DNA from: a virus
Reading direction: 5' to 3' (one strand)
Virus record (IMG/VR): IMGVR_UViG_3300021963_000141
Coordinates: 1-60,081 of that record
Length of the DNA: 60,081 bases
Shown: positions 1 through 60,081 of the stretch, in pieces
Layout of the letters: each line of letters opens with the position of its first letter
Numbering within the stretch: position 1 is the first letter of the stretch
Translations under genes and position numbers: made by a program
The notes under the pieces: generated by a model
Told to the model about the DNA's origin: nothing
Databases searched by the model: none
Seen by the model: the letters and a program-made list of their open reading frames with translations, nothing else

Positions 1-37
1 TGACGAGTACGCCTGGAGATAATTGAGGAGTCGCCAT
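1..37 (-). CDS. 18: gp18 tail sheath, first 12 codons only (partial)
   Basis: The ATG lies at 35-37 and reads M-A-T-P-Q-L-S-P-G-V-L-V before the window ends. This N-terminus matches the start of cyanophage tail sheath proteins as I remember them. Its position directly after gp17 is where T4-like phages keep gene 18. A GGAG ribosome-binding site sits about 8 nt upstream and a late promoter box about 34 nt upstream. Only the N-terminal fragment is visible, so identity rests on context and a short match. Confidence 0.7.
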   Translation of the reverse strand, partial: MATPQLSPGVLV

Positions 38-70
38 GTTTTTCTCCGTAAATCTCAGTTAACTAAAAAT

Positions 71-78
71 TATTTATT
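71..78 (-). promoter_or_regulatory. T4-type late promoter box AATAAATA before gp18
   Basis: The minus strand reads AATAAATA, one base from the T4 late consensus TATAAATA and a match to the NATAAATA form. It lies 34 nt upstream of the gp18 start in an AT-rich gap. Late promoters need only this -10-like box plus the phage late sigma factor (gp55). Confidence 0.65.
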
Positions 79-118
79 AAAAAGTTACTTTACGTGGAAG
101 GAAACACGACGTGAATAT

Positions 119-349
119 CTACCAATCTGGATATTCGGAATCTGGGGAATACGGAATTGTCTTCCTTGCATTGATAACTCTTTTTATTGTACATTCTTTA
201 CATTCATATGAGTATGAAGATGCAACTGGACCTCTATCCTTTCTTGTTCTATAAAACTCCCCAATCAAATTTTTCATCTCTCCACAAGTCCTACATTTTC
301 TATCTGTCAGTAATAAATGCCCTAATTTTATTTGCTTATCAATATCCAT
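119..349 (-). CDS. small zinc-ribbon protein between gp17 and gp18
   Basis: A 76-aa protein. The chosen ATG (347-349) overlaps the TAA stop of gp17 by one base (TAATG), so translation is probably coupled. Two Cys pairs (C-R-T-C near residue 18 and C-K-E-C near residue 50) with aromatic and basic residues between them suggest a zinc-binding fold of the kind seen in HNH/endonuclease VII-like small phage proteins. No complete HNH catalytic motif is visible, so no activity is claimed. The position between terminase and tail sheath is unusual relative to T4, where 17 and 18 are adjacent. Confidence 0.7.
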   Translation of the reverse strand: MDIDKQIKLGHLLLTDRKCRTCGEMKNLIGEFYRTRKDRGPVASSYSYECKECTIKRVINARKTIPYSPDSEYPDW

Positions 350-1998
350 TATGACAAATATTCCCACATATAAGCACGATCTCCATATTCATCAGTAAAC
401 CATCTATCACCATCTTGGTCTACAAAACTAGTGTCATCCAATCCATCTGCTATAAATCCAAAAGGTGCCATATCTTGCTCAATCTGATTCTTTTGTTCTT
501 CATATAAACGTTTTCTAACGTCCTGGTCTGTAAGTTCTTTAAAATAATCTTGAGCAACTAACCAGGCATAAATTACAAGGCACATTGCCAAGTCATCATT
601 ACATCCTTCTTCAGCTTCAAATGAGTTATGCTTTTGAATGAAAGTTGTCAATTCACTCATAATTTCATAATCCCTGAAGAGAAGTTTGCTCTCTTCAATC
701 ATTGTCTTTAAGTTAAGGCATCCAACCTTTTTTACAGTCTTGGACATTTTTACGCCCAACTGAGTTTTCTTTCCAGAAAATCCTTGACCAACAATTTGAC
801 CTGCTCTACCTCTCATAGAGCACATAAGAAGATTTTGATACTCCAAATCATAATGTATAATTGATGCTACTTGGTCTCCTACATCATTTACCTCGCATAA
901 AATGTATGCATTATTGTAGTTTTTAGCCACATCTACAACAATGCTTGGGAAAAGCATTGGTTTAATTTCATTGTTTCGATACTTTGCAACTACTTGATGT
1001 GGAAATGTAGTAATATCTATCACAGTGAACGCGGAATAATCGTTTCCTACGCCTCTAGCAACGTCTACAGTCATCAGATAATCGTGATTATCTACAGAAT
1101 CCTCATGAACGTCTAAACCCCCACTGCTGGTCTTGGGGTGGTCATATACAAGGGATCTTAGTTTACTGGGTGCAATAAGAGTATCGACAGATCCTAAAAA
1201 TTCACACTCAAATTCTACTTTGAACTGCTGTTCGGATGTATTGGCAATTGTTTGTTTTTTCCACTCTTCATCACGTCCTGGAACTTCGCTCCAATGAACA
1301 TCGGTAAAGACATATTCATTCTTACCTTTTTCAGCATCATGCCACATTCGGTAGAAATGATTCATACCGTGTGGTGTGGAAACAATAATAACTTTAGTTT
1401 GTTTACCTGAAGTGATTGTAGGATAAACCGATGCAAAGAATGAGTCTGCAATGTGATTTGGAACGAAAGCAAATTCATCCAAGAATAAAATATTAAATGA
1501 CATACCACGAACTGCAGAAGCAGACGTTGAAGCAGCTAAGATTTTACTTCCATTCTCTAATTCAAGAGAACCTTTGTTCCAAGATATAATTCCTTGCTGC
1601 ATCCATTTTGGCAAATTCTCATAAGCAGTTTGAAGACGGTCAAGAAGTTCTCTTGCAGTCGCTGCTTTGTTCGCAAGTATGCCAATATTCACATTGTCAT
1701 TAAAGACTGCATAGTGAAGCAAAAATGACACCACAGTAGTAGACTTACCAGTCTGTCGTGGCATCTTACAGATATTAAATCTATTATTGTGAAAGTTATT
1801 AATTAACTTCTCTTGGAAGTGATATGGTTTAAACGTTTGTAGACCATGATCCAGAGTTACAATCTTTACATAATTATTTGCAAAGTAAACTGGATCATCC
1901 TTACACTTAACAAACTCAATAATTTGTTCTTGAGTAAATTCAATAGGAGTGTTTGCTTTTTTTAGAAGCGGATTGCCAAGATAAACATCATTTGACAT
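349..1998 (-). CDS. 17: terminase large subunit (gp17), packaging ATPase and headful nuclease
   Basis: A 549-aa protein (T4 gp17 is 610 aa). It powers translocation of DNA into the prohead through the portal and cuts the concatemer. The Walker A-type motif P-R-Q-T-G-K-S is near residues 80-86, Walker B L-F-L-D-E at about 171-175, and a coupling motif V-S-T-P-H-G near 205. The C-terminal RNase H-like nuclease shows V-D-V-A-R-G near 313 and C-N-D-D-L-A near the C-terminus. It follows gp16 and the 685-aa protein and precedes gp18, as expected for the T4 late operon. Confidence 0.97.
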   Translation of the reverse strand: MSNDVYLGNPLLKKANTPIEFTQEQIIEFVKCKDDPVYFANNYVKIVTLDHGLQTFKPYHFQEKLINNFHNNRFNICKMPRQTGKSTTVVSFLLHYAVFNDNVNIGILANKAATARELLDRLQTAYENLPKWMQQGIISWNKGSLELENGSKILAASTSASAVRGMSFNILFLDEFAFVPNHIADSFFASVYPTITSGKQTKVIIVSTPHGMNHFYRMWHDAEKGKNEYVFTDVHWSEVPGRDEEWKKQTIANTSEQQFKVEFECEFLGSVDTLIAPSKLRSLVYDHPKTSSGGLDVHEDSVDNHDYLMTVDVARGVGNDYSAFTVIDITTFPHQVVAKYRNNEIKPMLFPSIVVDVAKNYNNAYILCEVNDVGDQVASIIHYDLEYQNLLMCSMRGRAGQIVGQGFSGKKTQLGVKMSKTVKKVGCLNLKTMIEESKLLFRDYEIMSELTTFIQKHNSFEAEEGCNDDLAMCLVIYAWLVAQDYFKELTDQDVRKRLYEEQKNQIEQDMAPFGFIADGLDDTSFVDQDGDRWFTDEYGDRAYMWEYLS

Positions 1999-2014
1999 AA
2001 TAAAACCTTACTTA

Positions 2015-4072
2015 TTAATTACAGTTCCAACGACGAAGTGCTTTATTGATATTGCTATCGGGATCTCTTGCAGTTTTTGCTGAAGTTAGTTTGGACTTCA
2101 TTCCTTTCATACGACGACAGAAAGAAGCACGACGTTTTGCTCTTTTACCTTCTGGATTTTTTTCAGTTACTGCAGTTTGAAGTTTTGAACCTGGATTTTC
2201 TCTACGGTAAGCAGCAACAGCATCCTTACTCAATCCCGCAGTTCTATCTTTACGATTTACTGATTGCCAATCTTCATTAGTTGCTAACGGATTTTGTGGA
2301 CCTTTAAGTCCTGTTTTATCTACTCCAAATATTTTTGGTTTAGGTTTTGGTTTGGTTGCAGAATCGGGAATAGTGTCGCCAACCTTATATGCATTTGGTG
2401 GAATACCTTCACTAAGATCTTCATCAAATTCAACTTGTTCACCGTATGGTTTTACATATGCTCTACTAGGACCTGGTTTTGCTGAACTTCCTCCTTGTGG
2501 ACCACACGCTTGAATGATTGGTTCTCCGGAAGTAAATTCTGATACTGAGTGATGAACTACTTTTGAACCTGGATAAACCTTTTGAAGTTCATCATTAATC
2601 TCTTGACGAGAAGGAGTTTTAATTTGAGGGAAGAACATTCTTAAAGAATAATATTTTCCTCTCCACATTAATGTAACTGCAATTACATTTCCAGTTTGTG
2701 CTTGAAGTCTTGTTGCCTCATCTACTTGAGACTTGAATCCTTTGATTGGATCTGGTATAATTAAATCAACAACTTCAGCAAAAGTATTTCCATCAGCATC
2801 TTCGATAGTTACATCTTCTGCCTTTACGCAACGATTATACTTTTTACCAAATAGTTTTTGAGTCCCCTTCTTTTTGTATCCAGGCCAACACTTCATTTCA
2901 TCCATAATTTTATCAACAAGTTTTTGCTCTTCCATTTCTCCACTCGCAACGTAGTCTGCTGCAGTATCAATATAGTCTGCCGCTTTAGTAATTTTTGACT
3001 GAACCCAAGACTCAAGTTCTCCTTCACCTCTCCCAACCTTTGCTTGCAATCTTTTTACTGCGTTTGCAATTGTCTGAAGTTCTCCGCGAGCCATTGAATA
3101 CTCTTCATCTTTAACTGAAACCTTATCCCAAGTTTTGCCACCATAAGAACATTCGGACCTGGTTTCTCTCTTATCACATAACGGACAATATCTCTCTTCT
3201 TCTTGCATTGTCTCCTCCGATTTAGTTCCCCAGTTATCGGCACCAACCCTACGACATTTTACAAGTGCTCCAGATGCATATGCACTTGGCCATACATCAT
3301 ATCTAGACTTTACCTTATGGTAACAGGCATCTTTCTTTCCGCTACCTTTACCTGGTTTGTCCTTTACTTCTTGTAGGTCCATTTCTTCAGTTCTAACGTT
3401 TGTTGGTCTTGCTCCACCAGTTTTTTCTGGTTGATTTGGGTCTAATCTATTCTTTCTGCTTCTCGCTGCTTCCTCTTCATCTTTTGAAAGTGTTCTTTTC
3501 ATTTTTGAACTTCCACACTTTGGTGTAGAAGTTTGACCTTTTTGTCTAGCACAAGGTTTTCCTGCCCATTTACCGCCTAGTTGGACCCAACCTTTCTTTC
3601 CATCAGATGATTTTGATTTAGAGAACCAATCGTGAAGACCTTCATCTCCAGATTTAGTTTCTTCTTTTAATTTTGAAGGTAGAGAAAATAAGTCCCAATA
3701 CTTTGTTCCGTATTGACAGTCTTCTCTAGTTTCATCTTTTCTGCACTTGGGGCAGTATCTCATTTTCTCTGGATTAATCGGATAGTCCCATTCATAATTA
3801 AGAGAACCATCACTCGTAGATTCTTCTTTTACATCTTTAAATTTTTTATGTTCCTTCTTTGCAGAAGTTTCCATTTTTTTCAAACGAATGTAATAATCAG
3901 GAATCTCATCAAGATGCTGAAGAGCAATATCTCTGGCAAGAGTATGATTTTTGGTATGTTCGTGTTCAATTTTTTCACCCATTTTAAGTTGCTTTTCAAT
4001 GAAAGAAACATCAAGACGATGCTTCTTTGCAATTTCTTCAACTGTTTTAAATGGCTTTAACTGTTCGTTCAT
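2015..4072 (-). CDS. 685-aa basic protein with duplicated zinc ribbons, between gp16 and gp17
   Basis: Not a T4 core gene. Two near-identical Cys4-type ribbons (Y-C-P-K-C...E-D-C-Q-Y-G...W-D near 106-127 and Y-C-P-L-C...S-E-C-S-Y-G...W-D near 294-315) flank segments rich in Lys, Gly and Cys. One of these contains a K-K-D-A-C-Y-H-K-V-K-S-R-Y block that I recognise from cyanophage hypothetical proteins. The C-terminus (S-F-C-R-R-M-K-G-M ... A-L-R-R-W-N-C-N) is also a recurring cyanophage motif. The ATG overlaps the stop of the 51-aa gene upstream (ATGA). High basicity and position inside the packaging operon suggest a virion-associated or DNA-binding role; this is inference. Confidence 0.8.
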   Translation of the reverse strand: MNEQLKPFKTVEEIAKKHRLDVSFIEKQLKMGEKIEHEHTKNHTLARDIALQHLDEIPDYYIRLKKMETSAKKEHKKFKDVKEESTSDGSLNYEWDYPINPEKMRYCPKCRKDETREDCQYGTKYWDLFSLPSKLKEETKSGDEGLHDWFSKSKSSDGKKGWVQLGGKWAGKPCARQKGQTSTPKCGSSKMKRTLSKDEEEAARSRKNRLDPNQPEKTGGARPTNVRTEEMDLQEVKDKPGKGSGKKDACYHKVKSRYDVWPSAYASGALVKCRRVGADNWGTKSEETMQEEERYCPLCDKRETRSECSYGGKTWDKVSVKDEEYSMARGELQTIANAVKRLQAKVGRGEGELESWVQSKITKAADYIDTAADYVASGEMEEQKLVDKIMDEMKCWPGYKKKGTQKLFGKKYNRCVKAEDVTIEDADGNTFAEVVDLIIPDPIKGFKSQVDEATRLQAQTGNVIAVTLMWRGKYYSLRMFFPQIKTPSRQEINDELQKVYPGSKVVHHSVSEFTSGEPIIQACGPQGGSSAKPGPSRAYVKPYGEQVEFDEDLSEGIPPNAYKVGDTIPDSATKPKPKPKIFGVDKTGLKGPQNPLATNEDWQSVNRKDRTAGLSKDAVAAYRRENPGSKLQTAVTEKNPEGKRAKRRASFCRRMKGMKSKLTSAKTARDPDSNINKALRRWNCN

Positions 4073-4224
4073 TCCACTGGTTTTGATTTAGTTTCTTCAC
4101 CTTTTGCTCTCTTTCTTCTCGCGGCACAATGTGCGCGTTGGGAAAATCCTTTAGGATTTGAGCAATCAATACTCTTTTTATATTTATTACTCCAGTCTTC
4201 TTGAAACTGTTTAAACGTTTTCAT
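4069..4224 (-). CDS. 51-aa basic protein with capsid-targeting-like N-terminus
   Basis: A short gene starting M-K-T-F-K-Q-F-Q-E-D and ending in a Cys/Arg-rich tail (C-S-N-P-K-G-F-S-Q-R-A-H-C-A-A-R-R-K-R), a motif I associate with cyanophage basic proteins. It overlaps the end of gp16 by 14 nt and the start of the 685-aa gene by 4 nt (ATGA), so it is embedded in the packaging operon. The N-terminus resembles the T4 capsid-targeting peptide (M-K-T-Y-Q-E-F-I-A-E), though the E is followed by D rather than A. Confidence 0.75.
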   Translation of the reverse strand: MKTFKQFQEDWSNKYKKSIDCSNPKGFSQRAHCAARRKRAKGEETKSKPVE

Positions 4225-4642
4225 TTTCTGTTTGTTGCTTTAAAAGTTTTGCTAATTCTGCAGTAGATCCAACAAAAAGTGCATTATTGACTGTCGTTGG
4301 CCCTTTTGTTTTTTCTTCTTCAATATCCTTAAGTTTCTTCTGCAACTCCATTAACTTATCAGTTGCATCTGCAACGTTTTTAATTAACTGTCCAGCGACC
4401 TCATAAGCACGGGGCATCTCAGTCTCTTGTGCAAGTTCAAGGATTCCATTAATTGCCTCTTGTCCTTTTTCAATAAGAGAATATAAATTTCCTCTTGTAT
4501 AATCATAATCTTTTTTAATATCATCTACTGTAGAAGATATTTTTTCAATTTTATCTACTACAGTTTCGGACTCAACAGGTATGATATCTCCACTTACATT
4601 GAAAGTATCATTTAACTTATCAAACTTTTTTGACATTTTCAT
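4211..4642 (-). CDS. 16: terminase small subunit (gp16)
   Basis: A 143-aa, mostly helical acidic protein (T4 gp16 is 164 aa). The central segment (about residues 30-110) is predicted coiled coil with the L-I-E-K-G-Q-E-A-I-N-G-I-L-E-L-A pattern typical of cyanophage gp16. The family forms a ring that recognises DNA and stimulates gp17 ATPase. It sits 7 nt downstream of gp15 and upstream of gp17, the T4 order. Confidence 0.92.
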   Translation of the reverse strand: MKMSKKFDKLNDTFNVSGDIIPVESETVVDKIEKISSTVDDIKKDYDYTRGNLYSLIEKGQEAINGILELAQETEMPRAYEVAGQLIKNVADATDKLMELQKKLKDIEEEKTKGPTTVNNALFVGSTAELAKLLKQQTENENV

Positions 4643-4649
4643 ATTTCAA

Positions 4650-5651
4650 TCAAAGTACACTTCCACTGAATCCAAAATCATCACCATCTTCAACAAGTAA
4701 ATTGTCGGCAGAGGTAATTGATTTTACTTCTGCTCCAAGTAAATGTGAAGTTATGGTGGTATTATCTCTACCCCGGTCCAAGGTTAAAACATTTCCAGAT
4801 TTTGATACTACATATACTTCTTCCCCCTCAATATCTAGATATGTTCCAATAGAAATTACACTAGCATCAGAAACTGTAACTGCAGTATCTGTTGTCGATA
4901 TATTAGTTGCAAGAGTAGTAATAACTGTTCCAGTATAATTTCTAGTTGCTCTTGGTTCTGCGGAGTACACTATTTCTCTCGAAGGAGTTGGTGTAACGTC
5001 TCCAGTAATATATCCAATAGATGCCTTTTTGATAATATCTTTTGTTGCAGAAGAAACTGGGCCAAAAATATATGTTTTGACAGTAAACCTTAAAGTGTAA
5101 ATTAAAACTCTTCTTGTACTGAAATCACCCTCATAATCATCCTGCATTGTAATATTTTCAAGAATTACTGGGATATCCCTTTTTTCATTAATTGTATCAA
5201 CCAAATCAACTGTCATAGTGTATGCTGGTTGGAAATATGGAAGAATCTGCTCAACTATTTGAAGAGCATCATCATTTAATTTTGACATTATACTCAATTC
5301 AAACTGCATATTGTATGGAACTGGAAGATATGCTTTTTTTGTTTCTGCTCCGTCAGTTACTGATTTTGTAGTAAAGTATTGAGTTGTAGTTGATTTCCTT
5401 GATGCATCATAAGTTAAACCAGTAAATTCAAAAGACATTCTTGGCAATGTAATTTGAACAGGTTTGTTTAAATTTGGAGATTGATTTAATCTTGCAAGAA
5501 ACTTTTGAGTTGGTCCATATGCAAGAGGTACTTTAATGGCACTTACTATATTGTCGGAACTATCAGTATGTTTGATGGTTATTCCATTAAACAAAGAACC
5601 AAAAGCAATTACAGTTCTTCTTAAAATTTCGTGATAAAAATAGTCAAACAT
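4650..5651 (-). CDS. 15: gp15 tail terminator / sheath stabiliser with extra C-terminal module
   Basis: 333 aa (T4 gp15 is 272 aa). The N-terminal about 215 residues carry the gp15 core (M-F-D-Y-F-Y-H-E-I-L-R-R-T start, a T-L-P-R-M-S-F-E strand, then Y-F-Q-P-A-Y-T-M). The protein caps the contracted tail and joins it to the neck. Residues about 250-315 form an added module (T-D-T-A-V-T-V ... L-D-I-E-G-E-E-V-Y-V ... G-N-V-L-T-L-D-R-G-R) that recurs in gp7 and the giant 2608-aa protein and accounts for the extra length. A consensus late promoter stands 45 nt upstream. Confidence 0.92.
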   Translation of the reverse strand: MFDYFYHEILRRTVIAFGSLFNGITIKHTDSSDNIVSAIKVPLAYGPTQKFLARLNQSPNLNKPVQITLPRMSFEFTGLTYDASRKSTTTQYFTTKSVTDGAETKKAYLPVPYNMQFELSIMSKLNDDALQIVEQILPYFQPAYTMTVDLVDTINEKRDIPVILENITMQDDYEGDFSTRRVLIYTLRFTVKTYIFGPVSSATKDIIKKASIGYITGDVTPTPSREIVYSAEPRATRNYTGTVITTLATNISTTDTAVTVSDASVISIGTYLDIEGEEVYVVSKSGNVLTLDRGRDNTTITSHLLGAEVKSITSADNLLVEDGDDFGFSGSVL

Positions 5652-5695
5652 ACTTCTAACTTATAGTACTACTGTTTAGTCAAACTAATAACAAA

Positions 5696-5703
5696 TATTT
5701 ATA
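5696..5703 (-). promoter_or_regulatory. late promoter box TATAAATA before gp15
   Basis: An exact match to the T4 late promoter consensus on the minus strand, in the 56-nt gap between gp14 and gp15 and 45 nt upstream of the gp15 ATG. Confidence 0.8.
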
Positions 5704-5707
5704 TAAT

Positions 5708-7120
5708 TCAGGGCATCCCAAAAGGATTAGTTTCATTGAAATCTATGATGGAGTCTGCTTCTTCTTCTATTTCATCATTTGCCGCATATCCATCATTGGC
5801 AGGAAATTCTTCAACTAAACGTAGATAATGTGAGGCACTTGATGCTGTACCAACAATATTTTCTCCAAGTTTAAATTGCCCAGTAACATTTGAAACTTGG
5901 AGAACATTTGTTGTAGAGTTCCAAGATTTAACTCTTGCAGTAACTCCAGATTGCGATCCAGTTACAATTTCATTAAATACAAAATCTCCAGTTGATGTTA
6001 GTGCTGGATTCCCTATAGTTATTGTTGGATTTGCAGTATAACCAAGTCCAGAATTTGTAATATAAATCGACGTTATTGTTCCGGCAGCAGAAACAATTGC
6101 TGTTGCTGCTGCAGAAACGGTAGAAATACCAGTAAAACTAATTGATGGTGGTACTACATATCCAGAACCTGAGTTAGTAACGGTAATAATACCAACTACT
6201 CCATTTCCTATAGAAGATATCCCAGTTGCCCCATCGCCACCGCCACCTATGAATCTAATTTGAGGTGCAACTGTATACCCATATCCAGCATTAGTAACTA
6301 ATACCTCTTGAACAGACTGTGCCTTTGGATTTACGTTATTATTGCACGCAACTATACCTCCAATCATTTTTGCAATAGCAGTGGCGGTTTTTCCTCCGGA
6401 TGGGGCAGAAGAAATTCCTACAGTTGGAGTACTAGTGTATCCACCACCACGATTTGTTACAGTAATATATCTCACGCCACCATTTATAATTGTTGCTGTT
6501 GCTGTCGCAGTGACACCAACTCCAATCATAGTGAGATTTATAATATTTCCAATTGGAACAACATCAGAATCTGTAGAATCTGTTCCACCAATCAATCCAT
6601 CAATTTCATCAATATTAGTGTCTATAACTTCATCTTCATATCTGAAGAGTTCGCATCTTAGTTGGTATGTATATAATCCTTGGAGCTGATAGAATGGTTT
6701 TTCATGCTCTACATACTTGACTTCGAATAATCTATTACCTAAAGGAAAATAAATTATATCGCCCTCTTTTGGTCTTGATGAAACTTTTATGTTTGGTTGA
6801 CTTTTTATTAATGGCGAAATATAATTTTTAAATCTTTCTCTTGAAATAGTTAAAGTTATTTCATTAAGTGCCTGAATTCCAAATTTTGATAAAATAGTTG
6901 GATTATCATTATATCCTTCATAAGTATCAACATATGCTTCGATTGGATAAGCATTATTAAATTCAGACTCTATAACTTCTCTTATAACCGTTTTTTCTGT
7001 GATAAATTGTCTAGGGAGATAATGAACTTCAACACCATACATTCTTAATTGTTCATTAATAAGGTCTTGGATAAGACCTTGCTCTGCTTTAGAACCTTGA
7101 AGAAAGAATGGATTAAGCAT
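5708..7120 (-). CDS. 14: gp14 neck protein with inserted Gly-Tyr repeat region
   Basis: 470 aa against 256 for T4 gp14. The first about 180 residues match the gp14 core (M-L-N-P-F-F-L-Q-G start, Q-G-L-I-Q-D-L-I-N-E-Q, Y-L-P-R). Residues about 195-430 are an insertion made of repeated units of the form V-T-N-x-G-x-G-Y-x-x-x-P-x-I-x-I (about five copies), low in charge and likely beta-structured. The C-terminus returns to an acidic tail ending N-P-F-G-M-P. gp13 and gp14 close the filled head and present the tail docking site. Confidence 0.93.
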   Translation of the reverse strand: MLNPFFLQGSKAEQGLIQDLINEQLRMYGVEVHYLPRQFITEKTVIREVIESEFNNAYPIEAYVDTYEGYNDNPTILSKFGIQALNEITLTISRERFKNYISPLIKSQPNIKVSSRPKEGDIIYFPLGNRLFEVKYVEHEKPFYQLQGLYTYQLRCELFRYEDEVIDTNIDEIDGLIGGTDSTDSDVVPIGNIINLTMIGVGVTATATATIINGGVRYITVTNRGGGYTSTPTVGISSAPSGGKTATAIAKMIGGIVACNNNVNPKAQSVQEVLVTNAGYGYTVAPQIRFIGGGGDGATGISSIGNGVVGIITVTNSGSGYVVPPSISFTGISTVSAAATAIVSAAGTITSIYITNSGLGYTANPTITIGNPALTSTGDFVFNEIVTGSQSGVTARVKSWNSTTNVLQVSNVTGQFKLGENIVGTASSASHYLRLVEEFPANDGYAANDEIEEEADSIIDFNETNPFGMP

Positions 7121-7124
7121 ATGA

Positions 7125-7979
7125 TTAACCTATCATATCGAGAGGAGGAAGTTCGTAAGTGCTTGACATTTTTTCCATTAAAATATCCAACTCTCTTTGA
7201 GCATCATCATACATTTGTCTTCCATTCAACTCAACACCACCTGGAAGTTTTACTCCGGTGAATTTCATCATATTTTGTCCCCATTGTCTTTTGATTAATG
7301 CGGTAAGATATGGCTTTAAGAATGAATCATTCCAAACTCTTGAATAATCATTTGGATCTAAAGTAGAATAACAATCAATAACAAAATATTGACTTGTACT
7401 GACGGAACCCCAATCAATATCCAAATATAATCTATCTTGTCTTTTGTTAAATCTAATCTGCTTTTGTGTATTTAATAAAAAATCTAAATCTTCTAGATAA
7501 GTCTTGACCATTGCATAACTGAGGAGTTCAGTTGTTCCCCAATAATAGATATCATTAAGAAACAACTGATATTTAACACTAAACATATTGTGTGTAATAG
7601 TGTTTGCTCCATCAAAAGTAAAAATCTTATTGACTCCTATGATATTTGGAGGCATCTGCAAATAATTACTATTTTCGTAGTATTCAAAAGTCGTTGCAGT
7701 TCCTACAATATTTGCAGTTACTGAAGTAGTTGCAATCCCAACACTACTTGAAGCACCACTAGAAGTTCCTGCTCTTCCCCTATCAATATCTGCCTGTGTT
7801 ACTTTATACTTATAAAAAGTAGGATACACTCCATCAAAATGTCTTTCCTGAAAAAATTGAATAGCGTCATCCACTAAGTCTTCAATTTGTTCATCTGCAA
7901 CATTAATCTCTAAAACTGGAGCACCCAGTTTTCTTTTGCAGTAATCAATAAGTTCCTGTCGAGTGGATGGTTGTGCCAT
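7125..7979 (-). CDS. 13: gp13 neck protein (head completion)
   Basis: 284 aa (T4 gp13 is 309 aa). The N-terminus S-T-R-Q-E-L-I-D-Y-C-K-R-K-L-G-A-P and the V-D-D-A-I-Q-F-F-Q-E-R-H-F-D-G block are characteristic of this family. It acts with gp14 at the head-tail joint. Four nt separate it from gp14; its ATG overlaps the upstream small gene stop (TAATG). Confidence 0.95.
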   Translation of the reverse strand: MAQPSTRQELIDYCKRKLGAPVLEINVADEQIEDLVDDAIQFFQERHFDGVYPTFYKYKVTQADIDRGRAGTSSGASSSVGIATTSVTANIVGTATTFEYYENSNYLQMPPNIIGVNKIFTFDGANTITHNMFSVKYQLFLNDIYYWGTTELLSYAMVKTYLEDLDFLLNTQKQIRFNKRQDRLYLDIDWGSVSTSQYFVIDCYSTLDPNDYSRVWNDSFLKPYLTALIKRQWGQNMMKFTGVKLPGGVELNGRQMYDDAQRELDILMEKMSSTYELPPLDMIG

Positions 7980-8149
7980 TAGATTTTAAACCCTGCGACT
8001 ACTTCTTGTTGCTTAAAATATAATTTAATATAAGATTTTGCCAAGTTTTTCAAAGTTTCAATATCATCTATACTATCTATATCTCTAGAAAGTTTTTCAT
8101 ATTCAAACAATTTAGACATATTTTCTAGAGAAATTTTTTCAGGATCCAT
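7979..8149 (-). CDS. 56-aa small protein between the giant baseplate protein and gp13
   Basis: Read directly from the minus strand: starts M-D-P-E-K-I-S-L-E-N and ends V-A-G-F-K-I. Helical and charged, with overlapping start and stop on both sides (overlaps the 77-aa gene and couples to gp13 by TAATG). I associate similar small proteins with this position in cyanomyophages; function unknown. Confidence 0.8.
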   Translation of the reverse strand: MDPEKISLENMSKLFEYEKLSRDIDSIDDIETLKNLAKSYIKLYFKQQEVVAGFKI

Positions 8150-8372
8150 TTGCTAAACTCCTCAATAAGTTTTTAATTTCATTCAAGTCATTTTTCATTT
8201 CACTTACATCATTTTCAAGATTTTTAATTCTTTGAGATTCATTATATGCTTTTTTATAACTTTGAACATATGCATTATAACTATCAATATCAGTATTCAC
8301 AATCCCGTGAGAATATGTGTCTCTCACTAAGTGATCTTTATCTTTTACTTTGATATATTCCATATCAAACAT
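8139..8372 (-). CDS. 77-aa coiled-coil protein
   Basis: Begins M-F-D-M-E-Y-I-K-V-K-D and has a heptad-like C-terminal half (I-K-N-L-E-N-D-V-S-E-M-K-N-D-L), predicted coiled coil. It overlaps the end of the giant 2608-aa gene by 8 nt and the next small gene by 11 nt, so it belongs to the structural operon. The start could alternatively be Met4. Probably a minor structural or assembly protein; role unknown. Confidence 0.8.
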   Translation of the reverse strand: MFDMEYIKVKDKDHLVRDTYSHGIVNTDIDSYNAYVQSYKKAYNESQRIKNLENDVSEMKNDLNEIKNLLRSLANGS

Positions 8373-11300
8373 TAGGTTTTACTGTGGCAATAGCTCTCAA
8401 ATCAGAAATCATTGGTGGAGTTGCTTGGTTGCTTCCTGCCATTACAATTTTAATAGAGAATGCATTAAAGTTTGGAAGATCATCAATACTATATTCATAA
8501 TCTTTGAATGATCTATCTGAAGTTTCTTGAACAAAAGAATCCGCAGATCCATCATTTCTTGATGAGTTTATAACTCTCTTAATTCCAATTCCATCTATAC
8601 TATAATTCGAATATCCTGGGAATAGTTCATAATTCTGAGAGGAGTCTGGTGCATCATCTCTGAATATTCTATAAAGAACACGTATATCATTAGTACTATT
8701 TCTACTTGCAGTTAGGAGAACCTTCAAAGAGTTTGCTGGAAGTTTCAATCTGACTGGTTTTGAAATATAAATTGTATTGTGCTTATCGAAATAGAGACTT
8801 CTAACAGAATCATCATCAGCATATAAAGATGCTGTCTGAATTCCAACTGGATTGTTTACCAAGTTGGACGTTGTTATTACAGAAGTGCGGATAGTGTCAA
8901 TTACTGGTGATACTCTGGAATCCTGAGATGACATTAAGAATTCCATAGTCAATGAACGATTTCCTGGAGTTTCAGTAATTAGTCTCTCCTCATTAACATC
9001 AGAACAAATAAGTTTTGGTGAAGTGAAGTATGTTGTATCTGCGATTGGGATAGTTTCAAATCCATCATCTATGAATGATTTTTCATTTCCACCAACACTA
9101 GTTCCGGTAAAGGTTCTAATTCTTGCAGAAATATTAGTTTTTGCTGGAATTATATTAGCAATGTTAGGTGTAATTGATTCATATTGAATGTTATTTGTGA
9201 GTATTGTGCCAGAATTTCCAGTTTGGATTGTTGAATTAAAGTAAAGATCATTGCTTCTATCAGATCCAATTCCAGTTCCCTCAAAATCAGTAGAATCCAT
9301 ATCAATTTTTATATGATAACTGTCAAGATCAATAGGATGAGTTGTTGTATTTACTTCAGCAAAATTATGTACTTTATTAATTCTTCTTAAGGAAACTCCA
9401 TTGAGTTCATACTTATAAACATAAACACCGGAATCATATGCTATTGCTTGAGTTCCATCAAGTGCTCTTGTTAATGTAGTTAGAGAATTTCCAGAAACTC
9501 CAGTATATCTAATAACCTCATTACCAATAATTACATAACCTGGATTAGAAGCACTTACTGCAACACCTTCAAAAGTGTCAAAACCAACCGAAGAAACTAG
9601 ACTTATTGTATTAACCTCTGTGGAGGTAAGTGAAGAAGTTGTTGTAGAGTTAGTTTCATTAACTGAAGGTCTCATTTCACTAATTTTTACATAGTTTTCT
9701 GATGAGTGCATTCCATGATTCTGTTGATAAATCTTGAGGTGTACACCATCATAATATTGATCTGCAGAAATGCTTGAAATTGTTACTCCTGCCCCAACAT
9801 AGGTAGTGACTCCAGAAGAATTAATGTAATTAATTGTGCTTATTCCTGCAGTAAAGGAACCTTGAACTTCATCAAGAATAAATGTGTTGTTGGATGCAAT
9901 TGTAGAAACAACTACTCTTCCCCCAAAACCAACATTTTGTCCTATGTTAGGAATTAGTAGTGAATCTCCTACTTGGTATCCAGTTCCACCAGAAGTAATA
10001 CTTACTGAATTGATAGATCCATTTAAAACCCCTACAGTTGCCTTTGCACCCTGTCCATATCCAGTCTCTGTAGTCAGAGTTACATCGGAGAAAAGTGCAG
10101 TTCCAGAAGTTGGTGTATATCCAACACCAGCATTGGTTACTGTTACGCCAGTCCCAACAGTAATGCTTCCTGCAATTCCAATTAAAGTTGATGATGAAGA
10201 TCCTTGTTTAATGGTGACGCCTGGAGTAATTAAAGAACTATCGTATCCAGTAGAACCTAATCCAACTACTATTCTCTTGGAGAGAGTTTGAATTTGATTT
10301 GAACCTGTTACGGTGACTTTTTTATTTCCAAGAGAAAGTTTTGGATTAAAGAATCTTACTAAACCTTCATTCACAAAGTTAGCTCTATTAATTCTATATT
10401 TAAGGTCTTCAAGTTGAGCAGGAGACCAAACAGTTCCATTTTGGGACTTGAAGAGACTTCCTAATGTTGGTTGCCTCGATACCTTTACGCCAGAAAGAAT
10501 ATCATTCTGTCCAAGTTCTGTCACAAATACTCTATAATTTGGACTGTTAGAAACCAAAACAATTGCATACTCTGCCTGAGTCTGACTTGCTATAGGTGCT
10601 TGGCGAACTGTTTGTTGCCTTGGTCCAGATAAAAATACTGGTGATGGGAAAGTAAATTTAGTTGGAATAGTTCCATCAACGGAAAGGTTAACTTGATCTG
10701 GAGTAAGAGTAACCTCTGAGAAAGGAACGACAATATTACTAGGAACTCCTGCAACCAATGGTCTGATTTGAAGAGTAACGGGCATATTATCGGAATCTTT
10801 TGTTTCAAACCAAATATCAACAGAAGTTAAAAATACTCCAGTGTCTTCAAATACATAGAATGATTGTGCCAGTGGATCATAAGGTTGTTGTATGTTAACA
10901 CTTCCTTGAGTTGCAGTTTGTGTAATAGTAGTAGTATTTGTAGTAATATTTGTAATTGTTGTCGTATTAATTTTACTTGGAGGAATAATTGTAATATTTC
11001 TCGTAGTTAAAATATTAGTTTCTGCAATATTGACGATTCCGCTAGAAGTAAACTCAGCCTCAGCACTACTTTCATTAATTCTTGAGTTTGCAATATATTC
11101 AGTTAATTTAATATTTTCAAGTTTTTCTGTGTCAATTAAAGTAAATGTGTTTTCTCCATTAATCCATTTTGGATTTCCCACAACATTGGGATCGGGAACA
11201 TATAATGAACCCAACAATCTTCCACTATTATCAGAAAGTAAACGAATATTTGAAATTCTTGCGACAGCACCTGAAGTTTTTCCAATTAGGGTCATATTTG

Positions 11301-14300
11301 GCGCAATTTGTCCATAGAATTCAACTTCAGATGGAAGTTCCAATGATCTAGTATCTACATTCAAGAATGTAGATGATTCACTATAATCATTTGGCATTGG
11401 TTGTTGGGTATATGGATTAAATACAAAAACATCTGGTTTTGGAAGTGCATCTGGATTTGCTGGTAATACGGAACCAGTTGCTGCATCAATTATTGGAACT
11501 GGATTTGTTATTGCTGGTGGATTTGAACCATCAAATGGTCCCGTTTTGTGGTTTGGTTTGCAAACTCTAAATCTAATCTTTGCGGAGGTAAAGAGGGGAT
11601 TACTTTCGACAGTTTCTCCAATTTGGAATTTGCCGGAAATCATTTCAACTTCAAGCAATTTTGGAATAATATAATTTTTTACATCAACACCCTGGAAGAA
11701 ACTATAGAATCTAGTGCGTGGTTTTAGTCCTCTTGCATCAAATTCAATATTTCTACTTCTCAGATATCTTACTGGTTGAGTATAATGTGATAGAGATTCT
11801 GATATAGTATCTTTTTCAATTATTTGTTGAGGAGTATAAGTTGTTACGGTGTTGCTTGTAGAATTTGTAGTTGTTGTTGTTTGTCTAGTTTCAACTAGAC
11901 CACCTGGCGTGAAATCTAGGTAACCACCAGCTCCATTCATTCTTGTTAAGAATTGATTAGCAACATCTCTTGGAACATATTTTTCTAACAGTTGTCGATC
12001 AGCATCTCCTCTCCAATGAAGACCATTAATTCTTATTGTATTTCCATTGATTATTTCTATGGTTCTTCTTTCTGCACCGCGATCGCCACCAGTGCCAATT
12101 ATTGTATTCTCTTTTCGTCCTGCAGCATCCCAACCTGAGGTTCCTTTACCTAAAATACTAGTTGCAATAACGTTTCTTGCATTTCCTAACCAATCAAAAG
12201 GTTGATCCCCAACTTGTGCAATTGGTGGATTTGTAAAAACAGTTTTATTATCAGTTAAATTATTAACAATGGTTATATTTTGATCTGGAAGTGGATCTGT
12301 AGTGTTTTTAACTTCGTTAAAGCTTGTGGTAGTAATTGCTTTTTCATCGATCCAAGTATCAATAGGTGGATTTAGTTGAAGCAAACCACTCCAATATCTA
12401 ACTAAAAATGCAGTAACACTTTCAGTTTTAGTTGCTAAAAGTTGTTCATCATATGTTACTTCAGTGTAGTCCAGTGTAATGAGATCCCCAGTTTTTCTTA
12501 CTCCAGGTGATCCAAGGTCGGTTACATAACTGCTATCTTTATTTGGAGAGAATGTTTGTCCAACACCAGAAATTACCTCAGAACCTAACTCAAGATCGAG
12601 AGATGTTGTATAATGCAATGGCCTTAAAAGTTTTCTATCCTTATCAATGCAAGATTTAAAACTTATATTTTGAAGGTCGTGATAAATATGAGTCTTAAAA
12701 TCATCAACGAAGAAACCGCACTTAAATCTATCAAGACCTGTTTCCGCATCCTTAATGGTAAAGTTTTCTGTCTTTGATTCTAATGCAGTAAGTGTTGTAA
12801 ACTCTTCAACTCTTTGAATTCTATCTTCAAGTAAAGAAATATCAGACATTCGATATCTCTTATGTTGTGCCATATTTACAATCGCATTTTTTGGATTATA
12901 AAGATATGGTGGAAGAGTTATTGTAGCTACTTGAAGAGCGTTATCTTTTGCGACAGGGGGTTTTGGATAATCATTAGGTTCTCCGGAAACAACTTCAAAT
13001 GTTCCATCTTGATTTAAGAAGACTTTATCGACTCTTCCAACATAATACGAATAATTTAAAATAATATTTTCATCGGGAGCAAGAATATATTGTGAATATT
13101 GTCCGGCATTCGTAAATATGCGAGATTCGAATTCAAAAGGAGAATTTGTAGATGTTGTATATGGTGCAACTCTAGGTCTAATATCAATATAGTCAGAAAT
13201 TCTTCTATTATTGTAAATAGGAATTTCTGTTTTAAAATTGGAATTTGAATAACTATTTGCTGTAATGAATTCTCCAGTATCACTTGAATCAATCGTGTAA
13301 TTTTGGAAAACAATTTTTAACTTTCTAGATGGTTCTAGAACGTTTTTCTTTCTTATGATTCTGCCGTAGTCATAATATTGGTCTCTCTGCCCATCATCGA
13401 GAATAAAGTTTTGAGTTACATTTTTGTCACCTAAACCTTTTTGTAAAATTAATGCTTGGGTTGATGAATCTTTACCTCTTACTACTTCACCTTCAATAAA
13501 TTGATTTAGGTTGAGATAAACATATTCAATAGTATCTGTAGATACTCTAGAAACAACTAAACCAACAGCCCCAGAAGTTTGTCCGATAACGTGCTCACCA
13601 ATGACAAAATCCTGATTATTATTAGTTGGTCCAGTAAATGATGAAAGTTTTAAATTTGGTAAAGAAGGATCTGAAGTGGTAGATGATTCATAAACTGCCA
13701 AAACATTTAAAACATCAGGAACATTTAATGATATCTCATTATCCTGAACTCTTGTTCCATAAACCTGACTATAAGTTAATCCATCATTGAGAGTTGTTGT
13801 TCCAATTCCAGATGAAGTTAACTTTGAACTACTTACAACTAGTGTAGTTGCTTTATTTAACTTTTTAAGTTTTGAATTTGGTTTAAGATTTCTTACCGTT
13901 GAAATTACATCAGCCGTTCCACTAGTTTTTGTTAACCCATTAAAAGTTAATATTTTTCCTGTAGTATCAATATTATATTTGTCTCTTCTAATAGGCTCAA
14001 TTGTTCCGTCACTATATGTAATAACAAACTTGTCTTCGTCAAAAGAATCAAAATAAATGTCAGCATCTGTAATAGTAATTGTCAGACTATTAGCAGAAAA
14101 TGAAACATTTGGGAAAAATCTTCTTTGGATTACTTCATTATCTTCTAGAGAGACTGATGAAATGTTCTCTCTATCTAATCTTGTAAGTAAAGATGAATCC
14201 TGTCCATAAGAAGATGCAGAAATTTTAACAATATTAGTAACTGTACTATTACTCGTTGGTAAATTGCCAGAACAAATTCCAGAAACTGTAGTGAGTGCCG

Positions 14301-16191
14301 ATACGGTGAAGTTAGTTCCACCTGCACTTACAGAATTTACCTTATTATAAATTACATCAAATCCTACATTTGGATTTGGATATGAAATAATATCTCCAAC
14401 AACGATTTTATTAACAAAGTTTGTTCCCAGTCCAGCAGAGACTGTACTGATTCCACCAGAACCAGCAGTGATATTAAATAGAGTTCCTTGTGGTGCAATT
14501 AATGTTCTTGACTCAAGAACCAAATCTGCATTAAAAGTTGATACCCCAACTTTTGAATATACTGATTTTATATCTGAAATAGAATAGTCTCTTACTGTTT
14601 TAATCAATCTTCCATTATCAATTCCATTAATAGTAACTGCTTCGTTCTCTAAAAATTTTCCAGAAACTTGATATAATGTTAATGAAGAAGAGTTAGAAAC
14701 AGAAGTTCTTAGATAACCACTTGCGTTACTTTTCTTTCCTTGAACAAATGCTGGAAGAGATTGTGTGATTGATGTAGTTAATCCAATATTTGTAAATGTT
14801 TGGATGTCATATAGTCTTAAAAATGACTTACTAATATCATTTACATAATTTGCCTCTGGAACAAAATCATAAACTCTAGCAACACCAATTGTAGTTCCAG
14901 TTGCTACGTATGCAGTATCTCCGATTCTGGAATCCATTAAACTTACATATGATGTAGTTCCAAGACCTATTGAAGCGGAACCATATGAATTATTAACAAT
15001 AAACAGATTACCTGCATTATATGGAATTAACTGATTACTTAAAGTTTTAGTAGATCTTGGCTTTGCAACATCTAAAAGTTTTGGTGCGATACTTTCAACG
15101 TCATAACCATTCACATAAGCTTTACCAGATCCAACTTGATAGACCATCTTATCTTCAGATGGTGTTTCTCCATTAACTGTTGTTTGGTCTTCAAAGTAAA
15201 TTCCATTTGATAAAACTCTATCATTCAAACTATCTTGAACAAATAATGTAAATGGTTTTACATAATAATCACCATTAGTTTCTGCAGTTCTTCTTGCAAG
15301 TTCATCTCTAATTAAACTATATTGTGGATTTTTATTAAAGAATTGAGGATCTCCATTAAGAACTCTCAATATCTCTACAAAATTATCTGCTTCATCGCTA
15401 ATTTCTTTCTTAGTTAATTCAAGTTCAATCTTGAATCTATCGGCTCCTGGAGCTGCATAGTTTGAAAATCCTTGTGCATTGTCAAATAAAGATGGATCTT
15501 CATCTGAAGTTACAACACTTTCAATTACATTAAATCCAATCCTGTATGAAGGATTTACTCCATATTGGTCAAGAATAATTCTTTGTTCAAGAACTCTAAC
15601 AAAAGCACCTCTTATAAAATAAACACCAGATGCTACTTTTACCGAAGAACCATTTGAAGTTGCATTTGCGGAGATTGTGTTACAAACTCCTTGCCCAACT
15701 GTAATAGTAAAGTTTCCATATGAAACTTCTTTTTCTGTAATTAAAGTTTCTCCATCATTAAAAACTTTATTATTAAAGTCTGCTCCTCCGCTTTCTAGAT
15801 ATTGAATGTATAAAGTATAATTACTTCTTTCAGACTCGGAATTGTTAAGAACGTAAACTACCCTAGCAGAAACTCCACTAACTGCACCCCTTAAAGTTGT
15901 TCCTAAAAGTTGATCGAAATATAGAGAAACTGGTGAACCATTAAAAGTAGATTCAATCTCTACGGCATAAAATGGATTATCATATGAAAGTTGTCCGGGA
16001 ATTACTACAGAACCTTCTTTAAAAATATGATTTCCAAACTGCTCAACTTGATTTTGGAGAATTGACTGTAAAGTAGTTAATTCTCTTGCTTGAATAGGAT
16101 AACCTGGTTTAAATAAAACTTTGTAATAGTCTTTATTGATATCAAAATCATCAAAATATGGAGAGACGTTGAGGTTAGTTTCCTGTGGCAT
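8365..16191 (-). CDS. 2608-aa giant baseplate-associated structural protein (position of T4 gp9-gp12)
   Basis: The N-terminus (about 1-350; P-Y-F-D-D-F-D-I-N-K-D-Y-Y-K-V-L-F-K-P-G-Y then Q-A-R-E-L-T-T-L-Q-S) is the DUF4815-type domain I know from cyanophage baseplate proteins. The middle holds long beta-rich, Ser/Thr-rich stretches. Around residues 1950-2100 are Gly-Tyr modules (V-T-N-A-G-V-G-Y-T-P) and an I-G-N-E-V-I-R-Y-T module. The gene occupies the place of T4 genes 9-12, which encode baseplate peripheral and short-fibre proteins; it may take over several of those roles. The exact T4 counterpart cannot be fixed from sequence alone. Confidence 0.88.
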   Translation of the reverse strand: MPQETNLNVSPYFDDFDINKDYYKVLFKPGYPIQARELTTLQSILQNQVEQFGNHIFKEGSVVIPGQLSYDNPFYAVEIESTFNGSPVSLYFDQLLGTTLRGAVSGVSARVVYVLNNSESERSNYTLYIQYLESGGADFNNKVFNDGETLITEKEVSYGNFTITVGQGVCNTISANATSNGSSVKVASGVYFIRGAFVRVLEQRIILDQYGVNPSYRIGFNVIESVVTSDEDPSLFDNAQGFSNYAAPGADRFKIELELTKKEISDEADNFVEILRVLNGDPQFFNKNPQYSLIRDELARRTAETNGDYYVKPFTLFVQDSLNDRVLSNGIYFEDQTTVNGETPSEDKMVYQVGSGKAYVNGYDVESIAPKLLDVAKPRSTKTLSNQLIPYNAGNLFIVNNSYGSASIGLGTTSYVSLMDSRIGDTAYVATGTTIGVARVYDFVPEANYVNDISKSFLRLYDIQTFTNIGLTTSITQSLPAFVQGKKSNASGYLRTSVSNSSSLTLYQVSGKFLENEAVTINGIDNGRLIKTVRDYSISDIKSVYSKVGVSTFNADLVLESRTLIAPQGTLFNITAGSGGISTVSAGLGTNFVNKIVVGDIISYPNPNVGFDVIYNKVNSVSAGGTNFTVSALTTVSGICSGNLPTSNSTVTNIVKISASSYGQDSSLLTRLDRENISSVSLEDNEVIQRRFFPNVSFSANSLTITITDADIYFDSFDEDKFVITYSDGTIEPIRRDKYNIDTTGKILTFNGLTKTSGTADVISTVRNLKPNSKLKKLNKATTLVVSSSKLTSSGIGTTTLNDGLTYSQVYGTRVQDNEISLNVPDVLNVLAVYESSTTSDPSLPNLKLSSFTGPTNNNQDFVIGEHVIGQTSGAVGLVVSRVSTDTIEYVYLNLNQFIEGEVVRGKDSSTQALILQKGLGDKNVTQNFILDDGQRDQYYDYGRIIRKKNVLEPSRKLKIVFQNYTIDSSDTGEFITANSYSNSNFKTEIPIYNNRRISDYIDIRPRVAPYTTSTNSPFEFESRIFTNAGQYSQYILAPDENIILNYSYYVGRVDKVFLNQDGTFEVVSGEPNDYPKPPVAKDNALQVATITLPPYLYNPKNAIVNMAQHKRYRMSDISLLEDRIQRVEEFTTLTALESKTENFTIKDAETGLDRFKCGFFVDDFKTHIYHDLQNISFKSCIDKDRKLLRPLHYTTSLDLELGSEVISGVGQTFSPNKDSSYVTDLGSPGVRKTGDLITLDYTEVTYDEQLLATKTESVTAFLVRYWSGLLQLNPPIDTWIDEKAITTTSFNEVKNTTDPLPDQNITIVNNLTDNKTVFTNPPIAQVGDQPFDWLGNARNVIATSILGKGTSGWDAAGRKENTIIGTGGDRGAERRTIEIINGNTIRINGLHWRGDADRQLLEKYVPRDVANQFLTRMNGAGGYLDFTPGGLVETRQTTTTTNSTSNTVTTYTPQQIIEKDTISESLSHYTQPVRYLRSRNIEFDARGLKPRTRFYSFFQGVDVKNYIIPKLLEVEMISGKFQIGETVESNPLFTSAKIRFRVCKPNHKTGPFDGSNPPAITNPVPIIDAATGSVLPANPDALPKPDVFVFNPYTQQPMPNDYSESSTFLNVDTRSLELPSEVEFYGQIAPNMTLIGKTSGAVARISNIRLLSDNSGRLLGSLYVPDPNVVGNPKWINGENTFTLIDTEKLENIKLTEYIANSRINESSAEAEFTSSGIVNIAETNILTTRNITIIPPSKINTTTITNITTNTTTITQTATQGSVNIQQPYDPLAQSFYVFEDTGVFLTSVDIWFETKDSDNMPVTLQIRPLVAGVPSNIVVPFSEVTLTPDQVNLSVDGTIPTKFTFPSPVFLSGPRQQTVRQAPIASQTQAEYAIVLVSNSPNYRVFVTELGQNDILSGVKVSRQPTLGSLFKSQNGTVWSPAQLEDLKYRINRANFVNEGLVRFFNPKLSLGNKKVTVTGSNQIQTLSKRIVVGLGSTGYDSSLITPGVTIKQGSSSSTLIGIAGSITVGTGVTVTNAGVGYTPTSGTALFSDVTLTTETGYGQGAKATVGVLNGSINSVSITSGGTGYQVGDSLLIPNIGQNVGFGGRVVVSTIASNNTFILDEVQGSFTAGISTINYINSSGVTTYVGAGVTISSISADQYYDGVHLKIYQQNHGMHSSENYVKISEMRPSVNETNSTTTSSLTSTEVNTISLVSSVGFDTFEGVAVSASNPGYVIIGNEVIRYTGVSGNSLTTLTRALDGTQAIAYDSGVYVYKYELNGVSLRRINKVHNFAEVNTTTHPIDLDSYHIKIDMDSTDFEGTGIGSDRSNDLYFNSTIQTGNSGTILTNNIQYESITPNIANIIPAKTNISARIRTFTGTSVGGNEKSFIDDGFETIPIADTTYFTSPKLICSDVNEERLITETPGNRSLTMEFLMSSQDSRVSPVIDTIRTSVITTSNLVNNPVGIQTASLYADDDSVRSLYFDKHNTIYISKPVRLKLPANSLKVLLTASRNSTNDIRVLYRIFRDDAPDSSQNYELFPGYSNYSIDGIGIKRVINSSRNDGSADSFVQETSDRSFKDYEYSIDDLPNFNAFSIKIVMAGSNQATPPMISDLRAIATVKPNV

Positions 16192-16197
16192 AATTCT

Positions 16198-17748
16198 TTA
16201 GAATTGCAAAATAACTTTGATATCTTCTTTTTGGTTTTGTGACCTTGTAATCGAAGGTCTATTATCGACGTAAATAATATTTCCTGAGTATTTTTTGACC
16301 TCTGGATTTGCCAAACCGCCGATAAAGGATTGACCAAGATTATATGTTCTATTATTTATCGAGGTAGAGACGCCTGTAAAAGTTGTATCAATGTATAAAT
16401 CAGTACCTGTTATAAAGGTAGTGCCACCTGTCCCAACTGAACTTGTAAATCTGTTTAATTGAATTCCATAAGTTGGGGAAGCATTTTGAGAACCATCGGT
16501 ATTAAAACCCGCAAGACTTTTATCTTGCCAATACTTTAGAACTCCTGTATTTTGATCATACGAAACAACTCTTCCGACAGCAGTTGTTCCTGTGCTTATA
16601 GTTTGAGTAAATCTGGAGTTTGCTGTAAAAGTAGCAGTGCTATATCCAGTACCAGCAAGTCTTAAAGCATAAACAGCACTTGCTTTTTCAATATCTAATA
16701 ATGAAGATGAGTTAAATGCTTGTGGATTTTCTACAATCCCAACTCTAGCAATTTTATTTCCAGTTATAAAGTCTGGATTTTCTATATCATTTTCTATTCT
16801 AGAATAAATTAAAACATTATATGCGCCCAACTCTTTGTAAATGTCTGCTCCATGTCCTCCTTTAGGTGGAATGATAACATCAAAAGTTGGCGTAGTGGTT
16901 CCTGTGGGGACATTCCCTCCAACCAAATCAATAGTTCCAAAAGTATATCCGTCTCCACCAGAGGATACTGTAATAGATTCTACCTTAGAGTCATTATTAA
17001 TTACTATCGTCGCTTTCCCCCCAGTTCCATCTCCTTTGATTGGAACATTTGTATATGTTCTATTTGCTGTTCCTAATCCAACACCACGATTCGTAATTGT
17101 AATTATTTTGAGTTGGCTGTTTGAGGTAGATGCATTTGTTCTAATTGCAGCACTCTCTGAACTAGTTTCCCAATTTTTTGGTACTGGTATAAAATTAACG
17201 GTATCAAATTTTATAATTTCACTTGGTTTAACAGTATAAAGATATTTCCATACATACCCATCACCACTATCGCCAGCAGCTCTGGGTTCTAAATCTGTAA
17301 AGATTGGTTCGTCTAAAGATGGCCTTCCGTCTGGATTTTCGGGGTCAGTTCCATTTTGTAGGCATATGTAAACTCTATAATCACTGTTTATAACATAATA
17401 ATTTGAAGAATATAAACTAGTCGAACCTGATGGCTTGGATGTTCTGGTTCTACTTATATCATGACGATACATATCATAAGTTGTTCCGGATGACCAAGTT
17501 AATTTACGAATGACTTGGGATACATCAGATGCTTTTACTTTTTTCAAAGCAACCATTGTATCCCAATAATCGTTTTCTTGATCAAAATTATCCTTAGGTG
17601 ATGGTGGGTTACTTTCCCATCCAGAGGAATAATCTGTTGCATTAGTTAAACCAACAAAAGCATAATAAGAATTTGACGAAGAAGTTGCTGCCGAAACAAA
17701 ATTCTTCGCATTCAAAATTCTTAATTGGTCAGTTATAATTGCAGACAT
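16198..17748 (-). CDS. 8: gp8 baseplate wedge
   Basis: 516 aa against 334 in T4. The start S-A-I-I-T-D-Q-L-R-I-L-N-A-K-N-F and the Y-Y-A-F-V-G-L-T block are typical of cyanophage gp8, part of the gp10-7-8-6-53-25 wedge. The extra length includes a Gly-Tyr module near 245-275 (I-T-V-S-S-G-G-D-G-Y-T-F). It lies between gp7 and the giant protein, with its own late box upstream. Confidence 0.9.
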   Translation of the reverse strand: MSAIITDQLRILNAKNFVSAATSSSNSYYAFVGLTNATDYSSGWESNPPSPKDNFDQENDYWDTMVALKKVKASDVSQVIRKLTWSSGTTYDMYRHDISRTRTSKPSGSTSLYSSNYYVINSDYRVYICLQNGTDPENPDGRPSLDEPIFTDLEPRAAGDSGDGYVWKYLYTVKPSEIIKFDTVNFIPVPKNWETSSESAAIRTNASTSNSQLKIITITNRGVGLGTANRTYTNVPIKGDGTGGKATIVINNDSKVESITVSSGGDGYTFGTIDLVGGNVPTGTTTPTFDVIIPPKGGHGADIYKELGAYNVLIYSRIENDIENPDFITGNKIARVGIVENPQAFNSSSLLDIEKASAVYALRLAGTGYSTATFTANSRFTQTISTGTTAVGRVVSYDQNTGVLKYWQDKSLAGFNTDGSQNASPTYGIQLNRFTSSVGTGGTTFITGTDLYIDTTFTGVSTSINNRTYNLGQSFIGGLANPEVKKYSGNIIYVDNRPSITRSQNQKEDIKVILQF

Positions 17749-17764
17749 TTTACAGTTTTTTATC

Positions 17765-17772
17765 TATTTATG
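17765..17772 (-). promoter_or_regulatory. late promoter box CATAAATA before gp8
   Basis: NATAAATA match on the minus strand, overlapping the last codons of gp7 and 17 nt upstream of the gp8 ATG. Allows gp8 and downstream genes to be transcribed independently of the 12-kb gp7 gene. Confidence 0.6.
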
Positions 17773-20700
17773 TGGTTGAATACCCAATATACTTTAATTT
17801 ATTGTATCTTTGGACTATAGGCGAAGAAGAAATTCCGGCAATATTTGCATAACTTATGAACTCTTGTGGGTTTGGACGAATAGGTGTCAAGATTCTTCCC
17901 CAACTATATTCACCATAAAAACCACTAAATCCAAGTCCAGTCAAACCATTGTAACTAGATACACTTACTGTTACTTTAGCAACATTAGTAATGCCTATTC
18001 CAGGAACTGCAGTTTGTGCTATTGAAACTGATACGACTTGATAAATGTTATCAATAAAGGTTGTGCCAACACCAACGATACCTCCAGTTGAATTTAATGA
18101 TGTCAATCCATTACCAACATTAGACTTGGATACAGTAAAGTAATATCCAGTTTGAATTCCACTAATTCCAGTTGTTGCAACACCAACCTTGACAATTTCA
18201 GAATTTCTTAAAATTGAATCTTTTGGAATAAAGAAATCAAATACAATTCCAGTAGAAGCAACACCCACAGATGTTGTCTTAATTCCAGAAATTAATCCAA
18301 AATCTCCTTCATAAGAAACTTTATCTATAGATTCATATTTTAGTGAAGGTGTTTCAATTAAAACTGCAGGAGGTTCTGCAGAAGAATAACCAGACCCAGG
18401 AACCGTAATTGCAACTCCAGTTACGACTCCTCCCGATATAGTTGCAGATGCCTTTGCTGTATTTTGTGCTGCTGTAGTTCCAAATCCAACCGGACTTGCA
18501 ATAGTTACTACTGGTGTTGTAGAATATCCAACCCCACCATCAGAAATAACGATGGAAGAAATAGTGCCAGATAGAGATACAATTGCAGTGGCCGCGGCAG
18601 AAGTTATGGAATCCTGAGATATAATTAAAATTTTGTTTTGTGGTTTTTCATTAGTTCCATCGTGAACATATTCTTTTTCACTATCAAAGAATGCTTTCAC
18701 ACTTTCAACAAATATAGAAGTAGAACCAATACCAATGTTTTGAATTATGTTTGTGGTAGGTTGAATATATGGTTCATAAATGACTCTATCTTTTCCAACA
18801 TAAGATCCATTTACAACACGATCTTCAGTTTGTCTGCACCAGGTTAATGGTCTAAGTAACTCTTCATCTTGAGTTACTCCAGGTCCTGGATATAAATTAG
18901 TATTAATTATATCTGAAGAAACAATAGTTGTTACTACTCTATCTTGCTGCGACAGATTAATACTATCATCGGTTATTAATACATCATCGCCAATCTTAAC
19001 TGTCTCTAGAACATCAACGGTTTGTGTATCTAAATCTCCAGTTCCTCTATAGAAAAGTATTCTTGAAATGTCACCTTCTTTTGGAGCTTCTGAGAATGTT
19101 ATTATACTTCCTCCATTAAATGTATAACCATCTCCAGGAACCTGAAGAACGTCATTGATGAAAATCAATAAGGTTGCTTGAACATCAATGTTGGATCCTC
19201 TTCTAGATCTAATCGTAGTCTGATTTCCATTGATTAAAATTGGGAATGACTTTCTGTTTCCATCAAATAAAGAATCCAATGGATCAATCACTTGAAGTTT
19301 TCCAACAGACCACGCCGAAAACTTGTCATATCTAACATCATCCACAGTAATTTGGAACTCAGAGAAACTAAGTGATGTGTTAGTTGGAATTCCGGCAGTC
19401 CCACCAATTGAAACTGTTAGAATTTCTCTTCTCTTATATCCATATCCAAGATTTTTTAGTTCAAATGAAATAACACTTGAACCTTGTCCAACAACAATAT
19501 CCACGACTGCACCAGTTCCAATTCCCATTGAAGATTGAGAACTATAAACTAATGGAAGATTTGAATATGATAGTGGATAATCAAAAACAACATCTGGTGG
19601 ATTTGACGTTGTATATCCAGCGCCTGGATTTGTGATATCTACGCTAACTATATTTCCATTGCTAACTAAAGCAGTTCCTATAAATTCAATATTTGGCGTT
19701 CCTTTACTTTCTGTCTTAACTCCAACATTAACAACTGTTTGGATTCCAACTCTATATCCAGAACCACTGTTTCCAATGCTAATAGATTGTATTGTGCCAG
19801 CAGAAGATACGATTGCAGTTCCACCAGCTGCAACAAGTGGTTGATATCCAAATCCTTGAGTAGAACCGACTGATAGAATAATTCCACCTCTTGGAATACT
19901 AGCAGTGTTTATGTCATATGTTGTTGATGCAGAATTTCCAATAAATGTAATAGTTGTAATTCCTGCAGTCTCCACTAAATTATAACTGTCTGTTATTCCT
20001 GGAGCATTTGGTCCTTGGAATACGTCATTGATTAAAACAATAGCATTATCAGTTGACATACCGATAACATTTGAACCAGAAGATTTGAGTGTAAATGTTT
20101 TATCTAAACCATTAAAGTTGTTCGAAATGTCATCAAATACATAATTTTTACTATATGGTTCAGTGCTTGTATTCTCTTCGCCAGATCTTAAAAATACCCT
20201 TCCCGTGAATGTTGCTCCAGTTTCAATTCCAACATAGTCAACCTCGTCCGCCCTATTTGTTGGATTTAAAATTGGAACTTTTCCATAAGGTGCCTCGTCA
20301 AAGTGAATTACATTATCTACAATGTTATAGTTTCCTATGACCTTTGTTACAAGAGAAGATGAAATATGAGTTGACAATCCAGTTCCCAACCATGGTCTTA
20401 AAACAGAAATTGCATTTGTGCTTCCAACTCCAACCGAAGTGACTCTCATAATTTCGTTATCAATCTTAAGTAAGTCACCACCAAATATAGAAGTAATTCC
20501 AGATATTGATATTTCGGATTCAAATAATCCAACATTTTTTGATAAAGTGGTTGTTACCGCAGTTGATGTTAACGGAGACTGTATCACATTATCAATACTG
20601 ATTATTGATTTTTTATTTTGATTTCTTGAAGTGAAGAAATGCGAAGTTCCTATTCCGACAGAAGTTATGTCTAAAACATTTGGAATTGATTTTAATGCAT

Positions 20701-23700
20701 CAGTTGCTGAAGATGCAACTTTTATGTTCAAGTCATTAACTTTGACAACATATAAAGTCGAGGGTAGTTTATCAGTTGTTCCTATTCCGGATATAGTTGT
20801 GGTTGCTATTCCTATTGGGGAAGAACCAGTTCCGGAATATGAATAACTTATTTCCTCTCCGGTAACAAAGAAGTGGTTTGGAATTGTAATAACATTTTCG
20901 GCAGTATTAACTATCGAAGAACTACCTCCATCAAAATATCTTTGGAAAATAGGATCATTTTGATGCTTTAAGACAAAACTCTTCTTAATGTCATTATCTG
21001 TTCCAGTGTAGATGCCATAATCATAATGCAAACCACCATTGGTTAATAATAATTCACTAGATTCATCAGATAAGTACAATGCAACTTGGAAAACCTTAAC
21101 ATCAACATCAATACCCGCTACTGGAGTAAAATATGTATTTGTATTTGAACCAGAAATTCCTGCAGTTGTTATTCCCAAAGAAGATGCTGTATTTAAGTTT
21201 CCAAATTCTAAAATATAACAATTATTAGTTGTTGTATCGGTAATAGTTAAAAATTCGGCAACCTGATATTGTAAGTTGGTTTTGTCTTCTATACTGATGA
21301 TAGAATATGAGCAGTTATTAAATGTATTGGAATAAGTCGCTATAGTATTTGCTGCTGGGGTTGAACTCGATGCAATAGAAACCGAAGATGAATTTATTGT
21401 AGCTCCTCCTATAGTTTGTGTTCCAACCCCTATTAAACTTGTATTGGCAAGCGAAACGTTAAAAGCATTGACCACATAATTAACCGTTGTAGCTTGGTTT
21501 GGTATCAAATCAATTACTACATTATTTCCAGAAATGTATGCATTATAAGTTCCTATTCCTGATGTAGACTTTGAAATTGGACTATCTGTAGTTAATTGTC
21601 CATAATCAAGCATTAAAACTTCCGAACCATTATGAATGTAGGTTATTTCGTCATATTCATAATAAGAAGAATCTGTCGCTCCAATTTGAACTAAAACTTT
21701 TGATGATCTGTAAGTCGATGCAATACCAACAATAGTTGTTGATGTAGTAGTTCCAGAAGATATTATTGTATTACTTGTATGAATTTTGACAGAAGTTCCT
21801 AAGTTAGTAGTTCCAACTCCACTTACAACATCATTAAGGGAGAATGATAAATTAGATGTATAGTAATCATCAAATTTAAATTTAATTGGATAGAAAAGAA
21901 GATTTCCTTGATTGCCGGATATATTGAAATCAAAGAATCCCAAATCTTTAGAAGAATTCATTCCATACTGATTTATGAATCCAGTAGTGTCATCATGAAC
22001 CAATGAAACTAAAGAAGCTTGAATTTCGTTAGATAATTTTCTATTCTTTATCAAGATAATATATTTTTGAGATCTAAAATCACTAAGAGTAAATGAATCA
22101 ATAACGCTAAAGATTGTTGGTCTAGGATTACTATTAAATTCATTAGAAAGATCATCGACCATCAAAACTCTATTGCCAACTGATTCAATATAATCTTGTA
22201 TTACTCTAGAATTGAAAATTATCTCATCAGATAAAATATTATTATCAATTGTCAAGTTATTTTCTTTTACAAGGTCGAAATCAAATACACAATTTAAGTC
22301 AACAAATCTAGATAGGTCAGCAATTCCAGAAAAATCTCCTTGATTTTGTTCTGTAGAAATTCCTGCACTACCTGAAGTTGATTCTATTATTAGATTACCA
22401 AACTTTTTAAATCCAGCAGTGTGATTTAGATTACTTACTGCATTATCCCAAGTGTTTAAATCTTTTTGTGACTTGAGATCATATGAGAAATATTGATAAT
22501 AATCACTATCATGAACTCTTTGAATATCATTATTTAAAAATCCAGTTTCAGTATTCCATCCTTTTCTAACTACAGAATAAGAATCTATACTATAGTTGGA
22601 ATCTAAAGTCAGAACCCTTTTGATTAATCCGGTAGATCCTGAAGTTTTTCCTCTTATAATTTCATTTTCTACAAAATCTTGAGAGGTAGATACTTTTAAG
22701 TATTGGTTAATAAAATCCCAATATTGAACACTTCCGGAAGCAGATGCAGAATAAACAGTCTCTCCTTGATAGAATGTGTTCTTTTTAAGAACTGGGTTAA
22801 AGATTGGAAACTGTGACTGTGGTATTATCTTTCCTGAGGAATAAAAACTATTAAATATTCCTGGAAAATCTCCATCGGAAATATAACCAGATATATTATA
22901 AGAAACCGTAGCACCAATTCCTCCAATATTTGCATCTAGTGAAGTAATTGTAAAGAGTGAATAGTTATAATTTGAAGAGTTGTAACCTTTTCCTGTTGTT
23001 GCTATCCCAACACTAGTTCCTTCTATTAAAACTTTCTCGCCAATAAAGAAAGGAAAATCTGCAAGACTGCTAAAACTAGAACCTAGAGTTACGGTTACAT
23101 CTTTTGTTGTTGAATTAAATACTATATTATTAATTTTAATCCCATTTGAATTGTTAACTGGAATTATTCTTGGAGTTTCATTACTTATTTCAGTACTATT
23201 TTTTAAAATAGTAACTCTAGAGTCTCCAAAATTATAGTCTAAGACAACATCTTGAATGACTTTATTAGTCAGTCCATCTATAACAACTAATTTTGGTATA
23301 GAATTATAATTTCTGCCAAAAGAACTAATTCCAATATAATCAAAAGTAGATAATGAATCTAGAATTAATATTTCAGGAAGTTTAGCAGTTGGCCTCATAC
23401 TATAGTCTGAGGGATAATTAAAACCAATGTCTTGAATTTCTGTTGATGTAATTCTTCCAATAGAATTGCTATTGGGATTTAAAATCGCTCCAGTACCATT
23501 ATCAGAAATGACAGAAGTAATTCCAGGTAATGAACTATATCCTCTTCCACCATTGAGTAAAGAGATTTTCTGAATAGGACCAGATGCTGAAGTTGATGTT
23601 GTAGAATACTCTATTCCACTAGTATATACTGAAGATTCTGGAGTATCTAAAATGTTATACTTAAATGAAGTTGAAGAAACACCAACAACACTGTAATTTC

Positions 23701-26700
23701 CATTATACCCACTTTCAATCAAATTAATTTCATTGTTAGTTGAAACATCAGTATCAACTATAATTTCTTTTTTAATCTGAGAGTTTAGACCAAGATTAAT
23801 GGGAACAAGATTATAATATAAATTTTCTGGAACATTATCATTAAGTATTAAGGTTACTTTTGCAGTAGAGTCAATTCCTATATTTCCAGTCTTGGTTAAC
23901 TCAAAAATTGTAGATTGTTCTGTTGTATTAAATTCAGTCTTAAATTCATTATCTTTATAAAGTTTAAAATCAAATGCAGAATAAGTAACACCTGCACCAA
24001 TAAAGGAAAGAGAAGAATCTGAAAGATCAAATGATGTTGTTTGATTCTTTATTAGAGATAATGGTGGATTTATGGGAGAAATAGTTCCTGGTTGAGAAGA
24101 TAAAATACTAATCACTTCAGGAACTGATTTTGTTGCTTGATAATAAGTATTGGATAATTTAATCTTATTCGAATCAATAACTACAACATAATAAATTCCT
24201 TCATTAATTAATCCAGATGCCGGTGTTGTTGCAGTATAGATAACTTTTTGTCCAGTATAATACTTATGATTATTAATTGTAATAGTGTTATTATTAGTAT
24301 CAATCGAAGAGAAAGTTCTTGGATTTATTACTAATCTTCTATTATAATCGTCATATTTTACTATAATAGAAGTTGAAACACCTGGATTTACCTTTATAGT
24401 TACGTTATCAAGTATAGATAAACCATGTGTTTCTGCAGTAGAAACTGTAACTACATTTTTATTAATTTGACCTGATAAGGTATTTGAATAATTTGTACTA
24501 AAACTATGAGTATCGCCGGTTCCAACTGAAGTAAAGTATAAAATATTACTTTGTAATGTTGATCCTAAAGAAACAAATGTTCCAGTTGAACCTAATCCAA
24601 CTTTTACTGTTGAAATTCCTATCAGATCATTAGAAATTTTTGCAGCATAAACTATGGATTTTTCACCTAACACAAAGGAAGAAGAACCATTAGTGGAAAC
24701 TGATATTCTAGTTCCTCCGTTTGAGGAATAGATTAAGGAATCTCCTGTGTTTAAGTTATGGTCTTTAATATAAATTGTTTGTGTTGGAATTGTAATCTGA
24801 GTAATTCCAGCACCTGGATTTGAGAAATAAATGGTACTTACTATTCCAACACCAGAAGTTGTCCCCAATCCAACAGATTCTGTGGGACTAAAATAAAGTT
24901 CTTTATCGTCATCAAAATTGTATGATGTTGAAATTCCAAAATTAAGTTTAAACTTCCTCGTTTTTTCCGTTAAAGTAACTCCAGCCGAATAAGTTGTTAA
25001 ACCAGATGTTCCATTTTGATTGCGGATAACTCTAATTCTGGAGGAGAGAGTGTCGATATTTAAAATTTTGACTTCTTCGCTTCCTATTTGGTAAATATCA
25101 TTTTCTTTGATGTTTGGATAATTTAAGTTACCAGAAACATTGAAGTAAGTTACTATCCCAGTATACTGATCTGAACCAACTCCAGTCGTTAATGTTAGGC
25201 TATTATTATTAACTGTTATATTACCTGATTTTTTGTAATCATAACTACCAGTAAAAGTAATTAAATCGTTATTGGAGTAGTTATGTGGTATTGAAGTAAA
25301 ACCAATAAATTCTCTATCATAGGGATAAAATTTAACATTATTAAATGATGAAGTTGCAATACTAATTTGGGTTACAGATTTGCCTTTTATCTGAGAAACT
25401 TTTGCCTTGGCACTTTGTATAGAAGAACCACTAAAGACTACTTTATCATTAATTTTGTAATTTTGTCCTCCGGTTTCAATTCCTATAGAATCAACAGATC
25501 CTGTAGAAATACTTTTAACAATAGAATTTTGAAGTTTAACTTTATTTGGATTAAAAATATAATCGTATAGTGGAAGATTATATGGTGTAGTATTTCTTCT
25601 CCAACCAGATTCATTTATATCAATATCATCTTGATTTGAAGAACTTTCAAAATTAAACCCAATTGGTTTTGATTTATAATAAGGTCCTATAATATAAGGG
25701 AATACTGGTTTTTTGTAATTAGCAAAAAGACCAGAAGATTCTACGGATCCACTATTAATTGTTGCAAAATATGCATAAACTCCATTTGGATACTCTGGCG
25801 TAACACCAAACCTACCATTATTTTCATCTAAATCGCCATTACCAAAATAAGTATAATCTTCTACAAAAAATCCTTGTGGATAAATTGAAGTTCTTGGTCT
25901 ATTAGATTGTAGTAATAATTGATATCCTGGAACTAGACATTTTACTGCTCCACCATCTTTTGAAGAATATCCATAAGGACCATAGATTGGATTTCCATCA
26001 TACGCCCATCCAATTATGGGAGAGTGTGCATTTGAAATAATTTCTTTATTATCCAGTAATTGTAAATCAGATACATATACTTTCTTACCATCCCTAAATC
26101 TTGTTGCTTGTACGGAAGATCTTAGAGGGCGAGGAGCATATGCATGAGTATATTCTAATCCATAATCACTATTCAATCCAGATGACAATATTCCATCATC
26201 TTCCTCTATTTGGGAATTTTGTAATAGTCTTTCTACACAATTTATTTTCCATGACTTTATTTGTGCTTCTAACTTCGCTCCATTTCCGGATGGTATTACA
26301 TCTATAGAAGTATTTGATGCTTGATATCCATCTCCACCATATATAACCCTAACACTAACTAAAGACCCATTGGAAAGGATAGGAGTCAGTAATGCGCCAA
26401 CACCGTCTCCATTAATTTTGAGAGTTGGCGGAGAATTATATTGACTACCAGAACTATTGACTAAAACGTCAACAATCTTACCATCCGAAACTACTGGAGT
26501 TATCTGGGCTCCTGTACCAGATTTTAACTCAAATAATGGTTGACGATTGTGATTAATAATCTCTTCAGATCCATACTGCTCCCCGCCAGACTGAATTGAT
26601 ACTGATTGTATTTGTCCTCTAAAAATAGGATTAACAGATGCGCTGAAGTCTTGACCAGAAAGTGTAGAAACTCCTATTCTTCCTTTTACAGTAACTTTAA

Positions 26701-29700
26701 TTTCTGGATAGTTAAATTTATGAATTCCACTTCCAGTAGAAGTCAAATTGATGTATTGCTTGGTATCATAGTAAAAAGATGTGGTAATTCCCAAAGTTCC
26801 AATTCCAAGTTGAGATAACTTAAATTGATTATCATCTATTTTGGTAATATAATATGAAGTGTTAGAGGACAGTCCTCCTATTGATGTTTCTGTGGCATTA
26901 TAGACAACAATCTCACCACTTTGGTATCCATGTTCAGATATTTCAATAATATCTGAAGAGGTATTGATACCACTAATACTAGTAGTTGTTAGTTTATTTT
27001 GATAATTTATTCCACTATTTTCTATGGTAATAGAACCTATTTTTTTCTTTTTTTCTTTTGACTTAAATGAGTGATTTCCTATTCCATAGGATGTTAGACT
27101 TATCGTATTAATACCTGATACTGCATCTGAAAAAGACTTATGTAGTTTTACATTGAAACCATCCTGAACAGAAACGTAGTATGAAGAATTTGTAGACAAT
27201 CCTCCTATAGATGCCTGCCCATTAGTTACATAGATTACTTCCTCAGAATCTCTGAATTTATGATAACTTGAAAATCCAATTTTATTAGTTGGATTTAATT
27301 TAACTAAATCTGCTGACCCCTGAGAATTAAATGAAGCAGAGTGGTCAAAACTAACTAAATTTACAATTGCTGATGCTCCAGTCCCATTTCCACCAACAAT
27401 GCTAATTTTTGGATCATCAAGATAATCAAATCCAGAGTCTAGAATATCAATTCTTTCCAATCCACCAATTACTGAACAATTTGCAGTGGCTCCAAATCCT
27501 ATGGGGTCCACAATTGTCAATACAGGAGGATTAATAATATCATAATCAAATCCAGGTGCTATTGGAATAATTTTTTCGATTGGTCCATAGTATACGTTGT
27601 CATTAGATTTATAATTGAGAATTTCAACACCATTTATAAAAATACCAGTTAATCCAGGATTTGTTTCATATGAATTTCCATCATTTTCTGGATTTATGAT
27701 TTTTCTAATTAACTTTTGCGATTCTAATAACTGTGTACTTAAATCTCTATAGGTAAATTCTGTTAGTTCAAATTTTGCGTCAATGACAGTTCCATTAACT
27801 GAAACAAAATTTTCAGTAAAAATATTACTTCTACTTCTCGCTAGTTTTATTTGAGTGCCACTTACCTTTTTAACAAAATAAACACCAGTCGCTATTCCCA
27901 AGTTAGTCTGGGATGTTGGTTTATAAACGACAGAATCTCCAGTATAAAGGCCATGCTGTCCAATATTTAAAGTTGTTCCACTGAAAGATCCACTAAAAAC
28001 TATTGAACGATCATTTATTTTTAAGGTTTGATTTAGATAAGATGGTAGTGATGGTGAAGAAACATATAATGCATTATCATTTTCATAATAAACATTTTGT
28101 ACGTTTGATGTATATTTGTTTACTAAAGGATAATTTTGTGATGATACTTTAGATACGTTTTTCTTAGCAGTATAAGTTATACTTGTGTCTAATAGTGGAC
28201 TTTCTGAACCCAGTTGAATACTAAAAGACTTTTCATTGATAAAAGAACCAACAAAACCAGTGTATTCTACTCCACTTGAAGACAAAAGTGTTACAGAGTT
28301 TCCAACTTTAAAGAAGTGATCGTCAGAAAGAATGACTCTATAAGATTTATCAGAACTATCTAAAAGTTCTATAGACTTTACATCATATTTTACAGGAATA
28401 TTAAAAAACCAGTTGTTTGATTTGTAATCCTTTAAGTCTATTCCAAGAGTTTTTATTTTTATGCTATCATTTTTAGAATAAAAACGAGTATTATCTGGTA
28501 AATTAAATTCGGAAAGAACACCAAGAATTCTAATTTTTGTTTGACTTGTAGTTCCAAGTCCAACATAACCATATGCATATTCATTTGTTTTTATTTCAGT
28601 AGAATCTGGAATATTTTGAATTATTCCAGTACAACCTAAAAATTGATTTAATGTTTTTGTTTGATATGTGATATTTAAAGAAGTTCCATTTTCAAGATCG
28701 ACGACGAGATTTCCATTCTCTAGAGGAAATCCTACGGTGGAATCTACTTCTAACGTTTCTGACCCAGAGGGTGTAAAAGAAAGTGTTTTTGTTTTAGGGT
28801 GAACTGTAAATTTACCATAAACACTCCCCCTTTCTACGCCAATGTCTTTAATGTAATCATAATCTAAACTTATGGTGTAATAATTTTTTGAACCCCTTAC
28901 AATTTCTTCAACTTTTGTAATTGTTCCCTGAGCAATTATTTTGTCATCATATTTTTCATAAAGAGTTTTATTAACCAAATCTTCTGGATTACCTTCAATC
29001 TTTTCTACAACTAAATCGGAAGTAATTCTATACTGAGCATCTGATGGTTGTATTAAATAATCTCTTGGTTTTATGACCTCAACATTTTGACCATAAAGTG
29101 CTCCAAATAAAATTTTAAATGAATTATCCGTACCTTTTGATGAGTAAAAGTCTATTGACTGTTTTATGAATAGACCTTCATTTAACTCCGAATATAAATC
29201 TCTCTCTTCAAAACCTGGAGTTACTTGTTTTTTAACCTTAATCAAAAATTCTTTGAGAAAAAGAATACTTAAATTAGTAACTGTTGCTCCTGTGAGATGT
29301 TCTTGTGCTTCAGTTTCAGTAAATGTTAATTCGTCTTTAATTTTATAAGAAGTTACTCCACTAAATCCACGTACACAACCTTGAAAAGTTGTGGAAGTCT
29401 TCGAAGTATAGGTAATGATTTCAGAATCAATTAAAAGTAAACCATATGATTCTGGAAATCCAGCAGTTGAACTTACATTAACTGTAGAATCAAAAAAAGT
29501 TACGTTTGATGTTAAAGATGTTGAATCAACTAAGTTAGTTAATCGATCAATCTTAATATATTGATCAATATTCTGAAGTATATCACTTACGCCACCCTGA
29601 TTTTCTAGTGAAGTATAATACTGCGATAAAAATTCTGAGGCAAGAGGAAACTCTTCTAGAACAAACTGAGGTAGTTGATTTTCAACAATTGAACTGATTT

Positions 29701-29719
29701 TGATTCTGGTTTCTGTCAT
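17768..29719 (-). CDS. 7: gp7 giant baseplate wedge protein, 3983 aa
   Basis: One open frame of nearly 12 kb in the position of T4 gene 7 (1032 aa), between gp6 and gp8. The N-terminus (R-I-K-I-S-S-I-V-E-N-Q-L-P-Q-F-V) and a Y-A-P-R-P-L-R-S-S-V / G-W-A-Y-D-G-N-P-I-Y-G-P-Y-G-Y block near residue 1230 are hallmarks of cyanophage gp7. The rest is built from many Gly-Tyr modules (I-x-N-x-G-x-G-Y), repeated 'G-I-S-T...Y-Y-V' loops and several copies of an I-D-x-E-I-x-x-Y-T module. The protein bridges wedge components around the hub; the repeats may form a large peripheral structure. About four times T4 length. Confidence 0.92.
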   Translation of the reverse strand: MTETRIKISSIVENQLPQFVLEEFPLASEFLSQYYTSLENQGGVSDILQNIDQYIKIDRLTNLVDSTSLTSNVTFFDSTVNVSSTAGFPESYGLLLIDSEIITYTSKTSTTFQGCVRGFSGVTSYKIKDELTFTETEAQEHLTGATVTNLSILFLKEFLIKVKKQVTPGFEERDLYSELNEGLFIKQSIDFYSSKGTDNSFKILFGALYGQNVEVIKPRDYLIQPSDAQYRITSDLVVEKIEGNPEDLVNKTLYEKYDDKIIAQGTITKVEEIVRGSKNYYTISLDYDYIKDIGVERGSVYGKFTVHPKTKTLSFTPSGSETLEVDSTVGFPLENGNLVVDLENGTSLNITYQTKTLNQFLGCTGIIQNIPDSTEIKTNEYAYGYVGLGTTSQTKIRILGVLSEFNLPDNTRFYSKNDSIKIKTLGIDLKDYKSNNWFFNIPVKYDVKSIELLDSSDKSYRVILSDDHFFKVGNSVTLLSSSGVEYTGFVGSFINEKSFSIQLGSESPLLDTSITYTAKKNVSKVSSQNYPLVNKYTSNVQNVYYENDNALYVSSPSLPSYLNQTLKINDRSIVFSGSFSGTTLNIGQHGLYTGDSVVYKPTSQTNLGIATGVYFVKKVSGTQIKLARSRSNIFTENFVSVNGTVIDAKFELTEFTYRDLSTQLLESQKLIRKIINPENDGNSYETNPGLTGIFINGVEILNYKSNDNVYYGPIEKIIPIAPGFDYDIINPPVLTIVDPIGFGATANCSVIGGLERIDILDSGFDYLDDPKISIVGGNGTGASAIVNLVSFDHSASFNSQGSADLVKLNPTNKIGFSSYHKFRDSEEVIYVTNGQASIGGLSTNSSYYVSVQDGFNVKLHKSFSDAVSGINTISLTSYGIGNHSFKSKEKKKKIGSITIENSGINYQNKLTTTSISGINTSSDIIEISEHGYQSGEIVVYNATETSIGGLSSNTSYYITKIDDNQFKLSQLGIGTLGITTSFYYDTKQYINLTSTGSGIHKFNYPEIKVTVKGRIGVSTLSGQDFSASVNPIFRGQIQSVSIQSGGEQYGSEEIINHNRQPLFELKSGTGAQITPVVSDGKIVDVLVNSSGSQYNSPPTLKINGDGVGALLTPILSNGSLVSVRVIYGGDGYQASNTSIDVIPSGNGAKLEAQIKSWKINCVERLLQNSQIEEDDGILSSGLNSDYGLEYTHAYAPRPLRSSVQATRFRDGKKVYVSDLQLLDNKEIISNAHSPIIGWAYDGNPIYGPYGYSSKDGGAVKCLVPGYQLLLQSNRPRTSIYPQGFFVEDYTYFGNGDLDENNGRFGVTPEYPNGVYAYFATINSGSVESSGLFANYKKPVFPYIIGPYYKSKPIGFNFESSSNQDDIDINESGWRRNTTPYNLPLYDYIFNPNKVKLQNSIVKSISTGSVDSIGIETGGQNYKINDKVVFSGSSIQSAKAKVSQIKGKSVTQISIATSSFNNVKFYPYDREFIGFTSIPHNYSNNDLITFTGSYDYKKSGNITVNNNSLTLTTGVGSDQYTGIVTYFNVSGNLNYPNIKENDIYQIGSEEVKILNIDTLSSRIRVIRNQNGTSGLTTYSAGVTLTEKTRKFKLNFGISTSYNFDDDKELYFSPTESVGLGTTSGVGIVSTIYFSNPGAGITQITIPTQTIYIKDHNLNTGDSLIYSSNGGTRISVSTNGSSSFVLGEKSIVYAAKISNDLIGISTVKVGLGSTGTFVSLGSTLQSNILYFTSVGTGDTHSFSTNYSNTLSGQINKNVVTVSTAETHGLSILDNVTIKVNPGVSTSIIVKYDDYNRRLVINPRTFSSIDTNNNTITINNHKYYTGQKVIYTATTPASGLINEGIYYVVVIDSNKIKLSNTYYQATKSVPEVISILSSQPGTISPINPPLSLIKNQTTSFDLSDSSLSFIGAGVTYSAFDFKLYKDNEFKTEFNTTEQSTIFELTKTGNIGIDSTAKVTLILNDNVPENLYYNLVPINLGLNSQIKKEIIVDTDVSTNNEINLIESGYNGNYSVVGVSSTSFKYNILDTPESSVYTSGIEYSTTSTSASGPIQKISLLNGGRGYSSLPGITSVISDNGTGAILNPNSNSIGRITSTEIQDIGFNYPSDYSMRPTAKLPEILILDSLSTFDYIGISSFGRNYNSIPKLVVIDGLTNKVIQDVVLDYNFGDSRVTILKNSTEISNETPRIIPVNNSNGIKINNIVFNSTTKDVTVTLGSSFSSLADFPFFIGEKVLIEGTSVGIATTGKGYNSSNYNYSLFTITSLDANIGGIGATVSYNISGYISDGDFPGIFNSFYSSGKIIPQSQFPIFNPVLKKNTFYQGETVYSASASGSVQYWDFINQYLKVSTSQDFVENEIIRGKTSGSTGLIKRVLTLDSNYSIDSYSVVRKGWNTETGFLNNDIQRVHDSDYYQYFSYDLKSQKDLNTWDNAVSNLNHTAGFKKFGNLIIESTSGSAGISTEQNQGDFSGIADLSRFVDLNCVFDFDLVKENNLTIDNNILSDEIIFNSRVIQDYIESVGNRVLMVDDLSNEFNSNPRPTIFSVIDSFTLSDFRSQKYIILIKNRKLSNEIQASLVSLVHDDTTGFINQYGMNSSKDLGFFDFNISGNQGNLLFYPIKFKFDDYYTSNLSFSLNDVVSGVGTTNLGTSVKIHTSNTIISSGTTTSTTIVGIASTYRSSKVLVQIGATDSSYYEYDEITYIHNGSEVLMLDYGQLTTDSPISKSTSGIGTYNAYISGNNVVIDLIPNQATTVNYVVNAFNVSLANTSLIGVGTQTIGGATINSSSVSIASSSTPAANTIATYSNTFNNCSYSIISIEDKTNLQYQVAEFLTITDTTTNNCYILEFGNLNTASSLGITTAGISGSNTNTYFTPVAGIDVDVKVFQVALYLSDESSELLLTNGGLHYDYGIYTGTDNDIKKSFVLKHQNDPIFQRYFDGGSSSIVNTAENVITIPNHFFVTGEEISYSYSGTGSSPIGIATTTISGIGTTDKLPSTLYVVKVNDLNIKVASSATDALKSIPNVLDITSVGIGTSHFFTSRNQNKKSIISIDNVIQSPLTSTAVTTTLSKNVGLFESEISISGITSIFGGDLLKIDNEIMRVTSVGVGSTNAISVLRPWLGTGLSTHISSSLVTKVIGNYNIVDNVIHFDEAPYGKVPILNPTNRADEVDYVGIETGATFTGRVFLRSGEENTSTEPYSKNYVFDDISNNFNGLDKTFTLKSSGSNVIGMSTDNAIVLINDVFQGPNAPGITDSYNLVETAGITTITFIGNSASTTYDINTASIPRGGIILSVGSTQGFGYQPLVAAGGTAIVSSAGTIQSISIGNSGSGYRVGIQTVVNVGVKTESKGTPNIEFIGTALVSNGNIVSVDITNPGAGYTTSNPPDVVFDYPLSYSNLPLVYSSQSSMGIGTGAVVDIVVGQGSSVISFELKNLGYGYKRREILTVSIGGTAGIPTNTSLSFSEFQITVDDVRYDKFSAWSVGKLQVIDPLDSLFDGNRKSFPILINGNQTTIRSRRGSNIDVQATLLIFINDVLQVPGDGYTFNGGSIITFSEAPKEGDISRILFYRGTGDLDTQTVDVLETVKIGDDVLITDDSINLSQQDRVVTTIVSSDIINTNLYPGPGVTQDEELLRPLTWCRQTEDRVVNGSYVGKDRVIYEPYIQPTTNIIQNIGIGSTSIFVESVKAFFDSEKEYVHDGTNEKPQNKILIISQDSITSAAATAIVSLSGTISSIVISDGGVGYSTTPVVTIASPVGFGTTAAQNTAKASATISGGVVTGVAITVPGSGYSSAEPPAVLIETPSLKYESIDKVSYEGDFGLISGIKTTSVGVASTGIVFDFFIPKDSILRNSEIVKVGVATTGISGIQTGYYFTVSKSNVGNGLTSLNSTGGIVGVGTTFIDNIYQVVSVSIAQTAVPGIGITNVAKVTVSVSSYNGLTGLGFSGFYGEYSWGRILTPIRPNPQEFISYANIAGISSSPIVQRYNKLKYIGYSTT

Positions 29720-29723
29720 TTTA

Positions 29724-31634
29724 TTATATTCTTACGAGGTCTCCGTTAGTGTAGCTTGATGTAACCTTATACGTTGATCCAGACACATCTGAACCAGAAG
29801 AAATTTCATCAGATAACATATTTAATACACTGTTATTAATATCTAGTTGCAAATACAAATCCTGCAATCCAATCACATCATTAGACTTTGGAACAGTAGA
29901 TATTTGAATAACTGGTTGAGAGAATGAAGTTTTTGAAGTTGCTGACATATTCACTGGATATAATCTTATCTCACCCTTTACATAATCAATTTTACCGACA
30001 TTTTTTCTCACTATTATTGGTTGATTTGCTGATTGCAATTTAAAGAAAAATATATTTCCATACAATCCATCAGAATCTGGAATATCTGACATATAAAGTA
30101 CGTCATTTATCCCAGCAATACGGAATCCAGATGACTTAATATTGTATCCATTCATACTCTTGATATGAAACTCGTTTCCATAACAAATTTCATAGTCAGC
30201 AAATTTATTTAATTCTACTCTTAAGTCACGCCTTATTACTACTTTAGTAATGTTGGATGTAACTGCGGAATCAGAATCGTCAATTATCTTTAGATATTTG
30301 CTATATTTAAATCTTGCACCATACTTATTGAGTTCTTTTGAATTTGCATAATTCTTGATATTATCCGAAATAATAGTTTTTAAGTAGTTTGGATCATTAG
30401 TTGAATTTGAATTATAATAAGCAGTTACGTCTGTTTCAAGATAAAGATACTTGAGATCGATTATTTCTGGAACTATTCCTGCAACAGAATATCTTCTCAG
30501 AGATCTTTCAATGTTATCTTTAACTTGGTTTGAAACAAACGGTCCATTAATTGGTTTAATGCTAATAAAAACTCTTCCATACTTTGGAGGTGTTAAATCT
30601 TCCCCACCAAAAACAGATATTGATTCTGCTTCTGGGTAAATTGTAGGAATGATTGTTTCATAATCAGTTGCAGTAACTGCTCTATTTTGTGAAGAATATT
30701 TTCTTGGAGCGTATTTTTTAATTGACTCAACAGATTCAATCTCTCTACCATTTTGAGATTGTGAATTTGTCGTAATTAAAGAAATGCCAGTTGTAACTAC
30801 TCTATTGTTATTATCTACAATACGACCATTAAAACTAAATGATGAAACACCATTTGCACTTTCACCATTTGTTACATTGTAGAAGACTTCAATGTAGTTT
30901 AAATTAGAAAGTTTTTTGCCAAAAACACCATCACCAAAGAATAATTCATATCTTTGGTCTTCAATTTCTTGAATAAAAAATACTCTTGACTCTGAAGTTA
31001 TATCAAAAAGATTTTTTGCTAACTTATAAGTTCTTTTTACTGTGCTTGATTGAGTATCTCTTACAAATACATTAATTGATTCTACATCAATATTTGGATT
31101 ATCTAAAATAAATCTTTGATTAGGATTATTAGAATCGACTGTAAAATTATTAACGACATATGATCCTTCATAAACATCAACGTTTTGGAAAAAAGCAATT
31201 CCATTCACTACAGGAACAGTTACATCCTGTGAAATTATGAAAGAAAAACTTTGATTACCGAAAGAAGTATTTGAGGTGCAAACAACACCACTTTTTAAGG
31301 TTAAAGTAAGTGGATTAGTCGTAAAACCAGTTGTATCTACGAAGAAAGAAATATTTGCCTTTGATGCTGAACGAGAATGTGGAACATAACCTATGTTTCT
31401 TGCTAAAGAAACAACGTTTTCTCTGAGTGTTGCACTATCTATAAAGACCTCATTGCTAATCATATTAGCATTATATGAGGAAATGTATGTATTGTATGCT
31501 AAAACATCAAGTAGTATTGAAAGATTCGAACCTTCAAAATCATAGTCAGTAAAATTCGAATTCGCTCTTAGATACTCACGAATTGAACTTTTTATTTGAT
31601 CGAAATCTAGATTAGTAAAATTGACTAGTGCCAT
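29724..31634 (-). CDS. 6: gp6 baseplate wedge
   Basis: 636 aa (T4 gp6 is 660). The N-terminus shows N-F-T-N-L-D-F-D-Q-I-K and L-L-D-V-L-A-Y-N-T-Y, the baseplate J-like signature. A-P-R-K-Y-S-S-Q-N-R-A-V-T-A-T-D-Y-E near 310-330 is a strongly conserved gp6 block. gp6 forms the inner ring joining neighbouring wedges. It abuts gp25 with no gap, and gp7 follows after 4 nt. Confidence 0.95.
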   Translation of the reverse strand: MALVNFTNLDFDQIKSSIREYLRANSNFTDYDFEGSNLSILLDVLAYNTYISSYNANMISNEVFIDSATLRENVVSLARNIGYVPHSRSASKANISFFVDTTGFTTNPLTLTLKSGVVCTSNTSFGNQSFSFIISQDVTVPVVNGIAFFQNVDVYEGSYVVNNFTVDSNNPNQRFILDNPNIDVESINVFVRDTQSSTVKRTYKLAKNLFDITSESRVFFIQEIEDQRYELFFGDGVFGKKLSNLNYIEVFYNVTNGESANGVSSFSFNGRIVDNNNRVVTTGISLITTNSQSQNGREIESVESIKKYAPRKYSSQNRAVTATDYETIIPTIYPEAESISVFGGEDLTPPKYGRVFISIKPINGPFVSNQVKDNIERSLRRYSVAGIVPEIIDLKYLYLETDVTAYYNSNSTNDPNYLKTIISDNIKNYANSKELNKYGARFKYSKYLKIIDDSDSAVTSNITKVVIRRDLRVELNKFADYEICYGNEFHIKSMNGYNIKSSGFRIAGINDVLYMSDIPDSDGLYGNIFFFKLQSANQPIIVRKNVGKIDYVKGEIRLYPVNMSATSKTSFSQPVIQISTVPKSNDVIGLQDLYLQLDINNSVLNMLSDEISSGSDVSGSTYKVTSSYTNGDLVRI

Positions 31635-32036
31635 TTATCGTGTTGGCTGGAGTGCAAATGTTAATTGTTGAGGTAAAACGTTAATACCTACAATTCTATA
31701 AGTTATAGTTACATTGAATTCATTGTTTTCATAATTTGGTGCAACATCTACTGAGATTAACTCTACCCTTGGTTCATAGTTTTCAATAGTATTTTCAATT
31801 TCATCCTTAATTACGGATGCAGATATGTCGTCAATGTTTTCAAAAAGGGAACGACTTACTTTTGAACCTAAATTTTCGTTAAAAAATCGTTCTCCTGGAT
31901 AAGTAAGCACCAAATTTCGAATAGAGCGAGCAATAGCGGTCTCATTTTTCAGAGCAATTAAGTCATAGTTGAGTGGATTGACCTGAAAGGTCATACTCAG
32001 GTCCTTAAATCCTTTACTGACCCGCTCTAACGGCAT
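31635..32036 (-). CDS. 25: gp25 baseplate wedge (gpW/gp25 family)
   Basis: 133 aa, the family's usual length (T4 132). It carries the gpW/gp25 pattern: F-Q-V-N-P-L-N-Y-D-L, then N-E-T-A-I-A-R-S-I-R-N-L-V-L-T-Y-P-G-E-R-F and F-N-E-N-L-G-S. It completes the wedge and contacts the sheath. First gene of the gp25-gp6-gp7 set, with its own late promoter box 21 nt upstream. Confidence 0.96.
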   Translation of the reverse strand: MPLERVSKGFKDLSMTFQVNPLNYDLIALKNETAIARSIRNLVLTYPGERFFNENLGSKVSRSLFENIDDISASVIKDEIENTIENYEPRVELISVDVAPNYENNEFNVTITYRIVGINVLPQQLTFALQPTR

Positions 32037-32056
32037 AAAAAGTATAAAATCTGTAT

Positions 32057-32064
32057 TATTTATT
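32057..32064 (-). promoter_or_regulatory. late promoter box AATAAATA before gp25
   Basis: NATAAATA match on the minus strand, 21 nt upstream of the gp25 ATG and overlapping the end of the preceding 85-aa gene. Confidence 0.65.
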
Positions 32065-32317
32065 CGGGTTTTTTAGATTCGTAGAGTGGTTCCGTTCCAT
32101 AATCCCAGTCATCATAGTCTTCATCATTGCGAATTTTTGAGTGAATTTCATTTTGATGATAAAAATCGTGTTTTTTGGGGGTTAATTCATCATTTGCAAT
32201 CTCACGAAGCATTTTTTGCTTCTGAATTTGACTTTCCCAACCATATTCACTACTCAAATACTGAGTTCCCCACTCATTTTTCATAAAGTTTTGATCTTTA
32301 TCGACTTTTTTGGTCAT
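32060..32317 (-). CDS. 85-aa acidic hypothetical protein upstream of gp25
   Basis: Charged protein (K-K-V-D-K-D-Q-N-F start; D-Y-D-D-W-D-Y-G near the C-terminus) overlapping the upstream 231-aa gene by 20 nt. I do not recognise a domain. Its position next to baseplate genes suggests a late or assembly role, but nothing in the sequence proves it. Confidence 0.7.
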   Translation of the reverse strand: MTKKVDKDQNFMKNEWGTQYLSSEYGWESQIQKQKMLREIANDELTPKKHDFYHQNEIHSKIRNDEDYDDWDYGTEPLYESKKPE

Positions 32318-32993
32318 TGTTTGCTCCTGATTCGTTAAAATCAGAACTTTTTACGGGGTTGCTATCCCGAATTTTTGTAATTTCGTACATAAAATCATCA
32401 GAAGTCTCAATTTTACGACGATTTTCAACTGAGTATTCGGTTAAATCAATCTCATATCCTGGATTTTTTGTAATTCTATTCTTAGTCCAAGCATCATCAT
32501 ACCACAATATTTTATTGTTTGGGTATGCATAGAAATTTCCATTGTCCATCTTGAAAAAATGAGCACATTTATGCTCCGGAGTCTCACTAAAGTTAGTATT
32601 CAGTGTCGATTTAGATTCCCAAGACCAATCAAGAGTGAATAGATAAGTCCCTTCATTCTTTTCTCCCCGATAGTTAATCAATTCAGCACGTAAGTTAGCC
32701 AATCTTGAACGAACTTGAACATCAATATAAGGAGAAAAACAATCCCACCACATACACTCTTCTAATTCGGGAACTGGCGCATCAGGTTTCCAACAAAATG
32801 CATGAATAGGTCTACGAGTCCAATTGACCCCATTCTCAAGAAACGCCTCAAAGAGGGGTACGTGCTTCTCTAAGGACGCTACAGAGTGTACATCGCATAA
32901 AGTTACCTCACCATGACCTTTTTTATGATTATAAAGAAATTCATTACGAATGTAACACGTAATTGTAGGTAGATTATGATTTAGATATGCCAT
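32298..32993 (-). CDS. 231-aa uncharacterised protein upstream of gp25
   Basis: Starts M-A-Y-L-N-H-N-L-P-T-I-T-C-Y-I-R; contains many Trp and His residues (H-A-F-C-W-K-P-D-A-P, M-W-W-D-C-F-S-P-Y). Soluble, no signal peptide or membrane segment. I believe a homologue occurs at this place in other cyanomyophages but cannot assign a function. It follows a terminator hairpin, so it probably begins a new unit. Confidence 0.8.
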   Translation of the reverse strand: MAYLNHNLPTITCYIRNEFLYNHKKGHGEVTLCDVHSVASLEKHVPLFEAFLENGVNWTRRPIHAFCWKPDAPVPELEECMWWDCFSPYIDVQVRSRLANLRAELINYRGEKNEGTYLFTLDWSWESKSTLNTNFSETPEHKCAHFFKMDNGNFYAYPNNKILWYDDAWTKNRITKNPGYEIDLTEYSVENRRKIETSDDFMYEITKIRDSNPVKSSDFNESGANNDQKSR

Positions 32994-33003
32994 AAGTTTA
33001 TAA

Positions 33004-33028
33004 TAAAAAAGCAGGGATTTCTCCCTGC
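33004..33028 (-). terminator. rho-independent terminator after the 46-aa gene
   Basis: On the minus strand, stem GCAGGGA / TCCCTGC (7 bp) with a GAAA tetraloop, followed by TTTTTTATTAT. It lies 11 nt past the stop of 33039-33179 and before the 231-aa gene. Confidence 0.85.
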
Positions 33029-33038
33029 TCTATCTATA

Positions 33039-33179
33039 TTATTTACCTTGACCGCGATATCTTTTCTTACGTCCATTACGAGACGTTGCACTCAATAGTG
33101 TACGAGCAGAACGTCCTTGACGTGTTTTCTTTGGTGCTCCTGGTTGAAACAGGACTTTATTACTTCCACCTTTAGCCAT
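33039..33179 (-). CDS. 46-aa highly basic small protein
   Basis: Found by direct reading: M-A-K-G-G-S-N-K-V-L start and R-N-G-R-K-K-R-Y-R-G-Q-G-K end; about a third of residues are Arg or Lys. A strong GGAGG site is 8-9 nt before the ATG and a terminator follows. The composition suggests nucleic-acid binding or virion DNA condensation; I recall similar small proteins in cyanomyophages, without a known role. Confidence 0.8.
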   Translation of the reverse strand: MAKGGSNKVLFQPGAPKKTRQGRSARTLLSATSRNGRKKRYRGQGK

Positions 33180-33206
33180 TTGTAATTACCTCCATTTTAA
33201 AATTCA

Positions 33207-33974
33207 TCAAATTACGCGAGTTTTTTCATGACCAACTCTGATACGAGGATCGCACCAGATATCAAATCCTGCCTCTTTTGCATCAAGACAGAATGAAACA
33301 TCTTCACCACACATATCCTGAACTGCACCAGATTCAAAGACTTGCATCTTCGGAGCAAACCAAGGATACTCAAGATTCTCGAAGACACCATTCTTAATCA
33401 AAACCCAACCAAATCCAGTGTAATCAACTGTGAAAGGCTTTCTACGCTTTTGAATTGAATCAACGGTTTCGTGATTCATAACACCACCATTCTTACGGAA
33501 ATCATCTTCCTCTAACCAGTGTGCTACTGAGGTTGTGTGACCATCTTCTGTGGCATACCAACCAGCAACAACTTCCTTCTCTTCTCCTTCTTCATTCAGA
33601 GCAAGATCACAGAGTTGCCAGAACTTTTCTGTGTTGAAGACAATATCCGAGTCAATCCAAAGTTGATAATCGTATTGTAGTTTACCATCCCAAGGAATCT
33701 GCTTTGGTCCACGAAGTACATTTGCTCCAAGAACTTTACAACGTGCAAAGTTCACCATAGAACTATAGTCTTGTGAAATCTGAATACTCATATTGTTTTG
33801 TACAAGATCAAAACAAAGTTGTACAAATGCTTTTAGAAAGATAAACGAACATCCCCTACCAGGTAGACAGAAGACAATCGACTTGCCCTTCATTCGTTCT
33901 TTAATTGCATCATAATCCCATTCTTGTTCTTTGGGTTTAGGTGCAGTTGCTTTAACAGTAAATCCTTTTGCCAT
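33207..33974 (-). CDS. GT-A fold glycosyltransferase-like protein
   Basis: 255 aa. After a Pro/Lys-rich N-terminus, F-C-L-P-G-R-G-C-S begins a Rossmann-like region. W-I-D-S-D-I-V-F near 108-115 provides the D-x-D metal/nucleotide-sugar motif of GT-A enzymes. The C-terminal G-E-D-V-S-F-C-L-D-A-K-E-A-G-F-D-I-W-C-D block is the usual acceptor/catalytic end of GT2-like proteins. I know this protein as common in cyanomyophages near the baseplate genes. It might glycosylate virion proteins or host surface; substrate unknown. Preceded by a TTGACA-17-TAAAAT promoter. Confidence 0.8.
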   Translation of the reverse strand: MAKGFTVKATAPKPKEQEWDYDAIKERMKGKSIVFCLPGRGCSFIFLKAFVQLCFDLVQNNMSIQISQDYSSMVNFARCKVLGANVLRGPKQIPWDGKLQYDYQLWIDSDIVFNTEKFWQLCDLALNEEGEEKEVVAGWYATEDGHTTSVAHWLEEDDFRKNGGVMNHETVDSIQKRRKPFTVDYTGFGWVLIKNGVFENLEYPWFAPKMQVFESGAVQDMCGEDVSFCLDAKEAGFDIWCDPRIRVGHEKTRVI

Positions 33975-33998
33975 AAGTGAAATTAACCTTCAATGTCA

Positions 33999-34027
33999 AT
34001 TTTATCCGTCTATTTAGTATTTGTCAA
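33999..34027 (-). promoter_or_regulatory. sigma-70-type promoter TTGACA-17-TAAAAT
   Basis: Minus strand -35 TTGACA (34022-34027), 17-bp spacer, -10 TAAAAT (33999-34004), upstream of the 33974 start. The spacer also holds ACTAAATA (34011-34018), a possible weak late box. Confidence 0.7.
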
Positions 34028-34038
34028 TGCTAACGCAG

Positions 34039-34233
34039 TCAATGAGAGGAATTCAACAATACTTCCTTACTTACACAAAGTTCCTCATAACTTAAATCTT
34101 CCTTTGTAAGATCTAAATCAAGAAGATCAATCATTCTGTGCATCATCTCCCAAGTCTCAGTGAACTTACTCTCTGATAAATTGTGATAAACACACTGACC
34201 CTTTGCATAAATGTGATAAACCTTTTCAGTCAT
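34039..34233 (-). CDS. 64-aa small acidic protein
   Basis: Starts M-T-E-K-V-Y-H-I-Y-A-K-G-Q-C-V-Y-H, followed by an acidic helical segment (L-D-L-D-L-T-K-E-D-L-S-Y-E-E). Resembles a small protein I associate with the gp25 neighbourhood of cyanomyophages. No known function. Confidence 0.75.
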   Translation of the reverse strand: MTEKVYHIYAKGQCVYHNLSESKFTETWEMMHRMIDLLDLDLTKEDLSYEELCVSKEVLLNSSH

Positions 34234-34264
34234 AAAAATTATTCCGGAATTTTTTCAGTGCTTT

Positions 34265-34408
34265 TTATTTTGTTACCGCATTATATATCAGTACAAATAA
34301 AAATCCAACAGTGCCTCCGAATATCGTAAAGCACTGTCGTGGATATCTTATTAACCATCCTGCAAAGACAACCTTCCAGAAGTTCCAATAAGGATATTTT
34401 TTCTTCAT
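34265..34408 (-). CDS. 47-aa single-pass membrane protein
   Basis: M-K-K-K-Y-P-Y-W-N-F-W start, two hydrophobic stretches (residues 10-20, and 28-43: F-T-I-F-G-G-T-V-G-F-L-F-V-L-I-Y) and a short polar tail. The ATG overlaps the stop of the HNH endonuclease gene (ATGA), so it is probably co-translated with it. Too short for functional assignment. Confidence 0.65.
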   Translation of the reverse strand: MKKKYPYWNFWKVVFAGWLIRYPRQCFTIFGGTVGFLFVLIYNAVTK

Positions 34409-35475
34409 TGAATAAATCGAGATGTTACAGTTTCTCTATGATGAATAATATCATCATTAATAGAATTTTTAACTAATTCAAGTACTTTCAATATCCTAGA
34501 ATCTTTTTCATTTTCAATTAATAACTCAATTTCTTTTATTTTATGTTTCTGCCATTCCAAATGACATTCTTCAGTTGAATCAAAAGATCCGAGATAACTT
34601 TTTCCAATCCTTGCATTATATCTAATATTCTTCATTTTTGTTGGATTAGATAAGTTTACTCCAAGAGGATACTTTCCTCTTTTTTTAAAACTTAAAATAT
34701 TAATTAAATTATAAGAAGTTATCACACAGTTTTCTGGACAATATTCATTACCTTTAATTAAGTAAAATATTGAATCTTTATCAATTTTTTGATTCTCTAT
34801 CCAAATCTTAAATCCTGAATACTTTTTCCATTCCTCACAAATAGTTTTATTTTTTGTTTTACACTCCTTCAATATTCTTAACCATCTTTTATAAGTCGGA
34901 GAGTGTCTCCCTTCGAATTCAACATCATTAACTCCAATACTATAAGCATAATCCTTTTTTAAAGAATTGCTTACCTTTCTTAGATATTCTTTGTCTCTTT
35001 TCCACGATGCTTTATTTTCTTCAATGGACATCCATTCCAGATTACTAACATGATTGTTTAGTTTATTTCTATCTTTATGATCAATTGAATCATAATTGTA
35101 AGGATTTGGAATAAATGCCTCTGCTACTAATCTATGAATATTTGCCTTTCTTTGACGCAGATATTTTCCATTCTCATCCCGAAGCGTGATATTAATGGAA
35201 GGATACTGATATTTTGTGTGGGCAGGATTTCCTCTCAGATGTGTATTCAGAGGTATCAATCCATACTCATTTAATTCTGTATACCTATCATATTTTCCAG
35301 GCGCTCTATATGCTTTTCCCTCATCACTAATGTAATATCCAGGATATTGGGTTTCTCTTATATTCTCCGGAATTTTTATAGGGGGGAATTTTGGAGGGTC
35401 GATTATATTATACCTGTTCTTTAGATAATATCTTCGTTTTGCCTCTTTCTGTTTTTGTGGGTCTTTATATGGCAT
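34405..35475 (-). CDS. free-standing HNH homing endonuclease with AP2-like DNA-binding tail
   Basis: 356 aa. Basic N-terminus (Y-K-D-P-Q-K-Q-K-E-A-K-R-R-Y-Y), a NUMOD4-like segment (Y-P-G-Y-Y-I-S-D-E-G-K-A-Y) and the HNH core H-R-L-V-A-E-A-F-I-P-N-P ... I-D-H-K-D-R-N-K-L-N-N near 112-140, with N-L-E-W closing it. The C-terminal G-V-N-L-S ... Y-L-G-S-F-D-S-T-E-E-C looks like an AP2-type DNA-binding unit. Such enzymes spread by cutting alleles that lack them. It sits at the border of the structural block and the accessory array. Confidence 0.9.
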   Translation of the reverse strand: MPYKDPQKQKEAKRRYYLKNRYNIIDPPKFPPIKIPENIRETQYPGYYISDEGKAYRAPGKYDRYTELNEYGLIPLNTHLRGNPAHTKYQYPSINITLRDENGKYLRQRKANIHRLVAEAFIPNPYNYDSIDHKDRNKLNNHVSNLEWMSIEENKASWKRDKEYLRKVSNSLKKDYAYSIGVNDVEFEGRHSPTYKRWLRILKECKTKNKTICEEWKKYSGFKIWIENQKIDKDSIFYLIKGNEYCPENCVITSYNLINILSFKKRGKYPLGVNLSNPTKMKNIRYNARIGKSYLGSFDSTEECHLEWQKHKIKEIELLIENEKDSRILKVLELVKNSINDDIIHHRETVTSRFIQ

Positions 35476-35550
35476 TTTTTCTGGGAAAAATTTTTTTTAT
35501 AAGAGCGATAGAAAGGTCGAAAAAGACATACAGTGTAGGTTAGGGTAGTG

Positions 35551-35575
35551 GGGCGTTTTTATATACGCAACGCCC
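35551..35575. other. GC-rich hairpin in the leader of the HNH gene
   Basis: Inverted repeat GGGCGTT / AACGCCC with an 11-nt AT-rich loop, inside the leader between the promoter at 35670-35698 and the HNH start. It lacks a convincing U tract. May be an attenuator or remnant terminator. The rest of 35476-35751 holds only promoter motifs and hairpins; I see no gene there. Confidence 0.5.
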
Positions 35576-35669
35576 GCTATAAACAATAACAAACAACATA
35601 AATTAACTGCTAATTCTTAACACTGTCAAATTACGATTGCAGATATAAAGAATCAATCAGTGCTGTTTA

Positions 35670-35698
35670 ATTATAATACCTAACTGTTTGACTGTCAA
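35670..35698 (-). promoter_or_regulatory. consensus sigma-70 promoter TTGACA-17-TATAAT
   Basis: Perfect -35 (35693-35698) and -10 (35670-35675) hexamers with a 17-bp spacer on the minus strand, reading toward the HNH endonuclease. A weaker second TTGACA lies about 70 bp downstream without a good -10. This is the best host-type promoter in the window and suggests early expression by unmodified host RNA polymerase. Confidence 0.85.
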
Positions 35699-35710
35699 TA
35701 TAAAGAACAG

Positions 35711-35743
35711 GTGCGGTCCCTGTTTAATACTCAAGGACCGCAC
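35711..35743 (-). terminator. strong hairpin, probable terminator of the 35.7-36.4 kb unit
   Basis: Nine-bp stem GTGCGGTCC / GGACCGCAC with a 15-nt loop, 8 nt past the stop of 35752-35892. On the minus strand it is followed by CTGTTCTTTAT, a poor U tract, so termination is likely but not certain. The consensus promoter just downstream starts the next unit. Confidence 0.6.
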
Positions 35744-35751
35744 AGTTAGTA

Positions 35752-35892
35752 TCAGAACTCGATGCTATCTGCAGTGGGTTCGCTATAAGCAATCGACTGC
35801 TGATTGTCCTCGGTGAGTGTATCCAGAATCGAAAGAATCTCACTGCCAGTGTTACCTTGAGCAAGCAGAGAAAGCATCACGGTCTTAGACAT
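35752..35892 (-). CDS. 46-aa small protein (M-S-K-T-V-M-L-S-L-L-A-Q-G start)
   Basis: The open frame extends upstream, but Met at 35892 gives the start I recognise from cyanomyophage small proteins (M-L-S-L-L-A-Q-G-N-T-G ... I-L-S-I-L-D). The C-terminus is acidic and ends S-I-E-F. Role unknown. Last gene of its unit, followed by a strong hairpin. Confidence 0.7.
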   Translation of the reverse strand: MSKTVMLSLLAQGNTGSEILSILDTLTEDNQQSIAYSEPTADSIEF

Positions 35893-35965
35893 TTTGTGTT
35901 CTTGTGTGTTAGTTAGTGTGAAACAGTGAGTGTCTTTGTGAGGGCGCATCTCATTCCCTTAAGTA

Positions 35966-36223
35966 TCAGAAATCAAACACGTCAGAGTTAATCTCAAGGA
36001 CGTTAATCTTGGGGTCCTTGAATGATACTCCGTCAGGCGTCTTTAGGGAATTAAAAGAACACGCTTCCAGAGCATCTACGAACTCAGAGTAATCACCACA
36101 CTCACGGGCAAGACTATAGAAACCCTCATCATTTTGAATCCACAGTGCAACATTCCAGGTCTCATAATTCGTCCAACCGTTATACTCAGTGTCGGACAGA
36201 TTTGCTTGGTAAGTGACAGTCAT
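35966..36223 (-). CDS. 85-aa protein with G-W-T-N-Y-E-T-W-N-V motif
   Basis: Contains N-G-W-T-N-Y-E-T-W-N-V-A-L-W-I-Q-N-D near residues 15-32, a motif of a widespread uncharacterised family (I recall DUF7249) found in phages, plasmids and accessory regions. Acidic C-terminal half. Lies in the first unit of the 37-bp repeat array. No activity is known to me. Confidence 0.75.
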   Translation of the reverse strand: MTVTYQANLSDTEYNGWTNYETWNVALWIQNDEGFYSLARECGDYSEFVDALEACSFNSLKTPDGVSFKDPKINVLEINSDVFDF

Positions 36224-36254
36224 TTGGAGAAAAGTTTAGTGGGAAAAGTGTGAC

Positions 36255-36434
36255 TCAGGAGATTACAAATACACAGTCGGGGTGATGATCTTCGCACCAA
36301 TAAGTAGCAGGATAACCACTCTCAGAACAGTGATCATTCATTCGATCAACCTCATTCTGTGCTTGAGATTCAGTCAGGTGAGAGTAATGAACTCGGGTCT
36401 GATTCTGAAACTTAGAGTAGACTGCGAATGTCAT
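36255..36434 (-). CDS. 59-aa small protein downstream of repeat copy 1
   Basis: Read directly: M-T-F-A-V-Y-S-K-F-Q-N-Q-T-R-V-H start; ends H-H-P-D-C-V-F-V-I-S. Asp, His and Cys in the C-terminal half could bind metal, but no known motif is complete. Forty-seven nt separate it from repeat copy 1, and this gap holds a C10 run; loss of one base would fuse an ATG in the repeat in frame with this gene. Confidence 0.65.
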   Translation of the reverse strand: MTFAVYSKFQNQTRVHYSHLTESQAQNEVDRMNDHCSESGYPATYWCEDHHPDCVFVIS

Positions 36435-36471
36435 TTGGGGAAGAAAAGTGTTGTTGAGGGGTGAACTGTTG

Positions 36472-36481
36472 CCCCCCCCCC
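36472..36481. repeat. homopolymer run of 10 C
   Basis: Ten C on the plus strand (G10 on the coding strand), the longest C/G run I noticed in the window. It sits between repeat copy 1 and the 59-aa gene. Prone to length change in replication and in sequencing. Confidence 0.9.
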
Positions 36482-36518
36482 ATACTACTAAGACACTTTA
36501 GAGGTGAGTAACTTTAAT
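36482..36518 (-). repeat. 37-bp intergenic element, copy 1
   Basis: First of 16 copies. Plus-strand blocks TACTACTA, ACACTTT and AGGTGAGTAACTTTAAT. Carries AAGACA and TTTAGAGG variants. It separates the 57-aa gene (36529-36702) from the unit 36434-35752. Confidence 0.9.
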
Positions 36519-36528
36519 ACCCTACTAA

Positions 36529-36702
36529 TCACCAACGGTCAGGTGTACTTAAGTCCTCAACGTAAGCATCACACTTCTCTGCAGGTTCCAACTTGAATAA
36601 CTTCTCCCAGTCAATCTGATGTGGGTCGAAGTCAGGAAACGCTTGAATGTCTAGAGTGATGCGATAACGAACCTTCTGTGCCTGGTTGTATGCTACTGAC
36701 AT
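36529..36702 (-). CDS. 57-aa hypothetical protein
   Basis: The frame is open upstream, but ATG at 36702 is preceded by AAGGAG at 8-nt spacing and by a near-consensus promoter, so this start is preferred. Sequence starts M-S-V-A-Y-N-Q-A-Q-K-V-R-Y-R and has an acidic C-terminus (E-K-C-D-A-Y-V-E-D). Not recognised. Confidence 0.65.
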   Translation of the reverse strand: MSVAYNQAQKVRYRITLDIQAFPDFDPHQIDWEKLFKLEPAEKCDAYVEDLSTPDRW

Positions 36703-36729
36703 AAGTGCGCTCCTTGTGTTACTGAAAGT

Positions 36730-36758
36730 ATTGTAAGATGCTGGGCGGATTTTGTCAA
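36730..36758 (-). promoter_or_regulatory. sigma-70 promoter TTGACA-17-TACAAT
   Basis: Minus strand -35 TTGACA (36753-36758), 17-bp spacer, -10 TACAAT (36730-36735), 28 bp upstream of the start at 36702. A CATAAATA late-type box (36772-36779) lies slightly further upstream. Confidence 0.75.
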
Positions 36759-36904
36759 TGAGTCTGGGGATATTTATGAGGGACCTGTGTATTTTTGTGC
36801 GGGATGTGTGGGGATTTTGTGACGGGGCGCTTGACAATTTCTTGGAGGTGTGATAGCTTGCAGGCAAAGATCACAAGGTCCAGAAGGATTTAAATGACTA
36901 TAAG

Positions 36905-36968
36905 TTTTCCACAATTCTAACAGTTTTTCCACACATTTATTATACTTTTTCCACAACATTGTGGAAAA
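36905..36968. other. cluster of four DnaA-box matches (TTTTCCACA)
   Basis: Three direct copies of TTTTCCACA (36905-36913, 36925-36933, 36947-36955) and one inverted copy (36960-36968) in 64 bp. The nonamer fits TTWTNCACA and is the form I recall as the cyanobacterial DnaA box. Spacing is 20-22 bp, and AT-rich DNA lies on both sides. It lies in the 326-bp gap between the minus-strand gene at 36702 and the plus-strand endonuclease at 37029. Could be an origin, a DnaA-regulated promoter region or a DnaA sink. Confidence 0.7.
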
Positions 36969-36994
36969 CTAATATCATTATTTCAACACTTAAA

Positions 36995-37002
36995 TATAAA
37001 TA
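36995..37002 (+). promoter_or_regulatory. late promoter box TATAAATA before the GIY-YIG gene
   Basis: Exact late consensus on the plus strand, 27 nt upstream of the ATG at 37029; one of the few plus-strand promoter matches in the window. Confidence 0.65.
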
Positions 37003-37028
37003 ACGCAAGTATATTTTTCATCAATTCA

Positions 37029-38042
37029 ATGGCATATATCTATTCAATTACCAACCTTGAGAATAGCAAACTCTATGTGGGAAAGACTACTCAACCCAAC
37101 CCATATGATAGATGGAAGCAACACTTACAGAACGCAAGAAGTAAGGATAATTTAGCAGAGAACAATTCAGTTCATTCTATGCCTATTGTTCGTGCCATAT
37201 GTAAATACGGAGCAGACAACTTTAAGTTTAGAGTATTGGAAGAATGTAGTGATGATGATGTTAATGAACGTGAAACCTTTTGGATAAACAAACTTGATAC
37301 TTGTGGTAAGAATGGGTATAACATTACGTTAGGTGGTGATGGTGTAAAGAAACCACGAAAGTATTGGGCAAATCATCCACATTCTAAAGCAGTGAGTTGT
37401 TATACATTAGAAGGTGAATGGGTTAGAGACTATGAGAGTGTGGGAATTGCTGCTGATAGTTGTGGAAATAAAAAGGGAAAAACTGGGATAATTGCTTGCA
37501 TTAAAGGTACGACATTTCAAGCACTTGGATATAGATGGGCGTGGAAAGGTGAAACTCCTAAAGTAATAGAGAAAAGAGTAAATGTTCGTGGTGTTGTATA
37601 TGGTATCAATCCAACATTAGGACGTAAAAAGATGTGGAAATCTATGGCAGATGCAGCAGAAGAAATACAAGGAAATCGTACAAATAATCACGCTATTCAT
37701 CACTCACTTAACAGTCCTGACAATAGCAAATTACAGGTAAAAGGTTGGTATTTCTTTAGATCAAAACCAACAGATTGGACACCAGCAACAAAAGCACATT
37801 CAATAGAACACTATAAAAAAATTGCTGCAATTAGCAATGAAAAGAGAAAGAAACCTGTCTATGGTGTGAGTATTAAAACCAATGAAATTGTGGAGTTTGG
37901 TAGTATGAGTGAGGCATCATTTTTTATTAAAGGTGAAGGTAACTATAGTGGAGTTGCTAATATCAAAAACAACATTCAACGTATAAACAATGGGCAAACT
38001 TGGTGCAATGCTTATGGTTATAGATGGTATGAAAAAGCATAA
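37029..38042 (+). CDS. GIY-YIG homing endonuclease on the opposite strand
   Basis: 337 aa. N-terminal nuclease domain: A-Y-I-Y-S-I-T-N (position of GIY), K-L-Y-V-G-K-T (position of YIG), R-W-K-Q-H catalytic Arg region and the conserved Glu in N-E-R-E-T-F-W-I near 79-86, then G-Y-N-I-T-L-G-G. The C-terminal half has NUMOD-like DNA-binding repeats (K-A-V-S-C-Y-T-L-E-G; K-P-V-Y-G-V-S-I-K-T-N-E), each ending G-Y-R-W. Free-standing mobile gene; its reversed orientation and flanking terminator support insertion between units. Confidence 0.92.
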   Translation: MAYIYSITNLENSKLYVGKTTQPNPYDRWKQHLQNARSKDNLAENNSVHSMPIVRAICKYGADNFKFRVLEECSDDDVNERETFWINKLDTCGKNGYNITLGGDGVKKPRKYWANHPHSKAVSCYTLEGEWVRDYESVGIAADSCGNKKGKTGIIACIKGTTFQALGYRWAWKGETPKVIEKRVNVRGVVYGINPTLGRKKMWKSMADAAEEIQGNRTNNHAIHHSLNSPDNSKLQVKGWYFFRSKPTDWTPATKAHSIEHYKKIAAISNEKRKKPVYGVSIKTNEIVEFGSMSEASFFIKGEGNYSGVANIKNNIQRINNGQTWCNAYGYRWYEKA

Positions 38043-38045
38043 AAA

Positions 38046-38063
38046 AGAGGGTATAATCCCTCT
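38046..38063 (-). terminator. terminator between converging genes
   Basis: Six-bp stem AGAGGG / CCCTCT with loop TATAAT. On the minus strand TTTTTT follows, ending the unit of repeat copy 2. On the plus strand it directly follows the GIY-YIG stop and is followed by CTCTTTATT, so it may serve both. Confidence 0.85.
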
Positions 38064-38067
38064 CTCT

Positions 38068-38193
38068 TTATTGATTCTCAGTAGCAAAAGTTTCGATTCC
38101 GTTGATTGCTCGATTGCCTAGATTTGCAATCCCATTGAATCCTACTGTTGAAAGAATGATACCAGTGATAACTCCAATCAGAAACTTAGACAT
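38068..38193 (-). CDS. 41-aa membrane protein
   Basis: M-S-K-F-L-I-G-V-I-T-G-I-I-L-S-T-V-G-F start gives a single N-terminal hydrophobic helix; the tail is polar. Overlaps the upstream gene (TAATG). Similar tiny proteins occur in cyanomyophages in my recollection. Last gene before a terminator. Confidence 0.7.
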   Translation of the reverse strand: MSKFLIGVITGIILSTVGFNGIANLGNRAINGIETFATENQ

Positions 38194-38321
38194 TAGATAA
38201 GGTGTGCAGGTGATCCACAAGACTTATAGAAATCAACCATTCTTTTTGCCTCTTCAAGTGTACTGAATGATTGAGTTCTCCACTGTTGTTGATAAGGAGT
38301 GAAGTAGCGAATCGTGAACAT
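38193..38321 (-). CDS. 42-aa hypothetical protein
   Basis: M-F-T-I-R-Y-F-T-P-Y start, E-E-A-K-R-M-V-D-F-Y helix, ends P-A-H-L-I. Start one nt past the previous stop and TAATG overlap with the next gene show tight packing. Not recognised. Confidence 0.65.
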   Translation of the reverse strand: MFTIRYFTPYQQQWRTQSFSTLEEAKRMVDFYKSCGSPAHLI

Positions 38322-38322
38322 T

Positions 38323-38520
38323 TCAGTTATCAAGTTGGTAAACAGTTTGAGTCAGTTTGTCTAGAAGTTCAGGAGTGAAAAGTTCAACAATCGGTTTCGG
38401 TTCTTCATCATCATTGCAATCATAATACAGTTGACATTCATACTCCCAAGCAAGATCTTCATCTAGAGTCATCAGATTCTCTAGTTGTTGTTCAATAGAG
38501 CGAATGAGTTGTTGATTCAT
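38323..38520 (-). CDS. 65-aa acidic hypothetical protein
   Basis: M-N-Q-Q-L-I-R-S-I-E-Q-Q-L-E-N-L start, then D-C-N-D-D-E-E-P-K-P. Helical, acidic, soluble. Two nt from the upstream gene, within the repeat-2 unit. Confidence 0.65.
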   Translation of the reverse strand: MNQQLIRSIEQQLENLMTLDEDLAWEYECQLYYDCNDDEEPKPIVELFTPELLDKLTQTVYQLDN

Positions 38521-38522
38521 AA

Positions 38523-38726
38523 TCAGGCAGCGATTGCAGATTCCATACGAACTGTTTTTGTATCAATCAAAGCATAGTCATAGTCACCTTCTTCAAGTTT
38601 TTGAGCATATGCTTCTGCAGCAGATTTGCAATCAAACAAACACAGGGAATCAAAGTGCTCGCCTTCATAATTCCAACCGCCAATCACAGCGTAAACTTTC
38701 ATCTGGGAGAATTGTGCAGTGGTCAT
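38523..38726 (-). CDS. 67-aa hypothetical protein starting inside repeat copy 2
   Basis: The ATG (38724-38726) lies at the edge of repeat copy 2. Met9 (M-K-V-Y-A-V-I-G-G-W) is an equally attractive start if the repeat is a promoter. The body has a Y-A-V-I-G-G-W strand, an A-A-E-A-Y-A-Q-K-L helix and D-Y-A-L-I. Not recognised. Confidence 0.65.
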   Translation of the reverse strand: MTTAQFSQMKVYAVIGGWNYEGEHFDSLCLFDCKSAAEAYAQKLEEGDYDYALIDTKTVRMESAIAA

Positions 38727-38761
38727 ACTACTAGGACACTTTGAAGGTGAGTAACTTTAAT
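38725..38761 (-). repeat. 37-bp intergenic element, copy 2
   Basis: Matches the commonest variant (AGGACA, TTTGAAGG). It abuts the stop of 38762-39085 and includes the ATG of 38523-38726. Confidence 0.95.
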
Positions 38762-39085
38762 TCAGCGAAGAATCATACCTTCAGTGAATGGAATTGGGGC
38801 ATTGTTGTCTGCATCAATGATAACCCATTCGAAGTTCTTTTGAAAGATTCTTGCACCATTTGCGTGCTCTGAAAGAATAGCATTGAGACGCGATTTGGTA
38901 GTTACAGTTTGATACCCACAGTGATAAAGTTCAATAAAAGTATCACCTACAGTTGCAATATGATTCCCGTGCAGATACACATAAGAGGCATCTCTTTCAG
39001 GAGAATAGAGAACCTCAGTGTTGTCATTCTTCCAATCCTTACAGTTAAGAATGGCGGTGTTCATTTGCTTTTCGATGATACGCAT
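38762..39085 (-). CDS. 107-aa hypothetical protein
   Basis: Two candidate starts: Met1 (M-R-I-I-E-K-Q) and Met8 (M-N-T-A-I-L-N-C-K-D-W); the second gives 100 aa. Contains D-A-S-Y-V-Y-L-H-G-N-H-I-A-T-V and E-W-V-I-I-D-A-D. Single-gene unit bounded by repeats 2 and 3. Unknown function; the small compact fold and position suggest an accessory host-takeover gene. Confidence 0.65.
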   Translation of the reverse strand: MRIIEKQMNTAILNCKDWKNDNTEVLYSPERDASYVYLHGNHIATVGDTFIELYHCGYQTVTTKSRLNAILSEHANGARIFQKNFEWVIIDADNNAPIPFTEGMILR

Positions 39086-39104
39086 TGTCAGAAGTGCAGT
39101 GGTG

Positions 39105-39141
39105 ATACTACTAAGACGCTTTGGAGGTGAGTAACTTTAAT
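39105..39141 (-). repeat. 37-bp intergenic element, copy 3
   Basis: AAGACG and TTTGGAGG variant; 19 nt upstream of the 39085 start. The minus strand here reads TCACCTCC. Confidence 0.95.
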
Positions 39142-39153
39142 TGTCGTAGAGTT

Positions 39154-39489
39154 TCAGTTACGCATCAGTGAAAGATACCCATCCTCAGAGAGACAATCCT
39201 CAGAGAGTTGCACATTACGAGCACAGGCAATCGCATCAGCAAAGACATCAAACTTCCCAAAGGTTTTCTGTGTTCCACACCAGCAACCTTTGTATTCGTA
39301 AATCATTGCTTCGACAGAGAATACATCCTCCATTGTGTTAGAATCTACACTGTGCTTGATGTAAACTTTTCCGTCATTTCGGGTGTACTTATCAAACATC
39401 GAGGACTTGAAAGTACGCTTGAAATCAGTTACAAACTCAGCAGTGAGATCAGTATTCTGAGCGAAGAGATTTACGAAGTGAGCAGTCAT
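39154..39489 (-). CDS. 111-aa hypothetical protein
   Basis: M-T-A-H-F-V-N-L-F-A-Q-N start; Y-K-G-C-W-C-G-T-Q-K-T-F and C-A-R-N-V-Q-L segments. Single-gene unit between repeats 3 and 4. No family recognised. Confidence 0.65.
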   Translation of the reverse strand: MTAHFVNLFAQNTDLTAEFVTDFKRTFKSSMFDKYTRNDGKVYIKHSVDSNTMEDVFSVEAMIYEYKGCWCGTQKTFGKFDVFADAIACARNVQLSEDCLSEDGYLSLMRN

Positions 39490-39505
39490 TTGAAGTTCAG
39501 TGGTG

Positions 39506-39542
39506 ATACTACTAAGACACTTTGAAGGTGAGTAACTTTAAT
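39506..39542 (-). repeat. 37-bp intergenic element, copy 4
   Basis: AAGACA, TTTGAAGG variant. Its terminal TTAAT block supplies the TAA stop of 39538-39678. Confidence 0.95.
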
Positions 39543-39678
39543 TCGGCGTTACATATGGTCCTTCAACTTCACAAAACTCTAGAAGAAAGTAATCAATACT
39601 AACACCAAGTTCATCTGCAAACTGTAGATTTTCTTGGTATTGCTCTTGTGAAAGAATATAGAACTCAGTCTCAATCAT
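39538..39678 (-). CDS. 46-aa acidic small protein, stop codon inside repeat 4
   Basis: Read directly: M-I-E-T-E-F-Y-I-L-S-Q-E start, Y-F-L-L-E-F-C-E-V-E-G, ends V-T-P-N. The stop TAA is part of the repeat. Overlaps the upstream 49-aa gene by 8 nt. A GGAGG site lies about 12 nt upstream of the ATG. Unknown function. Confidence 0.6.
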   Translation of the reverse strand: MIETEFYILSQEQYQENLQFADELGVSIDYFLLEFCEVEGPYVTPN

Positions 39679-39820
39679 TGTCGATTTGTCCTCCTTTCAG
39701 TTCAACATTGTCCAGTACAGTAACAACTTGTTGTGTTGGAGTTAGATACTCAATTTGCAATACATTCGGTGCAATCTCACTTGAACCGATGATTGTAGAT
39801 GCTAACAGGATTTCAAGCAT
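39671..39820 (-). CDS. 49-aa hypothetical protein
   Basis: M-L-E-I-L-L-A-S-T-I-I-G-S start (weak hydrophobic N-terminus), Y-L-T-P-T-Q-Q-V-V-T-V, ends Q-I-D-N-D. Its 3' end contains the ribosome-binding site and start of the next gene. Not recognised. Confidence 0.55.
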   Translation of the reverse strand: MLEILLASTIIGSSEIAPNVLQIEYLTPTQQVVTVLDNVELKGGQIDND

Positions 39821-39875
39821 AATCAGTGGTGAAAGTAATAACGAAGAACGACAGATGTGAACAAAGAAAAACTAA

Positions 39876-40070
39876 TCATTGGACAACATCATAGGCAAGA
39901 GATTTAATACACCAACCAGTGTTGTTTGTAATTGTATCAGTCAATTCTTCCTCAGAAGGTGAAGTCCAGAGGCAAGACATTGTATCCTGAATGATTACAT
40001 CTTTCTCCTCTTGAGTGAGATCTTCATAGTCGAAATCAAACTCAATTTCAGTTACTTTGTAATAGTTCAT
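39876..40070 (-). CDS. 64-aa acidic hypothetical protein
   Basis: M-N-Y-Y-K-V-T-E-I-E-F-D-F-D-Y-E-D-L start, W-C-I-K-S-L-A-Y-D-V-V-Q end. Very acidic. Lies in the repeat-5 unit. Acidic small proteins of this type can be DNA mimics or polymerase/nuclease inhibitors, but nothing specific is visible. Confidence 0.65.
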   Translation of the reverse strand: MNYYKVTEIEFDFDYEDLTQEEKDVIIQDTMSCLWTSPSEEELTDTITNNTGWCIKSLAYDVVQ

Positions 40071-40074
40071 TGTG

Positions 40075-40158
40075 TTAGTTTTTGTTCAGGTGATTGAGAA
40101 GAAGAATGTGTCCTGCACCTAAAGTATAAGCAACAAGAACAAGAATACCAGTTACCAT
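40075..40158 (-). CDS. 27-aa putative membrane peptide
   Basis: M-V-T-G-I-L-V-L-V-A-Y-T-L-G start, one hydrophobic helix, then H-L-N-K-N. Fits exactly between its neighbours with no space lost, which is the main reason to believe it. Very short, so moderate confidence. Confidence 0.45.
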   Translation of the reverse strand: MVTGILVLVAYTLGAGHILLLNHLNKN

Positions 40159-40160
40159 TG

Positions 40161-40343
40161 TCAGTTACCAAAGAAAGAATTAAACTCATCTGCAATCTGA
40201 TCAATCAGTTCATCAGTTGCATCAAGGTCAAAGAGACAACAAACAAAATCTACACAATCATTCAAATCTGTGTGATTGTTGCACATAAACTCCAGAAGTG
40301 CAGGAGTGATGTCGGTTTGGAAGTCAGGAGAAGTGTTGTTCAT
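40161..40343 (-). CDS. 60-aa acidic Cys-containing protein starting inside repeat 5
   Basis: M-N-N-T-S-P-D-F-Q-T start; C-V-D-F-V-C-C-L-F-D-L-D helix; ends N-S-F-F-G-N. First gene of the five-gene repeat-5 unit. Its ATG is the edge of the repeat. Confidence 0.65.
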   Translation of the reverse strand: MNNTSPDFQTDITPALLEFMCNNHTDLNDCVDFVCCLFDLDATDELIDQIADEFNSFFGN

Positions 40344-40378
40344 ACTACTAGGACACTTTGAAGGTGAGTAACTTTAAT
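40342..40378 (-). repeat. 37-bp intergenic element, copy 5
   Basis: Commonest variant. Supplies the stop of 40374-40712 on one side and part of the ATG of 40161-40343 on the other. Confidence 0.95.
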
Positions 40379-40712
40379 TGCCCAGACAATACTTGACAAA
40401 TAGTGTGTGCTCTAGTTCGTGTGCTTCTCGCTCACGCTCTTCATCATCAAACAACCCGCGAAGAGTTTGTGTAACGTGAACCAACTCGTGTAGCAGGGTG
40501 ATAATATAATCGGACACGCTCAAATCGTTGTGAATTGAAATCAGAAACTCATCATCGTCTGATTGTTCACACCAACCAAATACACCATCATCAACTAGAT
40601 TTGTGTGAAAGACTTCAACATTCACATTCACCAAATCAGTTTGTGATGCAAACCAGTCAAAGACTTGAGATGCTATTTGTTTCTTTTGTTTCGTGCCAGA
40701 AGTGTAAAGCAT
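40374..40712 (-). CDS. HELVH zinc metalloprotease-like protein
   Basis: 112 aa. L-L-H-E-L-V-H-V-T-Q near residues 73-82 is an H-E-x-x-H zinc site with the catalytic Glu; a downstream acidic/His helix (R-E-R-E-A-H-E-L-E-H near 93-102) can supply the third ligand. The order resembles SprT/ImmA-like minimal metallopeptidases. Single-gene unit between repeats 5 and 6. Target unknown; an early protease against host or defence proteins is a plausible but untested role. Confidence 0.7.
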   Translation of the reverse strand: MLYTSGTKQKKQIASQVFDWFASQTDLVNVNVEVFHTNLVDDGVFGWCEQSDDDEFLISIHNDLSVSDYIITLLHELVHVTQTLRGLFDDEEREREAHELEHTLFVKYCLGN

Positions 40713-40727
40713 CGTCAGTCAGGGGTG

Positions 40728-40764
40728 ATACTACTAGAACGCTTTAGAGGTGAGTAACTTTAAT
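40728..40764 (-). repeat. 37-bp intergenic element, copy 6
   Basis: AGAACG, TTTAGAGG variant. Abuts the stop of the MutH-like gene; 15 nt upstream of the 40712 start. Confidence 0.95.
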
Positions 40765-41355
40765 TCAGAACAGATTGCGACCGAATTGACCACACAGATA
40801 GAACGCCATTCCTTTATCCTTAAGCGTCACACCTGCAAAACGGAGAGGAACATATGCACCGTTGGTTTTTGATGCTTTCGTGCGAATCTGCAGCAAACGA
40901 TTAGGTCCAGTGATAGTATTCAACTCGCTTTCTTCATCAAATGCACGACGAATCTTGCTGCAAATGAACTCATAATCCTCACGCAGTTCCTGATAGTGTT
41001 CGGGATGAGTTTCCTCATTCAGTACAACAGAACCCACATAATCGTTCTCACGGGTGAAACCAACATACACAGTTTGCTTCAGTTTCTGTCCAACCTTACT
41101 CTCATCAAATGACACTGCATCTTGAATGATTTCAGATAGACAATGCTTCAACTGTGTGGCAGCAATGCTTTCACCAACTGTAAAAGTCTTAATCTCACCA
41201 TCCTCCAGATCTTTCAGGTCGGAGGAGTTAGGAACTCCGAGCACGGTTTCTAACAGTTGCCCACGAGCACCTTTGTTCTTTCCAGGTTTCTCAAATACAC
41301 TGAAATCAGTTACTTTGAGTTTACCAAAAACCTCATTTACTGTAAGTTTCGTCAT
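40765..41355 (-). CDS. MutH/Sau3AI-like endonuclease
   Basis: 196 aa. The N-terminal region G-A-R-G-Q-L-L-E-T-V-L-G (Glu36) followed by D-L-K-D-L-E-D-G-E-I-K-T (Asp49, Glu54, Lys56) matches the E...D...E-x-K active-site order of the MutH/Sau3AI group, which cuts or nicks at GATC. The C-terminal half (F-I-C-S-K-I-R-R-A-F-D, then L-L-Q-I-R-T-K-A-S-K, then F-Y-L-C-G) fits the DNA-binding and C-terminal strands of that fold. Single-gene unit between repeats 6 and 7. A Dam-type methylase is encoded at 55002. Confidence 0.75.
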   Translation of the reverse strand: MTKLTVNEVFGKLKVTDFSVFEKPGKNKGARGQLLETVLGVPNSSDLKDLEDGEIKTFTVGESIAATQLKHCLSEIIQDAVSFDESKVGQKLKQTVYVGFTRENDYVGSVVLNEETHPEHYQELREDYEFICSKIRRAFDEESELNTITGPNRLLQIRTKASKTNGAYVPLRFAGVTLKDKGMAFYLCGQFGRNLF

Positions 41356-41369
41356 TGGATTGAGTGCTG

Positions 41370-41406
41370 ATACTACTAGGACACTTTAGAGGTGAGTAAC
41401 TTTAAT
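41370..41406 (-). repeat. 37-bp intergenic element, copy 7
   Basis: AGGACA, TTTAGAGG variant; 14 nt upstream of the MutH-like start and immediately after the stop of 41407-41631. Confidence 0.95.
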
Positions 41407-41631
41407 TCAACTCTCTTGTGTTACACTTTCCACCAAATCATTCACGAACTCTTCATCATAGAATTGACTAATCTCTTCGATTAGTTCATCAGGTGCAGAG
41501 CAAGTTGCACGGAGATTCTCTTCAATCGTATCACTTGCAAATTGTACCAAACTGTCGAGGTCCATACCATCAACAATCTGCTCAATGTAGAGTGCAAGCA
41601 GTTTATCGTATTGGTCTTGAGTAAGTTCCAT
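41407..41631 (-). CDS. 74-aa acidic hypothetical protein
   Basis: Start chosen at M-E-L-T-Q-D-Q-Y-D-K-L-L-A-L-Y; an upstream ATG at 41661 would add about 10 residues (S-L-P-N-P-N-T-K). Helical, strongly acidic (F-Y-D-E-E-F-V-N-D-L). Second gene of the repeat-8 unit. Not recognised. Confidence 0.65.
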   Translation of the reverse strand: MELTQDQYDKLLALYIEQIVDGMDLDSLVQFASDTIEENLRATCSAPDELIEEISQFYDEEFVNDLVESVTQES

Positions 41632-41664
41632 TTTTGTGTTTGGATTAGGAAGGGAAATCATCAA

Positions 41665-41835
41665 TCAGGAAACGACAGAGTAACAAGCAACGGAGGAAGG
41701 AATCCCACCTAGTTGTAAAGAACCGTTGCGGTCATCACAATACTCTTGGGCATCATCTTCAGAGTAGAAAGGTCCAATGTGCTCTGGAGAATCCAGAGCA
41801 TCAGAATCAAAACGGACGGTGAAAGTGTTGCTCAT
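41665..41835 (-). CDS. 56-aa hypothetical protein starting inside repeat 8
   Basis: Read directly: M-S-N-T-F-T-V-R-F-D-S-D-A-L start, Y-S-E-D-D-A-Q-E-Y-C-D-D, ends C-Y-S-V-V-S. There is no alternative internal Met, so here the ATG in the repeat is the likely true start. Confidence 0.6.
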   Translation of the reverse strand: MSNTFTVRFDSDALDSPEHIGPFYSEDDAQEYCDDRNGSLQLGGIPSSVACYSVVS

Positions 41836-41870
41836 ACTACTAGAACACTTTAGAGGTGAGTAACTTTAAT
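41834..41870 (-). repeat. 37-bp intergenic element, copy 8
   Basis: AGAACA, TTTAGAGG variant. Contains the first bases of the 41835 start codon and touches the TAA of 41870-42013. Confidence 0.95.
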
Positions 41871-42013
41871 TATTTGAAAGTTACGTTGACACCAACAATC
41901 TTTGCTGTAGGATTGCGTGCTTGTGCAGTCTCACGCGCATCTTTTGGAGAGTTAGCATACACTTCTTCTTTGAAGACTTTACCACCGACATACAGTTGGA
42001 CTTCGTATTTCAT
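41870..42013 (-). CDS. 47-aa small protein
   Basis: M-K-Y-E-V-Q-L-Y-V-G-G-K-V-F start, S-P-K-D-A-R-E-T-A-Q-A-R-N-P, ends V-N-V-T-F-K. Compact beta-alpha-beta pattern. Overlaps the upstream gene by 4 nt (ATGA). Unknown function. Confidence 0.65.
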   Translation of the reverse strand: MKYEVQLYVGGKVFKEEVYANSPKDARETAQARNPTAKIVGVNVTFK

Positions 42014-42201
42014 AGTGTTTGCCAGGGTTGTGCTTCTTTGATGTTAGAATTGAAAAACTTTTGAAGAATGGAACTAATCACAGGTTGCCATTCTTTATCT
42101 TTAATTAGGTCACGATTTTGTGCTTCAACAAGAAACTTAAGGATACAAGTCTCTTCATTGGCAGTGAACTTAACGCGAGTGAAAGTGTAACCGTCAGTCA
42201 T
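42010..42201 (-). CDS. 63-aa hypothetical protein
   Basis: ATG at 42199-42201 gives M-T-D-G-Y-T-F-T-R-V-K-F; a TTG three nt upstream is less likely. T-C-I-L-K-F-L-V-E-A helix and W-Q-P-V-I segment. Coupled to both neighbours by overlapping stop/start codons. Confidence 0.65.
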   Translation of the reverse strand: MTDGYTFTRVKFTANEETCILKFLVEAQNRDLIKDKEWQPVISSILQKFFNSNIKEAQPWQTL

Positions 42202-42359
42202 CAATCGTCTCCAAAGTTGTTAGCAAGAAAGTCCTCAAGTTCATTGAGTTTGGATTCACTTAGATTCCAAACATATTCGCTGATTACTGTATCAAACAAA
42301 TCAGCATCTTCACGGCATTTCTCTTTGAGAAACCACTCAAGTTCAGTGCGGTTAATCAT
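42201..42359 (-). CDS. 52-aa acidic hypothetical protein
   Basis: M-I-N-R-T-E-L-E-W-F-L-K-E-K start, helical throughout, ends F-L-A-N-N-F-G-D-D. The TGATG overlap with the next gene indicates coupling. Not recognised. Confidence 0.6.
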   Translation of the reverse strand: MINRTELEWFLKEKCREDADLFDTVISEYVWNLSESKLNELEDFLANNFGDD

Positions 42360-42361
42360 AA

Positions 42362-42529
42362 TCAAACAGGGGTAACTTCAACAGAACGAATAAGATTTGT
42401 GCGATCTTGTGCTAGATAATCATCAGCGATTTTACCACAAGATGAACGAGATTGGATAATCTTTTCCTCATAAAGGTTCTCATCTTCATCAGGAACCCAA
42501 TACTCAATCAGCATACGATAGGTTTTCAT
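42362..42529 (-). CDS. 55-aa small protein
   Basis: M-K-T-Y-R-M-L-I-E-Y-W-V-P-D-E-D-E start, similar in style to the 54016 gene (I-V-D-Y-W-V-P-F); R-T-N-L-I-R-S-V-E-V end. It overlaps the upstream gene by one base. Confidence 0.65.
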   Translation of the reverse strand: MKTYRMLIEYWVPDEDENLYEEKIIQSRSSCGKIADDYLAQDRTNLIRSVEVTPV

Positions 42530-42780
42530 CAGAAGTGTGCCTCAGAGTAGTCAAGAACTTCGCTGTACTTAGCGATACCATCATAGCAACGCTTTGCCAT
42601 TTCAGAATCACCTTCAGCAACGTAACCTTTCAGAAACTCGAAGCAGTATTTGATACGCAGTTCGGGTGCAACTGCAGCGAGTTGTTGTTGCTTACGTTGC
42701 TGATAATTTGCGTTGTATGCAAACATTTCACGATCTTCGAGAGAGATGTTGTGAAACTTGCGGTCGGTAGTGTTGGTCAT
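42529..42780 (-). CDS. 83-aa hypothetical protein starting inside repeat 9
   Basis: M-T-N-T-T-D-R-K-F-H-N-I-S-L-E-D-R start, Q-Q-R-K-Q-Q-Q-L-A-A-V helix, C-Y-D-G-I-A-K-Y-S-E-V end region. First gene of a five-gene coupled unit (42780 to 41870). Unknown function. Confidence 0.65.
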   Translation of the reverse strand: MTNTTDRKFHNISLEDREMFAYNANYQQRKQQQLAAVAPELRIKYCFEFLKGYVAEGDSEMAKRCYDGIAKYSEVLDYSEAHF

Positions 42781-42815
42781 ACTACTAGGACACTTTGAAG
42801 GTGAGTAACTTTAAT
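42779..42815 (-). repeat. 37-bp intergenic element, copy 9
   Basis: Commonest variant; heads the longest coupled unit of the dense part of the array (five genes). Confidence 0.95.
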
Positions 42816-42821
42816 TACTTG

Positions 42822-43076
42822 TCACCACGTTCCTCTTTGGATGTGGATTTTGCGAATCTCCTGATAAATGAACTGACGAAGTTTAGGGTCGGTAGTGTTA
42901 TCAAAAGCATAATAAAGACGATTTAGATACTCATCCTGTGTGGAACCTATGTTACCATCACCACCGATGTCATTGAGTGAAGAACCTGCTCTAGACTTTG
43001 GGCGTCCGAAGTTACCTGTTACATTGCCCGATGTTCTCAACTTCGGGCGAATCTTTGAGAGATTAGAGTAAGTCAT
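42822..43076 (-). CDS. 84-aa Gly/Ser-rich basic protein
   Basis: M-T-Y-S-N-L-S-K-I-R-P-K-L-R start, a flexible Gly/Ser/Asn middle (G-N-V-T-G-N-F-G-R-P-K), then a helical C-terminus (K-L-R-Q-F-I-Y-Q-E-I-R-K-I). May bind nucleic acid; not recognised. Confidence 0.65.
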   Translation of the reverse strand: MTYSNLSKIRPKLRTSGNVTGNFGRPKSRAGSSLNDIGGDGNIGSTQDEYLNRLYYAFDNTTDPKLRQFIYQEIRKIHIQRGTW

Positions 43077-43249
43077 TCTTCATCCTCATCATAAGGGAAC
43101 ATTTCGTCGTATTCTTCGTCAGTTAGAGTAAGATACTGAACATCAGCATTTCTATGCTCTTCAGCATACATTAACTGATAATGTGCGAAGTTTGAGGGAC
43201 TGGTGCTAGCATATTCTAGCAGACCATCGACAAAACAAAGGTAGTTCAT
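43073..43249 (-). CDS. 58-aa acidic hypothetical protein
   Basis: Start at ATG 43249, two nt after the previous stop, gives M-N-Y-L-C-F-V-D-G-L-L-E-Y; the longer frame upstream would overlap the previous gene. Very acidic end (M-F-P-Y-D-E-D-E-E). ATGA overlap with the next gene. Confidence 0.65.
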   Translation of the reverse strand: MNYLCFVDGLLEYASTSPSNFAHYQLMYAEEHRNADVQYLTLTDEEYDEMFPYDEDEE

Positions 43250-43251
43250 AA

Positions 43252-43683
43252 TCAACGAGCATACAAATACCCCCCGCTCCAATCTGCATTTTCCAGCAGA
43301 TACTCACGATCTTTAATCAATCGCAGGTCATAACGTACACCTTTCGCAGGAGATTTCCAAGTGGCAGACTTATATACTTCGCCAGTGTTCTTGTCAATGA
43401 AACAATGAACACTGCGGGAACCGCCACCATTCACAAAGATAACTTTGTGATACTTTTTACCAGTTTCTACCTGATAATCAATCGGGCAAATACCAAACTT
43501 AAGTTCATCAATACAACGCTGATGATACTCTTGAGTGTCAGCATCATTCACGAACTTTTGATGACCGCGAATAGAATACTGAATGTAGTTTTGCTTGAGT
43601 GCTTCAATCAGCAGCAGAGTGTTCTTATACACATTCTCTGCGATGGTTTGCTTTGCTTGTGCTTGCATTGTAGTGTTGCTCAT
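43252..43683 (-). CDS. 143-aa hypothetical protein starting inside repeat 10
   Basis: M-S-N-T-T-M-Q-A-Q-A-K-Q-T-I start (Met6 is an alternative). Helical N-terminal third, then a beta-rich part with C-P-I-D-Y-Q-V-E-T-G-K-K-Y-H-K-V-I and G-G-G-S-R-S-V-H-C-F-I-D-K. I recall similar short proteins in phage and plasmid accessory regions but no function. Confidence 0.7.
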   Translation of the reverse strand: MSNTTMQAQAKQTIAENVYKNTLLLIEALKQNYIQYSIRGHQKFVNDADTQEYHQRCIDELKFGICPIDYQVETGKKYHKVIFVNGGGSRSVHCFIDKNTGEVYKSATWKSPAKGVRYDLRLIKDREYLLENADWSGGYLYAR

Positions 43684-43718
43684 ACTACTGGGACACTTTG
43701 AAGGTGAGTAATTTTAAT
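43682..43718 (-). repeat. 37-bp intergenic element, copy 10
   Basis: The only copy with a change in the most conserved block (GTGAGTAATTTT) and with GGGACA; both edges touch coding sequence. Confidence 0.95.
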
Positions 43719-44629
43719 CAACCCCAATTCTTTACCAGATTGAAGTTTGCGCGGGAGAATTGGTAACGATCAATAACTTTCATCATACCAAATTGATTCG
43801 TCATCACATAACCTTCGTGGTCAGACTTTTCCCCATCAATGTAACACTGGATACTCTCATCAGTGTGAATGAAGAAGAATAAATCCATCTTGATTGAATA
43901 CACCAACTTCCACAAACGCAGCAGGTTGATGTCAACATCATAATTTTCTGCAATTTCGTGCTCGCAGACCTCCTTACCCTCACGAATGTAGGAATTGATG
44001 ACTTTTTTGATTTCTGTTGCCTTGCGCTCAGACAAAAACTCACATAGAGTGCTCATCTGTTTGGCAAACTTACTGATGTCTTCCAGATCTTCACGATAAG
44101 GACAAATATCAGCTTTAGGACTCACAAACTTTGCATAATGAGTGTCTGTGATGATAAAGTCCATCGGGTAAGCAACAGCATCCCTCAGATCTTTATCAGC
44201 AACGTAGAACGTATGGGGAGCAACAATAATCTCCTGATGGACTACCTCAGGGAACTTGTAAGTGATCGTATTGGGGCGAAAAGTATCAGAACCACCAAAA
44301 CCGATAAAATCACCTTGAAAGATATAATCTGTGCGAGGAAGATAATCAAGGCAAGCGTGAAGAATAGACGCAACTTTACCCTGATGGTTCGTATCAATTT
44401 CATCGTGAGAATGATTGATTTTGATTTTTACTTTGTTGAACACAGATTTGGTGCCCACAAAGAACTTGCCATTGGCAGGATTGCGACCCCACACAATAGC
44501 AGGAGCACCATCCATCTTCACGCTGATAGTAGAATCAGCGGAGAACCAATCAAGAACCGAAAGATCACCATTAAGGATGCTATCTTCGGGGTGCTCAAGA
44601 TGTTTGTTCTGCATTGATTGCTTGCTCAT
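43718..44629 (-). CDS. ligase-like nucleotidyltransferase (DUF6267-type)
   Basis: 303 aa. S-V-K-M-D-G-A-P-A-I-V-W-G near 36-48 is a K-x-D-G motif I of the DNA/RNA ligase superfamily with Lys38 as predicted nucleotide acceptor. I-F-Q-G-D-F-I-G and a downstream D-H-E-G-Y-V-M near 268-274 (E-G-x-V motif IV) support the fold. I recall related cyanophage proteins grouped as DUF6267. Lacks an OB-fold C-terminal domain, so end-joining activity is uncertain; could seal nicks in RNA or DNA or modify termini. Met6 is an alternative start. Confidence 0.7.
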   Translation of the reverse strand: MSKQSMQNKHLEHPEDSILNGDLSVLDWFSADSTISVKMDGAPAIVWGRNPANGKFFVGTKSVFNKVKIKINHSHDEIDTNHQGKVASILHACLDYLPRTDYIFQGDFIGFGGSDTFRPNTITYKFPEVVHQEIIVAPHTFYVADKDLRDAVAYPMDFIITDTHYAKFVSPKADICPYREDLEDISKFAKQMSTLCEFLSERKATEIKKVINSYIREGKEVCEHEIAENYDVDINLLRLWKLVYSIKMDLFFFIHTDESIQCYIDGEKSDHEGYVMTNQFGMMKVIDRYQFSRANFNLVKNWG

Positions 44630-44664
44630 ACTACTATGACACTTTGAAGGTGAGTAACTTTAAT
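44628..44664 (-). repeat. 37-bp intergenic element, copy 11
   Basis: ATGACA, TTTGAAGG variant; contains the start region of the ligase-like gene. Confidence 0.95.
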
Positions 44665-44668
44665 TACT

Positions 44669-44872
44669 TCAAACTTCCATCAGTTTCTGTAAACGATTGC
44701 GAATGTCAAACAGTTCCATTTCATCCATATCTACATCATCAAGACCAACAGGAGCAAACTCTTCAAGATTTACACTACCATTTTGCATAATGGGAGCATA
44801 ATACAACTCATCACCATCTTCTTGTGAGAGAGTATAAACGCAACCGTGACCAGGAACAGTGAGAAAAATCAT
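44669..44872 (-). CDS. 67-aa acidic hypothetical protein
   Basis: M-I-F-L-T-V-P-G-H-G-C-V-Y-T-L start, then acidic D-D-V-D-M-D-E-M-E-L-F-D. Single-gene unit between repeats 11 and 12. Unknown. Confidence 0.65.
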   Translation of the reverse strand: MIFLTVPGHGCVYTLSQEDGDELYYAPIMQNGSVNLEEFAPVGLDDVDMDEMELFDIRNRLQKLMEV

Positions 44873-44886
44873 TGTTTTGAGTGCTT

Positions 44887-44923
44887 ACACTACTAGGACG
44901 CTTTGGAGGTGAGTAACTTTAAT
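44887..44923 (-). repeat. 37-bp intergenic element, copy 12
   Basis: AGGACG, TTTGGAGG variant with ACAC at the gene-proximal edge. Supplies the TAA stop of the methyltransferase; minus strand reads TCACCTCC. Confidence 0.95.
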
Positions 44924-45476
44924 CCAGTGGTAGTTTTGCTTCTGATGTACTCTTTGGAATTACAAGTTCCTCCATAATGATTTGCTTCGGCAAAAAGTTC
45001 CAACAATAGTAACTAGAACTGAAGGTAATCTTGTCGTTTGCACGACCATCAGGACTATGAAACTTCATACGCTTATCAAACATCAACAGTTGCAAGTCTT
45101 TGTCCTTGAATAACTGCTTAGGAGCACTATCATTCAACCAAGTGTTAGTCATAATGAGAGCAAATGGTTTCTCAAATGATAATGCTCGCTCGAAGAACTT
45201 GCGTTTGTTTGTGAATGGTGGATTGGACACAATTACATCCCACTCAAAGTCAGGAACATAAGTGAGAAAGTCTTGCCCAGTTGAAATGTGGGTATGAATG
45301 ACTGTATTATGTGGAGAGATTTGCTTTACAAACTCACTCTCAGCAGTATCAAATGGACACCAAACCTTTGCATCTTTGGGGATGTATTTCAGAATGGGAG
45401 TTACACCGTATTCTGGAGTGTAACATTCGTCGTTGTTACCTCCAGAGTACATCAGTTTTCCACTATCAAGCGTCAT
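44919..45476 (-). CDS. NPPF-motif DNA methyltransferase-like protein
   Basis: 185 aa. D-E-C-Y-T-P-E-Y-G-V near 16-25 is the usual N-terminus of small phage adenine methyltransferases. V-W-C-P-F-D near 38-43 replaces the glycine-rich SAM motif, and D-V-I-V-S-N-P-P-F-T near 80-89 is motif IV for amino methylation. The end of the gene lies in repeat 12. Overlaps the upstream PD-(D/E)XK-like gene by 4 nt, an arrangement typical of restriction-modification pairs. Could be an orphan methylase; target site unknown. Confidence 0.75.
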   Translation of the reverse strand: MTLDSGKLMYSGGNNDECYTPEYGVTPILKYIPKDAKVWCPFDTAESEFVKQISPHNTVIHTHISTGQDFLTYVPDFEWDVIVSNPPFTNKRKFFERALSFEKPFALIMTNTWLNDSAPKQLFKDKDLQLLMFDKRMKFHSPDGRANDKITFSSSYYCWNFLPKQIIMEELVIPKSTSEAKLPLD

Positions 45477-45970
45477 ACAATGCGAGTCCCAAACTGTTGG
45501 ATTTCTTTCTTAGTCAGACTACCAGAAAGGCGGGGATCTTTGTGCTTACCGTGAATCTTACGCTCCCAATCTTTCTTGAGTTTGGGTAGAAGAATCATCA
45601 GCACATCGTTACCAGTAAGTTTCCACACTTCCACCACTTTGCCACTCTCATAGCGAGCAATGTAGTGGTTAGAGTATTTACCAAGTTTCTCTTCAATCAG
45701 ATAACGCTCCTGCTCTTCCCAAGTATCTTGAACACTGATACCATTATAGGTGCCATTGATAGAATTGGCAATGGTTGATTTATACTCACATTCACCATTT
45801 TCATCCACAGCATCAGCACCAGAATAAGTATCTGCTACTTTATGCCCAAGAATACCAGCAAGGTGAATCTCACGAGAGCGAGCATAAGAGAATGGATCTC
45901 CCCAACCCTGTTCTTCACAAAGTTGATACATCTGCTCAAATAGTTCTTGAAACTTTTGTTCAGGAGTCAT
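45473..45970 (-). CDS. putative PD-(D/E)XK restriction-type endonuclease
   Basis: 165 aa. L-G-H-K-V-A-D-T-Y-S-G-A-D-A-V-D followed by G-E-C-E-Y-K-S-T (Asp53 or Asp56 and Glu62-x-Lys64) fits the D...E-x-K nuclease core; the G-A-D-A...E-x-K-S layout is common among type II enzymes. A basic C-terminal segment (K-L-K-K-D-W-E-R-K-I-H-G-K) could bind DNA. Translationally coupled to the methyltransferase (ATGA). Assignment rests on a short motif. Confidence 0.55.
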   Translation of the reverse strand: MTPEQKFQELFEQMYQLCEEQGWGDPFSYARSREIHLAGILGHKVADTYSGADAVDENGECEYKSTIANSINGTYNGISVQDTWEEQERYLIEEKLGKYSNHYIARYESGKVVEVWKLTGNDVLMILLPKLKKDWERKIHGKHKDPRLSGSLTKKEIQQFGTRIV

Positions 45971-45983
45971 TTATGGAGTGCCT

Positions 45984-46020
45984 ATACTACTACAACACTT
46001 TGAAGGTGAGTAACTTTAAT
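45984..46020 (-). repeat. 37-bp intergenic element, copy 13
   Basis: ACAACA, TTTGAAGG variant; supplies the stop of 46016-46195; 13 nt upstream of the 45970 start. Confidence 0.95.
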
Positions 46021-46195
46021 TGATAGGAAGTTTGCCTAATGACTTACCTTTCTTATGGTCTGTGATGTACTTTCGTGCTGATGCTTCTGTCCTACAGAGT
46101 TTCTCAAGTTGCTGACCATTGTGGATGATGAGATACTGATTGCCATAGGGAATCGCAGCGTAAGTATCTTTGAACATCGTAAATCCTTGCTTCAT
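46016..46195 (-). CDS. 59-aa hypothetical protein
   Basis: ATG at 46193-46195 chosen because GGAGG sits 5 nt before it, inside the end of the helicase gene. M-K-Q-G-F-T-M-F-K-D-T-Y start, N-Q-Y-L-I-I-H-N-G-Q-Q-L, basic C-terminus. Resembles a small DNA- or RNA-binding fold but is not recognised. Confidence 0.65.
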   Translation of the reverse strand: MKQGFTMFKDTYAAIPYGNQYLIIHNGQQLEKLCRTEASARKYITDHKKGKSLGKLPIN

Positions 46196-46197
46196 AA

Positions 46198-47439
46198 TCA
46201 CCTCCGCACCACACTGATTGCAGGTTCGCCCTTCTCGAAGATAGTGTCAACCACAGACTGCACAGCACGAGCAGTAGCAATACCAACCTTAGAATACACA
46301 GGAATACAAACCAGACCGAACGATTTGCTATACTGACTCAGATTGCCAGGTTCGATACGTCCATCGCGCAAACCTTTGGCATCATCGTGATGCAAACGAA
46401 TGCAACGTCCGATGGTCTGACTGATGCCAATGAAGTCCATATTGCGAAGGAACAGCACTGCTTCCAGACCGCTGACGTTGATACCTTCTGCGAGGATGGA
46501 GTGGTGAAGAACAACGAACTTCTTGTCGTTATCTTTACCCCAGGCACTCAGGGTATCAAAGAATACCTCACGGTTCACTTTCTTACCATCAATAACTGCA
46601 CCCGTCTGGGCAGTAATATACATCCACGAATAACCGCGACATTCCAACTGGAAGCAGAAATCAGTTTCAGTTACCAGCGATACGATTTGCTTGGTTGCCT
46701 TAGCACAAATCAGAATCTTGCCAACCTTGTTGTCATCAATGGTTTCCAACAGATTCTCAGAGTCACGGTCGAAGTTAGTCTGCTTTCCCTGTACCATCTG
46801 CAGTTGCTTGACAATCACTTTAGGGGGCACAATGTAACCACCCTCAACCAACTCAGGAGCAGGAACTTTGCAGATTACCTGACCATATACGTCAGTATCA
46901 TTCATACCTGCCTTACCCACAGCAACCGAATGTTTCGGAGTTGCAGTGAAGAAGTAGCAGCGACGTGCATTAGCAGCGAAGTGCTCAGTTGCGGGGAAAA
47001 AGTGACGCTGAACAGAATTATGTGCCTCATCAAAGTAGATGGTATCCACATCAATTCCTGCCACTTGAAGACGCGACAGTGAGTTGTAGGTGGTTACAAT
47101 CAGGCGATGATTGTTGGCATTAGCATCACACCAACGACGAATCTCATAAGGGCGAGTAGAAGATTCGTGATGAGTTTCGCCACTGTGAACGTGCAGAACT
47201 TCAGCGTTAGTGATAAACTCCAGAAACTCAGAAGAGAGTTGCTCAGCAAGCAAAATGCGCGGAGCAACAACAACAATCGTCTGGGGAGTTTCAGACTGCA
47301 ACTCGCGCAGACAATCATAAATCATCTTCAGAGTCTTACCACCACCAGTAGGTACAATGATTTGACCTTTGTTGTGCTTTTGCATTGCAGCAACGCCACG
47401 TTCTTGATGAGGGCGAAGTTGAATCAAATCAGAGAACAT
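46198..47439 (-). CDS. DEAH-box SF2 helicase
   Basis: 413 aa. Q motif region R-P-H-Q near 9-12, Walker A P-T-G-G-G-K-T at 30-36, D-E-A-H at 137-140, T-A-T-P at 165-168 and motif VI Q-T-I-G-R-C-I-R near 365. The compact two-RecA layout resembles the ResIII/UvsW-like group that remodels or unwinds DNA. Shorter than T4 UvsW (587 aa). Close to the methylase/nuclease pair. It has both repeat 14 and an independent sigma-70 promoter with an operator-like palindrome upstream. Confidence 0.9.
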   Translation of the reverse strand: MFSDLIQLRPHQERGVAAMQKHNKGQIIVPTGGGKTLKMIYDCLRELQSETPQTIVVVAPRILLAEQLSSEFLEFITNAEVLHVHSGETHHESSTRPYEIRRWCDANANNHRLIVTTYNSLSRLQVAGIDVDTIYFDEAHNSVQRHFFPATEHFAANARRCYFFTATPKHSVAVGKAGMNDTDVYGQVICKVPAPELVEGGYIVPPKVIVKQLQMVQGKQTNFDRDSENLLETIDDNKVGKILICAKATKQIVSLVTETDFCFQLECRGYSWMYITAQTGAVIDGKKVNREVFFDTLSAWGKDNDKKFVVLHHSILAEGINVSGLEAVLFLRNMDFIGISQTIGRCIRLHHDDAKGLRDGRIEPGNLSQYSKSFGLVCIPVYSKVGIATARAVQSVVDTIFEKGEPAISVVRR

Positions 47440-47480
47440 TACGAATTACAGTGTTTCAGGTGGTTTGGTATCTAGAAAGC

Positions 47481-47516
47481 ATTATAGCACGCTTACAGGC
47501 GATTGTGAAGCGTGCT
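47481..47516 (-). promoter_or_regulatory. sigma-70 promoter with overlapping palindrome before the helicase
   Basis: Minus strand TTCACA (47504-47509), 17-bp spacer, TATAAT (47481-47486). A perfect 9-bp inverted repeat AGCACGCTT / AAGCGTGCT (47486-47494 and 47508-47516), arms 22 bp centre to centre, overlaps both hexamers. Fits a dimeric repressor operator, or a stem-loop fused to a promoter. Confidence 0.7.
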
Positions 47517-47531
47517 GTGAGTGTTCTGCTT

Positions 47532-47568
47532 ATACTACTATAACACTTTGGAGGTGAGTAACTTTAAT
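47532..47568 (-). repeat. 37-bp intergenic element, copy 14
   Basis: ATAACA, TTTGGAGG variant. The copy furthest from its downstream gene (92 nt to the helicase ATG). Confidence 0.95.
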
Positions 47569-47573
47569 TCAAC

Positions 47574-48251
47574 TCAACTTTCAGATGCTTGTGCTGCTGC
47601 TTTTGCTTTTGCTCTCATCTGAACAGCAACTTTACTGTTCCATTTACCACCATCTGCTTCATATTCTTTACGCATTTGTGCAAGAATCTCAGTAGCAGAT
47701 TTCTTAGTCTTTTGTGCTGCCGCAGTCTTTTCTCTATTTCTAGCAGCATCTCTTTCTGCTCTTGTCATAGGAGCACCACTATCAGTTCTCCACTGTCTGC
47801 GTGGTGCTGCTGGTTTCTTCTCTTGTTGTGGTTTTGCTTGAGCGATTGCTTGTGATGCAGTCTTTGGTTGCTCTTTACCACCTTCTTTTGCTTTACGCTC
47901 AAGGTATGCTTTACGCTGTCTTTCTTTAGCAGTCATTGCAGCACTTCCTTGAGTTCCTGCAGTTCCTGGTTTCAATTCTGTTGCACCTTGACCTCTTCCA
48001 GGTGCAGGTGCTGAAGAACCTCTTTGCTGACCAACATCTTTGCGTGTTTTGTATGGACCAACAGGTTCAGTTCTTCCACCACCAACTGCTTTTACTCTGC
48101 GTATTTCAACAGGACTCTTTTTGCGTTCTTTGCCTATTCTACCACCAGCACCAGTTTTGATGATGGAAGCACCACCACCCCAACCAAGTTGACTAGCAGC
48201 ATCGGCATCAGATGCTTCGCAAAGAGACATAAACTGTTGAAATGTACGCAT
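47574..48251 (-). CDS. 225-aa basic protein with capsid-targeting-like N-terminus
   Basis: Begins M-R-T-F-Q-Q-F-M-S-L-C-E-A-S, close to the T4 capsid-targeting peptide ending in E-A where gp21 protease cuts. The rest is low-complexity, rich in Ala, Lys, Gly, Arg and Gln with a charged helical C-terminal half (A-K-E-R-Q-R-K-A-Y-L-E-R-K-A). Consistent with a packaged internal DNA-binding protein. A TCTAAATA late-like box lies 27 nt upstream. Confidence 0.75.
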   Translation of the reverse strand: MRTFQQFMSLCEASDADAASQLGWGGGASIIKTGAGGRIGKERKKSPVEIRRVKAVGGGRTEPVGPYKTRKDVGQQRGSSAPAPGRGQGATELKPGTAGTQGSAAMTAKERQRKAYLERKAKEGGKEQPKTASQAIAQAKPQQEKKPAAPRRQWRTDSGAPMTRAERDAARNREKTAAAQKTKKSATEILAQMRKEYEADGGKWNSKVAVQMRAKAKAAAQASES

Positions 48252-48277
48252 TGGTCTATCTAAACACTTCTTTTTAG

Positions 48278-48285
48278 TATTTAGA
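48278..48285 (-). promoter_or_regulatory. late-like box TCTAAATA
   Basis: Minus strand TCTAAATA, one mismatch from the late consensus core (C for A), 27 nt upstream of the 48251 start. Confidence 0.35.
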
Positions 48286-48481
48286 ACTCCTCTTCCTTTG
48301 CTTTATAGGAACCTTTGAACACACGACCTTCAGCATAGAATTGCTTCACACGCTCACGACGAGTAGCAAGAAGCAAATCATACTCTTCTTGCTGTTGCTT
48401 ACTGAAAGTGAAATCCTGTCGCCTCCAAGTCTCTTTAAGTTCGTTGATGTGATGAAGCACGTTAGGGATTTGTTCAGTCAT
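48281..48481 (-). CDS. 66-aa charged helical protein
   Basis: M-T-E-Q-I-P-N-V-L-H-H-I-N-E-L-K-E-T-W-R-R-Q-D-F start; I recall near-identical N-termini in cyanomyophage small proteins. Mostly helix, ends K-A-K-E-E-E-F. Function unknown. Second gene of the repeat-15 unit. Confidence 0.75.
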   Translation of the reverse strand: MTEQIPNVLHHINELKETWRRQDFTFSKQQQEEYDLLLATRRERVKQFYAEGRVFKGSYKAKEEEF

Positions 48482-48541
48482 TTGAGTATGATAATGGAAA
48501 AGTGTTTAGTGTGTGAGGTTGAGTGGACAGTTTGAGAACTG

Positions 48542-48679
48542 TCAGTAATCAATGTTGGAGTTGAGATAAGAATTGAAAGATTTGTCGTTCTCTTCTTCTT
48601 CAAAGAGACCTTCATTCATCTCTTCAACGAAATCAAAAGAAGAGAACTCTTCAATTTGAACATCATCAAAATGATCCAT
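48542..48679 (-). CDS. 45-aa very acidic protein
   Basis: Read directly: M-D-H-F-D-D-V-Q-I-E-E-F-S-S-F-D start; N-E-G-L-F-E-E-E-E-N-D-K. About one third Asp/Glu, suggesting a DNA-mimic or binding peptide; unproven. A 7-bp hairpin (GACAGTT/AACTGTC, 48526-48543) overlaps its stop. Confidence 0.6.
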   Translation of the reverse strand: MDHFDDVQIEEFSSFDFVEEMNEGLFEEEENDKSFNSYLNSNIDY

Positions 48680-48697
48680 TGTTAGAATCAGTTGCCT

Positions 48698-48734
48698 ACA
48701 TTACTAGAACACTTTCAAGGTGAGTAACTTTAAT
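48698..48734 (-). repeat. 37-bp intergenic element, copy 15
   Basis: AGAACA and the unique TTTCAAGG variant; ACATTACT edge shared with copy 16. Touches the stop of the 790-aa gene; 18 nt upstream of the 48679 start. Confidence 0.95.
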
Positions 48735-51106
48735 TAGATAGGAAATGAGGTTCCAGGAATATCTGTAGATTTTCTAGGTTTTGATTTTGGTGCTGCTGGT
48801 TTCATAGGAGCAGGACCAGAAGGTTTCATTGTAGATCTAAGATTTCTTTGAGATTCTGCGTCAAGTGAAATCACATTATCTGGTTTGATTGGATCACCAA
48901 CTGCTTCACGACGCAATTCTTTTCTCAATTCATTCTTAAGTTGCTCTCTTTCTTGTGCTTTTTGACGCTTTTTTCTTCTTGCTTGTTGATGAGATGCAAC
49001 ACGCTCTTGCGATGCAGTTACTTGTTGTCTTTGTCTTTGCATCAATTCTCTTCTTCTTCCTTCTAAATCTTCAAAAACAACATATAACCAATCTTCACTC
49101 ATATTTTCGACAATAACACTTGCTGCTTTTGCATTATCAGCATAACCTTCAGAAATTAGATAATCTTGAATCAAATCAAAATAATCAAATGATTCTTTCA
49201 TTTTTGTGGTATATGTTCTATTATTCCAAGTGAATCCAGTTTTACCTGACTTACGAGCAGCAGCAAATGCTTTATCAAATGATTGCGCTTTTGTTAATCC
49301 TTGGTCTGGATTTGCTGGACCTTGTTTTGGTTTGTAAACACCACTCTTTAATGCACCTTTGAGTGTAGCATCTGCAGTAGGTCTTGGTGCCATAACTGAA
49401 GCAGCAACACCTGCGGGAGTAATGTTTCTCAATGCAGCAACTGCACCAGCAACTTTAGAGACTGGTTCGGCAACTTTTCTTGCTTGATTAGCAAATCTCT
49501 GAAGTTCTGGGAACTTATTCATATTAGGACCAGTTGCACGAACAGTAGCACCAGGTCTATAAGTATTTGGTTTTGTTGCTGCTGGTTTTACTGCAGGTTT
49601 TGTTGTTGCAGGTTTTGCTGCTGGTTTTGCAGAAGTTGTTGTTGGTTTTGTTGTTGGTTTCCAAGCAGGTTTTGGTGCTCTTGGTTCAAGATTTGTTGGT
49701 CTAGTTGTTCCCATTAAACCACCACCAGTTCTACTAGTTAATCTCTGAACATCTCTAAATTGCTGAGATCTTTGTGTTGTTGTTGGTGGTTTTGCTGCTG
49801 GTTTTGCTGCAGGTTTTGCCGCTGGTTTGTTAAGATCTAGTTTTAATTGTCCAGCAGGTCTATTACCAAATCCTCCAGGTGGTCTTTTTGGTGGTGTTGC
49901 TTGTGTTGTTGAGCGTGTTTGAACTGGAGTGCTAGAAGTAAAGGGAACTCTATTTGGTTTAGTGAAGTTCTGTGCTTTTCCCTTTGAAGTAATTAAACTA
50001 GGTTGTACCGCTGCTTCAATAATATCTTGTATTGTTTCTTCACTCATATTTGACATCATATAGAGTGCTTCTTCTTCAGTTGTCACATAACCTTCATCAA
50101 GAAGATAACCTTTTACAATGTCAAAAAGGTCTAGATGTGCAACTTGAGTTGTTGGTTTTGGAGTTTGCTTTTTAACCATCCCCTGCTTCAACATATCCAT
50201 ATTTTGTTTTGTTCTTTTTATATTATCGGGAATATCTGGAATGAACGAAGCAGCGCCACCTCTAATTAAACCATCAACGCTTCTAAACGGAAACTCCAAT
50301 CCACCACTTTTTGGTGGATTTATAACTTGTTGCTCATCAACAGGTTTAATTAAAGATGATGCTGGAGTTCCTGGTTTTAATCTAACCTCCCCAACTCTTC
50401 CTGCACCTTGATTAGGAACAACTCCCATCTTAGGGTCAATCTTTACTGGAGTGCTTGGTCCTTGATTCTGCTCATTTTTCAAACCAAGATATTTTTGAGA
50501 TGCTGCACTTGGTCCTTTATTAAAGGAGTTTACCTTTGGCATTGATGCACTACCAGGTTGAACTTTATTTACTCCATCAACAGTTTTTTGCTGCTTTCTA
50601 TTATACGCATCAACCGCATCTTTTGCCATACGAACTGGATTTGGAATTGGTGTGGGTCCAAGATAACCATCTCCAGGTTTTTCTTGGAGTTGCTGACCAT
50701 CTACCTCATAAGACTGTTTAAGAAGTCCACCAACAGTTTCTTTTGCTTTATCATACATTTGTCCACCTTTTTGTCTACCAAGAAGTCCACCAACAGTTCC
50801 TCCACCAGGAATACCAGTTTTTTGTCCTTGGTTTCTACCAATTACACCACCAACAGTCTGTGCGGTGCCTCTTGCTAATTTATCAAGTGAAGCAAGAGGA
50901 TTTTCACTCAGTTCTTCGCCCTCTGGTTCATAATGTGCTTTTTGCAATCCACTCTTAGGAACATAAACCTTTTCCCCTTTAGGAATCATTTGTTGCAGTT
51001 TTCTTGCTGCAGCAGTATCTGTAGGTTTCTCTAGTGGAACACCAATTTGTTGCTCATAGACATTTTGATATGCCTGGATTAGTTCTCTATATTCCTTCGA
51101 ATTCAT
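48734..51106 (-). CDS. 790-aa Pro/Ala-rich protein, probable virion component
   Basis: Starts M-N-S-K-E-Y-R-E-L-I-Q-A-Y-Q-N-V-Y-E, a helix I associate with cyanophage structural hypotheticals. It has two copies of a helical motif (F-D-I-V-K-G-Y-L-L-D-E-G-Y near 329 and F-D-L-I-Q-D-Y-L-I-S-E-G-Y near 637), each followed by N-M-S-E-E/D. Between them lie Lys-Pro-Ala repeats (P-A-A-K-P-A-A-K). The C-terminus is basic coiled coil then Pro-rich. An exact TATAAATA box precedes it by 21 nt. Confidence 0.8.
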   Translation of the reverse strand: MNSKEYRELIQAYQNVYEQQIGVPLEKPTDTAAARKLQQMIPKGEKVYVPKSGLQKAHYEPEGEELSENPLASLDKLARGTAQTVGGVIGRNQGQKTGIPGGGTVGGLLGRQKGGQMYDKAKETVGGLLKQSYEVDGQQLQEKPGDGYLGPTPIPNPVRMAKDAVDAYNRKQQKTVDGVNKVQPGSASMPKVNSFNKGPSAASQKYLGLKNEQNQGPSTPVKIDPKMGVVPNQGAGRVGEVRLKPGTPASSLIKPVDEQQVINPPKSGGLEFPFRSVDGLIRGGAASFIPDIPDNIKRTKQNMDMLKQGMVKKQTPKPTTQVAHLDLFDIVKGYLLDEGYVTTEEEALYMMSNMSEETIQDIIEAAVQPSLITSKGKAQNFTKPNRVPFTSSTPVQTRSTTQATPPKRPPGGFGNRPAGQLKLDLNKPAAKPAAKPAAKPPTTTQRSQQFRDVQRLTSRTGGGLMGTTRPTNLEPRAPKPAWKPTTKPTTTSAKPAAKPATTKPAVKPAATKPNTYRPGATVRATGPNMNKFPELQRFANQARKVAEPVSKVAGAVAALRNITPAGVAASVMAPRPTADATLKGALKSGVYKPKQGPANPDQGLTKAQSFDKAFAAARKSGKTGFTWNNRTYTTKMKESFDYFDLIQDYLISEGYADNAKAASVIVENMSEDWLYVVFEDLEGRRRELMQRQRQQVTASQERVASHQQARRKKRQKAQEREQLKNELRKELRREAVGDPIKPDNVISLDAESQRNLRSTMKPSGPAPMKPAAPKSKPRKSTDIPGTSFPI

Positions 51107-51126
51107 TTTTACAAACGCTTTTTAGA

Positions 51127-51134
51127 TATTTATA
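51127..51134 (-). promoter_or_regulatory. late promoter box TATAAATA
   Basis: Exact T4 late consensus on the minus strand, 21 nt upstream of the 790-aa protein start. Confidence 0.8.
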
Positions 51135-51136
51135 AA

Positions 51137-52312
51137 TTAGCGACTCATAATAGATTTTAGTCTAGATTGCTTTGCTGCTTGCTGTGCTCTTGCTTCTGCA
51201 CCAAGTTCCTGGTGAACGTGTTTAATTTGTGCCGTCTTTTGTGCTGCTTGGCGTCTTGCAACTTGTTGACTATAAAGATTAGGCTCCATTGTAGGAGTTT
51301 GCTCTTCAATCTTTTTAACTGACTTTGCTAACTTTTTAAGTCTTTGTTTTACTGCTTTTCCACCACTACGCTTTACAATTAACTTTTCAACTTCTTTCTT
51401 AGATGGTTTTCCTTCTGGACCTTCATATCTTTGAAGAGTATAAGTCTGAACACCAGTATCACTTCTCTTGTAAGTTCCAGCAACTGCGTGAGGAGGTGTA
51501 TCTGGTCTCTTTGCCTCACAGATTTCGTAGAACTCTCTAAATGTTAGCATTTTATTTCCATATACATTATAGTTATCTGCCAACCCAATACCAGAAATAC
51601 CATATCTTCCACCAGAACCTGGAGCATATCTACCAGTTCCTGATGGAGTTCCAACACCACCAAGAGATGAACTTCCACCTCCTCTAGAAGTTGCTGGTTT
51701 AGCAGTTGGTTTTGGTTTTGGTAGTGGTTTAGTGGGTGTTGATGCTGACCTTAACACCGCCATTGGGTCATCTCCAACAGATCTCCCAGACACAGTTTGT
51801 CTAAAAAGTTTTGGACCTTTTGGTGTAGAACCTTGACCCGATGATCCTGCTGCTGCTCTCCTTTGGTCTCTAATTGAAGGAGTTAATGGAGTATTTGTTC
51901 TACTGGTTGGTCTATTTGTGGAGGGAGTTGGTCTACTTTTAATTGGTATGGGTACTTCTGCGCGAGTCAATGGAACATTCCTGTTGGCGTCTTTTTCAAA
52001 TCCTCTACGGGTTATTTCCGAGCTAGTAATACGTCCACGTTCTTGAGAAGAAATTCTTACTGGATCTCCACTTCTAGATGGAACTCCTTTTCCACCTTCC
52101 CCTCTTCTTACACTTGATTGTTGAGGATATTGATCATTTGCTCTTTGTTTAGCATTTCTTTCTAAATTATGCAAAACAGTTAAAGAAGGTTTTCCTTGAG
52201 GAAGAACACTAAAATCTCTTGTTTTGTTTATTCTTTGTCTAACAAGATCTGCCAATCTTGCAGAAGTTGCCCCCGCTTCATCAAGATTCTGATTAAATTG
52301 TTGGGTTTTCAT
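51137..52312 (-). CDS. 391-aa basic protein with two capsid-targeting-like motifs
   Basis: N-terminus M-K-T-Q-Q-F-N-Q-N-L-D-E-A-G and an internal M-L-T-F-R-E-F-Y-E-I-C-E-A-K near residue 262 both resemble the T4 capsid-targeting peptide with a terminal E-A. The first 260 residues are disordered, rich in Ser, Thr, Pro and Arg. The C-terminal 120 are structured and basic (E-V-E-K-L-I-V-K-R-S-G-G-K). Could be a fusion of two internal-protein genes, or hold a second start at the internal Met. A late box lies 20 nt upstream. Confidence 0.78.
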   Translation of the reverse strand: MKTQQFNQNLDEAGATSARLADLVRQRINKTRDFSVLPQGKPSLTVLHNLERNAKQRANDQYPQQSSVRRGEGGKGVPSRSGDPVRISSQERGRITSSEITRRGFEKDANRNVPLTRAEVPIPIKSRPTPSTNRPTSRTNTPLTPSIRDQRRAAAGSSGQGSTPKGPKLFRQTVSGRSVGDDPMAVLRSASTPTKPLPKPKPTAKPATSRGGGSSSLGGVGTPSGTGRYAPGSGGRYGISGIGLADNYNVYGNKMLTFREFYEICEAKRPDTPPHAVAGTYKRSDTGVQTYTLQRYEGPEGKPSKKEVEKLIVKRSGGKAVKQRLKKLAKSVKKIEEQTPTMEPNLYSQQVARRQAAQKTAQIKHVHQELGAEARAQQAAKQSRLKSIMSR

Positions 52313-52318
52313 TATCTC

Positions 52319-52346
52319 TTGACTTTTTGATTATTTATTGTATAAT
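52319..52346 (+). promoter_or_regulatory. sigma-70 promoter TTGACT-16-TATAAT (plus strand)
   Basis: Plus-strand -35 TTGACT (52319-52324) and -10 TATAAT (52341-52346), upstream of the 52395 gene, overlapping the divergent late box. Confidence 0.75.
52332..52339 (-). promoter_or_regulatory. late promoter box AATAAATA
   Basis: Minus-strand NATAAATA, 20 nt upstream of the 391-aa gene. Lies within the spacer of the divergent plus-strand promoter, so the two may be used at different times. Confidence 0.65.
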
Positions 52347-52394
52347 TCCACTTGAGTATTACACTCACACACCACACACATTAGGAGAATATCT

Positions 52395-52598
52395 ATGACA
52401 CCTTATGAACTTCGGTTTGAAATCTTTAAGCAAGCATATAATATGCTCAACGATCAGTTTAGTGTAGAATATGATACTGCTGTTCGTTGGAATGAAGTTG
52501 AGAAAAAAGAAGTGCCGATGGATTATCCAGAGTTTCCAACACTCAATCAAGTTCTAGAACAAGCAGAAATCATCAATGATTTTGTAAGTTCCAAATAA
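52395..52598 (+). CDS. 67-aa small protein on the plus strand
   Basis: M-T-P-Y-E-L-R-F-E-I-F-K-Q-A-Y start and P-T-L-N-Q-V-L-E-Q-A-E-I-I-N-D-F-V end match a small protein I recall from many cyanomyophages. AGGAG lies 7-8 nt before the ATG. It has its own promoter and terminator, an isolated single-gene unit against the direction of its neighbours. Function unknown. Confidence 0.82.
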   Translation: MTPYELRFEIFKQAYNMLNDQFSVEYDTAVRWNEVEKKEVPMDYPEFPTLNQVLEQAEIINDFVSSK

Positions 52599-52602
52599 AG
52601 TT

Positions 52603-52629
52603 AAAGGAGGGTTTTATCCCTCCTTTTTT
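52603..52629. terminator. strong terminator between converging genes
   Basis: Nine-bp stem AAAGGAGGG / CCCTCCTTT with a TTTTAT loop and a following T run on the plus strand; it also ends the minus-strand chain whose last gene stops at 52631. Confidence 0.9.
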
Positions 52630-52630
52630 A

Positions 52631-52894
52631 TTATTCAAACTCAAAAGATCTATTTGATACTTTCATTGGTGGAGTTTGATATTCGGGAGTAGAGGATTCT
52701 ACAAATACTTCAATTTTAGTCTCATCATTCCAATGTCTAATTACACCAGCAACAATGAAAGCATTAGTAATTAGATAAGTTGCAAAGATGAATGTGCGAA
52801 TGATTGCTACTTTATCCGATTCTTTATCACATTTACTTGCTTTCTCACCCAAAGACTTTGCCCACCAACGCCATAATGTAGTTTTCTTTTTCAT
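52631..52894 (-). CDS. 87-aa membrane protein
   Basis: M-K-K-K-T-T-L-W-R-W-W-A-K-S-L-G-E start, one transmembrane helix near 30-50 (I-F-A-T-Y-L-I-T-N-A-F-I-V-A-G-V-I), then a polar tail. Familiar to me as a cyanomyophage small protein. Overlaps the upstream gene by 4 nt. Confidence 0.75.
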   Translation of the reverse strand: MKKKTTLWRWWAKSLGEKASKCDKESDKVAIIRTFIFATYLITNAFIVAGVIRHWNDETKIEVFVESSTPEYQTPPMKVSNRSFEFE

Positions 52895-53097
52895 ACTGCA
52901 GATGATTTTTTGTTTGCTTTTGCTTGTTGCATTCCAGGTCCAAAACCAGTTTTGGGGTCAATAAGAAATCTTTGTGGTGCTGGATTGTAAGAACCATCAG
53001 ATTTGCGTAATGGGGGCATTACTCTGAAAGGTTGAACAGATTGAATTACATTCCTTGCATCTGTTGCTTCACGAATAAACTGTGAGAATGTTTTCAC
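52891..53097 (-). CDS. 68-aa protein with capsid-targeting-like N-terminus, GTG start
   Basis: Begins (GTG) M-K-T-F-S-Q-F-I-R-E-A-T, the closest match in the window to T4's M-K-T-Y-Q-E-F-I-A-E-A. The GTG overlaps the previous TAG stop. The body is basic and Pro-rich (V-M-P-P-L-R-K-S, P-A-P-Q-R-F-L-I-D-P-K). A GATAAATA box lies 28 nt upstream. Candidate internal head protein. Confidence 0.72.
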   Translation of the reverse strand: MKTFSQFIREATDARNVIQSVQPFRVMPPLRKSDGSYNPAPQRFLIDPKTGFGPGMQQAKANKKSSAV

Positions 53098-53351
53098 TAT
53101 TTCTCTTGAATAATTGTCTCAGAATATTTATCTTCCCTATACCCCACATACTCCAATTCTTTCCACTGCTCGCGATAACACAATACCAATGATCTTTCTT
53201 TTTTATGAATGGGACAGGCACGATAGTTTTCTTTATCTTTAGGACGAACACGAAACTCAATGGTAATGTATTCTTTTTCCTTAAAATAAACCCAACCTTC
53301 AACACCTTTAGTCCATTTTACATAATCATTGATTTGTGGTTCGTAGGTCAT
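53097..53351 (-). CDS. 84-aa conserved small protein
   Basis: Q-I-N-D-Y-V-K-W-T-K-G-V-E-G-W-V-Y-F near residues 6-23 is a motif I recall from cyanomyophages; C-P-I-H-K-K-E-R and C-Y-R-E-Q-W-K-E-L follow. SH3-like beta pattern. Function unknown. Confidence 0.78.
   Translation of the reverse strand: MTYEPQINDYVKWTKGVEGWVYFKEKEYITIEFRVRPKDKENYRACPIHKKERSLVLCYREQWKELEYVGYREDKYSETIIQEK
53125..53132 (-). promoter_or_regulatory. late promoter box GATAAATA
   Basis: Minus-strand NATAAATA within the 3' end of 53097-53351, 28 nt upstream of the GTG start at 53097. Confidence 0.55.
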
Positions 53352-53629
53352 ACAAAAAACGCATCTAGAGGAGATTGTTTAATAGGCATTGCGGTGTAGT
53401 TTCGCGTGTCCGTGATATTTACACGAGCACCGATGGTTTTACTATTGATGGGGGCGAAGTATTCTCTGGTCTTGGACTTGTAGAATCCCCAGATGGTTTT
53501 TGTTGCAGCACCATTATTGTAATCAAACTTGCGATGGCAATGCAACCATATAGCAATAACTCCGCGCTTAAACTCTTCGAACTCATAAGAATACCCCTTT
53601 GGTGCTTTGTGTGGAAACTCAGCAATCAT
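53348..53629 (-). CDS. 93-aa conserved small protein
   Basis: ATG at 53627-53629 chosen (M-I-A-E-F-P-H-K-A-P-K-G-Y-S-Y-E-F); the longer upstream frame overlaps a better coiled-coil gene. K-T-I-W-G-F-Y and Y-F-A-P-I-N-S-K-T segments give an alternating beta pattern. Overlaps the upstream gene by 11 nt. Unknown role. Confidence 0.72.
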   Translation of the reverse strand: MIAEFPHKAPKGYSYEFEEFKRGVIAIWLHCHRKFDYNNGAATKTIWGFYKSKTREYFAPINSKTIGARVNITDTRNYTAMPIKQSPLDAFFV

Positions 53630-53786
53630 AGAACTTGTCTCGCGACATATACTCAATTTGTTTCTGCAGTTGTGAGATTTCGTGTTCTTGTTCTGCAATT
53701 TTCTTTTGCAGTTGTTCAACTCGTTCTTGATACTGTTTCTTCAAATCAGACACCATTTGATTGGTGTGAGCAACGTGGTGAGTCAT
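53619..53786 (-). CDS. 55-aa coiled-coil protein
   Basis: M-T-H-H-V-A-H-T-N-Q-M-V start, then heptads of Leu, Val and Ile with Gln, Glu and Lys (R-V-E-Q-L-Q-K-K-I-A-E-Q-E-H-E-I). Ends Y-D-C. The reading overlaps both neighbours. May form a homo-oligomer or scaffold. Confidence 0.68.
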   Translation of the reverse strand: MTHHVAHTNQMVSDLKKQYQERVEQLQKKIAEQEHEISQLQKQIEYMSRDKFYDC

Positions 53787-54016
53787 CAGGTTGTAAATGA
53801 TTCGACAATTCGGGACTCTTCTTCTCCCACAAGTGCAAAACGTGGAGCAGCAACTACTCTCTCCATAATTTTACTTTCATATCGGTCATCATAGTCATCT
53901 GAGTCTCGCAAAATATCGTGACACTCAACATCATTTTCAGCAATAACATTGATTACCCCACCATATTCGGAAGAAGGAAAAGGAACCCAATAGTCAACGA
54001 TGTACAGATGCTTCAT
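53786..54016 (-). CDS. 76-aa conserved small protein
   Basis: M-K-H-L-Y-I-V-D-Y-W-V-P-F-P-S-S-E-Y-G-G start, which I recognise from cyanomyophage genomes; acidic middle, ends V-E-S-F-T-T. ATGA overlap with the next gene. Function unknown. Confidence 0.78.
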   Translation of the reverse strand: MKHLYIVDYWVPFPSSEYGGVINVIAENDVECHDILRDSDDYDDRYESKIMERVVAAPRFALVGEEESRIVESFTT

Positions 54017-54042
54017 TTGTCTTTGTAAATTACCTCTTAAGT

Positions 54043-54150
54043 TTAGTCGTTTGTGTCGCCTTCGTCAAGTATATTTTGGTCAGCAGCAAAGATAAATGCT
54101 GCGCCGATTGTGAGTAGAGAACCCAGTCCCATTCCAAGTAGAAAAGTCAT
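54043..54150 (-). CDS. 35-aa single-pass membrane peptide
   Basis: M-T-F-L-L-G-M-G-L-G-S-L-L-T-I-G-A-A-F helix followed by an acidic tail (D-E-G-D-T-N-D). The ATG overlaps the upstream stop. Found by reading between annotated frames. Confidence 0.65.
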   Translation of the reverse strand: MTFLLGMGLGSLLTIGAAFIFAADQNILDEGDTND

Positions 54151-54287
54151 CAATAAAACTCCGCAAGATAATAGTCAACAGGGATTTCAAGTTTTGCTGC
54201 TTCGCGTTCAACTTCTTTCCAGAACTCTTCTGCTACTTTATCCATTTCTGCTTGTTTAATAAGGTCTCGGAGTCGTTTTGGAATCAT
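54150..54287 (-). CDS. 45-aa helical small protein
   Basis: M-I-P-K-R-L-R-D-L-I-K-Q-A-E-M start, E-E-F-W-K-E-V-E-R-E-A, ends Y-L-A-E-F-Y. Overlapping start/stop on both sides. Similar to a cyanomyophage small protein in my recollection. Confidence 0.68.
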   Translation of the reverse strand: MIPKRLRDLIKQAEMDKVAEEFWKEVEREAAKLEIPVDYYLAEFY

Positions 54288-54409
54288 TTGGATTTCTCCT
54301 TGAGTTGTGCTTCTTCGCGTGGATATATTACCTTAAGGTAATATAGCATAATTGTGGACACAAATGCAACTAAAGTAGTGTAGATTGCAAAGGCAAGTCC
54401 TATACTCAT
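54284..54409 (-). CDS. 41-aa single-pass membrane protein
   Basis: M-S-I-G-L-A-F-A-I-Y-T-T-L-V-A-F-V-S helix then a charged tail (P-R-E-E-A-Q-L-K-E-K). Overlaps both neighbours; no function known. Confidence 0.65.
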   Translation of the reverse strand: MSIGLAFAIYTTLVAFVSTIMLYYLKVIYPREEAQLKEKSK

Positions 54410-54540
54410 CTCATTTGTTGGATTGCTTGTTCACGATAGTATGCCTTATGAAGAGCATCGTCACGTTTGATGAGAAATGCGTTCCATCCAAGAATTGCAA
54501 TAAAAGCAAGAAAAATGTAACTGATTTGTTTGGAAGTCAT
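54406..54540 (-). CDS. 44-aa membrane protein
   Basis: M-T-S-K-Q-I-S-Y-I-F-L-A-F-I-A-I-L-G-W helix, then K-R-D-D-A-L-H-K-A-Y-Y-R. Third of three consecutive tiny membrane proteins in the repeat-16 chain. Confidence 0.65.
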   Translation of the reverse strand: MTSKQISYIFLAFIAILGWNAFLIKRDDALHKAYYREQAIQQMR

Positions 54541-54953
54541 ACTGCAAGTGCTGCGGAGGGAATTTCAACGATTTCGGGAAGTTTGCTATCATCAAACTGA
54601 TTCATATTATAGCATACCCACTCACCACTGCGGAATACATAGGCATACTCTTCGCTGTTGTCAGGCAGCAGATACTCACAGAGGTCAGCATCAAGACGCG
54701 GGGGGCAATCTTCACCACGAGCAGAGTAATACTCAGGACCATAACCAAGGTCAGGGCGAACACTACCCCAGGAAGATTCAGTCCAGCAGGAACTCATATC
54801 ACCACCATCAATCAGTTCTTCAGCAAGAGAACATGCATTGTAGTGAGTGTTCAGAATACGACCCAACCATTCAGGATATCCATCCCAGTGGTGGTACACA
54901 GAGAGTACAGAACCGTTCTTCAGTTCAATACCGATTCGTGCTCGGGTTGCCAT
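54537..54953 (-). CDS. 138-aa conserved phage protein (first gene after repeat 16)
   Basis: M-A-T-R-A-R-I-G-I-E-L-K-N-G-S-V-L start, Y-H-H-W-D-G-Y-P-E-W-L-G near 20-31 and G-Y-G-P-E-Y-Y-S-A-R-G-E-D-C-P-P. A familiar, strongly conserved cyanomyophage family without assigned function to my knowledge. It heads a chain of 11 tightly packed genes ending at the 52.6-kb terminator. Confidence 0.82.
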   Translation of the reverse strand: MATRARIGIELKNGSVLSVYHHWDGYPEWLGRILNTHYNACSLAEELIDGGDMSSCWTESSWGSVRPDLGYGPEYYSARGEDCPPRLDADLCEYLLPDNSEEYAYVFRSGEWVCYNMNQFDDSKLPEIVEIPSAALAV

Positions 54954-54969
54954 TTCAAGTTTGTCGCTT

Positions 54970-55006
54970 ACATTACTAAAACACTTTAGAGGTGAGTAAC
55001 TTTAAT
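54970..55006 (-). repeat. 37-bp intergenic element, copy 16 (outlier)
   Basis: AAAACA, TTTAGAGG, ACATTACT variant, 6.2 kb from the nearest other copy. Supplies the stop of the Dam-type gene; 16 nt upstream of the 54953 start. Confidence 0.95.
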
Positions 55007-55820
55007 AGACCGCAATCAGTTCGCTTGCTTTCTTCCTACTGCCACCTTTTGCGGCAATAGTTCTTGTTACTTGAATAGGATAGATAGTAGCATTTTTATA
55101 GAGTTCTCTTGTGATAGGAACATCGTGATTTGATACAATCACTTTTATACCTTTTGATGCAAGAGACTCTGCAAGTTGTACTAATTGTTCTTGTTGCACG
55201 TCAGTGAATCCATCAGTTGCATAACTTGTGAAGTTTGCAGTATCTGATGCAGGAACATATGGTGGATCAAAGTAAACAACATCACCTGCTTCCAAGTCTT
55301 CATAGAGAGATGGATCTTCGAATGAAAGTGATGTAAATCTTACCAGTTGTTTGGATAAGAAATACATCCTGAAGTTCATCATTTCTTCAGATGGGCAAGA
55401 TGGTTTGTCATACTTACCAAAGGGAACATTAAATCCACCTTTGCTATTGTATCTTGACAAACCATTAAAGCAGTGACGATTCAAGTAAATGAACAATCGT
55501 GCCCTTTCTGTAGTGTCTGTTGCCTGATTAAAGTGCTCTCGCAACTCTAAATATGCTTCTTTGGTATTATTTTCGGAGATGAATAGTTCTTCACAATATT
55601 GAATGAAACTATCATCGTTTGGATCTACAAGATTTTGATAGATTGCAACCAAATCCTTATTCACATCGTTCAGAATGTATTGCTGTGCTGGTGTATTCAA
55701 TGCAACAGCAAGACTACCACCAAAGGGTTCACAATAACGCTTTGGATAACCAATGTGGGGAATAAGATGGGGCAGGACTCTTGTTTTATTACCAGCCCAT
55801 TTTAAGAAAGTTTTGTTCAT
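55002..55820 (-). CDS. D12-class adenine-N6 DNA methyltransferase (Dam-type)
   Basis: 272 aa from the chosen ATG at 55820, which lies after a terminator; an in-frame upstream start would run through that hairpin. F-L-K-W-A-G-N-K-T-R near 4-13 is motif X/I, Y-C-E-P-F-G-G-S near 28-35, and Y-F-D-P-P-Y-V near 180 is motif IV. This is the D12/Dam family layout, whose members methylate adenine in GATC. May protect phage DNA or regulate timing. Its stop codon is provided by repeat 16. Confidence 0.9.
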   Translation of the reverse strand: MNKTFLKWAGNKTRVLPHLIPHIGYPKRYCEPFGGSLAVALNTPAQQYILNDVNKDLVAIYQNLVDPNDDSFIQYCEELFISENNTKEAYLELREHFNQATDTTERARLFIYLNRHCFNGLSRYNSKGGFNVPFGKYDKPSCPSEEMMNFRMYFLSKQLVRFTSLSFEDPSLYEDLEAGDVVYFDPPYVPASDTANFTSYATDGFTDVQQEQLVQLAESLASKGIKVIVSNHDVPITRELYKNATIYPIQVTRTIAAKGGSRKKASELIAVY

Positions 55821-55826
55821 TGGATA

Positions 55827-55854
55827 AGTATAACATAAAAAAGAGGGTTGACAA
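55827..55854 (-). promoter_or_regulatory. promoter TTGTCA-16-TATACT embedded in a terminator
   Basis: Minus-strand -35 TTGTCA (55849-55854) lies in the terminator loop and -10 TATACT (55827-55832) just after the U tract; initiation would be at or next to the methylase ATG. Resembles the promoter/stem-loop cassettes known between genes of T4-type phages. Confidence 0.5.
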
Positions 55855-55860
55855 CCCTCT
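55842..55860 (-). terminator. terminator before the Dam-type gene
   Basis: Perfect palindrome AGAGGGTTG-A-CAACCCTCT followed on the minus strand by TTTTT. It lies 6 nt past the stop of 55867-56031. Confidence 0.88.
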
Positions 55861-55866
55861 AGAAAT

Positions 55867-56031
55867 TCAACCACCTTTTTCTCTCAAACTTCGTACAAGA
55901 TATTCGGTGAATTCTTCCATTTTTTCAGGAACTACAGCAGCAGGGCGTTGATTGATTACATTTTTAAGTGCAGTCATCTCATTAAACTCTTCATCTGTCA
56001 GATTGTTGTTTCCTTTTGAAGGAAGTGTCAT
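55867..56031 (-). CDS. 54-aa conserved small protein
   Basis: M-T-L-P-S-K-G-N-N-N-L-T-D-E-E-F start and E-E-F-T-E-Y-L-V-R-S-L-R-E-K-G-G end, recognised from cyanomyophages. GGGAG lies about 8 nt before the ATG. Followed by a terminator, so it closes its unit. Confidence 0.78.
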   Translation of the reverse strand: MTLPSKGNNNLTDEEFNEMTALKNVINQRPAAVVPEKMEEFTEYLVRSLREKGG

Positions 56032-56052
56032 AGGTTTACTCCCGAATACTAT

Positions 56053-56068
56053 GATATGTTAGCATATC
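56053..56068. other. palindrome GATATG-TTAG-CATATC upstream of the 54-aa gene
   Basis: Six-bp inverted repeat 22 nt upstream of the ATG at 56031, in an AT-rich 89-nt gap between genes. Could be a small operator or mRNA hairpin. Confidence 0.3.
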
Positions 56069-56120
56069 CTTATAAAATATCTAGGTACTTAACAATCTCT
56101 TTGGGATTGCTTTACAGTTC

Positions 56121-56351
56121 TTAATCTTCATCATTGAAGAAAGAACCAAAAGAACCTCTACTTCCTGGATTACGAGTATCCAACATATCCATAAGTTCTT
56201 CAAACTTTTTGCATTGTTCAATACTCAACAAAATTTTAGAGAGTTGTTGAACTACTGTTGCCTTCTCATTGATTGCTGCAGATTTAATTGCAGCACGAAG
56301 GTGTGACTCTGCCTCTAAAAGGTTGTCTAGTGTTTGCTTACTCAGGGTCAT
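56121..56351 (-). CDS. 76-aa helical small protein
   Basis: M-T-L-S-K-Q-T-L-D-N-L-L-E-A-E-S-H-L-R start, two helices, then a flexible acidic tail (G-S-F-G-S-F-F-N-D-E-D). Overlaps the upstream gene by 14 nt. Cyanomyophage-type small protein of unknown function. Confidence 0.75.
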   Translation of the reverse strand: MTLSKQTLDNLLEAESHLRAAIKSAAINEKATVVQQLSKILLSIEQCKKFEELMDMLDTRNPGSRGSFGSFFNDED

Positions 56352-56988
56352 TTACTTTCCTCATTTCAAAACTACCGTCATTACGATCAATCCATTCTAC
56401 AGTATCACCTTCTTTAAGTCCAGCAACTTCAAGCAAATCATCAGGCAATTCAATATAACAATCACCAGTCAGGCCATCAACTTGAACAGGAAGTTGCCAC
56501 TTTACCACTTTATCTTTTCTTGGTGGAAATTCTTGATTAAACTTATCGTCGCTCATAGTTTGCCAACCGACATAAGACTGATTAGGGGGAAGTTCAACAG
56601 AAGAATTATAATATTCTGCTTCCCTCAAATTGTATTCTACTTCATTATCACTATTCCAAAAATCATTCCAAGCACCTTGACATTCTGGAGAAGGATCATC
56701 TTTATCACATTTTAGAATAGTATCTTCTTGACACGCAGAACTTACGCCTTCATAATATTGCTTTTCTTTTATCACTTCCTCATATGTCCAACCACCATTA
56801 CCATTCAAAAGTCCAAGAAGTTCATCTGCACGACTTACTTGGTCTTTATGATGATAATAACTTTCTTTAACCACACTTACAATCACATCATAGATTTCCT
56901 GTGGCGTTGCATCAGAAGATGAAATTGCATCGTTCATCCAATTCTCTAGGTTTTCAAGAGAATACTTTTTGTAATCAAAGTCAGTCAT
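56338..56988 (-). CDS. 216-aa protein with AbrB-like C-terminal domain
   Basis: Start at M-T-D-F-D-Y-K-K-Y-S-L-E-N-L-E-N-W (56988), just after the overlap with the upstream gene. N-terminal helical domain (about 1-75). The C-terminal about 50 residues (L-P-V-Q-V-D-G ... I-E-L-P-D-D-L-L-E-V-A-G-L-K-E-G-D-T-V-E-W) match the swapped-hairpin AbrB/SpoVT fold, usually DNA-binding. A candidate phage transcription regulator. Confidence 0.72.
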   Translation of the reverse strand: MTDFDYKKYSLENLENWMNDAISSSDATPQEIYDVIVSVVKESYYHHKDQVSRADELLGLLNGNGGWTYEEVIKEKQYYEGVSSACQEDTILKCDKDDPSPECQGAWNDFWNSDNEVEYNLREAEYYNSSVELPPNQSYVGWQTMSDDKFNQEFPPRKDKVVKWQLPVQVDGLTGDCYIELPDDLLEVAGLKEGDTVEWIDRNDGSFEMRKVNDPE

Positions 56989-57187
56989 TTCTTGGTTTAG
57001 GTTTAGAGCAATCGTGGCAATAGTAAGAGAAACCATCGCGGAAGTATTTTACCACCTGATAGTGGTCTTTGTCAAGTGGTTTCTCAACTCCGCACTTATC
57101 ACAAATCCTTGTCTTTCTTGATGGACTTTCGGATACGCTTGAGTTCTTTGAGTTCCATCTTAATATTTTTGTAAGCAGCGTCAGCAT
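56981..57187 (-). CDS. small zinc-ribbon protein, start uncertain
   Basis: Conserved part begins R-I-C-D-K-C-G-V-E-K-P-L-D-K-D-H-Y-Q and ends with Y-Y-C-H-D-C-S; the Cys pairs form a likely zinc ribbon. The only ATG in frame (57187) overlaps the upstream gene by 89 nt, so the true start may be a rare codon near 57107. Functional class unknown. Confidence 0.6.
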   Translation of the reverse strand: MLTLLTKILRWNSKNSSVSESPSRKTRICDKCGVEKPLDKDHYQVVKYFRDGFSYYCHDCSKPKPRND

Positions 57188-57278
57188 CTAATTTGCCTCC
57201 CATTTCCATTGCAATGATAACATCAACTCGTGTACCAAAGTGTGCAAGTGCTTTTTCAAAGTTGTCTAATTCATACAT
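57099..57278 (-). CDS. 59-aa helical protein
   Basis: Start M-Y-E-L-D-N-F-E-K-A-L-A-H-F-G chosen at 57278 because it overlaps the previous stop as ATGA. Ends with a very basic helix (L-K-R-I-R-K-S-I-K-K-D-K-D-L). Confidence 0.7.
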   Translation of the reverse strand: MYELDNFEKALAHFGTRVDVIIAMEMGGKLDADAAYKNIKMELKELKRIRKSIKKDKDL

Positions 57279-57492
57279 CTTTCTTATTCCAACTTTCAAG
57301 AGTTAGAATATCTATACGCGCATCAACTGCATCAATACAATTAGAAAGTTCATAGAAACAATTGCTGTTCTCTACACTTTCCGATTCAAGAACTTCGATA
57401 CGTTCTTGTAACTCAATTAGTTTAGAATAGACATCATCAGTAATTGATTCTTCATTTGGTGAGATAAACCATTTAATAAACTTTCTAATCAT
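57271..57492 (-). CDS. 73-aa coiled-coil protein
   Basis: M-I-R-K-F-I-K-W-F-I-S-P-N start at 57492; the central L-I-E-L-Q-E-R-I-E-V-L-E-S-E-S heptads suggest a coiled coil. Overlaps neighbours by 8 nt on each side. Confidence 0.7.
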   Translation of the reverse strand: MIRKFIKWFISPNEESITDDVYSKLIELQERIEVLESESVENSNCFYELSNCIDAVDARIDILTLESWNKKDV

Positions 57493-57664
57493 TATCAAGA
57501 AGTCCAACAGATTTTAAGTAACGTCTATATGACATAAAACGCCCCAGAGATGGTTGTCCTGGAGCATTTAATTGGTGACAGATTTCACAATAGCATAACC
57601 ACTCATACCAAGGAGTAGTTTTATCAAGAACGTGATAGGGGTATTCTACAGTAGTTCTTTCCAA
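57485..57664 (-). CDS. 59-aa small protein with TTG start
   Basis: No ATG is available, but TTG at 57662-57664 follows AGGAG with 7-nt spacing. Product reads (M)-E-R-T-T-V-E-Y-P-Y-H-V-L-D-K-T, with W-Y-E-W-L-C-Y-C-E-I-C-H and G-R-F-M-S-Y-R-R-Y-L-K-S. I recall close relatives in cyanomyophages; the Cys-rich part may bind metal. Confidence 0.7.
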   Translation of the reverse strand: MERTTVEYPYHVLDKTTPWYEWLCYCEICHQLNAPGQPSLGRFMSYRRYLKSVGLLDND

Positions 57665-57813
57665 AATTCTTCTCCTTTTTGTAGTGCTAATACGACAGTT
57701 GTATGTTCCCTTGCGTGTCGTTCAAGGTCTTTTTCTTGAAAACAAATGTTAGACCTTTCTACAGCACAGCGAAAGATGTTTGCCCAGAACTGTTGATTAG
57801 GATTTAGTCGCAT
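57646..57813 (-). CDS. 55-aa hypothetical protein
   Basis: M-R-L-N-P-N-Q-Q-F-W-A-N-I-F-R-C start, E-R-H-A-R-E-H-T-T-V-V, ends F-W-K-E-L-L. Overlaps the next gene by 19 nt and contains its ribosome-binding site. Confidence 0.6.
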   Translation of the reverse strand: MRLNPNQQFWANIFRCAVERSNICFQEKDLERHAREHTTVVLALQKGEEFWKELL

Positions 57814-57964
57814 TTTCATTCTTCAAGTCTGGATGTGGTGCGTAAAGAGGTCCGCTGTAATTCCCTGCAAAGTTTGCAAGTTCTTGAACTGCTTTTACAG
57901 TCTCTGCCGTTTCTTCCCACTCAAAAGTTGTACCTGATTTTGTCGTAAAAGTTCTTTGTGTCAT
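57797..57964 (-). CDS. 55-aa small protein
   Basis: Start M-T-Q-R-T-F-T-T-K-S-G-T-T-F-E-W-E-E-T at 57964 (the open frame is longer but overlaps the previous gene). Ends H-P-D-L-K-N-E-N-A-T-K-S. A cyanomyophage-type small protein in my recollection. Confidence 0.68.
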   Translation of the reverse strand: MTQRTFTTKSGTTFEWEETAETVKAVQELANFAGNYSGPLYAPHPDLKNENATKS

Positions 57965-57965
57965 A

Positions 57966-58184
57966 TTAAAGTTTATAGTTATCTTTTGTAGAATAGGTCT
58001 TTTCAGTTGATTTGTCAAACCCACCTTCTTGTTTTGCCTGCAAATACCAACGACTTGCACGAATACACTCATCTTCAGTTAATGAAGTAATCAAACCTTT
58101 ACCGTCAGGATAATGTGACTGCCAGGTTCCCCAACTTTTTTGCTCCACATAGAAAGCATCGTCGTCATAAAACTTCTTTTCCAT
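57966..58184 (-). CDS. 72-aa hypothetical protein
   Basis: M-E-K-K-F-Y-D-D-D-A-F-Y-V-E-Q-K-S-W-G-T-W start; S-L-T-E-D-E-C-I-R-A-S-R-W-Y helix. Overlaps the upstream gene by 20 nt, one base from the next. Confidence 0.68.
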   Translation of the reverse strand: MEKKFYDDDAFYVEQKSWGTWQSHYPDGKGLITSLTEDECIRASRWYLQAKQEGGFDKSTEKTYSTKDNYKL

Positions 58185-58332
58185 GATTATGTAATACAAT
58201 TTGTCGTTCAATTTCAAACTTGATTGGTAGAAGATGTGAGGTAAAAAATGCCTCATAGTTATTCTCTCTTACAAGATTTGAAATGTTTTCTATTTGTTGC
58301 AGTGCAAGAACAAGGTTAATCTTTGATGTCAT
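58165..58332 (-). CDS. 55-aa helical small protein
   Basis: M-T-S-K-I-N-L-V-L-A-L-Q-Q-I-E-N-I-S-N-L-start helix, familiar from cyanomyophages; F-E-I-E-R-Q-I-V-L-H-N-H-G end region. Overlapping on both sides. Confidence 0.7.
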   Translation of the reverse strand: MTSKINLVLALQQIENISNLVRENNYEAFFTSHLLPIKFEIERQIVLHNHGKEVL

Positions 58333-58480
58333 CTTCTTTTACCAAACTTTCAAGATGTTCAGTAATGGCCTTGGTGAAGTCGTCTTCAGTCCAGGTGTTG
58401 AAAATACTTTCCGTAGGAGAAGTTTCATCCCAGGAGATAGTGAACGATCCGTCTTCATTTTCAGTTACTTCAATGGTCAT
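58316..58480 (-). CDS. 54-aa acidic small protein
   Basis: M-T-I-E-V-T-E-N-E-D-G-S-F-T-I-S-W-D start with N-T-W-T-E-D-D-F helix; I recall this family from cyanomyophages. ATGA overlap with the upstream gene. Confidence 0.72.
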   Translation of the reverse strand: MTIEVTENEDGSFTISWDETSPTESIFNTWTEDDFTKAITEHLESLVKEDDIKD

Positions 58481-58794
58481 TTTTTAGATTTTGTAGAGCG
58501 AGTAGTGTTTCGATTGGAATCCACGCTGGGTTTTCGTTTGCGAACTGCACTTGTACCTCCGTCACTTTTTGGTTTAGACTTTTGTTCCACACTTCTCTTG
58601 TATTTTTTACTGGTGTCAGGGGGTTTTCTATCACGATAATCAATCTTTGTGGTCTTACTATCCATTTTATACCTTTCCAGGTATTTTTGCAAGTGCTCCT
58701 CACACTCAAACCAACAGATTGTAGGGTTCTTCTTCTCACCAAATTCAAGTCGGTATCCAAACTTTTCATAAGGAAATAGTTCAGTCGATATCAT
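58477..58794 (-). CDS. 105-aa basic-tailed conserved protein
   Basis: Ordered N-terminus (E-L-F-P-Y-E-K-F-G-Y-R-L-E-F-G-E, I-C-W-F-E-C-E-E-H) followed by a Lys/Arg/Ser-rich disordered tail ending T-K-S-K-K. Another frame over the same bases (58470-58769) is a shadow. Likely nucleic-acid or protein binding; unknown role. Confidence 0.75.
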   Translation of the reverse strand: MISTELFPYEKFGYRLEFGEKKNPTICWFECEEHLQKYLERYKMDSKTTKIDYRDRKPPDTSKKYKRSVEQKSKPKSDGGTSAVRKRKPSVDSNRNTTRSTKSKK

Positions 58795-59080
58795 TATATT
58801 CTCCTAAAATCTCATCAAGTCTATAAGTTTTAACCTGACCTTCCTCTACTTCTTTAGCAAGTTTTCGTATGTGTTCAAGAAAACTTTTATCTAGAGTATC
58901 ATCATAACACAGTGAACCCCAGAACCATTCATAACACTCCTCATATGGGTCATCATACCACATCAGAGCATAATCTTTGTGGTTTCCTGTCATCAAATCA
59001 CGCCAGATACGGAAGTTACCTCCAACCGTTTGAAACCAAGAAGGGATAAGGTAAGTGATGATGTATTCTGCCCAAGTCAT
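58781..59080 (-). CDS. 99-aa Trp/Tyr-rich hypothetical protein
   Basis: M-T-W-A-E-Y-I-I-T-Y-L-I-P-S-W-F start, W-Y-D-D-P-Y-E-E-C-Y-E-W-F-W-G middle. The middle motif (D-D-P...W-W/F-F) is echoed in the 70-aa protein at 59250, suggesting a related pair. Not recognised. Confidence 0.68.
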   Translation of the reverse strand: MTWAEYIITYLIPSWFQTVGGNFRIWRDLMTGNHKDYALMWYDDPYEECYEWFWGSLCYDDTLDKSFLEHIRKLAKEVEEGQVKTYRLDEILGEYNDID

Positions 59081-59253
59081 TAGAGATAATGCGGTTTTTC
59101 TGTATCAAACTGATGAAACTTTACATCTTTCATATCAAGACACATACGAACAGTTTCGTGTTCTCTATGTTCCCTATCTGTGCCTTTGTATAATCCTCTG
59201 CGTTGATATGCACAGCACCAGACATTGTAGTAGATTTTAGACTTTTCGTTCAT
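59080..59253 (-). CDS. 57-aa hypothetical protein
   Basis: M-N-E-K-S-K-I-Y-Y-N-V-W-C-C-A-Y-Q-R-R start, basic/His-rich middle (R-E-H-R-E-H-E-T-V-R), TAATG overlap with the next gene. Unknown. Confidence 0.65.
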   Translation of the reverse strand: MNEKSKIYYNVWCCAYQRRGLYKGTDREHREHETVRMCLDMKDVKFHQFDTEKPHYL

Positions 59254-59462
59254 TGACCCAATCTCAACTTGCGTTCTGGTGAAATAGTGTGATTAAATGG
59301 GTCATCATAAGGAAAAATATATTCTTCCATCCATCCATAAGAAAGTGCCTCCCAGAAATCTTGTGGAAAGTGCTCTATAGTATCATAACTATCCCAAGCA
59401 TACCAGAAGTTATGGAAACCATCAAGGAAGAGTTCCCATTTTGTTGGATTTTCAAACCTCAT
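59250..59462 (-). CDS. 70-aa Trp/Tyr/Phe-rich hypothetical protein
   Basis: Start M-R-F-E-N-P-T-K-W-E-L-F-L-D-G-F-H-N-F-W. Contains Y-I-F-P-Y-D-D-P-F-N-H. Very aromatic, possibly a compact binding domain. Overlaps both neighbours by 4 nt. Confidence 0.66.
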   Translation of the reverse strand: MRFENPTKWELFLDGFHNFWYAWDSYDTIEHFPQDFWEALSYGWMEEYIFPYDDPFNHTISPERKLRLGQ

Positions 59463-59674
59463 TTTAATTTTGCCCATTCAGTAATGTTCTCATCATTACC
59501 TTCATAAGAATAATTCACATAAAGATTCTCACCACCAATGTTCATATGATACATTTTACCATCATTCAGGTAAATACCCAACCATACTGCACGGCCTTCT
59601 TCCATCGTTTCAAAGTGAACCATCTTCACATTCTCCAGAATAATCTCATCTGGATTCTTTACAAAGTGACTCAT
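59459..59674 (-). CDS. 71-aa hypothetical protein
   Basis: M-S-H-F-V-K-N-P-D-E-I-I-L-E-N-V start; A-V-W-L-G-I-Y-L-N-D-G-K-M-Y-H beta pattern. Overlaps both neighbours. Unknown. Confidence 0.67.
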   Translation of the reverse strand: MSHFVKNPDEIILENVKMVHFETMEEGRAVWLGIYLNDGKMYHMNIGGENLYVNYSYEGNDENITEWAKLK

Positions 59675-59820
59675 TCTACCACCTCATAAGCATCTTGAAC
59701 CATCTGTGCGATTTCCATTACTTCTGTCTTCATTTCAGAAGGTGCTGTCTTTGCAATCTCATCATAGAACAGAGTAAGGGCAGTCGTCAAGAGAACCAGT
59801 TGGCGTTTTGTGAAGTTCAT
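59671..59820 (-). CDS. 49-aa helical protein
   Basis: M-N-F-T-K-R-Q-L-V-L-L-T-T-A-L-T-L-F start, amphipathic helix throughout, ends A-Y-E-V-V-E. Coupled to both neighbours. Confidence 0.62.
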   Translation of the reverse strand: MNFTKRQLVLLTTALTLFYDEIAKTAPSEMKTEVMEIAQMVQDAYEVVE

Positions 59821-60081
59821 CTCAAACTCTCTAATACATCTTTGATGAACTTGATTGAATTATAATACTCCTCACCATCTTGTCCACCCATTACAATCGC
59901 AGCAAGTTCTTCCAGTGCAAGTTTAATCTTTTCGTCTTTTGTGAGTTCAGCAATAGTTTTATTTGCTAATTCTCTGCGTTCAGCAATAGACAACATTTCT
60001 TCGTGGGTTGGTTCTTTATTCATACGTTCTCGGATTTTCTCTTTTCCGTATTGTGTGAGTTCTTGTTTGTTCTTACGGAGT
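59817..60081 (-). CDS. helical hypothetical protein, 5' end open at window edge
   Basis: An ATG at 60023 gives 68 aa (M-N-K-E-P-T-H-E-E-M-L). The same frame stays open to the window edge with plausible coding sequence (L-R-K-N-K-Q-E-L-T-Q-Y-G-K-E), so the gene may be longer. No family recognised. Confidence 0.6.
   Translation of the reverse strand, partial: LRKNKQELTQYGKEKIRERMNKEPTHEEMLSIAERRELANKTIAELTKDEKIKLALEELAAIVMGGQDGEEYYNSIKFIKDVLESLR

Follow-up and report, generated by a model that had tools for sequence, protein, structure and literature searches.

The window, by which we mean the whole stretch of 60,081 bases analysed here, is a fragment of a T4-type cyanophage. Matches to Kyanoviridae (including S-SM2 and S-SCSM1) were obtained for its terminase large subunit, for genes of the baseplate wedge and for many small ORFs, which agrees with the initial annotation's view of the phage as T4-type. 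That annotation had drawn attention to three direct copies and one inverted copy of a nonamer within 64 bp of a divergent intergenic region. All four copies of TTTTCCACA are exact (36905–36968) and they do lie between divergent ORFs, one on the minus strand (36529–36702) and one on the plus strand (37029–38042). The region contains the following features:

31635–32036, minus strand: gene 25 (baseplate wedge); landmark common to other cyanophages
36529–36702, minus strand: 57-aa gene, phrog_12516; conserved neighbour of the module in the relatives compared
36730–36758, minus strand: promoter TTGACA-N17-TACAAT of the divergent 57-aa gene, by sequence pattern
36831–36859, plus strand: outward promoter of the sigma70 type, TTGACA-N17-TAGCTT, directed through the boxes; same place in relatives
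36866–36878, plus strand: leader AAAGATCACAAGG, directly 3' of the outward promoter; conserved in the relatives compared
36899–37028, no strand: AT-rich stretch holding the boxes, candidate unwinding region; 24% GC
36905–36913, plus strand: DnaA box 1, exact match to TTTTCCACA
36925–36933, plus strand: DnaA box 2, TTTTCCACA, starting 20 bp after box 1
36947–36955, plus strand: DnaA box 3, TTTTCCACA, starting 22 bp after box 2
36960–36968, minus strand: DnaA box 4, TTTTCCACA inverted, starting 13 bp after box 3
36995–37003, plus strand: TATAAATAA, resembling a T4-type late promoter and belonging to the GIY-YIG gene; outside the module
37029–38042, plus strand: GIY-YIG homing endonuclease gene (domain match PF01541), adjoining the array
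38041–38070, minus strand: leftward terminator-like hairpin GAGGG..CCCTC beside a T run, read by eye

The AT-rich flanks reported earlier are real: 36899–37028 has a GC content of 24%, compared with 36% for the whole window, and falls in the lowest 1.4% of the window's 130-bp stretches. The promoter that had been suggested between the boxes fares less well. The TATAAT exists (36939–36944), but it is on the minus strand and does not point toward the GIY-YIG gene, and the conserved outward promoter sits upstream of the boxes instead. From its sequence, a transcript starting at this outward promoter is predicted to begin at about 36866 and then to cross the boxes. The leader is comparable to GCTAAGAYNACAA of other cyanophages. 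The boxes are 4.9 kb away from the start of gene 25 at 32036. Two minor features of the surroundings are an intergenic run of ten Cs (36471–36480), which may reflect sequencing or assembly uncertainty, and an HNH endonuclease gene among small early genes (34405–35475, minus strand), a second likely mobile endonuclease less than 3 kb from the site.

The four-box cluster is not a product of chance, because the approximate probability of four boxes in 64 bp is about 1e-9 (P = 9e-10), with about 1.5 copies of TTTTCCACA expected in the whole window. Sixty order-2 Markov simulations of the window never placed even two copies within 100 bp of each other, and this is the window's sole 9-mer with four copies inside 120 bp. 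The initial annotation had proposed counting the nonamer elsewhere; the 60,081-base record holds no exact copy outside 36905–36968. Boxes 3 and 4 form a perfect 10-bp inverted repeat with a centre of 2 bp, and the outermost boxes (1 and 4) sit in a 17-bp inverted repeat (94%). The window has no Rfam match.

The initial annotation had taken the nonamer for the cyanobacterial DnaA box, and the literature bears this out: most cyanobacteria have TTTTCCACA as their DnaA box consensus, and for several of them experiments back it up (PMC4674748). How the boxes vary points the same way. Around exact boxes (387 distinct contexts), nonamers at offsets of 12, 20, 21 and 22 were exact copies in 640 of 9300 cases, compared with 70 of 18,520 at control offsets. 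Nonamers with a single mismatch numbered 57 at offsets 12 and 20–22 and 8 at control offsets, the commonest being TTATCCACA, which is the general bacterial DnaA box. In-register variants led by TTATCCACA are to be expected of a DnaA array. Together, the identity of the boxes and the pattern of their variants suggest that host DnaA would bind the array. A pattern scan of bacterial genomes found TTTTCCACA triples in many cyanobacteria and also in clostridia and others; hence, the box is not specific to one phylum.

The initial annotation had staked its reading on conservation of the boxes in relatives, and they are kept both in cultured phages and in close relatives. We counted exact TTTTCCACA in 23 cultured cyanomyoviruses (4.5 Mb), where it is rare (81 boxes, or 1.8 per 100 kb). 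Nevertheless, 12 of the 23 genomes carry at least one pair within 60 bp (S-SM2, Syn9, Syn19, Syn33, Syn1, S-SM1, S-SSM5, S-ShM2, S-PM2, S-RIM32, P-SSM7 and P-TIM68), compared with an average of 0.10 genomes and a maximum of 3 when the same numbers of boxes are placed at random (20,000 trials). All 21 close pairs lie 1.6–7.6 kb upstream of gene 25 and none lie elsewhere. The 8 kb upstream of gene 25 contain 40 of the 81 boxes versus 3.3 expected, although the 8-kb limit was set after the data had been seen and the genomes are related, which makes these figures descriptive. The clustering upstream of gene 25 is a large effect that extends over several genera. The close relative G002 (204,829 bp) has the homologous cluster as its sole one, 4.4 kb upstream of gene 25.

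In the pair-bearing genomes that were checked, with the exception of P-TIM68, an outward TTGAC-like element and a GCTAAG-type leader precede the boxes, in an orientation opposite to that of the genes. The −10 hexamer is weak in this wider group, and we therefore refrain from calling the element a sigma70 promoter there. Box clusters are absent from several cultured relatives, and six isolates without exact pairs also have no one-mismatch box clusters near gene 25; such relatives may rely on different blocks, or else the site is dispensable. One IMG/VR record (L402; G003, 284,050 bp) has two box clusters (29317–29434 and 239066–239129) and two gene 25 copies, and is therefore probably a join of two phage genomes.

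These counts bear on the idea that the many copies of the array in an infected cell soak up host DnaA and thereby stop initiation on the host chromosome. Clustered high-affinity consensus boxes would suit such a function, as would the high copy number that phage genomes presumably reach. Titration, however, requires neither a fixed place nor a promoter, and what we observe is just three or four boxes at one fixed place per genome, next to a conserved promoter, with no enrichment of boxes otherwise (81 in 4.5 Mb). We regard titration as quite improbable.

Searches with the 57-aa protein of the window and its S-SM2 homologue returned 160 loci, which we reduced to 111 distinct upstream regions. 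In 106 of these 111, the outward promoter keeps a similar distance to the 57-aa gene; its spacer is 17 or 18 and its −10 mostly fits TANNNT (the rows compared were anchored on TTGAC and the −10 was left unanchored). What follows the promoter differs between loci. By a rough assignment from sequence patterns, 37 loci carry TTTTCCACA boxes (class A), 35 carry repeats of the ATTCTCAA or TTATTGATTCTCAATAA type (class B), 22 carry a TTGATACGAATTCATATCATTATCA-type block (class C) and 17 carry others, including the CTCCACAGATACTAC...CACTAAGTAACTC type (class D). An AT-rich element recurs 3' of the block in all repeat classes. The boxes belong to a conserved intergenic module that consists of the outward promoter, a repeat block and AT-rich DNA beside the 57-aa gene.

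Within class A, 34 of the 43 intervals between direct boxes measure 20–22 bp and four measure 12 bp. In 26 of 37 loci the last direct box is followed, 13 or 14 bp on, by an inverted partner that has no more than two mismatches. In many relatives the equivalent of box 4 is degenerate. We considered RNA structure as the conserved feature and rejected it: the inverted box decays to TGTTGAAAA or TGTTAAAAA while its partner stays exact, and base pairing is therefore not the property that is kept.

Another observation concerns the exchange of the repeat block. Among close relatives (L320–L399, L469–L548) it is swapped between at least four sequence classes while the promoter and the AT-rich element stay. 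A locus that is 97% identical to the window in the flanking 255-aa gene (L328) has a class C block. In the genomes tested, the class C motif is present as a single copy, which lies at this site, and the same is mostly true of class B. By eye, some class B and class C blocks look like Fur-type palindromes. We rejected a single universal motif at the site, given that the repeats found there differ from one relative to another. We also rejected a tie between repeat class and phage lineage, the classes needing 34 changes on the tree of the 255-aa gene; support in this tree is low, its well-supported branches force just about three changes for each of the first three classes (A–C), and the flank may have recombined.

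Exchangeable blocks raise the question of whether the binder is DnaA at all. Classes B to D must be bound by something else, and one can imagine related binders whose specificity shifts from phage to phage, in which case a phage-encoded initiator or regulator would have sites that happen to equal TTTTCCACA. Yet the class A sequence is the host DnaA consensus, its in-register variants follow the tolerance of DnaA with TTATCCACA first, and the same box recurs in different genera of cyanophages and next to other genes. We regard it as quite improbable that class A is bound by something other than DnaA.

DnaA could also act here as a regulator of transcription, a role that is established in other systems. 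Bound 40–100 nt past the outward promoter, it would block or time a non-coding RNA or affect the divergent early gene, and no replication would start. Two promoters diverge at the site, and in most relatives the boxes lie 71 to about 140 bp past the −35 hexamer. However, the distance from the promoter to the first box varies widely among relatives (71–209 bp), the boxes are downstream of the promoter and not over it, and three or four evenly spaced boxes with AT-rich DNA exceed what an operator needs. We consider control of transcription unlikely, and both it and titration fit less well than a replication origin.

The gene adjoining the array deserves separate attention. The boxes and a late promoter stand directly 5' of the GIY-YIG gene, homologues that are 79–97% identical keep the boxes, and I-TevI is known to repress its own gene, so one could argue that the boxes are an operator or homing site of the endonuclease. 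This explanation has a negligible chance of being right, and we rejected it, since boxes occur without the gene: it is absent from 26 of the 34 distinct class A viral contigs with boxes and from S-SM2, which has the boxes, and more distant homologues of the gene have no boxes. In relatives without the insert, the hairpin terminator comes after the AT-rich stretch; in the window, this terminator resumes after the GIY-YIG stop codon, and the gene was therefore inserted between boxes and terminator. It is an optional insertion beside the array and is not needed for it. GIY-YIG genes of different families (26–97% identity to that of the window) have been inserted repeatedly just past the repeat block, at 37029–38042 in the window and at L324, L325, L335, L348, L354, L359, L382, L399 and L504. 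The site behaves as if it were a hot spot for homing endonucleases.

What, then, is the array for? An origin, titration and a DnaA-controlled promoter are inseparable by sequence. We favour the origin because there is one conserved place per genome and because of the promoter and AT-rich anatomy: the promoter is predicted to read into the box site, the boxes lie within an AT-rich element, and the genomic position is single and conserved. A further point in favour is that in most relatives no coding sequence follows in the direction of the outward promoter ahead of the leftward terminator. We infer origin activity of the module from this anatomy and from analogy with T4 origins. Our judgement, held with slightly better than even confidence, is that the four boxes form an array for host DnaA within a candidate origin of replication, used early in infection by a T4-type, Kyanoviridae-like cyanophage. 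Its conservation suggests that many T4-like cyanophages may begin replication at a defined site with the help of the host's own initiator protein.

Under such a model, host RNA polymerase would start at the outward promoter (36831–36859) early in infection, and the transcript would pass through the boxes into AT-rich DNA. Host DnaA would bind the array of three direct boxes about two turns apart and one inverted box. DnaA and the transcript, the latter as an R-loop as at T4 oriF, would then open the AT-rich DNA, upon which the phage helicase-primase and polymerase could load and start the first round of replication. Recombination-dependent replication would take over afterwards. GC skew gives the origin reading no support: there is no switch at the site in G002, Syn9, S-RIM32, S-SM2 or Syn1, where skew tracks the gene strand. 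T4 oriA and oriC also lack a skew switch (PMC3016281).

The candidate origin can be compared with known ones. T4 oriF and oriG are defined by a promoter and an AT-rich unwinding element, the R-loop transcript priming leading-strand synthesis, while at oriE an early promoter is accompanied by regularly spaced 12-nt repeats whose role is unproven (PMC3016281). As at oriF and oriG, the cyanophage promoter would fire into AT-rich DNA. OriF adjoins gene 25 and the cyanophage site lies upstream of gene 25; however, the cyanophage site is kilobases away and differs in its orientation to gene 25, and oriF has a MotA middle promoter and no DnaA boxes. The likeness to oriE consists of an early-type promoter beside evenly spaced repeats and a syntenic place that is kept in related phages, whereas the cyanophage repeats are host DnaA boxes with a spacing of 20–22 bp. 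By its sequence, the module combines elements of the oriF/oriG type and of the oriE type, with host DnaA boxes as the repeats. We know of no use of host DnaA at T4 origins.

Cyanobacterial chromosomal oriC, with its TTTTCCACA boxes near dnaN (PMC4674748), shares with the phage array the nonamer, its clustering and AT-rich surroundings; unlike oriC, the array has no adjacent dnaA or dnaN, has fewer boxes and has a strong predicted promoter reading through it. A third comparison is with plasmid and prophage origins such as those of P1 and RK2, which contain iterons and host DnaA boxes. They too have directly repeated sites for an initiator, set some two helical turns apart and bordered by AT-rich DNA, but no cognate Rep initiator gene was identified here, and ours is a lytic phage of the T4 type.

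Host DnaA boxes as such are familiar from the origins of other phages and of plasmids. T4-type phages, by contrast, are the textbook case of replication independent of the host initiator, and to our knowledge the use of the host's starter at a specific start site is undescribed for them. We found no report of DnaA boxes in cyanophages in the literature searched, subscription papers lying outside it. If our reading is true, a host-DnaA array would tie the replication of many of the abundant T4-like cyanophages to the host's control of initiation, and its recognition cassette would be exchanged in nature. It would also provide a concrete origin for T4-type cyanophages, for which the literature otherwise mentions just the single theta origin predicted earlier for Syn9 (PMC2984593).

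Two points weigh against the origin reading: DnaA boxes are not indispensable, given that in relatives they are swapped for other repeats or that clusters are absent, and DnaA itself is dispensable in some cyanobacteria (PMC7198777). The latter is also one possible reason for the swapping of blocks. A broader proposal, which we put forward tentatively and consider rather doubtful as a whole, is that T4-type cyanophages share a family-wide origin upstream of gene 25, in which a promoter and AT-rich DNA are combined with an initiator-binding cassette that can be exchanged. One large group would recruit host DnaA, and close relatives would swap cassettes, possibly to match hosts that do or do not need DnaA, or to escape nucleases that target the origin.

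Finally, TTTTCCACA arrays with fixed spacings (12, 13 inverted, 21–22) are present in many other viral contigs that have no phrog_12516 neighbour (e.g., L027, L039, L041, L023 and L281), often together with a similar leader.
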